64,000 bases of DNA from Antedon mediterranea. Taxonomy: Eukaryota > Echinodermata > Crinoidea > Comatulida > Antedonidae. The notes below the pieces were generated by a model that had not been told where the DNA came from, did no database searches, and saw nothing but the letters and a program-made list of their open reading frames with translations. The stretch lies in the NCBI RefSeq assembly GCF_964355755.1, contig NC_092677.1:21920101-21984100 (forward strand). Reading direction: 5' to 3'. A program made the translations under genes and the position numbers. How positions within the stretch are numbered: the first letter of the stretch is position 1; every line of letters begins with the position of its first letter. Positions 1-64,000 of the stretch are shown here, piece after piece.

Positions 1-207
1 ACAAAACTAAACCCAGCTAGGCTAGGCCTAAACACTGTCCACAAGAGGACATTTGGTTTCAAGGAATGACCTGGTTTAATGTTAAAAAATTATTTATATA
101 AGGATTATTTTTACTTTTTTTTTTTGCAGCAACAATTGTAGGGAATGGGTCTTTTGTCAGGAATTGCACTGTTTTTGTAAATACTACTAACTATTTTATT
201 TCAACAG

Positions 208-351
208 ACATTAAATGGAATTCCTAATCAAGATACATTTTATGACATAACTGATGCTTTAGAAGAACAGAACATTGAAGCAGTTAGTCAAAAGTTTATG
301 AAGAGAAGAGGTGCAGATTTGGATTTATTAGAACAGTTCAGATTATATGAG
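208..351 (+). CDS. FHOD: FHOD exon: end of N-terminal armadillo (FH3/DID) region
   Basis: A 144-nt phase 0-0 exon between TTTCAACAG and GTTTGT, encoding 48 residues that begin TLNGIPNQDTFYDITDALEE and end LEQFRLYE. From memory, human FHOD1/FHOD3 have a nearly identical stretch (TLNGLPDQDTFYDVTDALE) at the end of the armadillo-like regulatory domain, which is the DAD receptor. This is one of the strongest family identifiers in the window. The donor GTTTGT is weaker than those of later exons. Confidence 0.93.
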
Positions 352-1074
352 GTTTGTTTTTGTTTTTTGTTTGGGATATTTCCAGGCCTTGTAGCACAAG
401 CTGGGGTAAATTTTCAGGGCTTTGTACAGTAGCACAAGTTAGGGTATATTTTCAGAGCCTTGTAGCACAAGTTAGGGTGTATTTTCAGGGCCTTGTAGCA
501 CAAGTTAGAGTAAATTTTTAGGGCCTTGTAGCACAAGTAATGGTATATATTTTCAGGAACTTGTAGTACAAGTTATGGTATATTTTCTTGTATTACAACT
601 TGGGGAATTTTTTTCAGGGCTGTGTAACGCAAGTAAAGCTCTCCATTTCTCCACAATATTAGCGATTTAGTTAAAAAGCTATATTTTATGTTTATTTGAA
701 AATAATATATAGAGAAAAATGACTATTTAATTCCCAAATATTCACAAAAAGTTGAAATTTTTATTCAACAGACTTTATGGAAGCCATGCTTTTCCATTGT
801 AAACAAAAGCATCAGCCAATCTGAGAGTGTATTTTCTTATAATAGCCAATCATGTCAATGATTCACAAACTCTTTTGTAGAAAGTTTTATCCCCTAGAGA
901 TTATGAGAGTTGATATATTTTCGAACAGATAGGTACCAAACATGACGTGATCTGTATTTTCAGATGAGGGTATATTTTAAACATTTGGAACACTCAAAGG
1001 GGTCTCATAAAGAGTATTACTGTATTAATATTCACTTTAATGGAGTATGAATTTATTTTAATTGCTTATTTCAG
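352..1074 (+). other. Intron with a 40-bp tandem repeat
   Basis: No coding signal. The first 270 bases hold a degenerate tandem repeat (separate entry); the rest is AT-rich unique-looking sequence ending in the acceptor TTATTTCAG. Confidence 0.8.
375..622. repeat. Degenerate tandem repeat, unit about 40 bp
   Basis: About six diverged units carrying CCTTGTAGCACAAGTTAGGG followed by TATATTTTCAGGG. Each unit contains a TTTTCAG-type acceptor look-alike, so decoy 3' splice sites are repeated within this intron. Confidence 0.85.
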
Positions 1075-1334
1075 ATGTCTCTCAAACAAGAGGATGGTGA
1101 TTCTGATATTCCGATTGAACAACACCGAAACATGCGTAAAAATCGCAGAAGTGCCGATCCACAGATGAATGGAAAGATGCCACGCAAAAGTAAACGTAGT
1201 TCGCTACAGCCTACAATACAATATAGTCTTGACACCAGCCTAAACGAAGCCACTGAGCAGTCTCCAACCATCCAAACTGAAACTACTGAAAATAGTACTA
1301 AGATGACACCTTACCGTAGAAGAAGGGAAAGAAG
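1075..1334 (+). CDS. FHOD: FHOD exon: post-armadillo acidic start then basic Ser/Arg region
   Basis: A 260-nt exon (phase 0 to phase 2) after TTATTTCAG, with donor AG|GTAAAA. It starts MSLKQEDGDSDIP, which continues the FHOD pattern YE-(N/V)ALK-x-EDGD after exon 208-351. The ATG at 1075 is therefore an internal codon, not the gene start. The rest is hydrophilic and basic, ending in a Tyr-Arg4-Glu-Arg2 patch (about 1309-1334) that completes with the next exon. Comparable basic patches recur in later linker exons. Confidence 0.9.
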
Positions 1335-1793
1335 GTAAAACTGGCTTGCAAACTTATTAGAAATTACACGAACTGAAGAAGTTACAAGAACCTAATTTGA
1401 AAGATTCACTAACAACATTATGGTGAAAATGCTCAATACTAACCGTCCAAATCACCATCTGAAAACTGAACAGTCAAAACTGCCTGAAATTTACGTTGCC
1501 CATGTGAGAGATTTTTTTACATACAGGTATTCTGATCGCTCAAATATATACATAGGACTATTGTAAACAGTAATTTTTATACTTGCTACCGTACAGTTTA
1601 AAATTTAGTCCCAAATAAACACATCCTTTTACTATGCATCCATTATCTCAAACATACTTCAATTTCTGACAGAACACAAATTCTTTTAGTCAATCACAAG
1701 GGCAGTTAGTTTTAGGAGAAGCTACTGTATACATATTCCAAGCAATGACATAAACACTATCAGGTTCAGTATTTCAATTTTGTTAGTAAATGA

Positions 1794-2015
1794 TTAGACT
1801 AGACTAGATTTTTCGTCTGCTTTTAATACTATACAACCACATATTTTAATAAAGAAAATGAATATATTAGGTGTAAACCAGTCTATCATTTTATGGATCA
1901 ATAATTTTTTAAGGGATCGGGAAAAATTTATCTGAAATTCGTACATGCAATACCAGAGCGCCCCAAGGCTGTGTCCTTTCACCAATTCTTTTCTCGTTAT
2001 ATACTAATAGTCCAG
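1794..2015 (+). pseudogene. LINE reverse transcriptase fragment
   Basis: Read on the + strand the stretch gives DF-SAFNTIQPHILI, then WINNFLRDR, then a stop, and after a shift SAPQGCVLSPILFSLYTN. These match the RT A-motif region and the PQGxxLSPxLF motif of CR1/Rex-type LINEs. It is broken by a stop and a frameshift and has no other domains, so it is a dead relic. It ends where the TAGTCCAGTCAATCTA repeat terminus begins. Confidence 0.8.
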
Positions 2016-2439
2016 TCAATCTAATGATATACCCACCATAAATTGCAATAGTAACAAAGCAAGTATTTTTGAATTCCATATAAAGTGTAGAGCAACATAC
2101 TAAAAGTCACCGAAAATCCAAGCATTGGGTCAAGGGTCAGAGGTCAATAAAGGTCATTTTAAGTCAAAATTAATATGCCCCATTAATTACATATATTTAA
2201 CCATTTGAAATACATTATATACAAGTTTGATTTATGTCATCCGAAAGCTTATTAAATTTCCTATTCAGTGATATCAAACTTATAGTCATAACATGTTATT
2301 TAGAATGTCATTTTTGCGGAAAAACAAAACATAATGTGTCAATTTTGGCAAAAAATGTTGTTTTAGCTGTAATCAACAATGGTATACACACAGGGATACC
2401 CTGGGGTGAAAATTTCAGTCCAAAACGATACACTAATGA

Positions 2440-4135
2440 CCAGCACAAGATGCAGATGAGTGACATCTCCGTTCCTGTTGCTTCTGGATGATCTACATTC
2501 CATTTTTTCCAGATGGCATTTGTGTTGCCATGGTTACAGTATTTATATTGGGATGTATAAGTATTTTAACGATTTTTTAACCAGTAGAAATACAAAGATG
2601 TTCAACAGCAGTTTGACAATGACCTCCATGTTGTATGACGTTCGGACCATCTGGACTGGATTGAAAGGGTTTCTATGAGAAGCCTCAAAGAAAACCAGAG
2701 GTTTGGCAAGAGATATAGGAATGAGTACATCCAGACCAAATCTGCGCTGAAATGTATGTAATGCCTTGCAATAGTATCAGGGCGTTACTCCAGCAGCGGC
2801 CAACATAAGACCTTATGGCCACACGTCAGGGACACAATGGCAATTGAAAAATACATTTGGTTACGACTCAGAGACTTCATACCATTGATACGGGAGACTG
2901 CAGGTGATTTGGAATATAAGCAATGTGGTATTAAGCATTGAATATTTTGGCCAGAAAGTCTTGCAATGTATTTAAGATCCTGGCAATCAAGTCATATGTA
3001 CATACAGGCAAATATGTGTGCATTGATCCTACAGTTCCAGAGGAGACTCGAGGTGACAACATGGACATGAACTTTGTTATCCACCAGCACTTTTTGAAAC
3101 TACCAACTTACAATACTTTCAGCTAATAAACCAACATGATGCTATGTGGAAACAACTTCTTCTGAATAGTCTAACACATCCAAATCACTGAATGATGTCC
3201 AGTAGGCCTACATTCTAGATGGTAGTGCTCTACTGCACAGCATTCCATGGAATAGTGTAGAGATCTGTAAAAAATATTGCTCTGCCATCATAGTCTTTGA
3301 TGATTATGAAAGCGGTTCATACACCAAAGACGGCGCACATGGTAAGGCGTGTCAGGTGGTAGTGTCCCTGTACATTTTACCAGTGACATGTTCCACAAAA
3401 TTAGATCACTTTCTGTAACAAACAACAATTTATAAATCTTCGTAACTAGTATTTGAACAACATGGCAATGAGTGAATGCAACTGCTGATGCAGATGTTCT
3501 TTCGGATAGTACAAAAAACCATTGAATCAGCAAACAGGAAAACATCTGTCATTATCCGATGACACGGATCTACTAGTGCTCCTCTGCAGTCAAGCATTTA
3601 AAACATATTGTGATATTCTTTAGACTGGAACTGAGATGCTGGACTATCAAACTGGTTCAAACAGTACTTTTGAGAGACATCTGTGATAACCTTCTGTTTG
3701 CTCATGCGATACTGGTGACACAACATCCAGAGTTTTCAGAATTGGCTCTAAAAAAAGCTTGTCATTGCACTTATTTCTTACATTATGCTGTAGTCTTCAG
3801 ATGCAAACAAGCTACAAAGGATGACATTGTGATTGCTAGAGAAAATGATTTAGTGTGTCTGTACAATGGACGACCTGGAAAACGTGGAATGCCTTTGACT
3901 CCATCCCATCTACAAGTACAACCTCGCATATCGCCAACTTCATAATCGTACCACAACCAAGGTACTTAACATCATGTTCAAGTTCAAGTTATCTTTTAGC
4001 AATGGAGTGGGGTTGATATGTGTACCGAGGATTGGGGATGGAAGATCAGATGATGGAAACATGGTTCCTCTACACACAGACTTAAAGCCAGCACCTGAGT
4101 ATCTCCTTGAAGCATTCAGGGGTAACTAGAACTAC
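2440..4135 (+). pseudogene. Decayed ORF of a protein family common in marine invertebrate repeats
   Basis: Scattered pieces in shifting frames are recognisable: VFDDYESGSYTKDGAH (about 3293-3340), LVCLYNGRPGK (about 3850-3885), then a QWSG...EDWGW stretch (about 4000-4040) and DLKPAPEYLLEAFRGN (about 4079-4127). From memory these match a family seen in many marine invertebrate genomes with VFDGY-x-STKD, ALVxLYGGK, NPExWGWK and APDxLLxxVRCNCK motifs. I know no assigned function. It is broken by several stops and shifts, and nothing intact remains. The 5' limit is approximate. Confidence 0.6.
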
Positions 4136-4199
4136 AAGTGGTGAATGCAATGGCATTTCACTGTACTAATACCCGAACAAGAAAGTGATACATATAAGT

Positions 4200-4935
4200 T
4201 GTGAGTCCTTTTCTATTTGAAGGGTTTAACAATATCATCCCACACGGAGCAATTCAAATAAAAAGGTCTGGATTAAAATGATCCTACAAAATATACAAAA
4301 ATATCACAATACACAGTACAATATAACAAGAGTCAAAGTTCAAGAAGAGTCGGATGGCAACTGGCAAAAACGAATTTCTTTTCCGGTTTGTTCTACATGC
4401 ATCGAAAGCGACACCCATGAGGCATAAGCTCGAAATCACTGAACAAGGCATGGTTAACATTTTTTAGAATAGCTCTACTTTTTTCTAGAGTTTGCATGTC
4501 ACAGAAGGAAGATAAGCTACAAAGTTGACAACCTATTAATTTAGAACTTAAGTTAACAATTCTTTGTAGTGAGTTTCTCTCTTTGACCCTAAGACTAAAA
4601 AACCAGCATATAAAGGAAAAAAGTTAAAACGTTCTTAATAAAGGAATTATAAAAAAACCTGAGAATTACTTTATCTATCGACATTAAAATGGTTCAGCTT
4701 CCTTAACAGATAAAGTCTCTGGTGTCCTTTCTTTACTATTCATGCCTCTGTATTTAATTCCCAGCTGAGATTGTCCTCAAATATAGTACCTAGGTATTTA
4801 AAGGAATGGACAATATCGCTGGTTCGTCATTTATGAGGGATACCAGAGGGCTGCGTCCTTTCTCCTTCCTAAAATCTACAATCATGTCCTTGGTTTTGGT
4901 CACATTGGGTTTTAGAGTAAGCAATACATATTATA
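4200..4935 (-). pseudogene. LINE reverse transcriptase C-terminal relic and 3' end
   Basis: The reverse strand reads LKPNVTKTKDMIVDFRKEK near 4865-4930, then KKGHQRLYLLRKLNHFNVD near 4680-4735, and CRTNRKRNSFLPVAIRL near 4340-4395. This is the order of RT thumb and C-terminal motifs in CR1/Rex-type LINEs. Stops and frameshifts interrupt it. It lies inside the TIR-bounded composite, so it is a nested insertion. Confidence 0.78.
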
Positions 4936-5089
4936 CACATTTGTAGTTATTTAGATGTTATTGGCAGGCATAAAATAATGTTACCTACTACTACACTACC
5001 TGTTGTTGATAACAATTTATCATTATCATAGGATTATTTTTATTATTGTTATTATTATTTATTTATTTATTATAAGTGCATAATTAATT

Positions 5090-5775
5090 CAAAATACTTA
5101 ACATCGTTTTTCCTAATTCATATGACGATAGGTACAGAAAAAACACAAGTTACATCAAATGCATCGACAATTATGGAATAAGACATTGCATGTTAATAAT
5201 TTTGTTAGGAAAAATTTGAGTTTTTGTAAAAGGTCAATAACCTTTTGACCTCTAGTTACGTATAACTGTTGTATTAATTGTTTTTTTAATGTATATTAGT
5301 CGGATATATATACTCTACACATTGGTACTAAAGCTATTTAGATATGATTATAAAATAATAGATTATAGGCATAAACGCTACCCCCTACCCCAAAATTGTT
5401 TACATTACATTTGATCAAGAATCAATTTCAATAAGAATAGTACATCATTACTTTTAAAATTCTTCTAGTTAACATCATGTTTCCTATTTTATATATCGAT
5501 AGGTACAGGAAAAACACAATTTTGATTAAAATGCATCCACAATTATGGCATACGATATTGCAGTTAATCATTTTTTTAAGGAAAAAATGATTTTTTGTAA
5601 AAGGTCAATAACCCTTTGACCTCTAGTTATATAAATAAGTGTTGTATTTTGTTTTTTTAAATTGCATTTTAGAAAGAAATATATATTCTACACATTGATA
5701 TCAAGATTATTGAGATTGGATTATAAACCCACAAGTTATGGGCATAAATGTTACCCCTACCCCAAAAATATTGAC
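5090..5775. repeat. Two tandem diverged copies of a 320-bp unit
   Basis: About 5090-5410 and 5455-5775 share the order: TTCCTA..CATATGACGATAGGTACAG(A/G)AAAAACAC, CACAATTATGG, GTAAAAGGTCAATAACC, TTTGACCTCTAGTTA, ATATACTCTACACATTG and CCCTACCCCAAAA. They form the right part of the putative element ending near 5870. Confidence 0.8.
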
Positions 5776-6384
5776 GGAATAAAATCACTATATAGTTGTT
5801 GAGATTACGTAAAAAATAATGTGTTCCAATGCTTCAATTTTCGGTGACTTTTAATATGTCATTCTAAACTACATTTGGAATGAAAAAATGATGGGTGCAA
5901 ACAGAGTCTTATTTTTTAAGACTTATGAAGAAATTCCATGTTTGCAATAGTATCTTGGTGTCAATCAGTAATTTTATCAGTTTTAACATTTCGTGCAATA
6001 GCTTGTTTGGCAATTAAATGAAACATGGAAACATTGATCATTTTATGCTATACCCTTACACACACAAATCTGGCTTGTATTTTGTATTTCAAACGATGTA
6101 TTTTAAACGATGGGTTTTATCTGTATTTTACCAAATTTATGATCCTTTTTTATTCATTTTATATTTTTATATGAATTTTTAACTTTGAGCAAACAAAAAT
6201 AATTTCAAACCATGTACTATATTTTATTGTGTTTGACCATGAATGAATGAATACTGAATACTAAATAATTGAGTTAAATACTTTTATTGCAAAACCTCAA
6301 ACATTGGATAGTAAAAGGTCTATGCAGATATGATAGCTAATTTGTAGACATACCAAAGTACATTTTTGTGAATTGTAGCAAAGA

Positions 6385-7207
6385 ATATATATAACAAGAA
6401 TGAGTATTCCGCGATTTTTGCATGAGAAATTTGTAACAGAGAGCTCCAGAGAGTGATGCCCGCCCTCATAAGGGCGGATGTATACATACTAAATAAGACT
6501 TGATTTAATAGATATTATACATGTCACATTAAATAGAATTATGATAATATATTTCGCAATTGTAAACTATTTTATAATACATATTTATTAACAAACTAGT
6601 GTACATTCACTTTTACAGACAGTTATTTACTAACATGCTAAATTAGTTCACAAAAAAGGCCTAACACAGCAACACCAAAATCAACAAATCGTTACTCAGC
6701 ACGGCCTATTCTTTACCATTGCCGCGTACTACTCTACGCCCGGTAAATTAAGTATTGTTTTTATGATATAAATTAGTATAAAATACATGTTATTTATAGG
6801 ATAAAATGTTAAATGTCATTAACATTTATTGTTTTACCAGAAACAAGTTAAATATAGGAATATTATTAAACTATCCTTCGTGAAATCGCGTAAACACCAA
6901 CACGCACGGTCACGCTATCGTAGCGCCCGGTTGATAAAGCGAACTGTTTATACGGCAGTTTTTACTAAATAAATTGCATAAAACGAACAATTAAATATCC
7001 AAATAGCATTTAACATGATGTTGGCATGTAGTTGATAACATTTTTTATCATGAAAATACTACCGGTGGTCTAGCCTTTGATTATTGAAACCGTCACAAAA
7101 AGTTGTATACATCCCAGATACATCCACACTTATGGCGGCGCCCTACCACATGGACAATATTACTGTTACAGGGAAAATCGCGGATTACTCATTCTTGTTA
7201 TATATAT
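6385..7207. mobile_element. TIR element (MITE-like), about 0.82 kb
   Basis: The left end ATATAACAAGAATGAGTATT followed by CCGCGATTTT is mirrored at the right end (AAAATCGCGGATTACTCATT then CTTGTTATAT). Subterminal GGCGGATGTATACAT versus GTATACATCC (about 7106) extends the inverted repeat to about 100 bp. A GCCC-hairpin (CCCGCCCTCATAAGGGCG) sits near 6459. No transposase is visible. The element ends about 100 bp upstream of exon 7305-7474. Confidence 0.75.
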
Positions 7208-7304
7208 TCTTTGATTGTAGGTTGACTACATTTTACAGCAAGTTATTGAATAACATTATTTTGAATGTTTTTAAATTGAGTATTTATTTTTAATTATTTA
7301 CTAG

Positions 7305-7474
7305 GAGAAAAGGGTCAGAAGAACCTCCTGTAAATGAGTCTGGTGTAACATCATCAACATCACCGATAGGAACATCACCAACTTGTAGCCCAAGTGAAGA
7401 GTCTTTATCAGAAAGACGGCAACGAATACGGCGTCGAGCACAACAGAAGCAGGAAGAGTTGGAAGCAAGAAGCA
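7305..7474 (+). CDS. FHOD: FHOD exon: Ser/Pro-rich linker with basic coiled segment
   Basis: A 170-nt exon (phase 2 to phase 1) after TTATTTACTAG, with donor AGCA|GTAAGT. It encodes a Ser/Thr/Pro-rich part and then SLSERRQRIRRRAQQKQEEL. The SxSERRQRRR helix-like segment is typical of FHOD proteins after the armadillo region. It is the last exon before the variable block and sets phase 1 for all following cassettes. It also joins exon 46725 directly in frame. Confidence 0.88.
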
Positions 7475-8770
7475 GTAAGTTTAGTCACATTTTCCTCCCC
7501 TACTTTTTTTTTAGTGGGGGGGGGGGGGGAGGGTGGAATTTTTTCCAAATTTTTATCTTTGACATATCATTTCTTTATTTAGGAATTGTTGCATAGCCTT
7601 TTGACACTACATAGATATGTTACATTGTTACAAGTTATTACAATTTGAAACTTCTGAAAGGAACTGGAAATCTAAACAAATGTACAGTGATTGGTCAGTT
7701 AAACATCAGGGTAACAACTTAGGACAAAAATAAAAGTTGTCTTTCTTCGGCAATATCATAGTGGTCCCCTGTTATTTCACCCTTCTAAAACCTCACAAAG
7801 ATGCAGTTAAAACATATTTTGTAGGAAACCCATTCACACAGGTTCATAGCCAACTCACTATTGTTCTTGTCGTTGAATCTTTACAAAATAGCATCATATA
7901 AATGTATCATTGTCAGAGTTTGTCTTTTGATGTAAACTATATTTTGTATAATAATACTGTACTAGTACCATAAATATACTTGACATACAGGAAAACTTTA
8001 AACCTTTATACCAGTGTAGAGCCGCAAATTGTAAAACCAATGCAATGCATAGAAATCAAATCAATGCAATTGATAACAATATGCAAAAAACCTTAAAATT
8101 CATAAAATATTTCAAAGGAAATATGCTTCAAAATATGTGTAAAGCTGCAAATTATAACTAAACTACAACTAAAAATTGTACCACCATTGCTCATTTTACA
8201 ATTTGCGTCTCTAAAAAAATATAAATAACATGCATTTATTTATTAGGAAGGTATTTTAATATCCAGGTCTAATAAAACATCAAATTAACAACTATTATTT
8301 TCTAGAATAGAGTAAGAAAATGTTTAAATTTCAGATCTTCAACAGTGAACTAATTAAAGGGCAGGACATTTTGTGTTTAGATACAGACTTACTGATGTAT
8401 ACATCTTTGAAGTAAATTACTTTATTCAACAACCATGTCCGATATTCAAAAGATAATGATATTAACAATTGTTACATTTTCTTTAGGTACTGATTCTTTT
8501 ATTCAGTTCATTCAGAACTTACTTATAAATAATTTTACATACTATGTCATCCTTTCCTGAATTAATTTCCAGCAGTTATGACTGGCTATTAATATTTGAA
8601 AGTTCTATATGACTATAAATTATAGTTTAATTTAATGCTTTCCTTCCTTTGCCAATGCTACAGTTTAAATTTGAAATGTGATTTCTACTAGTTGTCATTT
8701 TACATAACATATAAAGTATTACAATTTTAAGTTGTACTTTAGGCCTACCTTTTTTATCATCTGCTTCATA

Positions 8771-9290
8771 GTCCAGTCAATCTATGGTGTAAACTCCCAA
8801 AAGTAGACAAAATTGCAACAAAAGATTTTTTTTATTCAACTTGAAGTTAATTTTACGATAAAAAACATACAAAAAGTCTACCAAAATCGGACAACTGGAA
8901 AGTTGATAAAAAGACAATAAATCATAGAACTATTTCATTAAAATATGTTCGTATTCGGCGTAGTAATATTGTCAGAAATTGTTGTCTCTGATTGGTCGAA
9001 TAAGTTTTGTGCTGTGTTATTGTTACGACGGAAAATCAGATATTCCCCAACAAGTAATGACTTTAAATCTTGTAATCAGGTAATTTATCTTTTTTTTTTC
9101 ATAATTCATAATTTTAAAAGCAACATTTAATCTTTCATTAACTATTTAAACGAATGCAGCAATGTAAATTAGTCTTAGTAGATACGTAACGAGAGATATA
9201 GCATAGGGAGCGGGGATCTACTTGCGATGTTGTTGAAAAACGTTACGTCACACTAATTTGCATGTACTGATGTAGGCCTCCTCCGCTCGT
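8771..9290 (+). repeat. Dispersed repeat family, direct copy
   Basis: Starts TAGTCCAGTCAATCTATGG, then GACAAAATTGCAACAAAAG and GTCTACCAAAATCGGACAAC. The reverse complement of the same order occurs at about 16020-16362, and the first 16 bases also occur at 2007. Probably a DNA-transposon or MITE family; the 3' limit here is approximate. Confidence 0.65.
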
Positions 9291-9310
9291 CGTGAGACGA
9301 ACGGAGGTGG
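9281..9310. other. GC-rich hairpin
   Basis: CCTCCGCTCGTC and GACGAACGGAGG pair with one mismatch around a GTGA loop, in otherwise AT-rich intron. Possibly part of a repeat end; function unknown. Confidence 0.6.
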
Positions 9311-9848
9311 TGGGCCGGTGGCACCCCGTCCGTGTAGCTAAAAGAAGACCGCCGACGCGATGTAGGGAATGATACTAAAAACTATCTTAAATTGACTGTC
9401 ATTTCAGCCTACTCTGACTAGGCGTGAAAAGATAAAATTCGGATATTATTATATAGGCCTATGGCCTAACCGCTCTTCATTTTTTTAAATGAATTAGGCA
9501 CAAAAAATAGGCCTACTAGGTAAGCCTAGCTAGGCTAGCCTATACTGCCTAATAAGAAAGGTCAGGTAGCCGCTACCCGACTGGGCCATGGTCTAGATCT
9601 AATAGATTTCAGTATAGGGCCTATGCCTAGGTAGTAGGCACAGCTATGAACTAATATTAACGCCGGAATGTTTATATAATTAATATAAGAGTAGCCAGCC
9701 TTTTTTAGTAGCTAGGCCTAGTTAATTATAACTTATGTAGTAATACTTAAATAGTATAGTACTAGTAGTGAGGCTGGGCCTCTAAGTAATACTATTTATT
9801 TTGTATCAAACCTATAGGCCTAGTATAGTTACTAGGCCTATGCGATAT

Positions 9849-12715
9849 ACATTTTATTTATTTATTTATTTATTCATTTCCCAACCAACAGTGAGCTCAT
9901 GGTTCACCACTTACAGGAGGGAACACAGACAAACACGTACATATACAAACAAACATTAAACTAAACTACTAACAATGTTACGAAACTTACGGAAATTATT
10001 ACTAAAAATATCTAACTCAGGGTTTCTTAAAGTAAAAGAATTGTAAGTTTGACTTAATCTACTAATAAAACCATTTTTTAAAACATTTACTCTACTAAAA
10101 GGAATATGAAAAGTAGTATTTCTTCTAAGACGACGACTAGGGACTCTAAGATAAAAATTGCTAACTAAGTTACAGTCAAATAAAGAATTAATACATTTAT
10201 ACAAAAAAACAAGATCAAAAAAGGTTCTACGAGACTCAGAAGATCGGACATGGAAATGAAAGTCAGGATTCTGGTTGTGGCTGATGTAGCGTAAAAAACG
10301 GTTATGCAGACGCTGAATGCGCGTAGACTGAGTTTCCGAAATAGAATTAAAAATAACAGAACAGAAGTTGAGAATGGGATGGATAATTGAATAATAAAGG
10401 TGGATTTTGGTTTGCCTGTCAAAATGTTTACAATTACGCCACATCAGCCCAAGCAGTCTATTGCACTTGCCAACAAGATAATCAATATGAAAGGAAAAAC
10501 AAAGGGAACTATCAATAAAAACACCAAGATCTTTTTGCGATTGCACCCTATTAATGGGATTGTCATTAATTAAATAATTATAAAATAAAATGTTCTTTTT
10601 CAAAGTAATAGTTAAAATATTGCACTTTACTGGATTGAGGGACATTCCCCATAAAGCAGCCCAATAACAAAGCTTGTCCAAATCCACCTGAAGCCTGTCA
10701 GCATCCTCAACACTACCAATAATTCTGTATAGCTTAACATCATCAGCAAACATAAGACATCTGGAGTGGGTGAAGAGTTTTGGGATATCATTGACAAAAA
10801 GATTGAAAAGGAGAGGACCAAGAATCGATCCCTGAGGGACACCGGACTGAATAGGAAGCCATTCAGAGGATATACCCTCAATGACCACTCTCTGGAACCT
10901 ACCATTAAGATAACTACGAAACCAGGAGATAAAATCATTATGAAAACCAAAACGTTGTAATTTTAATAAGAGTAAATTATGAGGAACAAGATCAAACGCC
11001 TTAGAAAAGTCAGTGTAAATAATATCACATTGCTTCCTGTCATCAATGGCTTCGTAAACTGTGGTCAACAGGGTGGCAAGGTTTGTTTCACATGACCTAC
11101 CAGCTACAAAGCCATGCTGACAGGAAGCAATGGCAGGAGAAACATGAGTCGAAATATGGTTAAAAACAATTTTTTCAAACAATTTAGAAATGGTAGGCAA
11201 CAGAGAGATAGGTCTATAGTTAGAAATCAATTTCTTGGTCCCCCCCTTATGAATAGGAACAATATTGGAACGTTTCCAAACGGAAGGAAATTTACCGGTT
11301 TGAAGAGATTTATTAAAGAGGAAAGAAATGGGAATAGAAAGAGGACGAGAACAAACTTTAAGAACATGGTTACTGAGATTATCACATCCAGATGCCTTAT
11401 GAGTCTGAATGGATGACAGTAACGAGTTAACAATTTCAGATTGAATTATTGGAGCATTGAGAATGCCGACAGAAGCCTCAGGCAGACGTTGGTGTTCATC
11501 AGTCACAGAAGGTCCAGATCTAAAAACTGAATGAAAATAACTGTTAAATAAAGCAGCCTTATCATTAGTTGTCTCCGCGACCTTGTGCCCATGCGACATA
11601 ACCGACGGATAAGAAGACGATTTAGTTTTGGTCTTTATCCACGACCAGAAGCGTTTGGGATTTGCCTTAAGATTCCCAGAGAGTGATTGCATATAACTTT
11701 TATATTTAAGTTTCATAAGGACTTTAAATTCTTTTCTGGCAACGGAAAAAGCATGTTTTGATTCATGTGTATTAAGTCGTTTAGAAATACGAAAACATTT
11801 CTCTTTGTTTTTAAGAGCGACTCTAACTTCATTATCAAACCATGGCGGCATTTTTCTTTTAGGTCTAACAATAGGCACAAGATCACGGAGAGCAGCATCA
11901 ACTAAATCATAAAAAAGAGAAACACTATCGTTAATATCATTGCACATATGGATTAAATCAAAAGGTATAACATTAAAAGCATTCAAAAGATCATCATTAT
12001 TTACAGCCTTGAAACAATATAGTTGTCTTGAATCCCTAGAAAAGTGTTTTTGAATAGAAATTTTAAGAACAAATGAAATTGAAGAATGATCAGATTCAAA
12101 AATATTCTGACCAGCAGAAATATCCGAGATTAAATCAATTGAATTATTACACAAAATTAAATCTAAAACATTATTATTGCACGTTGGATTGACATTGCAC
12201 TGAAACAAATTATGTCCATTAATAAAACAGTCAATAAAAAGTTCACCCAATGAGTTAGCAGGTGCAGTTCCATATCCATCATTGGTCCACGTGATTTCAG
12301 AAAGATTCAGATCTCCGATAAGAACAATATGATGCCTTGAATACATGGCTGATGCATCTTCAACTGATTGCGCTAGTTGCAACATGACATCTCTTCCGCT
12401 GTTGGGTGGCCTGTAAATAACAGCAACCAGCACTCGTTTTGTCTTGCTTAGCTTAATTTCAACCCAGAGGATTTCAATATTTGGTTTCTCAAGGTGCTCC
12501 AGACGTCGAGACTTATACTGATTAGAAGCTAGGAAAAGAACACCACCACCTCTTCTGCCATCGTTCCTGTCCCTTCTATGAATTGTAAAACCATCACAGT
12601 AAAGTTCGGAGTCAAGAACCGTTGAATTTAGCCAAGTCTCGGTAAATGCAACAAAGTCGAAGGTATTATTAATGAGGTGCACATTTCTTCTGTGTAAACT
12701 ACAGATTATATTCTA
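9849..12715 (-). mobile_element. 5'-truncated CR1/Jockey-type LINE, antisense to the host gene
   Basis: Reading on the - strand, recognisable endonuclease sequence starts at about 12712 (N-x-x-x-SL, before the long ORF), continues through the ORF at 9956-12682 and a 3' UTR of about 80 bp, and ends in an (AAAT)n tail seen on the + strand as (TTTA)n at 9849-9877. A short A/T microsatellite tail and 5' truncation are usual for this group of non-LTR elements. I could not find a clear target-site duplication. Confidence 0.85.
9956..12682 (-). CDS. LINE ORF2-like endonuclease-reverse transcriptase
   Basis: An open frame of about 908 codons. Residues 1-215 form an exonuclease-endonuclease-phosphatase endonuclease (AFTETWLN, VIYRPPNS, LIGDLNLSEITW, ESDHSSISF). 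Residues about 450-720 form the reverse transcriptase: SNYRPISLLP, DFSKAFDLVPH, GVPQGSILGPLLFN and the catalytic FADDVKLY. A C-terminal Trp/His/Cys-bearing region follows. Together they would nick target DNA and prime cDNA synthesis from the LINE RNA. The codon at 12682 is GTG and the frame continues upstream into more endonuclease-like sequence, so this is a 5'-truncated copy, not a true start. The frame is otherwise unbroken, so insertion was recent. It is antisense within a host intron. Confidence 0.9.
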   Translation of the reverse strand: MHLINNTFDFVAFTETWLNSTVLDSELYCDGFTIHRRDRNDGRRGGGVLFLASNQYKSRRLEHLEKPNIEILWVEIKLSKTKRVLVAVIYRPPNSGRDVMLQLAQSVEDASAMYSRHHIVLIGDLNLSEITWTNDGYGTAPANSLGELFIDCFINGHNLFQCNVNPTCNNNVLDLILCNNSIDLISDISAGQNIFESDHSSISFVLKISIQKHFSRDSRQLYCFKAVNNDDLLNAFNVIPFDLIHMCNDINDSVSLFYDLVDAALRDLVPIVRPKRKMPPWFDNEVRVALKNKEKCFRISKRLNTHESKHAFSVARKEFKVLMKLKYKSYMQSLSGNLKANPKRFWSWIKTKTKSSSYPSVMSHGHKVAETTNDKAALFNSYFHSVFRSGPSVTDEHQRLPEASVGILNAPIIQSEIVNSLLSSIQTHKASGCDNLSNHVLKVCSRPLSIPISFLFNKSLQTGKFPSVWKRSNIVPIHKGGTKKLISNYRPISLLPTISKLFEKIVFNHISTHVSPAIASCQHGFVAGRSCETNLATLLTTVYEAIDDRKQCDIIYTDFSKAFDLVPHNLLLLKLQRFGFHNDFISWFRSYLNGRFQRVVIEGISSEWLPIQSGVPQGSILGPLLFNLFVNDIPKLFTHSRCLMFADDVKLYRIIGSVEDADRLQVDLDKLCYWAALWGMSLNPVKCNILTITLKKNILFYNYLINDNPINRVQSQKDLGVFIDSSLCFSFHIDYLVGKCNRLLGLMWRNCKHFDRQTKIHLYYSIIHPILNFCSVIFNSISETQSTRIQRLHNRFLRYISHNQNPDFHFHVRSSESRRTFFDLVFLYKCINSLFDCNLVSNFYLRVPSRRLRRNTTFHIPFSRVNVLKNGFISRLSQTYNSFTLRNPELDIFSNNFRKFRNIVSSLV

Positions 12716-12754
12716 TTAATGTATTTGTTGTGATATCTATATCATTTACCTTAG

Positions 12755-12808
12755 GCAGAGAAACAATTTATGAGAAGAGTTATAAATCTATATCAACCAG
12801 ACAGAAAG
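12755..12808 (+). CDS. FHOD: FHOD linker cassette exon 1 (54 nt)
   Basis: Acceptor TTTACCTTAG, donor AAAG|GTATGT; phase 1-1. It encodes RETIYEKSYKSISTRQK, which is basic and unstructured. The upstream intron ends with the LINE boundary only about 40 bp away, so the LINE sits next to its branch-point region. Confidence 0.65.
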
Positions 12809-13637
12809 GTATGTTTAGTTACATTTTTCTCTGCCATTATACATCATCATTTTTTTTTTCCAATTACATTTTCATCTTCAATGAACTAAAAAAACAAATG
12901 AAAGTTTGTTTTTCACTGTATAATTTTGTTACTACTATTTTAGGAGCAGATAGTGTGAATACAGCGAGCATTCAAAGAGGATTGAAGCCCAATTCTGTTG
13001 TGGGGTCAGTAGTCCATACAAATTGCCGGAAGAAATATAAATATGCTGTACATTTTAAGATACATACATGCATGATCAAAACAGTTCCTTGACCATGGTT
13101 TCAGTGAACTATTGGCAAGTTATTTAGTTTATTATGGTGATGTAGTGTTGACTGTTATACTTTATTATAAAGTGTATAAATAATTAATGTTTATGAATTG
13201 AATGGAGATATTAATATTTCAGAATGATTGACTTATATTTAACAGGGCAGAGAGTTTTAACTCCGGTGACTCTTTTTAATAAACAAGGTTTTATATTGAT
13301 AAAATAGGCAATCTATAAATGAATGAAATATTCTCTCCACTTCACAAAAAAATACATTCATTATTATTAAACTTTTATTCAATATATGTGTAATTATTGT
13401 ACTTATTACTTGAGTTCCCTGTCTCTTGTAATAAAAAATGTTTACATAAATGTACCTATACTTATTATTTGAGCCTCCCATCTCTTATGATAGTAAAGTA
13501 CAAATAATGTTGAAATACATACTTGAGTTTCGAGTACCGTAATTTAAAATGATATATTACATAGCCTATGTAAATACGCGAACGTGATTGGTTGAACCTG
13601 CATCACATGACTACCGCTGCGAGGATCGTAAATTGTA

Positions 13638-13757
13638 TATATCCTTGAGAACGATGATATTGACTGTGTAATTTTCACGTAATTATCGTGTCCCCTGTCA
13701 TTAATTATATAAATTCTCGAGTACGATGATATTGACTGTGTAATTTTCGTGTGCAAC
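13638..13757. repeat. Two direct copies of a short segment
   Basis: GATGATATTGACTGTGTAAT followed by TTTC occurs at about 13652 and 13726, each preceded by TATAT..TC(T/C)(T/C)GAG.ACGATGATA. Period about 74 bp. Confidence 0.75.
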
Positions 13758-13789
13758 ACTCGCGTTTGCCGATAAATAAACAAAAGTCA

Positions 13790-13866
13790 TCTACTGGATC
13801 TTGAACTTGCAATGCAATTGTCACTCCATCACAAGACAACGCTTCAACCGCTGCGCCACGGAACTT
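13790..13866 (-). repeat. tRNA-like SINE head or tRNA pseudogene
   Basis: On the - strand TGGCGCAGCGGTTGAAGC matches the polymerase III A box and GTTCAAGATCC the B box, about 45 bp apart. The arms do not form a proper cloverleaf, so it is not an intact tRNA. Confidence 0.6.
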
Positions 13867-14282
13867 GGTTGAAGAAATTAATCTTCTAAACTATTTAAGC
13901 TATGCATACATAGCGCCCTCATTTGTTATCAGTCCACCCTAAATGTGATGAAACACAGTTTGTGATTGGTCAATACTCACGGTAGTAACCTAGTAACTAG
14001 TACGCGCTGAACATCCGGTGATTCGGCTCCTCGAAGAGAAGAAGACGAATTGTTTATTCGGCCTACCTGATTATAATATTATTATTAATATTATTGATGG
14101 AAATTCTCCTGTTAATTTAAACGACCTAGGCCTAAGTGAATATTTTATTGCCAAGGAATCATTAATTAGTAATTATCTGTATATTATTCTTGCTTGTTTA
14201 AATACAATACAAATACTAGGCCTACAGGAGGCCTAGCCTAGCTTCACCCAACCCAGCAGACTTGTTCTTGGCTATATAATAT

Positions 14283-14472
14283 AACAGATATTGCCTTTTA
14301 TATCGGTTAAATATAAGATTTGACATCCTCTCGGGAATGATATTAAGTTCTCGGGGAATATATATTTCCCTCAGCTGGCGCTTCGGGAAATATATATTAC
14401 CTCGAACTTAATATCATTCCCTCGGGGATGTCAAATCTTATATTTAACCTCTAAGTAGTCAATATCTGTATA
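14283..14472. repeat. Long palindrome (foldback)
   Basis: Arms such as ATAAGATTTGACATCCTCTC and the mirrored GGGGATGTCAAATCTTAT, then GGAATGATATTAAGTTC against GAACTTAATATCATTCC, flank a short centre near 14377-14390. Outer ACAGATATTG and CAATATCTGT extend it. Inner arms are about 65 bp and nearly perfect; a MITE-like foldback is likely. Confidence 0.85.
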
Positions 14473-15292
14473 ATATAGTATAGTATAATACTGGTGTATA
14501 TTATTACTTACTTTTAAATTTCTCATATTTTGTGTCAGTAACGCTGTTATGAAAAGATTCAAGTAAACAAGACATCTCATATTTTTAAGAGCTATGCATG
14601 TTATATTCAAAATCTATTCATGAGATCTTGTTGACTAGTTTGTACCTGTACTACGTATTTGAGAATGATCAGATTTGGTTGAAAATATTAACGTTCAGAC
14701 TAAATATGTGTACAAATTACAAAAAAAAAATTATAAATAACTGGCGTGGTTGAGTTTATTTACTGCTACTATAGTATTTTATATGGCTACTGGAAAAATA
14801 TTTACCAGCTGCAGGATTGTTAATTTATAAGTAGTGCTCGGGTAAATGATTTTTGTGTACAATTTATGAAAACTACAGTACTGCCATTAATAAAATGCAC
14901 ATTGGATGACTGAAATATTTTATACATATATAGTAGTACATGTAAATGCATGTAAAAAGAAATGATGTGTGCAATATAATATATTTACTGGATTTATGAA
15001 AATAAATATTGAGAAATTACTTTTGTATTATTATGTAATTTGTGTTATTTGTTGTCCAATGTTGTATACAGTACTTGTAATAGGGCTAGATCTTAAATTA
15101 TACAGTATTAAAATAAAATAATCATGGGTTAATAAAATTAATTTATCTTACAATTTATTTAAGGGCTATATCCAAGGAGATACTGTAATAAAAAATATTT
15201 ATTTCAGATTAATAAAATAAAATAGGAAGTACATTTAAATATATAATAAATTATATATTTAAATGTTTATAAATTATAATTATAAATCCAAA

Positions 15293-15540
15293 GGCAAATT
15301 ACTGAAAAAAATGACAATGCTGTGGGTATCAGTGGCTGGATCTCAATTGAGATACAAAAATAAAAAGCGAAAAGCTAAATCAAAACGATAAAGTAAACAG
15401 CCAGAAAAGTTAGCAGAGCTTTCGGGCAACACTAGCCCTTCATCAGTGCAAGTGAAGGAATTTGGATAACGTCAGAGTATAAAGCTGGCAAGTGCTGCCT
15501 GGGTGGACAGGAATAAAAGAAATATAACAAAGGAAGCCAT
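15293..15540 (-). mobile_element. Penelope-like element fragment (tentative)
   Basis: The segment with AGAGCTTTCGGGCAACACTA then GCCCTTCATCAGTGCAAG resembles terminal parts of Penelope-like retroelements, where CTGATGA-stem-GAAA sequences are frequent. Its start (ATCCAAAGGCAAATTACT through GACAATGCTGTGGGTATC) is repeated at 42839-42885. No RT or GIY-YIG coding sequence is visible. Confidence 0.45.
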
Positions 15541-16019
15541 ATATTATAAATTATAATTATATATACATATATGAATATAATTATTGTAATTTAAATAAAA
15601 GTCGGTCTCAGATGTTGACCTGTGTACAGTAGGTCTCCCACTTGCCTAACGGTGGTAGTAGGCCTAGCTAGGCCTAGCTAGTCTAATGTAGTGCGAGTGA
15701 GTGGCTGCCCATAATGTAAGTTAGGCTATTATTTATTGATTCATCACATTCTATCCTATATGAAATGCATCTTTGGCTGGCACAAAAAGTTGGCCTAGGC
15801 CTAGAAAAAAGGTTTAGTCTACACGCACAACATCAGAAGGGTGGCCGTCCAGAATAGACAGGTCTAGATAGACTAGTATATATAGAGAGAGGCATCAGTT
15901 ATTCTGCATTTTTGTTTGCATTACAATTTTATTTATACTAAATCAACTCACTGACATTAGCAGCAGACGGCGTAATTATAAAAATGCCTAATAAACAAGT
16001 GAAAATAAACGAGCGATGA

Positions 16020-16362
16020 CTACGCTCTATGTAGGCCCCAACCCGATAGCAGCCATTTTCCCATGTGTTTCAACAACAAACAACAAAAACGATGACCAAA
16101 CAGATGTGGTGACCTAGGTGACCTGAATATTAACCAATCAGGGACAAGGAATTTTATGCTAATTAGGTAAACCGTTGAACACATCGCGCAAGAAAACAAA
16201 AAACAAAGTTCGACACTTTTCTACTTTAAATACACATTTTCTGTTGTCCGATTTTGGTAGACTTTCTACAAGACGTTTATAGTATTTTTATCTATCAAAT
16301 AAGTGTATCAAATCATTTATTGCAATTTTGTCCACCAAAAATCGTAGATTGACTGGACTATC
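16020..16362 (-). repeat. Dispersed repeat family, inverted copy
   Basis: Ends TAGATTGACTGGACTA, the reverse complement of the start of the copy at 8771; GTTGTCCGATTTTGGTAGAC and GCAATTTTGTCCACC are also mirrored. Roughly two-thirds identical by eye. Confidence 0.7.
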
Positions 16363-16708
16363 AGTTTCATTAAATGTTTAATGTTGTCATTGTGTCCTCA
16401 TTATTTTAATCACTGTTTGTCTTGTTGAAAAGGGAATCAATTTAACAGTATTGTCTAAAACGACCATACATAGTAAGCAACCACCTCTCTTAATTAAGAG
16501 TCCGCTTCTCATAATCGACAACGTCCTGTAATGACCACCTCTATTACGTGAACAATTTAGTAGCATTAATATATAGATGATTTTGCTACAATGTGTTTGT
16601 TATGCACTAAATAATATTCTAATAAGTTCTAATGTTCAGATTATATTTAAAAAATATATTCTTATTATATATATTTTACATTAAACAATAGGAAAACTTC
16701 ACTGATAA

Positions 16709-17218
16709 ATAAGGCCCATATCCAGGGGAGGTTAAGGAGTTCAAACGAACCCTGCCGGTGTAAATACATAATAATTCTTTAACTTATTATATGGTGAAGC
16801 TGAGGTGGTGGTGAATATCATTCTTAACCTCATTAGGCCTACTGTACTGCCAAATTTATTTATTATTTAAAATATTTGAATATATTGCTCATTTTCTCAT
16901 GTCAGTTGTTGGCATAACTCTCCAAATTTTCTAGCCACAGTTCCGACCATGATGGAGGCTGAGTGGGTGAAACTCTCACTCACCGCCCCTACCACTAAAA
17001 TTGGCTCTACCTAGTGTACATTTTGGATTCAATTATCTTTTTGATGTTTTATATAATTTATTCCAAGCTGGAACTTGGATATGATTTTTCCAAATTTCTT
17101 ATCTCTCAGTTGACACCTCTTCAGATAAATTAATTTTTAATACAATTTTTCGTCATTCTATCAAAGGCTCCACTTTTCCCAAATTTGCACCCCTCCATAA
17201 AAATCCTGGCTATGGGCC
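16709..17218. mobile_element. TIR-bounded repeat, about 510 bp
   Basis: Begins AGGCCCATATCCAGGGGAGG and ends CCTCCATAAAAATCCTGGCT then ATGGGCCT, an imperfect inverted repeat. The right part (AAAGGCTCCACTTTT...TTTGCACCCCTCCAT) recurs at 48838-48995 and inverted at 62985-63130. Confidence 0.65.
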
Positions 17219-17313
17219 TGAAGTTTGTTACTCTATTCTACTATTTTTTCTATTCTTTCCTATCTTAACATCCTACACATTTCTTTCTATCTATATTCTA
17301 TTTCTATTATTAG

Positions 17314-17430
17314 CCTCTTCTATTGATGTGTTTGAATTTCTGAGTCTTGGAGACATGTCTCCTGAATCTAAACATGACCAATGCAAGTGGTCATCAAGTT
17401 CAGACAAATCAAGTCCTATAGCACTAAATA
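17314..17430 (+). CDS. FHOD: FHOD linker cassette exon 2 with DAD-like motif
   Basis: A 117-nt phase 1-1 exon; acceptor TTCTATTATTAG, donor AATA|GTGAGT. It begins S-S-IDVFEFLSLGDMSPE and continues with a Ser/Lys-rich tail. IDVFEFLSLGD follows the D-x-x-x-x-L-x-x-G-D pattern repeated in the giant exon and in cassettes at 28919 and 30312. No other family match. Confidence 0.75.
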
Positions 17431-17915
17431 GTGAGTGTCTCACATTTCTCATCAACTAATGTTGTGTTTTATTCTAATTGATAAGACATGAATAAATTTA
17501 GGATGTAATAACAGTGTGTGGATGGAAATTCAAGAATAAAATAAGCAAAAATGCCAGCGAGTTATAAATGAATTTAAATGCAGATGAATCAATGCTTATT
17601 TTTTACTACAAAAATACTGTAAAACTTATGCATGATTCAAGTTTTAGAAGTTGCACATGCTTCTTCATGGAATGATTAACTAACAATACAATTAAAGTTC
17701 TAATGTACGGAATAAATATTTATTTAGTTTGGTTTCCTCTGCACATAATGAGGAAAAAGTCTCAATGCCAGGTCAATTTTAATCTTAGTCATCAACAAAG
17801 AATAGAGATTAAAAACAATATTTGTATTTAATGCATTATTGGGAATTTTTCCTTTTTTTGCACTGCTAAAACTACACTATATCGTCCACTTTTCTTCATT
17901 TTCTCTTTAAAAAAG

Positions 17916-20900
17916 CTTGCACCAATACTGCTTTGCATGTATCGTGCAACAAGCATGTAAACAACAAACATCATGACCAATCAAAAAAGATGTCTCAGTA
18001 CTTAACTTCAGAAATCGTAGAAAACGGTTCAGAAATTCAAATAAATAATCCAGAAAATGAAATTAAGGAATGTAATAAAGGTGACATTGAAAATGATGAA
18101 GATACATGCAAAACTGATCTAAACGATGTTAAAGGAAATTACAGTAACACAGGTCATATAAATAAACATTTTAAAAGTGAATTAGCAGTACACAATGAAA
18201 CAAATGAAAACCGTCAGTCCTCTTATTTGAGGCCAGATAATGAGTGTAGAGATGATACCCTGGAAAATGATCAATGTAATAAAAAACATTGTTCTATTGA
18301 GGATAAGGAAAAAACAACAAGTAAAATAACAAATGTAGATCGAAGACTCCAAGCTGATATGATTGATTTTGAGGATGACACTGTGCTTAGATTGGCTGAC
18401 GAGATAATTGAATTGGACCGCACTGAGGTGGCTGTGAATGAGACTATTAAACCTAAGCCTAGTTTATCTACTCAGTTTGAAGCAGATAGAGCACAGTTTA
18501 ACTTGCATAAGGAAAACAATAATTCACAACTGTGTTGTAATGGAACTATTAAAATCATGGATAATGAGTCAGCACAGCTTAAAGAAGATGATCGTAAAAA
18601 CTTTGTGAGGATAGAAGATTTTGAAAAGGTAAAGTTTGGACCTGTTAGAAATACAAATGTTGATATCAACACAGCTGAGAAATCAAAGTTAAAGGATGAA
18701 ATAACAAGCAATGCTTGTTTAAATAGCCCAGAAGCAAAATGTAAAAATTGTCCTGAAGCATGTATTGAAGATGACGAACAAAGCAGTCAAGAAAGCAAAA
18801 GTGATATTGATAAAGTAGTGACAGAACAACAACTTCAGGCTATTTGTATTGAAAAATGCTATGGGGATGACTGGAATGGAAAAAGTAACGAAAGGAAATC
18901 AAATCGAAGTAGTGGTGATTTTAGCTTGGATTATTTTGAAGATAGCTTGTCATACCCTGTGATTTCCTTAACAGAACCGCCTAACACACTTATCCCCTAT
19001 GTAGAATATTGTCCTTCTGTAGGTGATACATCTGATGAGTATTTATCATGTGAGGATGATGAAGCCAATACATTAGAAAGAGACCTTGTACTGGATGTCA
19101 ATTTACAATCTGATAATGAAAGCGAAGAAGAATTATCACAAATTTTAAATAATAATTCATCTTTTAAACACAAAAAATCATTAGATCATGATGAAGTGGA
19201 AAATGATGTGATAAGAATCACAGATGATTTTAATGATCAGAAGAAAACAGTTTTAATTGAAGATAAATATGTTCAAAATGAAGGTAAAATTATAAAAGGC
19301 TGTATTGAAAAAAGAAAGTATTTGAATGATAAATTGATTTTGTGTGATTCTGATTCCGGTGTAGGTGATGAGGATTCGGGTGTTCCTGTAAATGAAAGTG
19401 AAGATAATCAAGGTTTAATTGTTGTGCACAAAGATATTTCTGAATGTGTCTATGATGGTGTTTACAGCAGGAGGGCTGGTAACATTTTAGAAAACAGGAA
19501 CGTTGAAGTGTGCAAAGTCCTGGGTCAAGAGGTTAACAATATCTCTATTGATAAAAACAAGCTGGCTTTTGAAACCCAGCCTGAGCTTGAAAAGCCTGAG
19601 GCAATACCCAAGTCTATGCATTCATTTGATGTGGATAAAAAGAATATTAACAATCATGTTGGAAACGTGTCTGTAGATACAGGTGATTCCTATCCAAACA
19701 GAAATAGCTCTGGGCAAAATGGATACATGCAAATTATAAAAGATGAAGATATATCTTACAGTGAAAGTAAAACTAATGATAAAATAGGGGTTGACAATTT
19801 CTGTTGTGGATCTTGTATTACTGGAGGGAAAACTACAGTTGTGAAACCACAATCCAAGGGTAAAAGTCATCAGATACAAAAAGAAAATAACCAACAATTA
19901 CAGGTACCCTGCCAAGAACTTGGTAGCAGTTGTTATGTAGGGTTATTTCAAGGTAAGTCACCTGCCTTGCCTCATGTTGAAAACAGTAATCTAATTGGGA
20001 ATTCTGTATTGGATAATACATTTTTAGATAAAAGTGAGAGAATTCTACCTCAGACAAATGGCACCAATTCCTGCAATGAGACAACAGATACAAATGTTGA
20101 ACATGGATTAGTATGTCTATCAAGTGATGCTAAACATATTAATGTGGAAGATGGATTGAAGCCAACATGTACTTCATTGTGTATGCCTCATACCTTAATG
20201 ACAAATGATGAGGTTGTTAACAAGAAAGATGAAAACCAGATAATATACTCTGATGATATTAATATGAGATTGATACCAATTGATGAAACATTTGATAATC
20301 ATAATTCTATTTTGGAAAATAAAGTTCCTAATAAAATCGATGAAAACGACACAGAGAACCTAGATTTACAAGGCAGACAAGATAATGAATCCACTAATTT
20401 TAAAAATGTTCCTACTCATTTGTCTTTAGAAAGAGGAAGTAATATTGATGAGAAACAATGTAACAACACTATAGGCAACAGCACCAAAGAAGAGGATATT
20501 GAAGTGCATTTAGATGATGAGATTGACAGTTCTGAGAATGTTGATATAGAATATGTTTGTGAACAATTATGTAATATAGAAGTAAAGCCCAAGAACAATG
20601 TCAATGAAAGTAAAGATACCAATACAGATGAAAACACTAATAATTTACATCCATTTAATCAGGAATTAAAAGACAAGAATGATGGTCCTTTGGATTCTGA
20701 AAATGTGGTAATTGCTGCACATAATGATTGTTTCTCAAGTACAAGCTCTCAAATTGAATGCAATATGGAAGGTCAACCAATAGAAATAGAAATTTCTCAA
20801 ATCTCTACTGAATCTGACTTGATCGGAAATGACATTTTACAATGTTTGACTAAAGAAGTAGCAATTAAGATGAGTACATCAGATTGTAATTATAAAGAGA

Positions 20901-23900
20901 TGAACAAAATTGTTCATAATGATCAAATGCTTTCAATTGAAGATGAAATTATAGTTCTTCAAGATTCTAATCTAAGAGAAGAGCCAGCCAGTGAAAAACA
21001 GAGAATAGGGCTAGAATATGACGTACCAGGAACACCAGTTCAAGTCAATAAGGAAAAAGTCGTTGAGCATGAAGACACTCATGATTTTAATAATTTCTAT
21101 GTAAAAGAAACTGAGCAAAATGTAAGCACATCTTTAAATGATGAAAGTAAATCTGATAAATGCAATAATTTGTTATTACATGAAAGACAAACTAAAAAGA
21201 GAACTCATAAGAAATCACCAGAGCCATCTTTGTTTCAAGTAGCAGAGAAAGTTAGCCATGACCAGAGAAATGCAATCATGGATGATGTTCAAGACATTCT
21301 TCTGCTTCTTAGTATGGGTGATTCTAGCTTTGGTAGTACAGAAGAAAAAGATGAAGAAACATACATCAACTCACCTGATGATACTATTATCAAGGAGAAC
21401 AGTCAAGATGATGATAATGATGATGAACGTACAGAAATGGATGTTGGGTATGATCAGTTTGATACAGACATAGAAGATGAAATAGATACTGACAGAAAGG
21501 AAGATAACACAGGTGAAATTTACATAGATGAAAACCCATTGAAAAATAAAACATCTATTGTAACTGATTCGTCAACAAGTGCCACAGGTAGTATACATTT
21601 TGATGAATCAATTCATACAATTTCAAATAAAAGTATTTGTATAGATGAGCCTGTAACATTAAAAACTAACCAACACAAAGAGAACATCAGATCTGGTAAG
21701 TCAAATGAGGAAGAAGATTCTATTGGTTTCAGTGATACGGATGTAAATTTTACAGAGATTAATGTATGCAAGAAGTTAGTGGACTCTTTTGAAAATGAAA
21801 TTTGTTTACCAGAGTGTACACCAAAATGCGTCAGTTTTACAGAAAAACAAGGTAATAATGAAGCATTGATGAACCAATTACAAAATACAGCACTATCTAA
21901 TTGTGGGGAAAACAAGATCATTCCTCCTGTAGATAAAACTAACATTATATCATCTTCAAATTATCTTGGTAATGACTGTACTGATCCAAATATTTATTAT
22001 AAAAGAAGAAGAGATAATTTAAATGGTAAAAGATGGGATGAGGATGATGAAATACTTAAACTATTAACTTCTGGCGTTTCTCAACCTGAACATACTGAAA
22101 AGGAAATGTCTTGTATGTCATTGAATAGAAGGTGGAATCATAAAATTGAAGAAAATTCTGACAAAAAAGAATTGGAAAATAGTAAAAAGGAATGTGAAAA
22201 ATCTGTAGATGAAATAATTACCTATGATTCTCTACCTGATGTTAGCCCAAAGCCTAAAGAAAAGAAAGTTTTGGCAAAACCAAAACGTTGGAAAAAGCAA
22301 ATTGAAGAAGAAGTGCTTACTGTTAAAGCGATTAAAATAAAGAAAGCCAAACAAAAGTGTGAAAGGACAGATGATGATTTGCTCAAAATGTTAAAAGGTG
22401 GTGCTATAACTGACCAGATGAGATTGGCTGAGAAACAAAGTAAAAAACGAAAGGAAAGACGAATCAAGGAACAGAAAGAGGAAGAAGATGCACTCAATTT
22501 CTTAAAAGGTGGAATTGCAGACTTTGTAATCGAAGAGGAAAATTCATCCAATGAGAACACAGAATGCTCAGAGATAATTGTAGATGCAAATACGAAAAAA
22601 GCTCTAAAGAAAGAACATTTAATTAATAAAGACACGCTAGAAATATCAATTGATACCGCATTTAAAGGAATGTCTAAAACAGAAGAGGAGAAAATGTTGG
22701 CCATGTTATCAGTACGTTCTAATTCTGACAAGAAAAAGAAAACAGAAGATGATAATTTGCTATTGCTTTTAAGTGAAGGAATCGAGGATGTAGATCTATT
22801 TGATGATTTCCAAGACACTCAAGTTGATGTTTCTGAATTGTCATATTATAAAGGCCTAGAGGAACATACAGATGTAAAAGAGGCTGAAAATGATGCAGAT
22901 AGTATTGATGAAGAACTATCAGATGAAGAATATAAACATTTACCGGCAGATGAGGGATCCCTTTTGTTAATGTTATCAACTGGTGCAATCAGTGAAAAGG
23001 AACAATTAGCACAAAAAGTAGCCTATGCTAAAAAAAGAGAAAAAGAGGAACAGAATGATTTGCTTTTGCTTTTGAGTAATGGAACACAACATTTAGAATT
23101 AGATATGTCTACATTCCACGAAAAGCAAGAAGAACATATTGCCAGTGACAAATACAATGATAATTACTTTGATTCTGAAAATTCAAATTCAGAAGTAGTT
23201 TATGTCACAGACCATACTATTTCACATGAAAGTCAAAATCATGTTGGTGCATCTCCAAAAAGCATTAGTATAGTTAGTGATGAAGATGAGATTCTTGCAT
23301 TATTAAAATGTAGTAATAAACTTGTATTTGAAAGTGATACAAAAGGAGTTCCCCACCAATCACCAGTAGTTCCACAAAAAACAATTTCAACATCAGAATT
23401 AAAAGAAACTTGTTCCAATGAAGGTAATAAGGCAAATGTTGAAATGTTGAATCCTATAGAAGAAACATGTACAGTGATAATGTCAAAGACAAATTGTAAC
23501 TCAGATAGTCTGGAATTAGACACCCAAATAAACAAGAAATCAACTCAGCTGAGAATGATACCAATGGAAAAATCGGTACAAAGTAATTCAGATACCATTG
23601 GCAAAGATAAAATCCTAAGCACTTCTACTATGGTTAAGGAAGATGAAGCCAAAAGTGAAGATAAACTATGTAAACAAGCATCAAGCTCCTTTCCTGTGGA
23701 AACATACAAAACAATTAGTGACGAAGATGCTGAAGCACTGTTTTCACTTTTGAAATCTGGTGATGAACCCACTAAAAATATAATGGCTTCATCAGGTGTT
23801 ACACATGCACATAACTCACCAGTTGAAAATATGAAAATAGCGCATTCAACAGTAACAAATACTGAACACCAGGATCAGGATTGTATGTTGAGAAATATTG

Positions 23901-23957
23901 ATGAGATTAAACAAGATAAACCAAAGGTTACTGGCTCCTCCATAACTTCAGAGAACA
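17916..23957 (+). CDS. FHOD: FHOD giant linker cassette exon (6042 nt) with DAD-like motif array
   Basis: One open exon of 2014 codons, phase 1-1: acceptor TTTCTCTTTAAAAAAG (imperfect), donor AACA|GTGAGT. No ATG start belongs to it; the frame enters from the preceding exon. The open frame runs on to a TAA at 24086, but the strong donor at 23958 makes the last 131 nt intron. The protein is acidic, rich in Asp/Glu/Asn/Ser/Lys, without membrane segments or known folds, so probably disordered. The last third carries about ten copies of an acidic-then-LLxxLxxG motif, near 21293, 22043, 22370, 22491, 22687, 22750, 22949, 23050, 23279 and 23718 (examples DILLLLSMGD, DEILKLLTSG, DDDLLKMLKGGA). KRW/RRW basic patches lie at 22001-22300. 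The spacing equals the MDxLLxxL core of formin DADs. An assembly or pseudogene artefact is unlikely, because the frame stays open for 6 kb. Confidence 0.82.
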
Positions 23958-24327
23958 GTGAGTATCTGCATGGCATTGGGTGCTTGGAGTTCAGTGTTTT
24001 TAAACTTGTGCATGGCAAAGTATATAGTATTTTATTTAACATTAGGTGTATTGCTTTAGCATGTGTAATTTGTATCCACAAGTTTTAACAATTTAATATT
24101 AGCTGATTAAATGGATAGGAGACCACTTAATTATTAAATTGATTGTCCTTTTCAAGTTTATCAATATTTAATATGAATTTTATTGCACTTATAATTTATA
24201 TTCGTATTAAATAAAATGTTATATAACCTTATATGCCATTATCAAGTACTATTATCATTATCAATATCATTGACATCATCAAGCACAAAATATTTAAAGC
24301 TTATGACACTTGTTTTCTTCCTTTAAG
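23958..24327 (+). other. Intron
   Basis: AT-rich; the first 131 nt stay open in the exon frame and could be retained as an alternative C-terminus ending at the TAA at 24086, but a perfect donor argues against it. Nothing else seen. Confidence 0.7.
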
Positions 24328-24372
24328 CCTGGTGGCCTGATAGCGCAGAAAGTCCTCAGTGTAGTCCTTACA
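24328..24372 (+). CDS. FHOD: FHOD linker cassette exon 4 (45 nt)
   Basis: Acceptor CTTCCTTTAAG, donor TACA|GTGAGT, phase 1-1. Encodes WWPDSAESPQCSPY. The opening WW is shared with the exon at 27148, hinting at exon duplication. Confidence 0.7.
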
Positions 24373-25003
24373 GTGAGTACAACACATCACCAGCACATCT
24401 CATAAAACAACAATGTTTAGTTAAATTAAAGCTTAGTTTCAACTTCAAAACCTGTCGTGATACACTGTACTATATATACTACAATTATAGCATAATGATT
24501 CCATCACAAATACAATATGATTAGTGTAATTGGATAAAACGAAATTAGATGAAGTTGTTTAACTAGATATCTTTTTAAAATAGCCTTTTTGGTAGAAGCT
24601 TGTTATATGTAACCTCTGCTTTATGAGCGTATTATTTCTTATTTTTGTTTTTTGTTATTTATGTGACTTATGCCATAAACTATTAACTGTTGTGATTGTA
24701 GTGAAAACAATTTTATTTCCCTAGATTCTTGTTCCAATAATGATTGTGCAAATATCGTTTGTGGAAGAAATATTAACTTTTAATTTGACATTGACTTGTT
24801 ATTTCTAACCATAATAATACATTGGTACCATATTAGCATTCTTGTTTTTAAATAATATGGTTCAATGAAGCATATTGTTTCCCTCTTAGTCTTGCCATCC
24901 TCAAATATAATATTCATTTCTCCTATTTAGAATAAAAAAAAAATATTGTACTGTTCTTGAATTCTAAATTGCTATCTTTTAAATGCTTCTTTGATTTCTC
25001 TAG

Positions 25004-25036
25004 AGACTTTTCCTCCATCTGACAAACTGTATAATA
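25004..25036 (+). CDS. FHOD: FHOD linker microexon (33 nt)
   Basis: Acceptor TTTGATTTCTCTAG, donor AATA|GTAAGT, phase 1-1. Encodes TFPPSDKLYN. Both splice sites are strong and the frame is kept, which supports it despite its small size. Confidence 0.62.
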
Positions 25037-26301
25037 GTAAGTTTTAGTTTTTACTTTTTAAAAAATTAGACGATACATGGTCTATTTCTGCTGCATAGCG
25101 CCGAATAAACCGTTCATAGATTTAAAATATAATTTGTATATTGACTGCATTTCTTCTCAATTTTTGCCCCTAAATAACTGTTTAAATCGTTAGCATTACT
25201 CAAAATGCAATGGGTCCTGGTGGTTAATTCAAACGTTACTGCAGTATAGTTGACTGAAGGTCAGCGGCTGTCAAACAACAGGTTAAATGGCACTGAATCA
25301 ATTGGGTGTTTTTAACTGTTATTAATAAATTATTAGTAAATTTAATACTATTCTTCTAATTTGATTTGAGTTTAGCTGTTAAATAACATGAAAGAAACAA
25401 TGAATATAAGAATTAATTTTGATTACATTATTTTTGTTATTTTTTAATTAGGGATATGGGTATAAATTCTAAATGATGCTAACTTTTTATGGCAACACTC
25501 TTAAACTGAGAAACCTGTTATGATGGTAATTCTAAATTTGCCCATCAGTAGGCTTAGGCCTAATTTTTTTTTCTTCTATTATTTGTATTTTTCTTTTTAT
25601 ATCGCCTTAAATTAAAGTTTGTAAAAGTATTTCAAAATTGTAAACAATTTGATATTGTATGCCACTTTAGCTCATATAACTAATTACAAGTGATTACCGG
25701 TATATTATAACACCTAAATAAATTTCTGTCATTTGATTGGACTATTGTGAGTCACATGGTGATCGTTAAATAGTACTTTTTTTTGTGTCCGAAAAAAAAT
25801 TATGTTCGCGTACGAAAAAATGTACACAATAACAAACAAAAACACTTGATTATATCGCCATGGAATTTTTTGAGAGATATACGTACTATTTTAGACCAAA
25901 TTAGCATTTAAATTAGCTTTAGATCGTTGATGATTTTGATTAATTAATGGCAACAACTCAAAAAGACATGGAATCGTAGAAACAAAATACAAAATTAGCC
26001 TCAATCACTTTCAGTTGCCAGGCGAAGTTTCGAAATGATATTGCTGACTTTCTAGCCTAAGCTAATATATACTATTATTATAAAATCATATTATATAATA
26101 GCTTAGTCCACAAAGGCAGCAATACCCTTATAAAAATATATATAATTGTTTTGCAATATAAATAATGTTACAAAAGAACAAATAAATACTACTGTTTTCA
26201 ATGTCAATGTGTATTATGTATATATATTATAATATCTGTATGCTTTTATTCAATCTGATTCAAATGACAGGAATCTATTTAGATGTTATATAAAACCGAT
26301 A

Positions 26302-26457
26302 ATAATGAATGTTTTTATTCATGGAATGGTACAAATAATATCATTCGGTGAATGATGAAAAGTTATTTCCTTTGCCTCGTTAAAATATAACCTTTCATCA
26401 TTCTCCTCATGCCATTATTTGTACCATTCCACTCATAAACATTCATTATTTGTACTA
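26302..26457. repeat. Foldback / palindromic MITE
   Basis: AATAATGAATGTTTTTATTC, then ATGGAATGGTACAAATAAT, on the left; ATTATTTGTACCATTCCA, then TAAACATTCATTATT, on the right. Inner GAATGATGAAAAG and CTTTCATCATTC also pair. Arms about 65 bp with mismatches. Confidence 0.8.
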
Positions 26458-26508
26458 TTTAATATTAGAACAACCTATGAAACAATGCAGATGAAATAGT
26501 AGAATATG

Positions 26509-26972
26509 ACCCCATTTACACTTCAGCTTTTAGCGAGCCCGAGTCCGGCTCCGAGCCAAAAGTGCCCAAGTGTAAACACTCTGGGAACAACCGAGCCGGC
26601 CTCGAGCCGGCTCAATTTTGAGCCTAGTCTAGAGTAGGCTTCGGGCCGGCAATTACGGGCTTCGGGCCGGCACTTCGTAAATAGTGTAAACACTCGCGGT
26701 CATAAAATGAACGTTCTGGGTCAACCATAGTTTAAAGTTTACGAAACTTATTGGTGATGAACGGGAATTCTTCATTGAAATTAAATTGGTGTATATATAT
26801 ATATATATATCTTATCATCGAGCACTCTTCCGTGAGAGCAAGTGTAAACACAATAGTAGGGGCCCGAGGCCGGCTTTTTGGGTAAGTGTAAACACATTGC
26901 GGGCTAAAAAGAAAGCCGGCGTCGGGCCGACTTGGGGCCGGCTAAGAAATCGTTGATGAAGAGTAAATGGGG
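26509..26972. mobile_element. GC-rich TIR element (hAT-like MITE) with repeated GTAAACA motifs
   Basis: Ends are GACCCCATTTAC and GTAAATGGGGTC, a 12-bp perfect inverted repeat. Inside are four AGTGTAAACAC motifs (near 26570, 26684, 26841, 26884), one inverted (TTTACACTT, 26515), and many GCCGGC/GGGCCGGC words in an otherwise AT-rich intron. Subterminal repeated words like this are usual in hAT-type non-autonomous elements. No coding sequence. Confidence 0.75.
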
Positions 26973-27147
26973 TCTATGTGTAACCAGTTGCCCTTTGTTT
27001 ATATTATGGTACTTTGGTTCAATTCAAATCAGAGCCAGAAGAATGAGATAGTGAATGGTTTGCAGACTTACAAATGATTTCAACCTATATAATATTTAGT
27101 TATCATTGTTATGATATATTTATATTTGGTGATTGATTGATTGATAG

Positions 27148-27261
27148 ATTGGTGGAGTATGCACCATACTACAAAATCACATGCAACAATACAGGAAGAA
27201 CCAGAATTGAGTTCAAAAGAGACAAAAACAGCAATCAATGTAGCATCTGAAGCTACGACAC
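27148..27261 (+). CDS. FHOD: FHOD linker cassette exon 6 (114 nt)
   Basis: Acceptor after GATTGATTGATTGATAG, donor CACGACAC|GTAAGA, phase 1-1. Encodes a stretch starting WWSMHHTTKSHATIQEEPEL, then Lys/Thr-rich. An internal AG at 27197-27198 would give a shorter 63-nt exon that also keeps phase, so the 5' border is uncertain. Confidence 0.6.
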
Positions 27262-27344
27262 GTAAGAATATCAAACATGCTAGTTGCTATTGCAATACAC
27301 ACTAACATATATTTATATAACCGTTTTTTTTGCAGCTCAAATAT

Positions 27345-27625
27345 TGGAATGGAATTCTAGGTTATAATAATAATAGGCAATGTATAATTGGTTTGAAAAA
27401 TATAAATTTTTAATTTAGCATCGTTATCCTAGTATCTGGGCCGGTATACGACCTTTGGGAATAATGCTTAAACCATGGAATTACAGTACTATAGTTTAGT
27501 TTATGATTATATTTTGTTTTGTACAGTAGGCAAGACTATATTTACATTAAACAAAATGATTGTTAAAACAAAAATAATTGATAATAAATCATTATTTCTG
27601 AAGAAAGAACAATAATTATAAATGT
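27345..27625 (+). repeat. Dispersed repeat copy (partner at 56685-56940)
   Basis: Shares with 56685-56940, in the same orientation: GCAATGTATAATT, GCATC.TCGTTAT, TAGTTTATGATTATATTTTG, TGTACAGTAGGCAAGACTAT and AATTGATAATAAATCATTAT. Confidence 0.75.
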
Positions 27626-27969
27626 TACGTCAAAAAGTTGAGCAGCATTTTTTGTAAGAAATATTTCTTGTTATCAGTTTTCTTGCAGCCGGCCAATACA
27701 GTGGTTTGGAATGCAATTCTAGGTTTTCTTTGTATTATAATTTCATTATGGTTTTTAACAAGCATATTTAGTAATTCTTTGGATTATTCTTTAAATTACT
27801 TTTTAATCGAATATTCATGTCTATAATTAAACAATATTTTTTGTAATGTACAAAACACAGTAATTGTGTGTAGATTTCCGTTGCTTTTGGCTTTGTCATA
27901 GATTTTCATTGGTTCCTTTAAACACAGATTTAATTTATTGGACAAATAATTTTTAGGTTTCAAAATATT

Positions 27970-28392
27970 AGACTAGAAGGTATTCTTTTTTTGAAATACA
28001 TGATTCCTGGTTTTATATGCATCAATGTCGACCTGCATGACAGAGGATGTGCATGTGTATTTTCTAAGATTCTGAGTAGAAGTTATTCTTTTTGTTGAAA
28101 TACATGATTACTGGTTTTATGCATATCAATGTCTACCTGCATGACACAGGATGTGCATGTATATTTTCTGTTAGATTCTGAGTAGAAGTTATTTTTTTTG
28201 TTGAAATACATGATTACTGGTTTGCATATCAATGTCGACTTGCATGACAGAGGATGTGCATGTGTATTTTCTGTAAGATTCTGAGTAGAAGTTATTCTTT
28301 TTGTTGAAATATATGATTTCTGGTTTTATATGCAGATTTCAATAACTTGCATGATAGGATGTGCATGTGTATTTTCTAGATTCTGTATCAAT
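27970..28392. repeat. Tandem repeat, four units of about 105 bp
   Basis: Each unit has GAAGTTATTCTTTTTGTTGA, ATACATGATT.CTGGTTTTAT, GCATGACAGAGGATGTGCAT and TGTATTTTCT.TAGATTCTG. The array ends 50 bp upstream of exon 28445. Confidence 0.9.
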
Positions 28393-28444
28393 GATGATTG
28401 ACTTTTATTTGTTTTCTTGGATTTATAATTATATTTCAATACAG

Positions 28445-28528
28445 CCTCTTATATTGCTGTTAGTGTTACTTCTGAAAAGGCTAAAGCTGTAGTCCCTCGA
28501 TACAGGTCTAGGCAGAGAATTCAAGACA
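28445..28528 (+). CDS. FHOD: FHOD linker cassette exon 7 (84 nt), basic motif
   Basis: Acceptor TTTCAATACAG, donor GACA|GTGAGT, phase 1-1. Encodes SYIAVSVTSEKAKAVVPRYR then SRQRIQD. The PRYRSRQR patch is of the basic class seen in several other cassettes. Confidence 0.75.
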
Positions 28529-28918
28529 GTGAGTTGTTCACTAGATTTGTTCACTGATAAAGGAAAATTCGATTGTAAAAATGTTTGTATTAATGTACAT
28601 TAACATTCTAATGAAATATAGTCTCATACACTGATGTTTCATAATGAACAAAATATTTTTTGGTTTAGTTATCGATACTCTAACAGTATTTTTAATACAT
28701 TAATACATATTCATAATACACCCATAGCGATAACATACAATCAATAATAGTGAAGCACAACTTCTACAATTTCAATTGTGCTTCCTACATACAATTATTA
28801 TTACAGTATTTAAAAATATTTATTGATGTAAATAAATATTGTTTGTTTCTTTTAGTATTGGATTGCAGTTGCAATTTATGACCGTAATCATATTTTATAT
28901 AAAACCACTTTTTTATAG

Positions 28919-28972
28919 ATGCTGATGATATTATGAAATTATTAATGGAGGGTGATTCAACTTTAGATTGTA
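28919..28972 (+). CDS. FHOD: FHOD linker cassette exon 8 (54 nt): one DAD-like motif
   Basis: Acceptor CACTTTTTTATAG, donor TGTA|GTGAGT, phase 1-1. The whole exon is one motif: ADDIMKLLMEGDSTLDC. It matches D-D-I-(L/M)-K-L-L-x-x-G-D of the giant exon, so a single skippable exon adds or removes one motif. Confidence 0.8.
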
Positions 28973-29336
28973 GTGAGTACATGTCCCTCCCTTATAGTTT
29001 ACTTTCTATATCACCATTTTTCACACACAACTAAATTACCAAATCTATAAACTATTTTTGTCACTTTTTACTTTTTACACAACATAACATTACTTTAAGT
29101 AAGATTTCAATCAAAGTAAGATAGCAATACAAAGGAGAAAAATGTTATCATGTTTAAGAGGTAAAGTGTATAATGTATTAATATTCAATTAAATATAATA
29201 CAATTGAATATTAATACATTTAAAAATCATTGGAATTCTTGATCATTCTTATATGTATTCATCATTAAGTTAAAATTTAATTAAGGGAAGAAATATTAGA
29301 TTAACATCATTTCATTATACAATATTTACTCATTAG

Positions 29337-29459
29337 GTAATACAGATTTAACATCATGCAATGACATGTCAAAAGATGATAATACCATCAAGAAGTCTCT
29401 CACAGAATATCCTTCAAGACCAGTGGATAAATCTACTACACAATCATCTGTAGTGGGCA
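29337..29459 (+). CDS. FHOD: FHOD linker cassette exon 9 (123 nt)
   Basis: Acceptor TATTTACTCATTAG, donor GGCA|GTAAGT, phase 1-1. Polar Ser/Thr/Asp/Lys-rich sequence beginning NTDLTSCNDMSKDDNTIKK; no recognised domain. Confidence 0.72.
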
Positions 29460-29894
29460 GTAAGTGTTAGAACAAGTAGAAATGTGTTTTCATTCAATTT
29501 GTTTAGAGTTTCTAACATTAGCCGTCTTATGTTATATGACAATCAATGCACATGTTTTCCCATTCCTACTGTGCAATTATATTATTACTATTTGTTCATC
29601 TGGTTGGACACTTTTTTGGTGGTTTGTGACAGTCCAGATAAATCCATTCTCTAAGTTAAAATATAGTTTTATAGGTATTCATGTAATCATAAATAAAACA
29701 TAAAAAACATTTAAGACCTGATTTTATGTTCTATGCCTGTTTATATATAATAGTATTTCTTCGGAGGTCCAGCTTCGTAAATTAAAATACTGAAAGCATA
29801 TCAATTCTGTCTCTGGTGCAGATGCGTATAGTGCTGTTTCACTGTACCACACCAAAAGTCCCTATCCAATTAAATTTTGAATAATACCATGAAA

Positions 29895-29971
29895 GCCCCA
29901 GTGGTCTAATTTTAGGATATCTGCATATCAAGCAGAAGGTTCCAGGTTCAAATCTCGGTTGCGGGGACCTT
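29895..29971 (+). repeat. tRNA-like SINE head (copy also at 51262-51400, inverted)
   Basis: GCCCCAGTGGTCTAA (A-box-like), an anticodon-like stem TCTGC-ATATCAA-GCAGA and a B box GGTTCAAATCT, closing with GGGGACC. The T-stem is mismatched, so it is not a functional tRNA. The upstream GTGCTGTTTCACTGTACCAC is shared with the inverted copy, showing a longer repeat unit. Confidence 0.65.
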
Positions 29972-30311
29972 TTCTCATTCTCACAGTATAAAGTATAAAG
30001 TTAAACAAATATTATTTTAAAATATTAAGTTAAACTGTTTTCTACATCTATGATACAAATAGTAATGTTAAAGAAAATGTTTAGATCTTTACTCATAATT
30101 TATGTGTAACTTTTATGTTATTCAGTAGGTATTATTTATTTTGTTAATTAACCACTGTATACAAATAATTGATAGTACAGTAGAGTGTTTTACGCAAAGC
30201 TTTATTGTGATTATTTTGTATTTGTTAAAAAAGTTTATTATGTAGTAGTATTAATTTTATTCATTACATTTAAAAACTAAATACATTTTTATGATACTTT
30301 ACCCATAATAG

Positions 30312-30407
30312 AGAAAAAAACTACAGCTGATGATGAAGAAGATATATTGAAATTGCTCACGAAAGGTGACTCATCTCCCAAGACTATGATATCTACTCAT
30401 ACTGAGG
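30312..30407 (+). CDS. FHOD: FHOD linker cassette exon 10 (96 nt) with DAD-like motif
   Basis: Acceptor TACCCATAATAG, donor GAGG|GTATGC, phase 1-1. Encodes KKTTADDEEDILKLLTKGDS then SPKTMISTHTE. DEEDILKLLTKGD is a near-perfect copy of the giant-exon motif (DEILKLLTSG). Confidence 0.8.
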
Positions 30408-30583
30408 GTATGCCATCTACTACAGTTTTGTTGCATCTTCTAATCAATTGAATATAATTTTATCTTTCTAGCTTTTTTATATTGTTTAGCCTAAATTGAA
30501 TTTATGTTCATTCTTATTAATAGAAAGAAATGTTTATTTTGTTAGTGAAATAGTATATGTTGATTGATTTGTTTTTCTTTAAG

Positions 30584-30646
30584 AACTAGTTCCTTATTTT
30601 TCTCGAAAATGGAAGCCACGATTTGCAACATCTACTCAGCTTGTCA
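30584..30646 (+). CDS. FHOD: FHOD linker cassette exon 11 (63 nt), basic-aromatic motif
   Basis: Acceptor TTTGTTTTTCTTTAAG, donor GTCA|GTGAGT, phase 1-1. Encodes LVPYFSRKWKPRFATSTQLV. RKWKPRF resembles the KRWKK and RRWNHK patches of the giant exon. Confidence 0.76.
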
Positions 30647-31358
30647 GTGAGTGCAATTTATATGATTGCAGCATTAGCATGTTGTCTTTCTCAGGATTCC
30701 TCATAATTCTTCTAACTGATTGCCACATATTCATTTCTAATTTTGCAATAATGATACATAACATTTACTTAATAAGTTTTGTATGTGGTGTTTTTATTTT
30801 TAAACTTTATTTTTGAATCCACAGCAATATTCAGAACTATTTGACGTTTTTCATACATATTTAAAATATTGTTGCATTTGCTTTTATATCATTCATTACT
30901 TATTCATAATTGTTTTTGATAAATTTGTGTTGTATTATTATATTTATTGATTGCATGGCCTACTAACTATTGATATAGGCGCAGAGAGAGACACATACAC
31001 AACATTATTTATTTGTTTGTTTTCTTCTTCAAGATGTTAACTAATATATTAATAAAGAAAAAGTCATGGTTTTTCTTTTTAGCTTAGTTTGAAAAAGACT
31101 AGCTGTTTAGATTTAGATTTACTACTACTGTGATACCAGAGAAGGTGGCAGAAACCATTGCACAGCCAATTCAAAGATCATGATGAACAATTAATTACAA
31201 AGGTTCATCAACTGAAACATTATCTTGCAGCCAACCTTTTAATTTGTGCTATTAATAACACTCAATATCTAGGTCATGCTGTGTTGTTGCAGTGTCAATC
31301 ATAAATTGTTTTCAATTGTTTACTCTTTAAATAATATTGGTGATGATTTATTTTTAAG

Positions 31359-31418
31359 GTGATACTGAAATTGGTAATGGTGAAGAAACAACAAAAGTTG
31401 AGGGCGAGCAAGTGGATG
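31359..31418 (+). CDS. FHOD: FHOD linker cassette exon 12 (60 nt), acidic
   Basis: Acceptor GATTTATTTTTAAG, donor GATG|GTAAGC, phase 1-1. Encodes DTEIGNGEETTKVEGEQVD; no known motif. Confidence 0.7.
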
Positions 31419-33742
31419 GTAAGCGTGCTTTCTTTGCACGCAAAATTTATTAACCTACTACCTACATGCACATGATATACAATGCATGTAGATAATATTT
31501 ACATTTTGTACTAAAAATATATAATGTAATATCTATATTGTGTTTATTAACGGTGATTTTAACTGTGTATGTTACAACTAATCCAACTATTTTATTACCA
31601 GTTTTTACTATTTTCTTATTTTTTAAACTTACAAAAACAATATACAAATTATTTTGGTTAAGATTCATTGATGAAGTGGTTCTTTCAATCGTTACATGTA
31701 AGCTGGTATATTGTGCAGGAAATCCTGTATATACCGACTTTAGTGAGAAGGGTTAATGTATATCCAGCTAATAAATAATGCTTGACAAAATTATACTTTT
31801 TTTAGATAGACACCCTTTAATCATATTGGCGGTGAATTAAATTCTAATAATCTAGTACAATTTATATTGCACATGGATTAACCTAATTTTATTGTAGTTT
31901 GAAAATTTGCGATTAAAGACATTGATAAACTTTATTGCATAAGATAATATAAAGGATTTTGTTCTCTCAGTATGCTTGTCTTTCATCACAGGAACTATTC
32001 TTAGTAATCTATATATTATAAATTGTTTAAGTAAGGGCAAAATTTGGTAAATTGCGCGTTACTTCTACAATTTTTACTCGATGGTATATAAAGTTGGTTC
32101 ATACTTTCAGTACTGATTTTAACCACCTGATGTAACCCTGTTTACTAATTAAATTGAGTTAGATAATTAGTTATTGACAATTAAAACAAATTTGGGTTCA
32201 ACAACAAATAGGGGTGTTTTCCGATCATGGTACTGTCCAATAGATGTCCATCTCGAAAAATAGCTGCACACAATAATACGAAAATGATTGACATTTACCT
32301 ATCTCCTTCTACAATAATTGTTTTTAATGACTGAAAACAGGTCAAACAGGTCGAGTACAGCATCATAATGTTGAAGACAGACCAAATTTCTTTAAAAAAT
32401 ACAATTTGAATAGATTTAGTATACGTTTACACAAACCTATTGATTGACCATAAATGGAACATTCCAATCACTCAGTCTTCCAGTTCAGTATAAATATTTG
32501 GTATAACGCAGTAGGTTAATTTATGGGGTGTATATAAATAATATGTTATAAATATAATAATGTGGTTATATATAAATAATGAATTTGGAGAAAAAAAATA
32601 CATAAACCATTTTGAAGCGCAGATTCCTTAAATTAGTCCAGTAAAAGTATTGTTGAACCTAGAACAAATTGCAACAAATTTGGACTCATTTTGTGACAAG
32701 TTTCTCGTTAGGAAGTAATTTCCAGTGTGCTAATTTTAGTTGACTACATAAATCACTGTGTCTATTAATTTCTGTAAACGACATTACGTGCTCCCTATAC
32801 ATAAATTTGAAATCGCTAGTTTTTTTTTACGCTGAAATTAGTGTGTATTCGAGAATCATCTGTGGGCACAACCTAGATGGTTCGCGAGTGAAGCGAGAGT
32901 GCCATCTAGTATTTATAAGTTTGCTTGACCCATTCTGGTAGAAAACCATACTGGCATGGTAATATAGCATAGCCTGTATATTCCTAAGACACAGTTCTAA
33001 GAGAAAAGGGTTTTGTGTTTTCACCCATTATACACATTTACATTCCTTGTCTTAACATCAAGAATGATAGAGCCACATCAGAAGAGATGAATATATTTAT
33101 GCATTTTTAAAACATTCTTTTCATTTTATTATTTTATCATTTCTAACAATAATTTTATTTTTCTTAACATCTTGTCTTCAATGAACCAATGGTATTATCA
33201 ACATGATTTGCCTGCTGGCTACTGTTATAGATGATTGTGAATAAGTGCTGTAGTGCCCTATATTTTGTTGGTACTTAAATAAAGGACACAGAATATGCAC
33301 GCTTGGTAGCCAACATTCTAAATCACTCATATTTTATTTTGCATCAATGTATCTACATATGTATATTATTACATTATTCCCACTAAGTATGTGGTGGTAG
33401 TCAATAGTCCTCTGCTCTACAGACAACCATATTGCACAATAATGTAACATTGACCTACCGTAACTGTTCTGGATCTTGAAATATACAAATTTCTAATTAT
33501 TAATTGATTAGCATGCTTAGCTTTTCAACATCTCAAATGTATTTGAGACCTGTCATTAACAAAATTTGAAAATTTAAAAATGCATTAATTAGATTTTTAA
33601 ATCTACAATCAAAACTGGACAATTTAGATACTTATTTTAAAATAAATTATACAACATTGATGTTGTTAAAGACAGGTTTCAGTTTGAATTCAATTGATGT
33701 TATTGTAGTTGGTGCTGACTAGAACTAACATCTTTTTTGCAG
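31419..33742 (+). other. Intron with a long dispersed repeat
   Basis: Contains repeat family R at 32030-32912. Nothing recognised at 31430-32020 and 32920-33740. Confidence 0.75.
32030..32912. mobile_element. Dispersed repeat family R, direct copy
   Basis: Begins AAGGGCAAAATTTGGTAAAT and contains ACTCGATGGTATATAAAGTT, GGTTAC-like segments, CCAATAGATGTCCATCTCG and TACAGCATCATAATGTTGAA. Related copies lie at 49785-50650, 59405-60750 (broken) and inverted at 61400-61735, where the end reads ACCGAATTTTGCCCTTA. It ends near a hairpin CTAGATGG...CCATCTAG (32873-32909). Probably a non-autonomous DNA element; no coding sequence. Confidence 0.75.
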
Positions 33743-33802
33743 AAGGCTATGATACCCTACCTAAGCAAACTAATGGCGAGATATCTACACCTGAACCAAA
33801 TA
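33743..33802 (+). CDS. FHOD: FHOD linker cassette exon 13 (60 nt)
   Basis: Acceptor CATCTTTTTTGCAG, donor AATA|GTAAGT, phase 1-1. Encodes GYDTLPKQTNGEISTPEPN; no recognised motif. Confidence 0.74.
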
Positions 33803-36017
33803 GTAAGTTGTAGTTAACCGTTTCTCTCCCCACATCACACCCCACCCTCCACCCACTTACTATGCCATTTTTCTGCTTATTTAACATTTTGCCTTGGAAT
33901 CACATGTAACATACTTTCAATACACAGCTAAGCTCATAAAGCACTGTTTGTAACTATTACAGTTTCAATACAAAAATAGCGCAAACAAAATTTTGTGCGA
34001 GAGGCTGATTACCATCGATGATGATGATGATAATCGACTTGTGTGATTCTCAGTCATGCGTAAAATAACTTCAAAATTCGTATGTCTGTAATTCACAAAA
34101 AGATTTTTACACGTTCTCCAGGGACGTTTTGAGGGGGGTGTCACAAACTCATTTTACATATGTTTCCGAGCAATTGAAAATACTTTAGGAACTCCCCTGT
34201 GACATAAAAGTATATACACAAAATCTACAAAGTTGTAAAATAACTAAAAAATAAAGCTTTAATTTTAATCAACTTCAATCTTCACTAATCCAGTAAGCAC
34301 TTTAAACAACAGCTTCACAATAACTTTTACAATCTAATATCCAACCGTCTTCATCAAAAATCCTTCTTACAATTGTCATACTTCCCCTTATATACAATGT
34401 TCATAACCTTCTAGATCATTCTTTATACTTCTTATTCTATTGGATTACAGTTTCTATTAATAGCAGGAATAATGTTCCTGATTGTTCTTATATTAATTAT
34501 ACATGGTTTCTTAAATCTAAACATACTCTTATTCTAGAATGTTCATGTAGACACTATGGTACTGTATATGTTAGGAATGGTAATTTATTACAGGGGATTG
34601 TTATCGTGCAAAACATTTAATTTGACTATAGTAAAAGCTTCAGAATGATTGATCTACATGTTTAGCCAATAAAATGATATTGATAGGAACTCTTTCATAT
34701 CCATTTTGACAATTTTAAAAAGATTTCACACTTTTATACAAATCAGATATACTAAATGTATCTTGTCTAAATCATTTTTAGGTATAATCTAATCTTTGAG
34801 AACTTTTTCGATTTTGTGTCATGATAAAACTTTGAAAATCAAATTTGTGAAACCGTGTGAAAAACTTATATCTTGAAATATTTATTTTGTGATTAATATA
34901 AAATATGTTGTAAGGAATATTTGTGCAAAACATTGATAATCAACTTATGTAAGGGTATTTTTTCACCAAGATGAAGAACAAATGCCGTTAAAAAGCCTAC
35001 ACTGGATGGTAGTTTTCTATCTTTACGTAAAGCAGAAGCCATCTTAAAAAATGACAACTTTTTCTGACCAGTAAAGTGTTGGTTTGGGCACAATTGGTAA
35101 ATTCCAAGCTAGCAGTAGTCTAAAATTTGACTTGTATGAAATGTATGCTAATCACAGGACCATTTCACAGTAAAATGATATAAATATGGTGTCCTAAAAA
35201 CGCATTGTTATTTATTTTTTCATACTCGGCTTGTCACAATGTCTGTCATATTTTGTTTTAAAAATCTGACCATGTAATAGTAGCTTAAATTATTGAAAAT
35301 TGAAAAATAATGCATGGCATGCGATACAAAATCAACCAATTTTTTTTGTGTTATTATTACTATACTATATAAGACTAAATGAAAAATAATCATGTCAAAA
35401 ATCTTATTTTGATTATGTGAACGAATGTTAAGACACAGAAAGAATTTGCGTGTTTTGTTCGGGAACGCAAGTGATCACCGTCTTCAGCTTAAATAAGCTT
35501 GATGTTAAGCTCAAACATCTATTCATAATTTGTTTCACACTTTAATTCTGTTTTGGGCGCGTTAGGCCCCGTGTCTAAACTAGCGTAGGCTAGGCCTACA
35601 ACACAGTAGGTCTTTTTTAGGAGGCCTAATTAAATATTTTAGAATTTAGTGTACCGTATATTTCGGTGTATAAGTCGCACCTGTGTATAAGACGCACCCC
35701 CTAACTGAGAGTAAAATATCGGTATTTTGTATATCGTCGATGTATAAGACGGCCGCGCCCAGCCTCAACAAGAAGGGAAGTCCCCCATTCCGTCAGTTCT
35801 TTCTAACTTGTTATTCATGAGTTTCGCACCCGCAACATCGAGTGCATGACCGCACGTGTGTGTGGGCTAGCCTCGCTCGATCCTTTTATCGAGAGGCGCA
35901 CGTTTTCACGGACAATCGTATTCGATTAGTATCTATGTATCCTAGAAGTGTGTACGCTAGGTCTATGCTATACGGAAGCCCGTTCGGGCCACAAGTTAAC
36001 TATATTTTAAAAGCTGT

Positions 36018-36082
36018 TATCTGGCGGCCGCCACTTAATTATCTGGCGGCTGCCACTTAATTATCTGGCGGCCGCCACTTAA
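36018..36082 (+). repeat. 24-bp tandem repeat, three units (left arm)
   Basis: TTATCTGGCGGCCGCCACTT with AA spacers; the middle unit has CGGCTGCC. Mirrored at 36580-36680. Confidence 0.9.
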
Positions 36083-36579
36083 TAATTAGTACATGTCCCA
36101 TCACGTGACATGTACGTGCATTGGATCAGAGGCGATGTTGCATGCAATAAAATATGGAACGCAAGTAATCTCTTCACATGCGGTGACGTCATGCTCTCAA
36201 ACTATTTCATTATGCTCTTATACCGCACACCATTATCTTATACTCATTCCTAATGCTCTTATGTGCATAACTAATCCTCTTATACTCATTCTTAATGCTC
36301 TTATACTCTTTCTTAATGCTCTTATAATCTTTCTTAATGCTTTTATACTCTTTCTTAAAGCTCAAATGCTCTTTCGTCATGCTCTTATGTGACTTTCCAT
36401 GCTCTTATGCTCTTTCGTCATTCTAAATTATGCGACGTATCATGCTCTTATGAGGTAACTAAAAATCCATCGACACATTTTCGACGCACGTGGCGCACTA
36501 CTTCAAATGTAAAATAATCGACGGCTGTACAAATAAGTCTAGGAAAGTTACAATTATCTTAATTATTATTATTAATAGG

Positions 36580-36680
36580 TGGCCGCCAGATATTTAAGTG
36601 GCGGCCGCCAGATAATTAAGTGGCAGCCGCCAGATAATTAAGTGGCGGCCGCCAGATAATTAAGTGGTGGCCGTCAGATA
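36580..36680 (-). repeat. 24-bp tandem repeat, about five units (right arm)
   Basis: Units AAGTGGCGGCCGCCAGATAA on the + strand, reverse complement of the left-arm unit; one unit has GGCAGCC and one GGTGGCCGTC. Confidence 0.9.
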
Positions 36681-37414
36681 ACAGCTTTTAAAATATAGTT
36701 AACTTGTGGCCCGAACGGGCTTCCGTAATGCTATAATCAACTGGAGAATATACTAGTCGAATACTGTACACCATGTGGTTGCCAAGAAGGGCTCGCTCGC
36801 GCTGGGGGTCGGCGATTGTGCGTATAACTATAATACTATTCCAATCGTAAACGTTTACAAATGAAATTTTATCGGAGCGCCTAAAACAGCTCCATAATGA
36901 ACAAATCTTTTCATCATATTTAGTACAAAATCACGCTAAAATGCCTTGAAAACTAGCAGGTTGCTGTTACGCTAGTACACTGTAGCTAGGCTAGGCCTAC
37001 TCTTTAGTAATAGGCCTAGGCCAATTTCCTTAAAAAGCCCAGGCCTAGCCAACGAGGTGGCGATATCTGTGTGTTGAGGCATTTATGTTCGGTGTATAAA
37101 TAAGATGCACCCTTAATTTAGAGGTTCAATTTGCGTGTCAAAAGTGCAATTATACACCAACATATACGGTACGTTATTATTTTAATTGTTTCATCCTCGC
37201 ACACTCGATTTTTACACCTTTTCGGCCAAAACGAATCATAAAACAAGTTTTTTTTTTAAAGCGCCCTCAACGTAAAAAAAAAACACTTTTTTCTTATCTC
37301 CGCCCCAAATTTTTGCCGAAATTAGGGGCGGCGGATGACAGCAAACAAATATAGATATACCGCTTTGAATACTTTGTCTAAAGTGAAGAAATTAAAATAA
37401 ATGTTTAGTTGTTA

Positions 37415-37626
37415 GGTGATCATTTAGAATAAAATGATCACCTATTGTTATTGTATAAAATCTTTATTGGTTATCCGCAACGAAGTTGCAGGATAACCTC
37501 TTGTGATTGTACGAAATCATCATCATCATCATCAACATCATCTTTTTATTAGGTGATCATTTGTTATCATTGTTATTGTATGAACTCTTTGTTATTAGGT
37601 GATCATTTAGAATAAAATGATCACCT
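37415..37626. repeat. Two copies of a perfect palindrome and a hairpin between
   Basis: AGGTGATCATTT-AGAATA-AAATGATCACCT occurs at 37415-37444 and 37597-37626, each followed by ATTGTTATTGTATAAAATCT. Between them GGTTATCCGCAAC-GAA-GTTGC-A-GGATAACC (37469-37498) forms a second hairpin with a 13-bp stem. Confidence 0.9.
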
Positions 37627-37649
37627 ATTGTTATTGTATAAAATCTTTA

Positions 37650-39000
37650 TTCTTATGATTCTTCTTTATTTCTCTCTGTACAGATTTTGTGTAACAAATA
37701 TCTCAAAAAATTTAATGTTAATGATTACCAAAATTTCACAATGTCTTTCAAATACTTTAACTTAGTCCTAATAAGCTTTTCAGCGTGATCACTCATCCGT
37801 GACGTCATTTATACGCCATTTTGTGAAATCACATTATCAATCATATCTCCATAATTCATTATCACATATTAACGAAATTCACAACACGTAAACTTCAGGT
37901 CAAGGGTAAAAATATTAGCAAATAAAAACGCACGCGCACGTAGGGTCATGCGCGTGAAATTGCGCGTTAAAAATTTAAAAAGCTCAAAATTAAGTTTTGA
38001 TCAATTTAGAGCATGAATTGGGCCATTTGAGTGTTTCAAAAAATTACAGCGCAAAAACACGTTTTTGCGCGCGTGATACTTAAAAAGCGTAAAAATACGA
38101 TTTTTTTGTACAAATCGCATTCTACTCACCATCCTTAGTACATTCACCAAATTTGAGTCAGTTCCGACTTAAAATAACGCTATACGAGCAGGTTAAAAAT
38201 GACAAAATGCGCAAATTAATTGCATCAAAGTGCTGAAAATGGTGAAAAAAAAGGCATTTTTTAAATGAAAATATTTCTTCAGAATGCATGATGACCCCAA
38301 CATTTTTAAACTTATTCTGGAAGCCATTGAGTTGTAGATATGAATTCATGTACATATTTTACATACAAAATGTTATTACGTCATCAAATGGCCACTTGAA
38401 TTTAAAATAAAGTTTTTTTTTCTTTTTAGTCATATTGTATCACATTCAATAGAACGCATCTCTGTTATTTTGTGCCCGATTTTCGCTCAAATTTTAGTAT
38501 GTGATTGCTCAATTAATTGACTTTCTCAGGACTTGCCACTATTTTTATTTTGACGACATCATCACGCGTAAAAACTTGAATAACGTAGGTCGTGTAATTT
38601 CACCTTCGCCGTAAATTTGAATATCTTACAGCTCTTCAGAATTGAAGGTTACATTGATGATTATTTATATGAAATAATAATTTATTATGAAAGCTGATGA
38701 AATGTAGATATGAATTCATATAAAAACCAAGCCTATCGGATGTTGTGACGTTAACATATGGCCAGTTGAAGTTAAAAAGTAGTTTTTTCATCTTTTTCGT
38801 CAAAGTTATACAAATTTCAAAGAGCGCGCACAGCGCTTCTACGTGCCAGATTCTCTTCCAATTCTTATATTTATTTGCTCAATTCATTATCTTTCGAAAT
38901 TGTCATCTTTGAGTTTATTTTGATAATTCCATCATACCATAAAATTAGAACATGATGTGTGTCCCGTAATTTCACCTATGCTACACTGTATATAGATATA
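37650..39000. repeat. Dispersed repeat family S with GACGTCAT-like sites
   Basis: Contains TTACGTCATCAAATGGCCAC, ATCTCTGTTATTTTGTGCCC and GTGTAATTTCACC-type blocks, partly repeated about 400 bp apart (38330 and 38700). Related to 60880-61190 and, inverted, to 59590-60150 and 63550-64000. No coding sequence. Confidence 0.6.
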
Positions 39001-39239
39001 CAGTATATACTGTACATATTGTATATGGCATATAATAGGCACAACGCAGCACTATAACTTCAACTTTTTACGATCGTATGTTAACGTACATGCATGTTTC
39101 AAAAATGTTAATTTCATTAAAATGATAAAAATTATGATTTATTATTTGCTCTATTATGCTATTATTTTAATAATCATAGTTTTTAATATTTTTAGAAAAT
39201 TATACAATTTGAAGTTTTAATAAAACTATTTGTATTCTA

Positions 39240-39395
39240 ACTACGAAAGTGATGGTGTAATGATAATATCCTTAGGCAAGATGCTTTACTCTCATTGCCT
39301 CGTCCTTCGAATGGGATGTAAATCTATTGGTCCCGTGTTCATAATAGTGCACGTTAAAGAACTACTGTATTCAAAAAGAATAGGGGATAATCTCC
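39240..39395 (+). repeat. SINE fragment with Deu-type central domain
   Basis: GGCAAGATGCTTTACTCTCA, then TTGCCTCGTCCTTCGAATGG and AGTGCACGTTAAAGAACTAC, follow the order of the Deu core of vertebrate and deuterostome SINEs (GGCAAGATACTT..., GATGGGATGTAAA, GTGCACGTTAAAGAAC). It ends about 25 bp before exon 39421. Confidence 0.7.
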
Positions 39396-39420
39396 AATTA
39401 TATTTATTTTTAATTACTAG

Positions 39421-39519
39421 GGTTAGCTGTGCCATTATCAATATCTACAACATCTTTAACAGCAATATCACCTAGACGATCAAGAAGAATGGAAGAAATA
39501 GAAACATCAACAACTGAAG
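39421..39519 (+). CDS. FHOD: FHOD linker cassette exon 14 (99 nt), basic motif
   Basis: Acceptor TTTTTAATTACTAG, donor GAAG|GTAAAA, phase 1-1. Encodes LAVPLSISTTSLTAISPRRS, then RRMEEIETSTTE. The SPRRSRRMEE patch belongs to the basic class. Confidence 0.74.
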
Positions 39520-39995
39520 GTAAAAAAGGGTTAAACTTACTTTTTACTGTTCTGTTCTCTCATAGTGCTTTGTTTAATTTGAACATGGAGGAACCTCTGT
39601 GGTTTAAATAAATCGCCTGCTTTGAATATTTCCCCCACCCAATTTTGGTCCAATTTTTTTAACTACCATTTCAAATTTTTGAAATGATTTTTCCTAGTCG
39701 TCAATATATCTTTAAACATATACAAAAATGGAATTGTCATCCATGAACACTTGCAAGAATGTTCTCTTTTAATGAATGGGAATATTCTCAAGTTTTCACA
39801 AAACTTCCATGTGATTGGATGCAAGTGTTCAACAATTCCCCGTTCAATTTTAAGTTAGTATTAATTCAAAGAATTATGCTAGAATGCACTTCATATTTTC
39901 TAATGCAGCTTTTCACTCACACTTTTGGTTCACTTTTACAATATTCTATGAAATGCATATTTCATTACCTTTTTCATATGCTTTGTTGCTTAAAG

Positions 39996-40046
39996 CAAAA
40001 CCAGTTAGAAGACGTAGACGTCGACAGGATGGAGGTGATTCAACAG
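39996..40046 (+). CDS. FHOD: FHOD linker cassette exon 15 (51 nt), poly-Arg
   Basis: Acceptor TTTGTTGCTTAAAG, donor ACAG|GTAGCG, phase 1-1. Encodes KPVRRRRRRQDGGDST, with six Arg in a row. The minisatellite begins at the next bases of the intron. Confidence 0.74.
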
Positions 40047-40049
40047 GTA

Positions 40050-42610
40050 GCGAATTCTAGAATCTTCATTTCTTGCATGTAGCAGAGTTTTAGTATCTTT
40101 GTTTTTTACATGTAGCAGAGTTTTAGGATCTTCATTTCATGCATGTAGCAGAGTTTTAGTATCTTCATTTCTTGCATGTAGCAGAGTTTTAGGATCTTCA
40201 TTTCATGCATGTAGCAGAGTTTTAGGATCTTCATTTCATGCATCTAGCAGAGTTTTAGGATCTTTATTTCTTGTATGTAGCAGAGTTTTAGGATCTTCAT
40301 TCCATGCATGTAGCAGAGGTTTATGATCTTCATAACTGAGTTTTAGCATCTTTATTTCTTGTATTACTATTTAGCAGAGTTTTAGAATCTTCATTTCATG
40401 CATGTAGCAGAGTTTTAGTATCTTCATTTCTTGCATGTAGCCGAGTTTTAGGATCTTCATTTCATGCATGTAGCAGAGTTTTAGGATCTTTATTTCTTGT
40501 ATGTAGCAGAGTTTTAGGATCTTCATTTCATGCATGTAGCAGAGTTTTAGGATCTTCATTTCATGCATGTAGCAGAGTTTTAGGATCTTCATTTCATGCA
40601 TGTAGCAGAGTTTTAGGATCTTTATTTCTTGCATGTAGCAGAGTTTTAGGATCTTCATTTCATGCATGTAGCAGAGTTTTAGGATCTTTATTTCTTGCAT
40701 GTAGCAGAGTTTTAGGATCTTCATTTCATGCATGTAGCTGAGTTTTAGTATCTTCATTTCATGCATGTAGCAGAGTTTTAGGATCTTCATTTCATGCATC
40801 TAGCAGAGTTTTAGGATCTTTATTTCTTGTATGTAGCAGAGTTTTAGGATCTTCGGATCTTGCTGTAGAAGAGTTTTAGGATCTTAAAGCTCTCTGATCT
40901 TTATGAAATAGCGTTATATAAATGTTGCAATATTGTCTTCATTTCTTGCATGTAGCAGAGTTTTAGTATCTTCATTTCTTGCATGTAGCAGAGTTTTAGG
41001 ATCTTCATTTCATGCATGTAGCAGAGTTTTAGTATTTTATTTCTTGCATGTAGCAGAGTTTTAGGATCTTCATTTCATGCATGTAGCAGAGTTTTAGGAT
41101 CTTTATTTCTTGCATGTAGCAGAGTTTTAGGATCTTCATTTCATGCATGTAGCTGAGTTTTAGTATCTTCATTTCATGCATGTAGCAGAGTTTTAGGATC
41201 TTCATTTCATGCATCTAGCAGAGTTTTAGGATCTTTATTTCTTGTATGTAGCAGAGTTTTAGGATCTTCGGATCTTGCTGTAGAAGAGTTTTAGGATCTT
41301 AAAGCTCTCTGATCTTTATGAAATAGCGTTATATAAATGTTGCAATATTGTCTTCATTTCTTGCATGTAGCAGAGTTTTAGTATCTTCATTTCTTGCATG
41401 TAGCAGAGTTTTAGGATCTTCATTTCATGCATGTAGCAGAGTTTTAGTATTTTATTTCTTGCATGTAGTAGAAGTTTAGTATCTTCATTTCTTGCATTTA
41501 GCAGTTTTAGGATCTTCATTTCATGCATGTAGCAGAGTTTTAGGATCTTCATTTCATGCATGTAGCAGAGTTTTAGGATCTTTATTTCTTGCATGTAGCA
41601 GAGTTTTAGGATCTTCATTTCATGCATGTAGCAGAGTTTTAGGATCTTTATTTCTTGCATGTAGCAGAGTTTTAGGATCTTCATTTCATGCATGTAGCTG
41701 AGTTTTAGTATCTTCATTTCATGCATGTAGCAGAGTTTTAGGATCTTCATTTCATGCATCTAGCAGAGTTTTAGGATCTTTATTTCTTGTATGTAGCAGA
41801 GTTTTAGGATCTTCGGATCTTGCTGTAGAAGAGTTTTAGGATCTTAAAGCTCTCTGATCTTTATGAAATAGCGTTATATAAATGTTGCAATATTGTCTTC
41901 ATTTCTTGCATGTAGCAGAGTTTTAGTATCTTCATTTCTTGCATGTAGCAGAGTTTTAGGATCTTCATTTCATGCATGTAGCAGAGTTTTAGTATTTTAT
42001 TTCTTGCATGTAGCAGAGTTTTAGGATCTTCATTTCATGCATGTAGCAGAGTTTTAGGATCTTTATTTCTTGCATGTAGCAGAGTTTTAGGATCTTCATT
42101 TCATGCATGTAGCTGAGTTTTAGTATCTTCATTTCATGCATGTAGCAGAGTTTTAGGATCTTCATTTCATGCATCTAGCAGAGTTTTAGGATCTTTATTT
42201 CTTGTATGTAGCAGAGTTTTAGGATCTTCGGATCTTGCTGTAGAAGAGTTTTAGGATCTTAAAGCTCTCTGATCTTTATGAAATAGCGTTATATAAATGT
42301 TGCAATATTGTCTTCATTTCTTGCATGTAGCAGAGTTTTAGTATCTTCATTTCTTGCATGTAGCAGAGTTTTAGGATCTTCATTTCATGCATGTAGCAGA
42401 GTTTTAGTATTTTATTTCTTGCATGTAGTAGAAGTTTAGTATCTTCATTTCTTGCATTTAGCAGTTTTAGGATCTTCATTTCATGCATGTAGCAGAGGTT
42501 TATGATCTTCATAACTGAGTTTTAGCACCTTTATTTCTTGTATTACTATTTAGCAGAGTTTTAGAATCTTCATTTCTTGCATGTAGCAGAGTTTTAGTAT
42601 CTTCATTTCA
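40050..42610. repeat. 33-bp minisatellite with a 960-bp higher-order repeat
   Basis: The unit is about 33 bp: TAGCAGAGTTTTAGGATCTT followed by CATTTCATGCATG, with CATTTCTTGCATG and TATTTCTTG(C/T)ATG variants. From about 40540 to 42496 the sequence repeats with a 960-bp period that looks identical by eye. Spacers with GGATCTTGCTGTAGAAGAG sit at about 40855, 41270, 41815 and 42230 (spacing 415, 545, 415). Both flanks carry CATAACTGAGTTTTAGCA. Open frames of 11-residue repeats on both strands come from the 33-bp period and are not genes. Confidence 0.95.
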
Positions 42611-42642
42611 GTTTAGCATTTAAAATCACCATTATTATTATT

Positions 42643-42660
42643 ATTATTATTATAATTTCC
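42643..42660. repeat. ATT microsatellite
   Basis: A short (TTA)n run directly after the minisatellite, followed at 42839-42885 by a copy of the terminal 45 bp of the Penelope-like fragment at 15293. Confidence 0.8.
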
Positions 42661-43069
42661 TACATAAAATAAAATTGTATGTGCAATATACATTTAAATT
42701 TCAAAATTAGTCTTTAGATTAGATTTTGTCTAGCAAAAAGTTTTTGAAAGAGAGAAAAATATCAAGCATTACTGCTCTGTGATTGCTTATCATGGTGGTA
42801 TTTAATTTTGAAAGCATCATATTCTGTATATATATATAAATCCAAAGGCAAATTACTAAAAAAATGACAATGCTGTGGGTATCAAATATATATATATTTA
42901 TATATTTATATCTTATTATATACAATAGTAGTATTACAATTCAAAATCTGATTATTTCATGGATGGAAAATAGGCTCTAAATTGACTGTTCTAAAAGCAA
43001 TAATTACAATATAACCTTTCATATATATTTCACTTTCTAATATTGTATTTTGTGGTTGATTGAATACAG

Positions 43070-43138
43070 ATTTATCAACAAGATCAGAATCACAACCTGA
43101 CCCAGTGGTTCAGCAACTACCAGATCCGGAAGTTCAAA
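43070..43138 (+). CDS. FHOD: FHOD linker cassette exon 16 (69 nt)
   Basis: Acceptor TTGATTGAATACAG, donor CAAA|GTTAGT, phase 1-1. Encodes LSTRSESQPDPVVQQLPDP then EVQ. No known motif. Confidence 0.7.
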
Positions 43139-43869
43139 GTTAGTATTCAGTCATTATTTAACAAATTTTACTGTAGTTAAAATATTGCTTAGAAAAGAAT
43201 ATTCTGTAGGTTTGATTGCAATTGGTGGAAATGGTGGACTGAAGACATGGAAACAGGATAGATTGTAAACAATAACCTTGATGATTTAATAACAGTATGT
43301 TAAAAAATGTATACAAGTCATATACAAAATAGCAGTAAGAAATGTTTACCTTCCTCGTACAATCCTATAAAACTGAATGTATTTTATTAAAATTTGTATT
43401 AACTAGATTTGTTTTTATGAAGTAAAGCATTAAATGTGCTAATATTTCTCACATACTGGTACTTAGTACTTCTATACCTCAAAATTGTAATCTACAATGT
43501 TGCACTCGTTTTGTAATGTTCTTATTTATATTAGCTATATTAACAAGGTACTGTGTATAAACATCTTGGTGAATTAGTGTTCCAAGTACTTTGGTATGAT
43601 TGTATACCCAACTCAATTGTAGACATCTGTTCACCATTTTCCTTTATAGAAAGCAATACACTGTACTGGTATATGCACATATGATGTGTAGAGAAGTTCT
43701 TAGTATAAGTCATCAGCATTTCCAATACAAAAAAAATAAATTAAAAATCTTTTTTGTTTTATAATATAAAGAATAAATTATTGATCAATACTATTAATTG
43801 CACAGTTAATTAAACACTAATAATAACATAAGAATCTGTATATTAATATTTTAATATTTACTTACAAAG

Positions 43870-43926
43870 ATAAATTTCGTGCATGTTATCGTGGATCCCA
43901 TAGTTATCACCTTTTACAATCACAAA
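43870..43926 (+). CDS. FHOD: FHOD linker cassette exon 17 (57 nt), tentative
   Basis: Acceptor TATTTACTTACAAAG, donor CAAA|GTGAGT, phase 1-1. Encodes KFRACYRGSHSYHLLQSQ. Composition (Cys, Tyr, His) differs from other linker exons, so it is less secure. Confidence 0.55.
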
Positions 43927-45058
43927 GTGAGTTTTATTTTATAAACAACTTCACAATAAATTTCAGTTTCATTTATATGTTTCTTTATTCATTGGAATTC
44001 CCCTATTATTACGCTTTTTGTACCCTCTGCTGTTAACAAATTGGCTTGCAATTCCATTTAAATTCTTGGGAAAACTTTCTTTGTTATAATCTCTACTAGC
44101 AACTAGTAACAGTACAGCTATGAATTAATGCTACGTTTTCATGCGTAACCCTTCATAGCCTATGCGTGGGAAGGATCACATAGCCACAAAGCTAAAACGT
44201 GCAGAATGTTGCAATAATTTGGAGCTGTACTGTCATCTTGTATTTCAATCCTCTCAAACACATTCTCATTATTTTCTTGCTTATTTTCATAATCTGTTTT
44301 TTTTTTGTGGTTAATATTCGAGTGGATTATAACAATTATTCTTAATTCTATAGTTTTATATGATTTATTTTTTGTATCTTTACCACAAATATTGATTGAA
44401 TGGGGACTATAATCTAGTACTTTTTTTAAACCTGAAGATTTTCATTTGGGAAAAGTTTAACCGTTTGAATTTTTTTTCTCAATTCACAAAATAGCAACTT
44501 TTATAAATTAGTATGCTAATAAAATAGTTGTTCAATATCAACTTCTTTTCATTACACTGTTTCTAGTTATCCTAACATGCATTGTTCTTCTTTTAATATT
44601 AAATTGGTTTCATACACTTTTTGTAATTGTAATTTGTTATATTATGGCAGGCCTCACCTCTTATCAGATCAACTTGATGGTTGAAAAACTTCAATGACCA
44701 AACTCATCCCTCTTGTGACCAAACCAACTAATCTTGTTAAGCAAAGCAATAGTACCTTATCACTTGATTTTAATTGATTGGCAGTGGGAAACTAGGTAGC
44801 TGCTTTTAGTTAATGTTTGTTGATATTTTTGTTACCATTGAGTCTCATAAAACTGGACTTTATTTGTAATGCTAATAAGTTCAAAATTACTATGTAAAAT
44901 GTCAGAATTAGAAAAAACATTTTTAGCTAGACCAAGCTTGTGTGATTTTGAGAAAAGTTGACTGTATATTCCTATACTTTAATTTGTGTAATGATTTTGT
45001 TTGTACTTCTATTGTTATTGTATTTTCCAATATTCTTTCTGTCATTGCATATATCCAG
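43927..45058 (+). other. Intron, nothing recognised
   Basis: AT-rich; no repeat or coding signal recognised. A weak exon-like acceptor at 44650 lacks a matching donor. Confidence 0.7.
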
Positions 45059-45103
45059 CTGTTGAGGCTTTTTTGGCTTCTCGTAAACTTCTTGCACCTG
45101 ATA
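45059..45103 (+). CDS. FHOD: FHOD linker cassette exon 18 (45 nt)
   Basis: Acceptor TTGCATATATCCAG, donor GATA|GTAAGT, phase 1-1. Encodes VEAFLASRKLLAPD. Helical, with a LASRKLL segment. Confidence 0.68.
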
Positions 45104-46342
45104 GTAAGTACACCAGTATATCATCTATCATTGCATATTTTACAGTTGCACATTCTCAGTCACATTATTTTTTAAATTAAAAAATCAATTGATTAAATTA
45201 TTAATCTTGAAGCAGTGTATAGTACTACAATTAAATCAAACTGCTGTTACTACCAGACTGCTACATCATTGATATTCTAACTATTAGTATAATGAGCTTA
45301 ATATATTGTGACATTTTGTAAAGAAATCAAACCTTAATTGGAAAAAGAACTAGTTGTGTTATTAGCTCAGGTTTGTTATTATTCAACTCATGTTGTTATT
45401 TAGTGAAATCTTTTTTTCTCTTTTCTTGATTTTCTGCATGAAATTTGTGATTTAGTGCATGTAAACTACCGTATTAAATATCTGGCAAGGGCTCGATTTT
45501 GTACCCCAAATTATTCTCCATTTAAGCCCAGGTGGCTATGTACAGTAGGTTTTAAGGATTTGATATTGGGACGAAATTACCTATAAACATGCCTTGGTAT
45601 TACATTGGCAAAAAAATCACTAAATTCTGTTAATTTGGCAGAGCTTCATTATTATCTTGCATGTCAGCTTTAGCCAACTTTAATAACATTTTAAAAAGTT
45701 AATTTAGTTTTTATATGAACAATGAATTTTTTAAGAGATGGCAATATTAGTAAGCAAATTAGTGTGCCCTCTATTGTATACAAAATGATTTTATTCTTAT
45801 TATGGATACACTGGTATTTCGGTGCGATATGCAATGATGATGAATGATATTTTAGTTCCTTTTCGTCCCATTAGGGCATTAGGCCACTATTGTGGTTTCT
45901 GTAACAATTTGATTCAACTGCAGTGATAAATGACTGATGTAATGGACCAGAACACAGTGAAACCCTATAGTCTTTAAAGATACAGAGAGTTCAACTATGG
46001 CTGAGTAGTGGCTTGATACTTTGGCAATATTGTTGCTGTTGTACTTGACTCAAGTGGCCAAGCTAGCTAGTAATAGTTTATTGGCCAGTGAAATCTACTG
46101 TGAGATACCCCATGCACTAGTAACATAGAAAAAACAAATCAAGCACTGCACTGATAATAAATTCCATTCTATCAGAATCACATTAAATGAGATAAATAAT
46201 TTCTTGTTTAGAATGTAATAATCATACTAGTTTTATTACAGCTAGATTTAAGAAATAATAACAACATTATTGTTTTTTATTATTTATTTTTAATTTGTGC
46301 AGAATGTATAGTGATCCTATAATTATTAATTTCTATATATAG
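45104..46342 (+). other. Intron, nothing recognised
   Basis: AT-rich sequence without recognised repeats or coding signal. Confidence 0.7.
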
Positions 46343-46540
46343 CACTACCAAATGGAATTGCTTCTCGTAGAAGACGTAGCAAGCAAGAAATTGATGAAGC
46401 ATCCGAAAAAGAGAGGCGTACTGAAAATTACAATGAAAAAGAAGAATGTTCCCTTTCAAACTGTTCTTCTCTGTCAAGTCTCAACAAAGAGGCTGGAGAT
46501 CGGTCATCCTGTGCTTCTAGTATTTCAATAGAAAGTACAG
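46343..46540 (+). CDS. FHOD: FHOD linker cassette exon 19 (198 nt)
   Basis: Acceptor TTTCTATATATAG, donor ACAG|GTATGT, phase 1-1. Encodes LPNGIASRRRRSKQEIDEAS, an acidic part, then a Ser-rich tail containing SCASSISIEST. The RRRRSK patch is a basic-class element. Last cassette before the FH1 exon. Confidence 0.82.
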
Positions 46541-46724
46541 GTATGTTTTCATATACATTATTTGTCTCTCAATTTTAAGACAATTCAAACATCCATTACA
46601 TTTTATTAATGTTTTACACATTTGCATGAATGAATGTGCATGCATATAAAAGATAATTTTAATCCTACATTATATTTGATCATTTTAAAAATTGAAATCA
46701 TTTAACTTTTATTCTTATTTTCAG

Positions 46725-47761
46725 GATCAAATGAAAAAGTTCATTTACCTATGGTCCAAAAATTAGCCAGCAGTCCTACAGAGACTGCTTTTCATCCTCT
46801 AGTGCAATCATTAAAAACAAGTCAAACACAAGATGCTATGCAAGAGCAGATCCAGACAAGTCCCACATCAGATTCACTAAAAGCAATTAATGGACCACAT
46901 ATTCCTAGTAGCGCTGGCCTGTCGGATATGAAACCACATACTCCTAGTAGCGCTGGCCTGTCAGATACAAAACGTTATATTCTAGATATGACATATAAAC
47001 CAGATGACTTACCAACAGCATCACCATCATCCCATTCACGAAAAATATCAACTTGCCTTCACAATTCACCTTCTATTATTACAAGAATGGAAAGTTTGAA
47101 TTCTCCATCTACCCTCTTATTACCACAGAAAGACATTTTAAATAATTTTGGAAAAGTACAATCTGTTCAGGACAAGCTGCAATTACAGTCTTCACCTGAA
47201 GGAACAGTAGCAGAAGAATCTAGCCGTCGTGGTGATGTTAGTGGTGCTATTAGCCAAGCAATTCAAGATTTAAGTCGTACAAACCCACCAGGATCAATAT
47301 CAGAGGAAGAATCAATCCCAAATCCACACGAAGAACGCAAAAAAGAATGGGAAAAGATCTTGCATATGAACAAACGTGAGCTACGTATTATGAATTGGGA
47401 CTTCACTGACCTAAATACTGAAGATGATGATGATATTTTAGATTATTTAACACCAATGTACTTTCTGAATGGTGTACCACCACCACCTCCAGTTAGTGGG
47501 GCACCAATGTTTATGCCACCACCGCCACCTATTGTCAACTCGCACAATAGTACGTTGAAAAGGACACCTGATGAAATAAATAAGAAAAAGAAAACGGTAA
47601 GACTACATTGGAAGGAAGCTAACTTGGAGCATCCGGTGTTCTCTTCCATAAAAGAGGGTTCTCAGACAGGTACAATCTGGGAAACGCTATCATCAGTAAA
47701 ATTAGATTGTGACAAACTTGAACATTTGTTTGAGAATCGCACTAAAGAATTGTCGATCAAG
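46725..47761 (+). CDS. FHOD: FHOD exon: pre-FH1 linker, FH1 and start of FH2
   Basis: A 1037-nt exon (phase 1 to 0); acceptor TTCTTATTTTCAG, donor CAAG|GTAAAT. Order: a Ser/Thr-rich linker with a 13-residue tandem duplication (46895-46972); a helical stretch with the FHOD-typical WDFTDL (about 47396) followed by DDDDILDYLTP, which resembles the repeated DAD-like motif; a short FH1 with two PPPPP tracts (47475-47530), the profilin-actin recruiting part; and the FH2 start KTVRLHWKEANLEHPVF (from about 47594). The open frame runs 40 nt into the intron before a stop; the donor and FH2 alignment end the exon at 47761. The ATG at 46751 is internal. Confidence 0.93.
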
Positions 47762-49591
47762 GTAAATTATTATTATGTAATTATTATTATTATTATTATA
47801 TAACCGAATAATTAATCTACAAAAACATAAAAAGATCAATCTGAATATAATCAATTGATGCATGGATGCAATATTCATTTAGATTACATTTTTACCATTT
47901 TCACATTTTGAGTTGGTCATGAGCCTACAAGAACAACCACCACTACATACAGACAAGACCAGCTTTTAATATATGATCAATCGAGCAATGGTTATGTTAT
48001 TGCTTCAAAAGTTTACAATACCATCCATCTGGGAAAAACAAGTCAGACAGTTATATCTGGTTTTTTCTGTAGTCCTATGTAGCTTATATTTTATTATTAT
48101 ATTTTTTTAATACTGTACTATAATATTTTTAGAAATGTTTATATTATAGACCTGAACCACATATGCCTTGTATAGAGTAGTATGCTCAAATTGAAAACAA
48201 AATAATAGTAATAATAATGTTCGTTTTACCTTTCCCTTCATTACGTGCCAATTTATATACTAAAACTTTCATTTACAAAAAAAGGAAGAGTCCCTAAACA
48301 ATTATTCAATTCCTAAATGTTAATTTTATTTCATATTTTGTTTTCAAGTTTGGCACTAGTTTTAGTGTATGAAGTAAGCTTCAATCCTTTTTCTAACTTG
48401 CTTTTTGATATTTTTTCTGATTTGTTTTAAATTTTTGCTCAAATACCTCACTGGCTGATGCTTGATTTGCATGTATACAGGACCAGGTTAGTACACATTT
48501 AGCTTTTTTACTGACTGTCCAATGTTTAAGAAGCCAATTTGTAACGATCATTTAAATTATGCAGTACAAATTAACAGTATTTAACCATAACATGAAGTTT
48601 CCTTAGAAAAACATTAGCAGTTTAAAAGAAAGGTTTATGTTATTGTACAGTAATATTTGTAAAATTTGTTGGAACTGTAACTTGTCCTCTTACATGATAA
48701 CAAAGATGGTATACAATCTTTGACAATTTCATTTCATGACTGCCAATTCATAAGCCATGATTTTATTTACATAAGCTATTTTTTATATACATGTTTTGCG
48801 GTCAATTTCCCACTAACTAAATGTACATATTCTCTTTTTTTACACCAGCCCCATCATGGTTGGGGCTGAGGTGGTTGAGACCGTCTCACACACAACCTCT
48901 TTATATTTTAATACAATTAATAGTGATTGGTTGGTCTATGAAAGGCTCCACTTTTTAAAAATTTGAACCCTTCCATTAAAATCCTAGTTATGTTCCTGTG
49001 CTATGATGCAATTGTTGTGATCTAAACATCTTGCTATGCTTGAATGCCCTTATTTAATACAGTTATAACAATACTACCTCTCTGATTGTTTTGAAATATT
49101 ATTGTACGCTTTCTCTATGCTAGATTTAAAACTGAGCACATACAATTTTTGTTCACTTAAAATGAATTAGTGGTATGCCTGTAGACCATAACACAAACAT
49201 TGCATTAGCTTTCAGCATTATCTGCTGAATGATCTCAGTATAGTTTATTTTATATTTATTAAATCATTTGCTGATCATTTTTGTGGTAATAAATAATATA
49301 ACTAATACTAAGTGTTCCTAAATTAAATGGTTGTTATATTCAATCCCTTACCGGTATATTGTTTATACTTTACAGAAGAGTAACATTACAGTATTTACCC
49401 ATGTGTAATTGGTCTAGCTGCTATTCACTTTGATTTACTCAATATTTATATTCCTAAATTTGTTCATCCTTTATAGCTCATATAATATACCTAAATCGAC
49501 TGACATAGCTTGAAAATATTTTTAATTTGTTTTTTCATTGTAAAATTAAAATTACAATTCATAAACTACTCTTTTTAATGTACTTTTTTAG
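47762..49591 (+). other. Intron with a repeat copy and a possible 6-nt microexon
   Basis: A (TTA)n run at 47785-47802, a possible microexon at 48481-48486 (see findings) and a repeat copy at 48838-49000. Nothing else recognised. Confidence 0.75.
48838..49000 (+). repeat. Dispersed repeat, copy of the 16930-17218 family
   Basis: CCCCATCATGGTTGGGGCTG, then TGAAAGGCTCCACTTTTT and CCTTCCATTAAAATCCTAG, correspond in order to the right part of 16709-17218; inverted copy at 62985-63130. Confidence 0.75.
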
Positions 49592-49747
49592 AAATCCGAT
49601 TCTGTGAAGAAAAATGTTTTAACAGTACTTGATCACAAGCGTTCAAATGGTATCAACATTGGATTGACAGTTTTACCTCAACCTCGTACAATTAAACAGG
49701 CTATTCTAAACATGGATAGCATCTCAATTAATAAAGAAGGAGTAGAG
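49592..49747 (+). CDS. FHOD: FHOD exon: FH2 (linker and knob start)
   Basis: A 156-nt phase 0-0 exon; acceptor TACTTTTTTAG, donor AGAG|GTAAGA. Contains TVLDHKRSNGINIGLTVLP then IKQAILNMD. The LD-x-KRSN-INIGL block is a conserved actin-contacting part of FH2 and matches FHOD closely. Confidence 0.95.
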
Positions 49748-49784
49748 GTAAGATATAATACTTTATTAGCATACTATACTTTGT

Positions 49785-50650
49785 TTAAGTTAAGTTAGAT
49801 AATTAGTTAGCGACAATTAAAACGAATTGTCCCAAATAGATTGGGGTATACACTGTCTAATGGATGTCGATGCCGAAAAATACCCGCACACAATGATACG
49901 AGGATGCTTCGCATTTATCTATCTCCCTCTACGATAATTGTTTTTAATAGCTGAAAATTGGTTAAACAGCTCAAGTACAGCATCATAATGTTGAAGACAA
50001 GCCGATTTTCTTTAAAAAAAATAGTATTTTGATTTTGGCGATAATAATATTCCAATCTCTCTTCCACAAGTGTCTATTCTACCACCCTCTCCTCAATGTC
50101 ATGAGTAGCATTGTAAAGCCAGTACTTTATTTCAATTGATCAGACAGTTAAAATATATAATTACATAAACACTGAAAATGCTAATGCCATACCGGTATAC
50201 CATATAATAACTTTCTAATAATAGTAATTAACCTGAGTTAGTTGCTTTCATAAGCACAGTTAACGGAAACTTTAGTGGGTAGGAACCAACTTACCCGTGT
50301 AAATAACGTACCGTATTAACTGGCTCTAAGAGGTGTTTTTCACAAACTGTTTCAAATTATATAAGCACATATACAAATAAAATTTATTCTCAATGTTTGT
50401 ATTAATTTATACTTTAATTACAAAAAATATAAACTTTGTAGCGGTGTATCATTATGTGTACTTACTATGACTATGACAGTGAAAGTTTCAATTAAATTGC
50501 AATGTTTTACTATGTTTGGTGGTATATTATTTGTAAAACATGAAAACAATTAATATTTCGTTACTGAATGAATAAAGAATATAATTATTTAAAAATTGTT
50601 CCTCTTTGCACCCATCCTCTTCCCCATCCCTCAACCCTATATGATAAACT
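49785..50650 (+). mobile_element. Dispersed repeat family R, direct copy
   Basis: Shares AGTTAGATAATTAGTTA, TACAGCATCATAATGTTGAA, GGTGGTATATTATTTGTAAA and CCCATCCTCTTCCCCATCCC with 32030-32912 and 59405-60750. The 3' pyrimidine-rich end (CCTCTTTGCACCCATCCTCT) lies just upstream of exon 50673 and may now supply pyrimidine sequence near its acceptor. Confidence 0.75.
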
Positions 50651-50672
50651 GAATATTTACCATTTTTTCAAG

Positions 50673-50855
50673 AAATTACTGACATTAGTGCCTTCTGATG
50701 AAGAGATTAAGCTAATCCAAGATGCTATGGCTAATCATCCTGATGTACCACTTGGATCAGCTGAGCAGTTTCTGATGACGATGTCTTCCATCAGTGGATT
50801 AAAAGCTAGGCTGAATCTATGGTTGTTTAAGATGGATTATGAAACCTTAGAACAG
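50673..50855 (+). CDS. FHOD: FHOD exon: FH2 core
   Basis: A 183-nt phase 0-0 exon; acceptor CCATTTTTTCAAG, donor ACAG|GTAAAT. Encodes KLLTLVPSDEEIKLIQDAM, PLGSAEQFLMTMSSISGL and LWLFKMDYETLEQ, in the usual FH2 order. Confidence 0.95.
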
Positions 50856-51106
50856 GTAAATCAACAAATTATTATACTACAATTTACCTATTTTTCACAG
50901 TTTTGGCTTTGTATCGCAGATGAAGACATCATAAAAAGTATTCAGACTTTAATTTGTCACCAATCATGAATCAATTGTTAATTTGATTGGTTGGTGATTT
51001 GACTGTCTTTCACTTAAATAACTTAAGATCCTTCAAATTAATTTATATTTGATCAAACACTTTAAACAAATTCTGTACTGTTATTTTATTTTAATTTATA
51101 CATCAG

Positions 51107-51226
51107 GAGGTAGCTGAACCACTTGCTGATTTGAAACAAGGCATTGAAGATTTGAAATCATCAAAAACATTGAAATACATTCTTGCAACATTACTTGCCA
51201 TTGGTAACTTCCTTAATGGAGTACAG
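51107..51226 (+). CDS. FHOD: FHOD exon: FH2 core with GNFLNG
   Basis: A 120-nt phase 0-0 exon; acceptor TTATACATCAG, donor ACAG|GTAAAA. Encodes EVAEPLADLKQGIEDL and ILATLLAIGNFLNGVQ. GNFLNG (51203-51220) is the near-invariant FH2 signature. Confidence 0.96.
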
Positions 51227-51261
51227 GTAAAATATATATCACTCAGTTACTGTCAGTTACC

Positions 51262-51400
51262 GTCATAAAAAGTCGCCCCAACCGGACCCTCTGCTTGATA
51301 TGCAGATGTCCTAAGCTTTAACATTCTCGGTGTGGTACAGCGGAACAGCACTTGTTCCTCAATTGTACGCACGCACAACAGATAAACACATCAGGCACAG
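51262..51400 (-). repeat. tRNA-like SINE copy, inverted relative to 29895
   Basis: The - strand reads CCGCTGTACCACACC, TTAGGACATCTGCATATCAA then GCAGAGGGTCCGGTTGGGGC, matching the order at 29820-29971. Confidence 0.65.
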
Positions 51401-52012
51401 AACATTATTGACTACATACCTCCTTGGCCGAGTTAAATAAATAATAATATCGAACATTTAACATTGGTGTTAAACTGGTGGTCCAAATGCTTGCTTTGTA
51501 TATGCCCGGTATATTGATCAGTTTGAATGTTGCAGAAGAGCAGCCTATAAAAAAACAAATATAACAAATAACAAATCCATTCATGCAGTCAAATGTAAAA
51601 ATATTCTATACCATGTTTAAACCAAAATAACTATGTGGATTAGAGAGATGTATTTTGAATGCATCTAAAAACTGTTCTTACCTTTGTTATGGGCATGTTG
51701 TCCATTATTGTCTCAGGATAAAGTTCCACAAGGTCGAACAGTATATCTAAAAGGATAATAATGGCATCTGTGTCTACTGTTTATCATCTATATGACAACC
51801 AGTACCATACCAGTGTCACTAGGCTGACACAATATTTTTTTTTCAATAAAGTCACGAACTATATGTGAAGGAAAGAAATACTAGGAAAGAAGGAATTAAT
51901 ATAATTCATTTTGGCAAATATAATTTACTTTGCTTCATTGTTTATTTATACAAAATTAATTGACACTTATATTACCAGTAAACATTGAGAATTGTACTTT
52001 TATTTTTCTTAG

Positions 52013-52174
52013 GCCAAAGGTTTTAATCTAGAATATCTTGCCAGAGTACCAGAAGTTAAAGATACAGTGCATAAACAATCCCTCCTCCATCATCTTTGTA
52101 GCATGGTAATAGAGAAGTTTCCAGATAGTTCAGATCTGTACAGTGAATTAGCATCTATAAGTCGTTGCTCAAAA
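52013..52174 (+). CDS. FHOD: FHOD exon: FH2
   Basis: A 162-nt phase 0-0 exon; acceptor TTATTTTTCTTAG, donor AAAA|GTAAGC. Encodes [20 protein letters not shown] and [22 protein letters not shown]-x-LEYL-x-K/R-VxxVKDT is FH2 helix sequence typical of FHOD. Confidence 0.95.
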
Positions 52175-52533
52175 GTAAGCAGTTTAGTTATAATTTTGAT
52201 AAACATAATTCCATGTGATATTGTTAAAGAAAAACCAAAAACTTCATCGAATTCTGATGCAAAATATATTCTATTTTATTAATGCTTAAAGTAAACATAA
52301 TTTAAAAATAACAAATAGATGATTTCCTTATATTTGTGAATAGTGGACAAATTTATTGAAATACAATTTTTTATAATTTTGGTATCTTTTTTTCATCACC
52401 TTGTCTCAATTATTCTCAGTTAGTTGATGCATTATGATTGAAAGCCATGAAATCATAAAACAAAATGTTGAATTCCACGAATATCAGAGAATTTCAACAA
52501 ATTTTCTTTAGTAAAGTAATCTATTCATTTTAG

Positions 52534-52649
52534 GTTGATTTTGAGGTGCTTGCTGTTACACTAGAGAGAATGGAGATTCAATGTAAGCAGTCCTGGGAAC
52601 ATTTGAGAGTCATCTCCAAGCATGACAGCCATTCCCAACTAAAAAACAA
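52534..52649 (+). CDS. FHOD: FHOD exon: FH2 C-terminal helices
   Basis: A 116-nt exon (phase 0 to 2); acceptor CTATTCATTTTAG, donor ACAA|GTAAGT. Encodes VDFEVLAVTLERMEIQCKQS, then WEHLRVISKHD. CKxSWExLRxIxKHD is an FHOD-specific FH2 segment. Confidence 0.95.
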
Positions 52650-53721
52650 GTAAGTAACCATTCTTCTTTATTCTTTATTTCAAGCCAACAGTGTAAAACA
52701 CCAATAACATTATGAGATCTATACAGGATTTAGATTAGCAGTGTGAAAAATTAAACTAGCACAATATTACAGAGCCACATAAAGAGTTATAACATTCTTT
52801 TCCATGAATCACAAAGGCATGTGGTAGTAGGCATGTTGTTTAATTTTCATCATGTATATTATAGAATGTTCCTATAAATCTCAAACTTTAATCGCATAGG
52901 ACAATTTTAATGAGTAAATTGTTGATGTACCTCCAGCAAAGGATTAAAAAATATGTATTGTGCACAAAGTTCCAGAGGCATAATACAGCTAAGTGATCCT
53001 CCAATACTGGGGCTTTGAATACCGGGCATATATTAATATGTCCCATTTCCGCAACATTTCTGAAATATTTAACATGTACAATTTTTTAATTTTTTACTTT
53101 ACTGTATTCAGAAATTTATTTTATTTTTTTAAATTTTTGTGTTCCTCCTCAGGAGCTCTCTTGAGCTCAGGACCCTGTGTTTAGCCAGTGATCACCACTA
53201 ACCAGCCCATTAAAAAAATGTTCAAGATCCATTTCTCAAAGCACATATAACCTCTAATGATAGTTGTCACATGTGCACATGGTATTGATTTAATTGCAGT
53301 GAAACCGAATTAAAGTATAAGAAAAATGACTTTTATTATGACTATTATTATATTAGGATTATACAATACCATGGGATATTGAAATAGGTTGGATATGAAT
53401 ATTTTTGTTTAAAGCTTAATACCCCATTTCTCTGCCAGCAAAATTGCAGAGTTTATCCGTAAACTTTGGCGCCACGCCTTTAGGCAGTTATATTCCCAGA
53501 GGACATGTAATGATAGTACTACAGTATTTTTACTGGGAAATAGTAAACTCGACTAATTTATAGGTCCATGCTCGACGACACAAAGAAGTCTGTCTGTAGG
53601 CTAGCTGATCAAAACATTCCTTCCTCTAAAATTATTCTTGCGTATGTCGTAAAGTGTCACGTTGTCTCTAAGGACTGTCCAAATACATGAGAAAATAATG
53701 TAGTGAAATTCGTTGAATGAG

Positions 53722-55305
53722 CTTAAAGGGGATTCTGGGTTTAAAATTGCTTTTAAATATTGTTTATTTATTAAATAAAAAATATTATAACAATATAGAC
53801 ATGTCAGAATGAAGAAGTAATAACGAGAAATTAAAAAAATTAAATTTCATATACATTTTAGGGTAAATTCATGGAAAGTCTGTTTTTCAGCAGCTTAGGG
53901 AAGCTCATTAATATTCATGAGATATTCACAAAATCACGTCATCAGTGGATTCTAAACTCGCGACGTCATGTACGTTGTGTTTGTCAACTAATTTACATCT
54001 CTCTCCCTTGTCAAACGACGACCAACCGATCATTGTGAAATACATTTTTTGTAGATTTTCTAAGCTGGGCCTAAAGTGTAATAATAACAGTAGTAGCATA
54101 TATTTATTTGACATTTAATGAAATACAAAATTTAGTACAGATTACGGAGTCAAAAATTATTATACTATTTTTATACCTCGAATAGTACAGATCGTATTAT
54201 CGGCTTCACATACTAGGCGTGGCCTAGCCTAAATCATTTTTTTCATGGGTGAGAGCCATTCTGACTAGGGATTCCATGCCACGATGGCTACGTTAAAACA
54301 TTGGGGTCCGTCATGGGCCTAGCTAGCCAACTACTAAACGATTGGCCCATAAATAACAAACCAAACTCCTAAACAATCTAAACCTAAAACGTTCTATAAA
54401 ATTGGCTGTAAATATTGAGACAAAACAAGGTCCTATCGCCGTCCGCACGTATGGTCTCCCGATCGTCTAAGTAGGCCTAAAATAGGCCTAGTTTACTCTC
54501 CAAAAAAGCGGATACTGCATCAAGCAAGTAGACCAGGTAGTAGGAAGGAGACCTAGCCGATCCGGCCCAGTTAAAAATTGAGCTAGTTATTGTAGTAGAC
54601 CCTATGCGAATTGATACTACCAGGCCTTTTACTATAGGCTACACTTGTTAAAATTAGCAATACTTATGTTTACAAATATTCCAACTCTCTCATTATCTAT
54701 ACCATTCCGGTAGGTCGAGTCGACCTTCAATCAAATACTGTACATCGTTCATGTTGTGATTATAGACGGGGTATACTCGACCGACCAGTTTGGTATTGTA
54801 TACTGTATCTGCTTATCACGTGACGATGCCAGGCATGGGCCGGCAGAGAGAGCATGTGTATCGTCGTCTCGCTCTCCTCGCTCAGCAGGAATGTATACAT
54901 TACGCTTCATTGATTTTTTGAAGGCTTTCCCTAAGTCGGTGCGAAAATCGGCAAACGTAAAGTGCAAACATATCTAATTTTTCACTGTTTTGATGAATTT
55001 TCATAGAAAATTGACTTTATAAATGGGAAGACCGACTAAAATTAAATCAGATAAGTATAATTTTACAAAAGTACTTGATATGGTTAATGATAATGAGTCG
55101 TCGGAAGATTGACCATTTCACGAATTTTCTATCTGTAACACAGTGTCATATCGCCGTAGCTGCACTTGTAATCTGGCCTCATTTCACAGCCTTCGTTCTG
55201 CTTCACTGGGCGCTTATATAAATTGAAACTTTTACGGTTCAAGAGACAAACAAATATATTTTACATTTTTTACTATTCATTTTAAACCCGGAACGCCCCT
55301 TTAAA
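53722..55305. mobile_element. TIR element, about 1.6 kb
   Basis: The left end TTAAAGGGGATTCTGGGTTT then AAAAT is mirrored on the right by ATTTTAAACCCGGAACGCCC then CTTTAA. The body contains TAGGCCTA-rich sequence and short overlapping ORFs on both strands near 54750-54970 without recognisable domains. It is probably non-autonomous. Confidence 0.8.
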
Positions 55306-55537
55306 TAAACACTTTTTTATTTAATAAACATGTAATATCATATTTTATGAATTTTACAATGTTGATATACAAAATATATTACTAAAAACCGTAATTTTAT
55401 GTAATTATTTTAGTGAAAAATGGACCATAGTACAATTGCCGACTGAGGGCGCAATTTGTTTATTTTCAGCGATGTTTTAGACTCTATAATTCGAAAACTA
55501 CAAGTTGGATTTTCATAATTTGTTTTTACTCGGGGTA

Positions 55538-55955
55538 CCCGAGTCTAGGACTTAATCATTTTCTCCTCTTCCTCCATCTGGACACTATTGAGTAAAAAGT
55601 GCGATTTTTAAAGTACTACTCCTCCCTTATTAGTTGTAGTATTGAGCTGGGATTTGGCATGAATATACTACAGGCACATGTCCTCAAATCTATAGAGCAG
55701 GATTTTAAAATTTCAAACCGGATGCAGCCATATGACGTCTCGAAGATGGTACCATATAGCTGTATTTGGTAGGTTATTGATGTGTATGTGACGTCACATC
55801 CCGTCTTATGACGTCATTACAGCTTCATTTTTTAATTAATTTGTTTAATTAAGAAGCCACAATGTGTGACACACACCACAGCGTTATGTAGTTATATGCG
55901 GCTTCTTGGCGTAGTGGTTAACACACAGAAGGTCCCCGGTTCGAGCCCGGGCGAA
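55538..55955 (+). mobile_element. MITE copy A with tRNA-Val-like segment
   Basis: TACTCGGGGTACCCGAGTCT, CCATCTGGACACTATTGAG, AACCGGATGCAGCCATATGA and TTATGACGTCATTACAGCT match copy B at 56319-56643. Instead of the right terminus it runs into GGCGTAGTGGTTAACAC and GGTCCCCGGTTCGAGCCCGG, a tRNA-like A and B box with most of the anticodon arm missing (55904-55955). Confidence 0.8.
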
Positions 55956-56167
55956 ACCTTTTTTTTTTAACTTTATGGTGAAAAGTACTGTATACGCAAT
56001 ATGATATACAGTATATCTTATTTTTATTATTTTTTTAAATATTTATTTTGTGTAATCGGTAATTATCACTTTTACACATGTTTATCTTGCTTTGTGCTTA
56101 TTACCATAATAATTTATTTGTAATTTAAATGGATTAAAAAACTTTGTGTAACCCACATTTTTGGTGT

Positions 56168-56245
56168 AAGAGGTTTCGTAGTGTAGTGGTTATCAAGTCT
56201 GCTTAACGCGCAGAAGGTCCCTGGTTCGAGCCCTCATGGCGAGAC
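56168..56245 (+). repeat. tRNA-Val-like sequence (degenerate)
   Basis: GTTTCGTAGTGTAGTGGTTA then TCAAGTCTGCTTAACGCGCA and GAAGGTCCCTGGTTCGAGCC. The anticodon loop would read AAC (Val). The T-arm is broken (CCTCATGGCGAGACC) and the D-arm departs from normal spacing, so it is a pseudogene or SINE head rather than a working tRNA. Confidence 0.65.
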
Positions 56246-56318
56246 CATTTTGCTTAAACTTTATGGTGAAATATACTGTATACGTAATATGATATAGAGT
56301 ATATATATCTCGTTTTAT

Positions 56319-56643
56319 TACTCGGGGTACCTGAGTCTAGGACTCTCTAATCTTTTCCTCTTCTTCTTCCATCTGGACACTATTGAGCAAAAAGTGCGAT
56401 TTGTAAAGTACTACTCCTCCCTTATTCGTGGTAGTATTGAGCTCAGATTTAGCATGAATATACTACAGAGACATGTCCTCAAAGCTATAGAGCCGGATTT
56501 TTAATTTCAAACCGGATGCAGCCATATCACGTCTCGAAGATGGTACCGTATAGCCGTATTTGGTAGCGCGGTTATTGATGTGTATGTGACGTTACATCCG
56601 GTCTTATGACGTCATTACAGCTACTTTCGCTTTACCCCGAGTA
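56319..56643 (+). mobile_element. MITE copy B, complete, 325 bp
   Basis: Starts TACTCGGGGTACC and ends CTTTACCCCGAGTA, giving a TIR of TACTCGGGGTA. Contains GTACTACTCCTCCCTTATT and TATGTGACGTTACATCCG. About 85-90% like copy A by eye. GACGTCAT (CRE-like) sites recur in it. Confidence 0.85.
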
Positions 56644-56684
56644 TTGCACATTCGTGCTTGTTATTATAATATTGATTCAAAATA

Positions 56685-56940
56685 CTAACAGCAATGTATA
56701 ATTTGTTTGAAAAATATTAACTTTAATTTTGCATCATCGTTATACCTAGTATGTGAGCTGGGTCACTACAAAAATAGGAAATAAGCCCCTACCCTGGAAT
56801 ATGTACAGTACTAAAATTTAGTTTATGATTATATTTTTGTTCTGTATAGTAGGCCAGACTATATTTATGTTTCACAAAATGTAAAAAATAATTGATAATA
56901 AATCATTATTTCTGAACAATAACAATTTCTTAAAAAAAAA
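56685..56940 (+). repeat. Dispersed repeat copy (partner at 27345-27625)
   Basis: Same order of blocks as 27345-27625, including TAGTTTATGATTATATTTT and AATTGATAATAAATCATTAT; ends in an A-run at 56932-56946. Confidence 0.75.
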
Positions 56941-57399
56941 AAAAAAGACTACATAATTGCCCAGAGTAATACTTATTTTTACAGAAAATGATAGCCGAAA
57001 CAGTATTTATTTACATTACCTTGGTGTTTTTCTATTTTGTGACAAATAAATAAATAAATTTTAACATTTTGTGTGTATGTTGGTTAAAAAGATGGTGTAA
57101 ATTATGTATGATTTTCATAAAACCTATCATGTTTTATGCTTAAATTGAAAGTGTTCCAGTGGCTTGTTTAAAAAAAAAAAATAATAGAACAATAGTTAAT
57201 TAACGAAGGTGTGAAGTTTCATTGAAATAAAACAATTAGAATACCCTCTTAAGGCGTAAACTTAAACGCACTATTTTTTTTTTTCAGCATTTGATTTGTT
57301 ATTATCACTGAATTATTTCTATTGTTAGTATTGTTATTATTATCGTTACAATTATTATGGTACATTTTACTGATTTTATTTATTTATTGTTTGTTTGTT

Positions 57400-57712
57400 T
57401 GTTTGTTTTATCTTTATACTGGGTAACCTCTTCAGTCAAAGACTGATCTCCCAGAGGGCCCAGTTGGTGATCAGTGGCTGTGATGTACTAATACACCGGG
57501 GTAACCCCCTACTCATCTCGAAAGATGTACTAGGTTCTTTAAAGTGCACACGAGCAAGTTGTGTACACTGGACCTACGGTTTATAGTCCTTATCCGAGAA
57601 GACTCGTTCTACCACCAGAACCATGGAGTGAGTGAGCCTCGAACCCCTGCCGATGTTATGGCTACGTGATTACGGTTCCACTGTCTTAACCGCTCGGCCA
57701 CTCACTCACACT
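57400..57712 (-). mobile_element. tRNA-derived SINE
   Basis: On the - strand it begins GTGAGTGGCCGAGCGGTTAA (A box), has GGGGTTCGAGGCTCACTCAC (B box) about 45 bp later, then a central part with CTTCTCGGATAAGGACTATA and GTGCACTTTAAAGAACCTAG, and ends toward 57400. The head looks Ser/Leu-tRNA-like. The GTGCACTTTAAAGAACC block is a common conserved SINE core. Confidence 0.8.
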
Positions 57713-58927
57713 TATTTACTTATTTATTACAAATTTATTTATTTAAAGGGGCTTTGCGTCTAAAGCTTTTGCTTACAGCTTATAACCCCATTCACAACTT
57801 AAATTAATTTATATTTACTTTGTATTTAATAATATTCAAAATATAATTATTATTTATGTATACTTTTAATTTTAGATTGTGAATAAAGTTATATATTAAA
57901 AATATGAGACAACATCGACAAAACAAAGCACACTTAAATCTACTACAAACATATCTTGATTTTAGATTTAAATAAAACATAAACCATTAAAGGCCAGATG
58001 CGAGCAAAAAATTTCTATTGATCATACATTCCAATAATTATCGATCTATAGCTTCCGTTATGTTTCATAATTTTTGGAATTTTATTTGTGTTACAAAAAC
58101 TTGTTGAAAATAAGCACTTTATTATCATTTATTATCATAGTTTAAATTACACAGTAAAATTTCAATTCTTTTGTACACAAAATGTTTTAAATAGAGAGGC
58201 ATTTTTGAACTATGAAAAATAAACGGTGTGGTAAAAAATGTTATCAGATGACTAAATATAGGTAATATAACGTAATTTTACGTTTCTGGTATTTTTATTC
58301 ATTTTTATTTTTATTTTCATGCTATAGCAAAAATTGTCCTCCGTATATCCACCATCTTTTTTCACCTTCTAGGGAGTCACCAGACTTGTTATTATATTAG
58401 GTTAAACTACCTAACTACTGAAAACAATTCTTCCTGGTTTTTATAGCAGAATTTTGCCAAATTTTGTATTTGACCATTTTAAGGGAAATTCATGATTTTT
58501 TCATCTTGATTTCTGTTGCAAATATTTGATTTATGTACAATTAACCAGATATTAAATTTAAAATTCATGCCTGTACCTGAGCTTTAAAGAAAATATCAAT
58601 AGAGTCTATAATAAGATGCAATATGCAATATAATGCAATATATGATATAAATAATCTTGGTAAGCATTACTGTGAGTATTTAATTCACATACAAATTTAT
58701 CTTGTTTGTTTAAAGCTTGGCAGTGTAAAAGTGGTACAGTATATGTTGCAGCTATACATAGCGCTGGAATTTAATTTAAATACTGCCCTCTAGCATCATT
58801 ATGTTATTTATGATTGTACTAAAAAATTAAGTACCTTAAAAGAAACTTTCTTAAATATTGAATATTTTGGTATGAACAATCAAACAATTCTAATTGAAAT
58901 TGTTATATATACTATTTATATTTTCAG

Positions 58928-59002
58928 ATTACAAGAGTTTTTAGCAGACTCTGCACAGAGAATTATTGTTCTAAAGATTGTACATAGAAGAGTTCTTAAT
59001 AG
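58928..59002 (+). CDS. FHOD: FHOD exon: end of FH2
   Basis: A 75-nt exon (phase 2-2); acceptor TTATATTTTCAG, donor ATAG|GTGAGG. Encodes LQEFLADSAQRIIVLKIVHR then RVLNR. ADxAxRIxVLKxVHRRVxNRF is FHOD-type FH2. Confidence 0.94.
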
Positions 59003-59131
59003 GTGAGGAATAGAAAAACCTACAAGCTTATCCAATAATTTCACACTGGTTACCAAATTGTAGGAGAATTTAAAACATCTATGACATTTATATAAAGGAA
59101 TTAAATTATTTGTTATCTTTCTTTTCCACAG

Positions 59132-59324
59132 GTTTAATAAATTATTACTTTATTGTGGGTTTAACCCAAATTCTGCAAGTGACATTAAGGTCAATGAGTT
59201 TTGTAAGGTGCTAAGTGAATTTGCTTTAGAGTATCGGACCGCTAGGGAACGTGTCCAAGAACAAGAAAAGAAAAAAGAGAATCACAGAAAGAGGAATAAA
59301 ACTAGAGGAAAAATGATAGTTGAG
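59132..59324 (+). CDS. FHOD: FHOD exon: FH2 end and coiled basic tail
   Basis: A 193-nt exon (phase 2 to 0); acceptor TTTCTTTTCCACAG, donor TGAG|GTATGG. Encodes FNKLLLYCGFNPNSASDIKV, then EFALEYRTARERVQEQEKKK, ending TRGKMIVE. The Lys/Arg/Glu coiled stretch after FH2 and the T/R-RGKMI ending are FHOD features. Confidence 0.95.
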
Positions 59325-59404
59325 GTATGGTGCATGTTGTACAAATAATGTATTTTAATATAGAAGTTTCTTGAGATTGTTAGCATTGTACTGGAATCTA
59401 TTTA

Positions 59405-60750
59405 TGTACTGGCGAAATTCGATAAATCGCCGTTACTTCTGGAATTTTTACTTGATGGTATATAAAGTTGGTTCATGGGTCATTCTTCAGTAAGTGTCTA
59501 AAATTGTGTCCCGATGCTTTGGTGGGTTAGAGACTGAAAATTCATCATTAAAAAATAAAAATTCTTGACTTATATCATGATCAACATTATTGTAAATATA
59601 ACTAGATTTGAACTCATCACTATGGACGAGTTATGTTATCCGCCGCGAAGATGCCACGTGCACTTTATACGTTAGAATATTGTGCACAGAAAAACGATTA
59701 TGCCATTGTGACCTGAAGAAAATAAAATGTGCCCTCTTTCTTTTGTGTCTAAATATATAATACAGTACACTACTGTATACATACTAAATACAGTGCTGAA
59801 TAGGTGAAAATAACGGGACCTTCCTTTTATTCCAAATTTTAACATGATGATGTCATCAAAATGAAACACGTAGATAGCAATTTTGGAAGGAAATTATCTG
59901 AGCAACAACATATTAACGTGTTGAAGAAATTTAGATACGTAGAATATGGATGCGCGCTCTTTTAAATGCCATGAACTATGATGCAAAATATGAAAATACG
60001 ACTTTTATAATCCAACTGGCCATATGATGACGTCACAACATCCGATGCACAAAAATTGGTACATAAATTTGTATCTGCAATTCAACAGCTTCCAGAAAAC
60101 GTTTTAATCATGAGTATCACTTTTTATTCTTATTCTAGCTATAACATATTGAAATTTACTGTAATAACTTAAAACCTTTGACAATAAATACATAAACCAT
60201 TTTTTGTCACCGTTTGAAGTGCAAATGTCTTACTGTGAGTGTGGGTACTGTTTAAGCAAATAATTATACAAATAAACTTTATTACGGACAGTTTCTTGTC
60301 AACGTTAATTGTATTAATTAATAATTACAAAAAATATAAATTACTTTACTATTTCAATTGATTATGACAGTGATAGTTTCAACAAAGTATTAAATCGCAA
60401 ATGTTTTACTGTTTTTAGTGGTATATTATTTATAAAACATAAAAACAAATGTCTTTACTGATAAAGAATATATTTAAAAATGATTCCTCTTAGCACCCAT
60501 CCTCTTCACCATACCTCAACCCTAATGTTACATAAAAAACACAAATTGCGTTGGTTTAAATTTGACTCAAGTAATTCTCAGGGCGCTAATTTTAGTTGAC
60601 TACATAAACTGTGTCTACTTATTCGTTCCTGCAAATGACATGTATTATAGTCCTGCGGTACGTACATTTGAAATCGCCAGGTTTTTTTACGCTGAAATGA
60701 CCGTGTATGCGAGAACCATTTGTGGGCACGAGCATACCATTTAGTGTTTA
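59405..60750 (+). mobile_element. Family R copy broken by a family S insertion
   Basis: TTTACTTGATGGTATATAAA (59448) matches the start of the 32030 copy, and ACGCTGAAATGACCGTGTAT (60687) matches its end (ACGCTGAAATTAGTGTGTAT, 32830). In between, 59590-60150 is family S (TTATCCGCCGCGAAGATGCC, GGCCATATGATGACGTCACA). Confidence 0.7.
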
Positions 60751-60829
60751 CAATTAGTTTAGATGATGCATGTATGTAAGAACTAAAAAGTATACTGTCA
60801 ACATCTTTATTTTTCGTTATTTTTGGTTA

Positions 60830-61190
60830 TCCGCACTGCAGTCGGACTTAGCGAACAGCTAGCGCCCGTAGACATGGCGACGTCATTGTATGGCCACTCG
60901 AATATAAAATATAGGATTTTTGTCTCTTTCGTCGTAGCTCATCACATTTAATAGAGCGCATCTCCACTTATCTGTTTTCCATTTCCCCCAATATTTTGAT
61001 ATTGTCTAGGTCAATCAATTATCTTTCACATGATTTACCATTTTTAAAATATTGATCATCATGTGCAAAAGCGTGAAAAACTTGGGTCACTTATTTTCAT
61101 CATTCCAATAAATGTCAATATGTTATAGCTCCTCAGAATGAAAAGTGATAATCATGATTAAAACGTTTTCTGGAACATTTACCTACTTGT
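60830..61190. repeat. Family S copy, opposite orientation to 63550-64000
   Basis: AGGTCAATCAATTATCTTTC and ATAATCATGATTAAAACGTT are reverse complements of blocks at 63720-63890. Confidence 0.8.
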
Positions 61191-61399
61191 GTTATACCAA
61201 ATAAGTTCAGACCCATGGTGTTAGACCGTTTTAGCAAGGTCACATTACCAACTGCAGAGACAAAAATGAGCATATTCATGTGCTCTTACCCACATGTTTT
61301 CATCATTGTTTCCACTGTATATAGACCTAGATCTGAGCCCTACAAAATTAGGACAAAAGGACGAAATTTGCCGTAAATAAAACATACCTCCTTATTAAA

Positions 61400-61735
61400 A
61401 TAGTGTCTTTTAAGAAATTTGGTTTGTCTTATTATTATGAGGCTGTACTCGAGCTGTTTGACCAGTTTTCAGCTATTCAGCTAAATCGATTGTAGAAGGA
61501 GATAGGTAAATGCAAAGCATCCTCGTATTATTCAAGATGGACATCCATTAGACAGTGTATACCACGATTGGAGCAAATCGTTGAACCTAAATTCATTTCA
61601 ATTGTCAATAACTAATTATCTAACTCAATTTAATTAATAAACAGGGTTACATCAGGTGGTTAAAATCAGTACCATCGAGTAAAAATTCTAGAAGTAATGA
61701 ATGATTTACCGAATTTTGCCCTTATGTAAATTTAT
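61400..61735 (-). mobile_element. Family R copy, inverted
   Basis: Ends ACCGAATTTTGCCCTTA, the reverse complement of the start at 32033; also AGACAGTGTATACC, TACATCAGGTGGTTAAAATC and ATCGAGTAAAAATTCTAGAA are mirrored. Ends about 75 bp before exon 61809. Confidence 0.82.
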
Positions 61736-61808
61736 ATATAGATTCATACAATAATCGAACAATACACAACAATTACACATTACAGTTTATACATTATATT
61801 TCAATTAG

Positions 61809-61923
61809 AAATTTACTGGGAAAGACAAAGAAGAGGATGCAAAGCTTCAAAAGCTTTTGAAAGGTTCTGGAACAACTCCTGGTGATGATGCAACACGTAA
61901 AGCAAGAGCAAAGAAACCCCAAA
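61809..61923 (+). CDS. FHOD: FHOD exon: C-terminal tail with a DAD-like motif
   Basis: A 115-nt exon (phase 0 to 1); acceptor TATATTTCAATTAG, donor CAAA|GTAAGT. Encodes KFTGKDKEEDAKLQKLLKGS, then GTTPGDDATRKARAKK. KF(S/T)G after RGKMI is shared with FHOD proteins, and vertebrate FHOD3 has a similar M-K-x-x-L-K-x-S-S motif before its DAD. DAKLQKLLKGSG plus a basic RKARAKK patch has the same make-up as the linker motifs. The canonical DAD exon must lie to the right. Confidence 0.88.
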
Positions 61924-61956
61924 GTAAGTGAAACTACATTGTTAGACCTCAGCAGA

Positions 61957-62398
61957 CACACATAATTATAGGCCTATTTCTGTATTGCCTCTAATTAGTA
62001 AAATTATTGAACGGGCTCTTTATGAACAGATATGTAATTATCTTCATATTAATCACTTTTTAAGTAATTCTTAATCTGGTTTTCATAAATGAATAAATTT
62101 TTCACCAAATGTCAGATTATTTTTCGTGGAACTCTTTCATTTTCAGCATTATAGTATAAGGCCTAAAATAGGTTTTTTAAACTTCTCGTATCAAAAAACC
62201 TGTACATTAAATCAAATTATGTTTTAAAATTACAAATCACAAAGTAGGTGGAGGTATACACTCTCGGAGTGGCTTTCTAGTTTATATTGTTTTTACTTTT
62301 GTACATTTGATTTTATTTATATGATCCACCAGTGATATCAGTACTACAATACTAAAGGTGTCTTCACAATAAAGACAGAAATAAATAAAATAAAAAAG
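61957..62398 (+). pseudogene. LINE relic: RT fragment joined to 3' end
   Basis: Reads YRPISVLPLISKIIERALYE then QICNYLHINHFLSNS before a stop, i.e. RT domain block 2, followed after a deletion by a 3' end with AATAAAGACAGAAATAAATA and an A-rich tail. Dead copy. Confidence 0.75.
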
Positions 62399-62984
62399 CA
62401 TTTTTGCTTTTAATGATTTGTAATACAATTATTATACAAAAGTCTTTCTTTAAAATTAATAGAAAGAACGGGCAAAATAGATATTGTAAGTAATAAAACT
62501 ACTTTTTCAATTTAATGCATATTTTTATATTTTGGAGAGAGTACATACTGTAGTAGAAAGATAAGCAAGTGATGATTTACATTTATTGTTTATTGATTTA
62601 AGAATACAAATGATCACTATAGACTTAGGCAAGCAATATAATATCTTTATGGAATATTAGCAATAATCACTGGTTGATCATCATTCATCATCATTCATTG
62701 TGATTTGACATGGTTTTATTTGTGTATGTATTATCAATCAAGCCTTTTCTGTTAACCTTAATATTCGACCCTTATCAATGTCCTACACAAATTCAAAAAT
62801 CTGTTTGGATGTGTACCCTCTCTTCAACATTTTCTAAAATAGTAAGGATGAAGAACGATCACAAATATATATAGATTACATTGATTTTTAAGCAAATTTG
62901 ATTGCAAGTAAAACAGATAGATCTTTTCATTGTTTTAAACAAAACATGATTCTAAAATGTGTTTATATATAAACCAGTAATGTT

Positions 62985-63130
62985 GCCAAGATTTTTATGG
63001 AGGGGTTCAAATTTGTGAGAAAATGAAGCCTTTTAGGGACCAACCACAATTAATTATATTTAAAGATCAAAAGATTAATCAGTATTGACAACTGAGAGTC
63101 TCTACGACCTTAGCCCCAACATGGTTTGGC
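62985..63130 (-). repeat. Dispersed repeat, inverted copy of the 16709-17218 family
   Basis: GATTTTTATGGAGGGGTTCA, GAAGCCTTTTAGGGACCAAC and AGCCCCAACATGG are reverse complements of blocks at 48845-48990 and 16945-17215. Confidence 0.75.
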
Positions 63131-63549
63131 GGAGATAAAAATTAAGACATAAGTTAACTTTTTGTGAAATTTCCAACTTAGAATCAATTTTATAAAACAG
63201 TAAAAAGATAATCAAATTCCAGCCTACTGGAATTAATTGGACAGAGCAGATGCAAGATTTGGTGGTGAGCCACCTTACTGTAGTTTTGGTTGAAGCAAGA
63301 CAATTTTGAGAATATCTGGATTTTTTTATTTTTTTTTTCACAAATATTACATAGCTACACTTCCTTTTTAGCTGACTATGTGAAAACTACCAAGATTGTA
63401 TTTTCGACTTAAACACACTCAATATTATTAATGGAGAATGTAGGGTACATTCTCTATATTCAGATAGCCCAAACTGTCCACCAAACTTAAACTTTCACTT
63501 TTAATTTATATTTATTATTTATTTATTTTTTGAAAAAAGTAATTATAAA

Positions 63550-64000
63550 ATTAAATTAGATTTGAACTTGCACTGTGGACAAGTTAGGTTATCCGCCGCG
63601 CAAACGCCACGTGCCAAATACAACTTTTAATTATAATTGAACTGGCCATATGATGACGTCACACCATCCGATGCGCATAATTTGTACATTAATTCGTATC
63701 TACAATTCAACAGCTTCCTGAAAACGTTTTAATCATGATTATCACTTTTTATTCTGAGGAGCTATAACATATTGAAATTTATTAGAATGATGAAAATAAG
63801 TGACCAAAGTTATTCACGCTTTTGCATCTGATGACGTCATAAAAATTTTAAAAATGGTAAATCATGCGAAAGATAATTGATTGACCTAGACAATATAAAA
63901 AAAATATGGGGGAAAATGGAATGTAAAAACAAATAGACATAAATTTTCATTCTTACCTATGCGCTACCTTGGCTATACAACAGTGAGTTTCAAAGATTTG
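63550..64000. repeat. Family S copy, cut by the window end
   Basis: AGGTTATCCGCCGCG, CTGGCCATATGATGACGTCA and GATAATTGATTGACCTAGAC are shared with 59590-60150 (same orientation) and 60830-61190 (inverted). Confidence 0.8.

Follow-up and report, generated by a model that had tools for sequence, protein, structure and literature searches.

The FHOD gene and its exon model

The window, that is, the whole 64-kb stretch of Antedon mediterranea DNA analysed here, carries most of one FHOD formin gene on its + strand. At 181-429 the sequence is similar to human FHOD1 (3dad, E 3.5e-11) and exceeds the cut-off for the Pfam family FH3_FHOD1-3. This stretch represents the end of the N-terminal domain, so that only the final part of the DID/FH3 domain lies inside the window, and the exon that closes this domain is placed at 208-351 (+) by the 3dad alignment and the exon model. 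Further downstream, the Pfam FH2 domain is represented by four pieces in the region 46.7-52.3 kb, two of them above the cut-off when taken singly. With a FHOD-type FH3 domain followed in order by FH2, the gene is a FHOD formin.

Candidate exons were obtained from a simple splice and codon score, and twenty of them were joined into a model that encodes 3168 amino acids with zero stops. Between 17314 and 46540, nine consecutive retained exons are all of phase 1-1 with a length divisible by three, although this run is partly a product of our own exon selection: the candidate 27195-27261 (score 14.7), which breaks the phase run, was dropped, whereas the similarly scoring candidates 28919 (10.6) and 33743 (11.3) were retained. 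The candidates at 3294, 12755, 12944 and 24328 were also left out of the model.

Four phase 1-1 exons on the + strand contain the short motif that is the subject of this analysis. The first (17314-17430) carries one weak copy (IDVFEFLSLGD), as identified by a leave-one-out profile, and is followed by a giant exon of 6042 bases (17916-23957), whose ten copies span 21296-23761. A 54-base exon (28919-28972) encodes little besides one copy (ADDIMKLLMEGDSTLDC), and a 96-base exon (30312-30407) encodes another one (EEDILKLLTKGDSS), both recognised by the exon model and the profile.

The window contains additional elements. A 918-amino acid open frame on the - strand (9956-12712) contains reverse transcriptase and endonuclease domains (RVT_1, E 1.2e-33) and reads as a non-LTR retrotransposon inside a FHOD intron. 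A tandem repeat with a 103-base unit in 3.4 copies (27974-28329) lies a short distance upstream of the motif exon that starts at 28919, and an intronic minisatellite at 40047-42610 consists of about 80 copies of a 33-base unit and is open in places in the + frames.

A repeated acidic-leucine motif in the linker

The preliminary description of this DNA had reported acidic residues followed by I/L-L-x-x-L-x-x-G at about ten places of the giant exon and in cassettes at 17314, 28919 and 30312. The motif is indeed present at all thirteen places, in strict or varied form: in our form of the pattern, seven of the thirteen copies match strictly and the other six are variants. In the giant exon, the copies on the + strand are g1 ILLLLSMG (21296-21319), g2 ILKLLTSG (22052-22075), g3 LLKMLKGG (22379-22402), g4 ALNFLKGG (22490-22513), g5 MLAMLSVR (22694-22717), g6 LLLLLSEG (22757-22780), g7 LLLMLSTG (22961-22984), g8 LLLLLSNG (23060-23083), g9 ILALLKCS (23291-23314) and g10 LFSLLKSG (23738-23761), while the cores in the three smaller, frame-neutral exons start at 17328, 28930 and 30344. 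The weak copies g5 and g9 lack the G, and the first two hydrophobic places deviate in the copies at 17328, 22490, 23738 and 28930. For the profile, a core in a tail exon (61845) was added to the thirteen linker copies; across these 14 candidates, the L at position 4 is invariant (14/14), a G occupies position 7 in 11 of them, and D or E predominates at positions -4 to -1.

The motif is far more frequent than expected by chance. The giant exon contains six strict matches, whereas 2000 shuffles of the same composition average 0.10, an approximately sixty-fold excess, and 2000 shuffles within 30-amino acid blocks average 0.09; in neither type did any of the 2000 shuffles reach six. Thus, the comparison with shuffled sequence proposed in the preliminary description came out in favour of the motif, and the motif array in the FHOD linker is real, on the evidence of one genome. 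In a leave-one-out profile over the 14 candidates, ten copies each have an expectation below 0.1 in a shuffled linker of 2677 amino acids (200 shuffles). Expectations are higher for the copies at 17328 (8.0), 22694 (1.6) and 23291 (0.2) and for the tail core at 61845 (0.64), and as the profile was constructed from copies chosen by eye, these figures are too favourable to the weak copies. When all six frames were scanned with the full profile, the 14 candidates, themselves the source of that profile, scored at least 20.7; four other places exceeded a loose threshold (scores 7.4 to 9.3), two of them antisense.

Motif-like stretches were also noticed near and behind the FH domains. The pre-FH1 stretch TEDDDDILDYLTPM (47417-47458, +) resembles the motif without its G, with a profile score reached by 71 of 5000 of its own shuffles, and may coincide with a conserved FHOD stretch at this place. 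The tail exon after FH2 (61809-61923, +) combines a weak motif-like core (EEDAKLQKLLKGSG) with a basic stretch; its score is reached by 12 of 5000 own shuffles, and we presume that it may correspond to a tail stretch of vertebrate FHOD proteins.

Codon comparisons bear on the age of the copies. Third codon positions of the thirteen copies are identical at a level of 0.354, which is reached by 141 of 1000 synonymous-codon redraws (mean 0.331) and by 39 of 500 random codon sets (mean 0.321). In contrast, identity at positions 1 and 2 is 0.544, compared with 0.308 for random codon strings. Since third positions are randomised while the amino acid pattern is kept, the copies are not recent; they look constrained at the protein level and would be either old duplicates or convergent sites that are maintained at the amino acid level. 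A recent exon or tandem duplication was rejected: apart from the randomised third positions, the tandem-repeat search revealed no tandem array across the motif region, and the repeat search revealed no repeat joining the exons at 28919 and 30312. A 32-base family at 66-75% identity, to which the repeat finder assigned five motif copies plus one further place, is ascribed by us to the shared amino acid pattern.

The spacing of the copies is not uniform. From g3 to g9 the distances are 37, 68, 21, 68, 33 and 77 residues, and this alternation of short and long intervals arranges six copies in three pairs (g3/g4, g5/g6 and g7/g8). When the paired units, including the motif itself, were compared with each other, two of the three comparisons scored higher than all 300 shuffles, and the third did not (14/300); the similarity of the inter-motif segments alone was not significant (32/500 shuffles). 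Structure prediction suggests, with low confidence, that the copies are helical. AlphaFold2, run on one sequence, placed eight of the nine cores of the folded stretch in predicted helix at a mean pLDDT of 42, with copy g6 non-helical, and a circular-shift test of the overlap between helix and core gave 38/5000; for the paired unit, with three sequences, a single 51-residue helix was predicted (mean pLDDT 75). CK2 sites in front of the motif, searched on the model of the T(D/E)5XE exon of FHOD3, showed no clear enrichment (7/13 copies versus 43% of 137 acidic control positions).

The linker has 15 hydrophobic clusters (at least four of five residues), and twelve of them are motif copies, an overlap that is not independent, as the copies were partly recognised by their hydrophobicity. 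This coincidence would also be expected if the copies had no specific partner and served as hydrophobic stickers through which the linker associates with itself or condenses, or were by-products of acidic low-complexity drift under weak constraint. The helical hydrophobic moment is equally compatible with such an origin, being unremarkable (three of the thirteen copies reach the linker's 95th percentile and several are below the linker mean), and so is the lack of a convincing domain match in the searches described below. However, the fixed L and the frequent G are more exact than stickers would need, and single copies are encoded by stand-alone exons. We consider a sticker or drift origin rather unlikely.

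Comparison with DAD, LD and WH2 motifs

The preliminary description had suggested that the linker carries decoy or graded autoinhibitory peptides, i.e. copies that would compete with the C-terminal DAD for the DID groove and thereby tune autoinhibition. There is a weak likeness to DADs. The motif and the DADs of FHOD1 and mDia1 have in common a putative short leucine-rich helix with an acidic residue and similarly spaced LL and L, to which mDia1 adds the G and A, and the FHOD1 core (DEIMDLL) resembles DDIMKLL and DEILKLL. When scored with the motif profile, the FHOD1 DAD and the mDia1 DAD exceed most of their own shuffles, with 32 and 73 of 5000 reaching their scores, a closer fit than that of paxillin LD2 or the N-WASP WH2 peptides, yet their best registers are four residues, or one helical turn, apart. 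The tail exon, in which a weak copy occurs together with a basic stretch, also speaks for this reading.

Most of the evidence points away from DAD membership. The FHOD1 DAD core has been described as phi-M-D-x-L-phi-x-x-phi (PMC12858348), and none of the thirteen copies complies with it in either register, even if any hydrophobic residue is accepted for Met; in the register of the preliminary description, Met is absent from all thirteen. The motif lacks Met-Asp at the required places and has an extra hydrophobic residue at position 3, and it occurs in many linker copies in an acidic context rather than once after FH2: all thirteen linker copies precede FH1, and only the weak tail core at 61845 follows FH2. 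The strict FHOD/Dia DAD pattern was found zero times in the spliced protein, and no canonical FHOD DAD was recognised within the window. In ungapped comparisons, a match at least as good as the best one in the linker was also present in 480 of 2000 shuffled linkers for the mDia1 core and in 267 of 2000 for the FHOD1 core. A search of PDB sequences with the 13-copy profile retrieved no formin at E values up to 10, and six distinct mDia1 sequences containing the DAD are present in the searched set.

In FHOD1, autoinhibition is reported to depend chiefly on an extended polybasic region together with acidic FH3 residues, and less on the core; single core substitutions left pull-down binding unchanged, and M1108A partly activated FHOD1 in cells (PMC12858348). 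Of the four acidic FH3 residues that contact the basic region of the FHOD1 DAD, the Antedon mediterranea protein retains three, with D290 replaced by N, if the chain position in 3dad is taken as residue number, and a basic ligand is therefore expected. In contrast, the 30 residues following a copy are net negative in ten of the thirteen cases and carry +2, +1 and 0 in the other three; a basic stretch is present within these 30 residues for g3 and g7. The comparisons thus do not support membership of the copies in the DAD class, and the weak resemblance would, in our reading, reflect a shared grammar of short helices. That the copies act as decoy or graded DADs seems improbable to us.

Paxillin LD motifs dock onto helical bundles, and an LD-type array that binds four-helix bundles such as FAT or the vinculin tail would be a special case of docking. 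As in paxillin, several short acidic-leucine helices would be spaced along a disordered chain; the relaxed pattern [DE]-x-L-L-x-x-L occurs four times in the protein, three of them at motif copies (22373, 22688 and 22751), and paxillin LD2 exceeds most of its own shuffles on the motif profile (298/5000 reach its score). Unlike in paxillin, the strict pattern LDxLLxxL is missing from the FHOD linker, with zero occurrences in the spliced protein, and LD2 and LD4 find matches of equal quality in shuffled linkers (1619 and 319 of 2000). True LD motifs are accordingly a distinctly improbable identity for the copies.

It is very improbable that the copies form a WH2-like array for binding actin monomers and delivering them to the FH2 domain: the motif has the LL..L/I..G spacing in common with WH2, and formin DADs have themselves been termed WH2-like (PMC5047451), but the motif lacks the basic LKK tail, the spliced protein contains the strict pattern LLxxI/LxxGxxL-K/R zero times, on the motif profile the N-WASP WH2 peptides are indistinguishable from shuffles of themselves (2528 and 1752 of 5000), the best ungapped linker match of a WH2 string is out of register with the motif and is reached by 246 of 2000 shuffles, and Pfam WH2 was not matched by the ten pieces scanned.

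Searches in larger collections assigned the motif to no family. The Pfam scan of the ten pieces produced only three weak chance matches far below the cut-off (PexRD54_WY, 0.25; VioE, 0.22; Uso1_p115_C, 0.6). Residues 30-43 of annexin A5 resemble the motif (E 0.48 among 177635 PDB sequences), and although this helix, picked from the whole PDB set before it was scored against shuffles, fits the profile better than any DAD (0/5000 own shuffles reach its score), an annexin repeat was rejected because no annexin family in Pfam matched the scanned pieces. A pattern search of viral contigs gave 19 matches, of which zero were confirmed. Such a motif array is not named in the titles or abstract openings among the matches listed from the open-licence literature.

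A possible docking array and its relation to known FHOD linkers

The other suggestion of the preliminary description, a multivalent docking array, stands as a plausible interpretation and is the reading that we favour, at roughly an even chance: an array of short capped helices, with exon skipping as a possible means of adjusting its valency. It builds on the copies, the exon phases of the model, the amino acid constraint and the hydrophobic islands, all of which are demonstrated here. In this reading the array is old and lies in the linker that separates FH1 from the N-terminal domain. In each copy, the acidic residues would act as an N-cap, followed by hydrophobic-L-x-hydrophobic-L-x-x-G with the G as C-cap, and each would thus form a sticky point within an otherwise hydrophilic chain. 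Six copies are organised in three pairs, with a basic helix or a short lysine-rich stretch as the connection. The copies may dock on one or a few partners of the helical-bundle or groove type, most likely cytoskeletal or sarcomeric, and many weak sites would jointly hold the formin in place.

The motif exons are frame-neutral and contain 1, 10, 1 and 1 copies, so that their skipping, suggested by the phase symmetry of the modelled gene, could determine how many sites an isoform carries. The more specific proposal that anchoring or self-inhibition of the formin is set digitally, with about thirteen copies, partly one per exon, being added or removed by splicing, is speculative and on balance unlikely. 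Against docking in general, the Pfam scan of the ten pieces indicated no partner, and a hydrophobic island in an acidic chain will resemble "acidic plus leucines" even if no partner is shared. The FHOD linker helps to decide where the formin is placed in muscle, and a repeated motif that appears constrained at the protein level offers a concrete docking candidate. If the copy number were indeed tuned by splicing, the protein would be an actin nucleator of tunable valency.

Multivalent docking is proposed by analogy with the linker inserts of other FHOD proteins, the Fhod3 exons and the long isoform of Drosophila Fhos. Exons 11 and 12 of Fhod3 are, we assume, located in the linker. Localisation of Fhod3 to the sarcomere is reported to require these exons (PMC3324543), and the FHOD linker in general is described as disordered, as the site of muscle splice inserts and as a weak binder of F-actin (PMC10192571). 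The array resembles the muscle inserts of FHOD1 and FHOD3 in that these are optional exons of the linker, as the motif exons may be, and, for Fhod3 exons 11 and 12, direct localisation. It differs in that neither a repeated short motif nor a 6-kb exon is mentioned for them in the portions of these accounts considered here, and in that splicing of the Antedon mediterranea motif exons is so far inferred. In Drosophila, Fhos contains an exon of 1198 residues without recognised domains, and its long isoform goes to the Z-disc (PMC5061545). Both genes thus combine a FHOD formin with a giant domain-free exon, a likeness drawn by description only, and the Fhos exon encodes the N-terminus, whereas the giant exon of Antedon mediterranea lies in the linker between FH3 and FH1.
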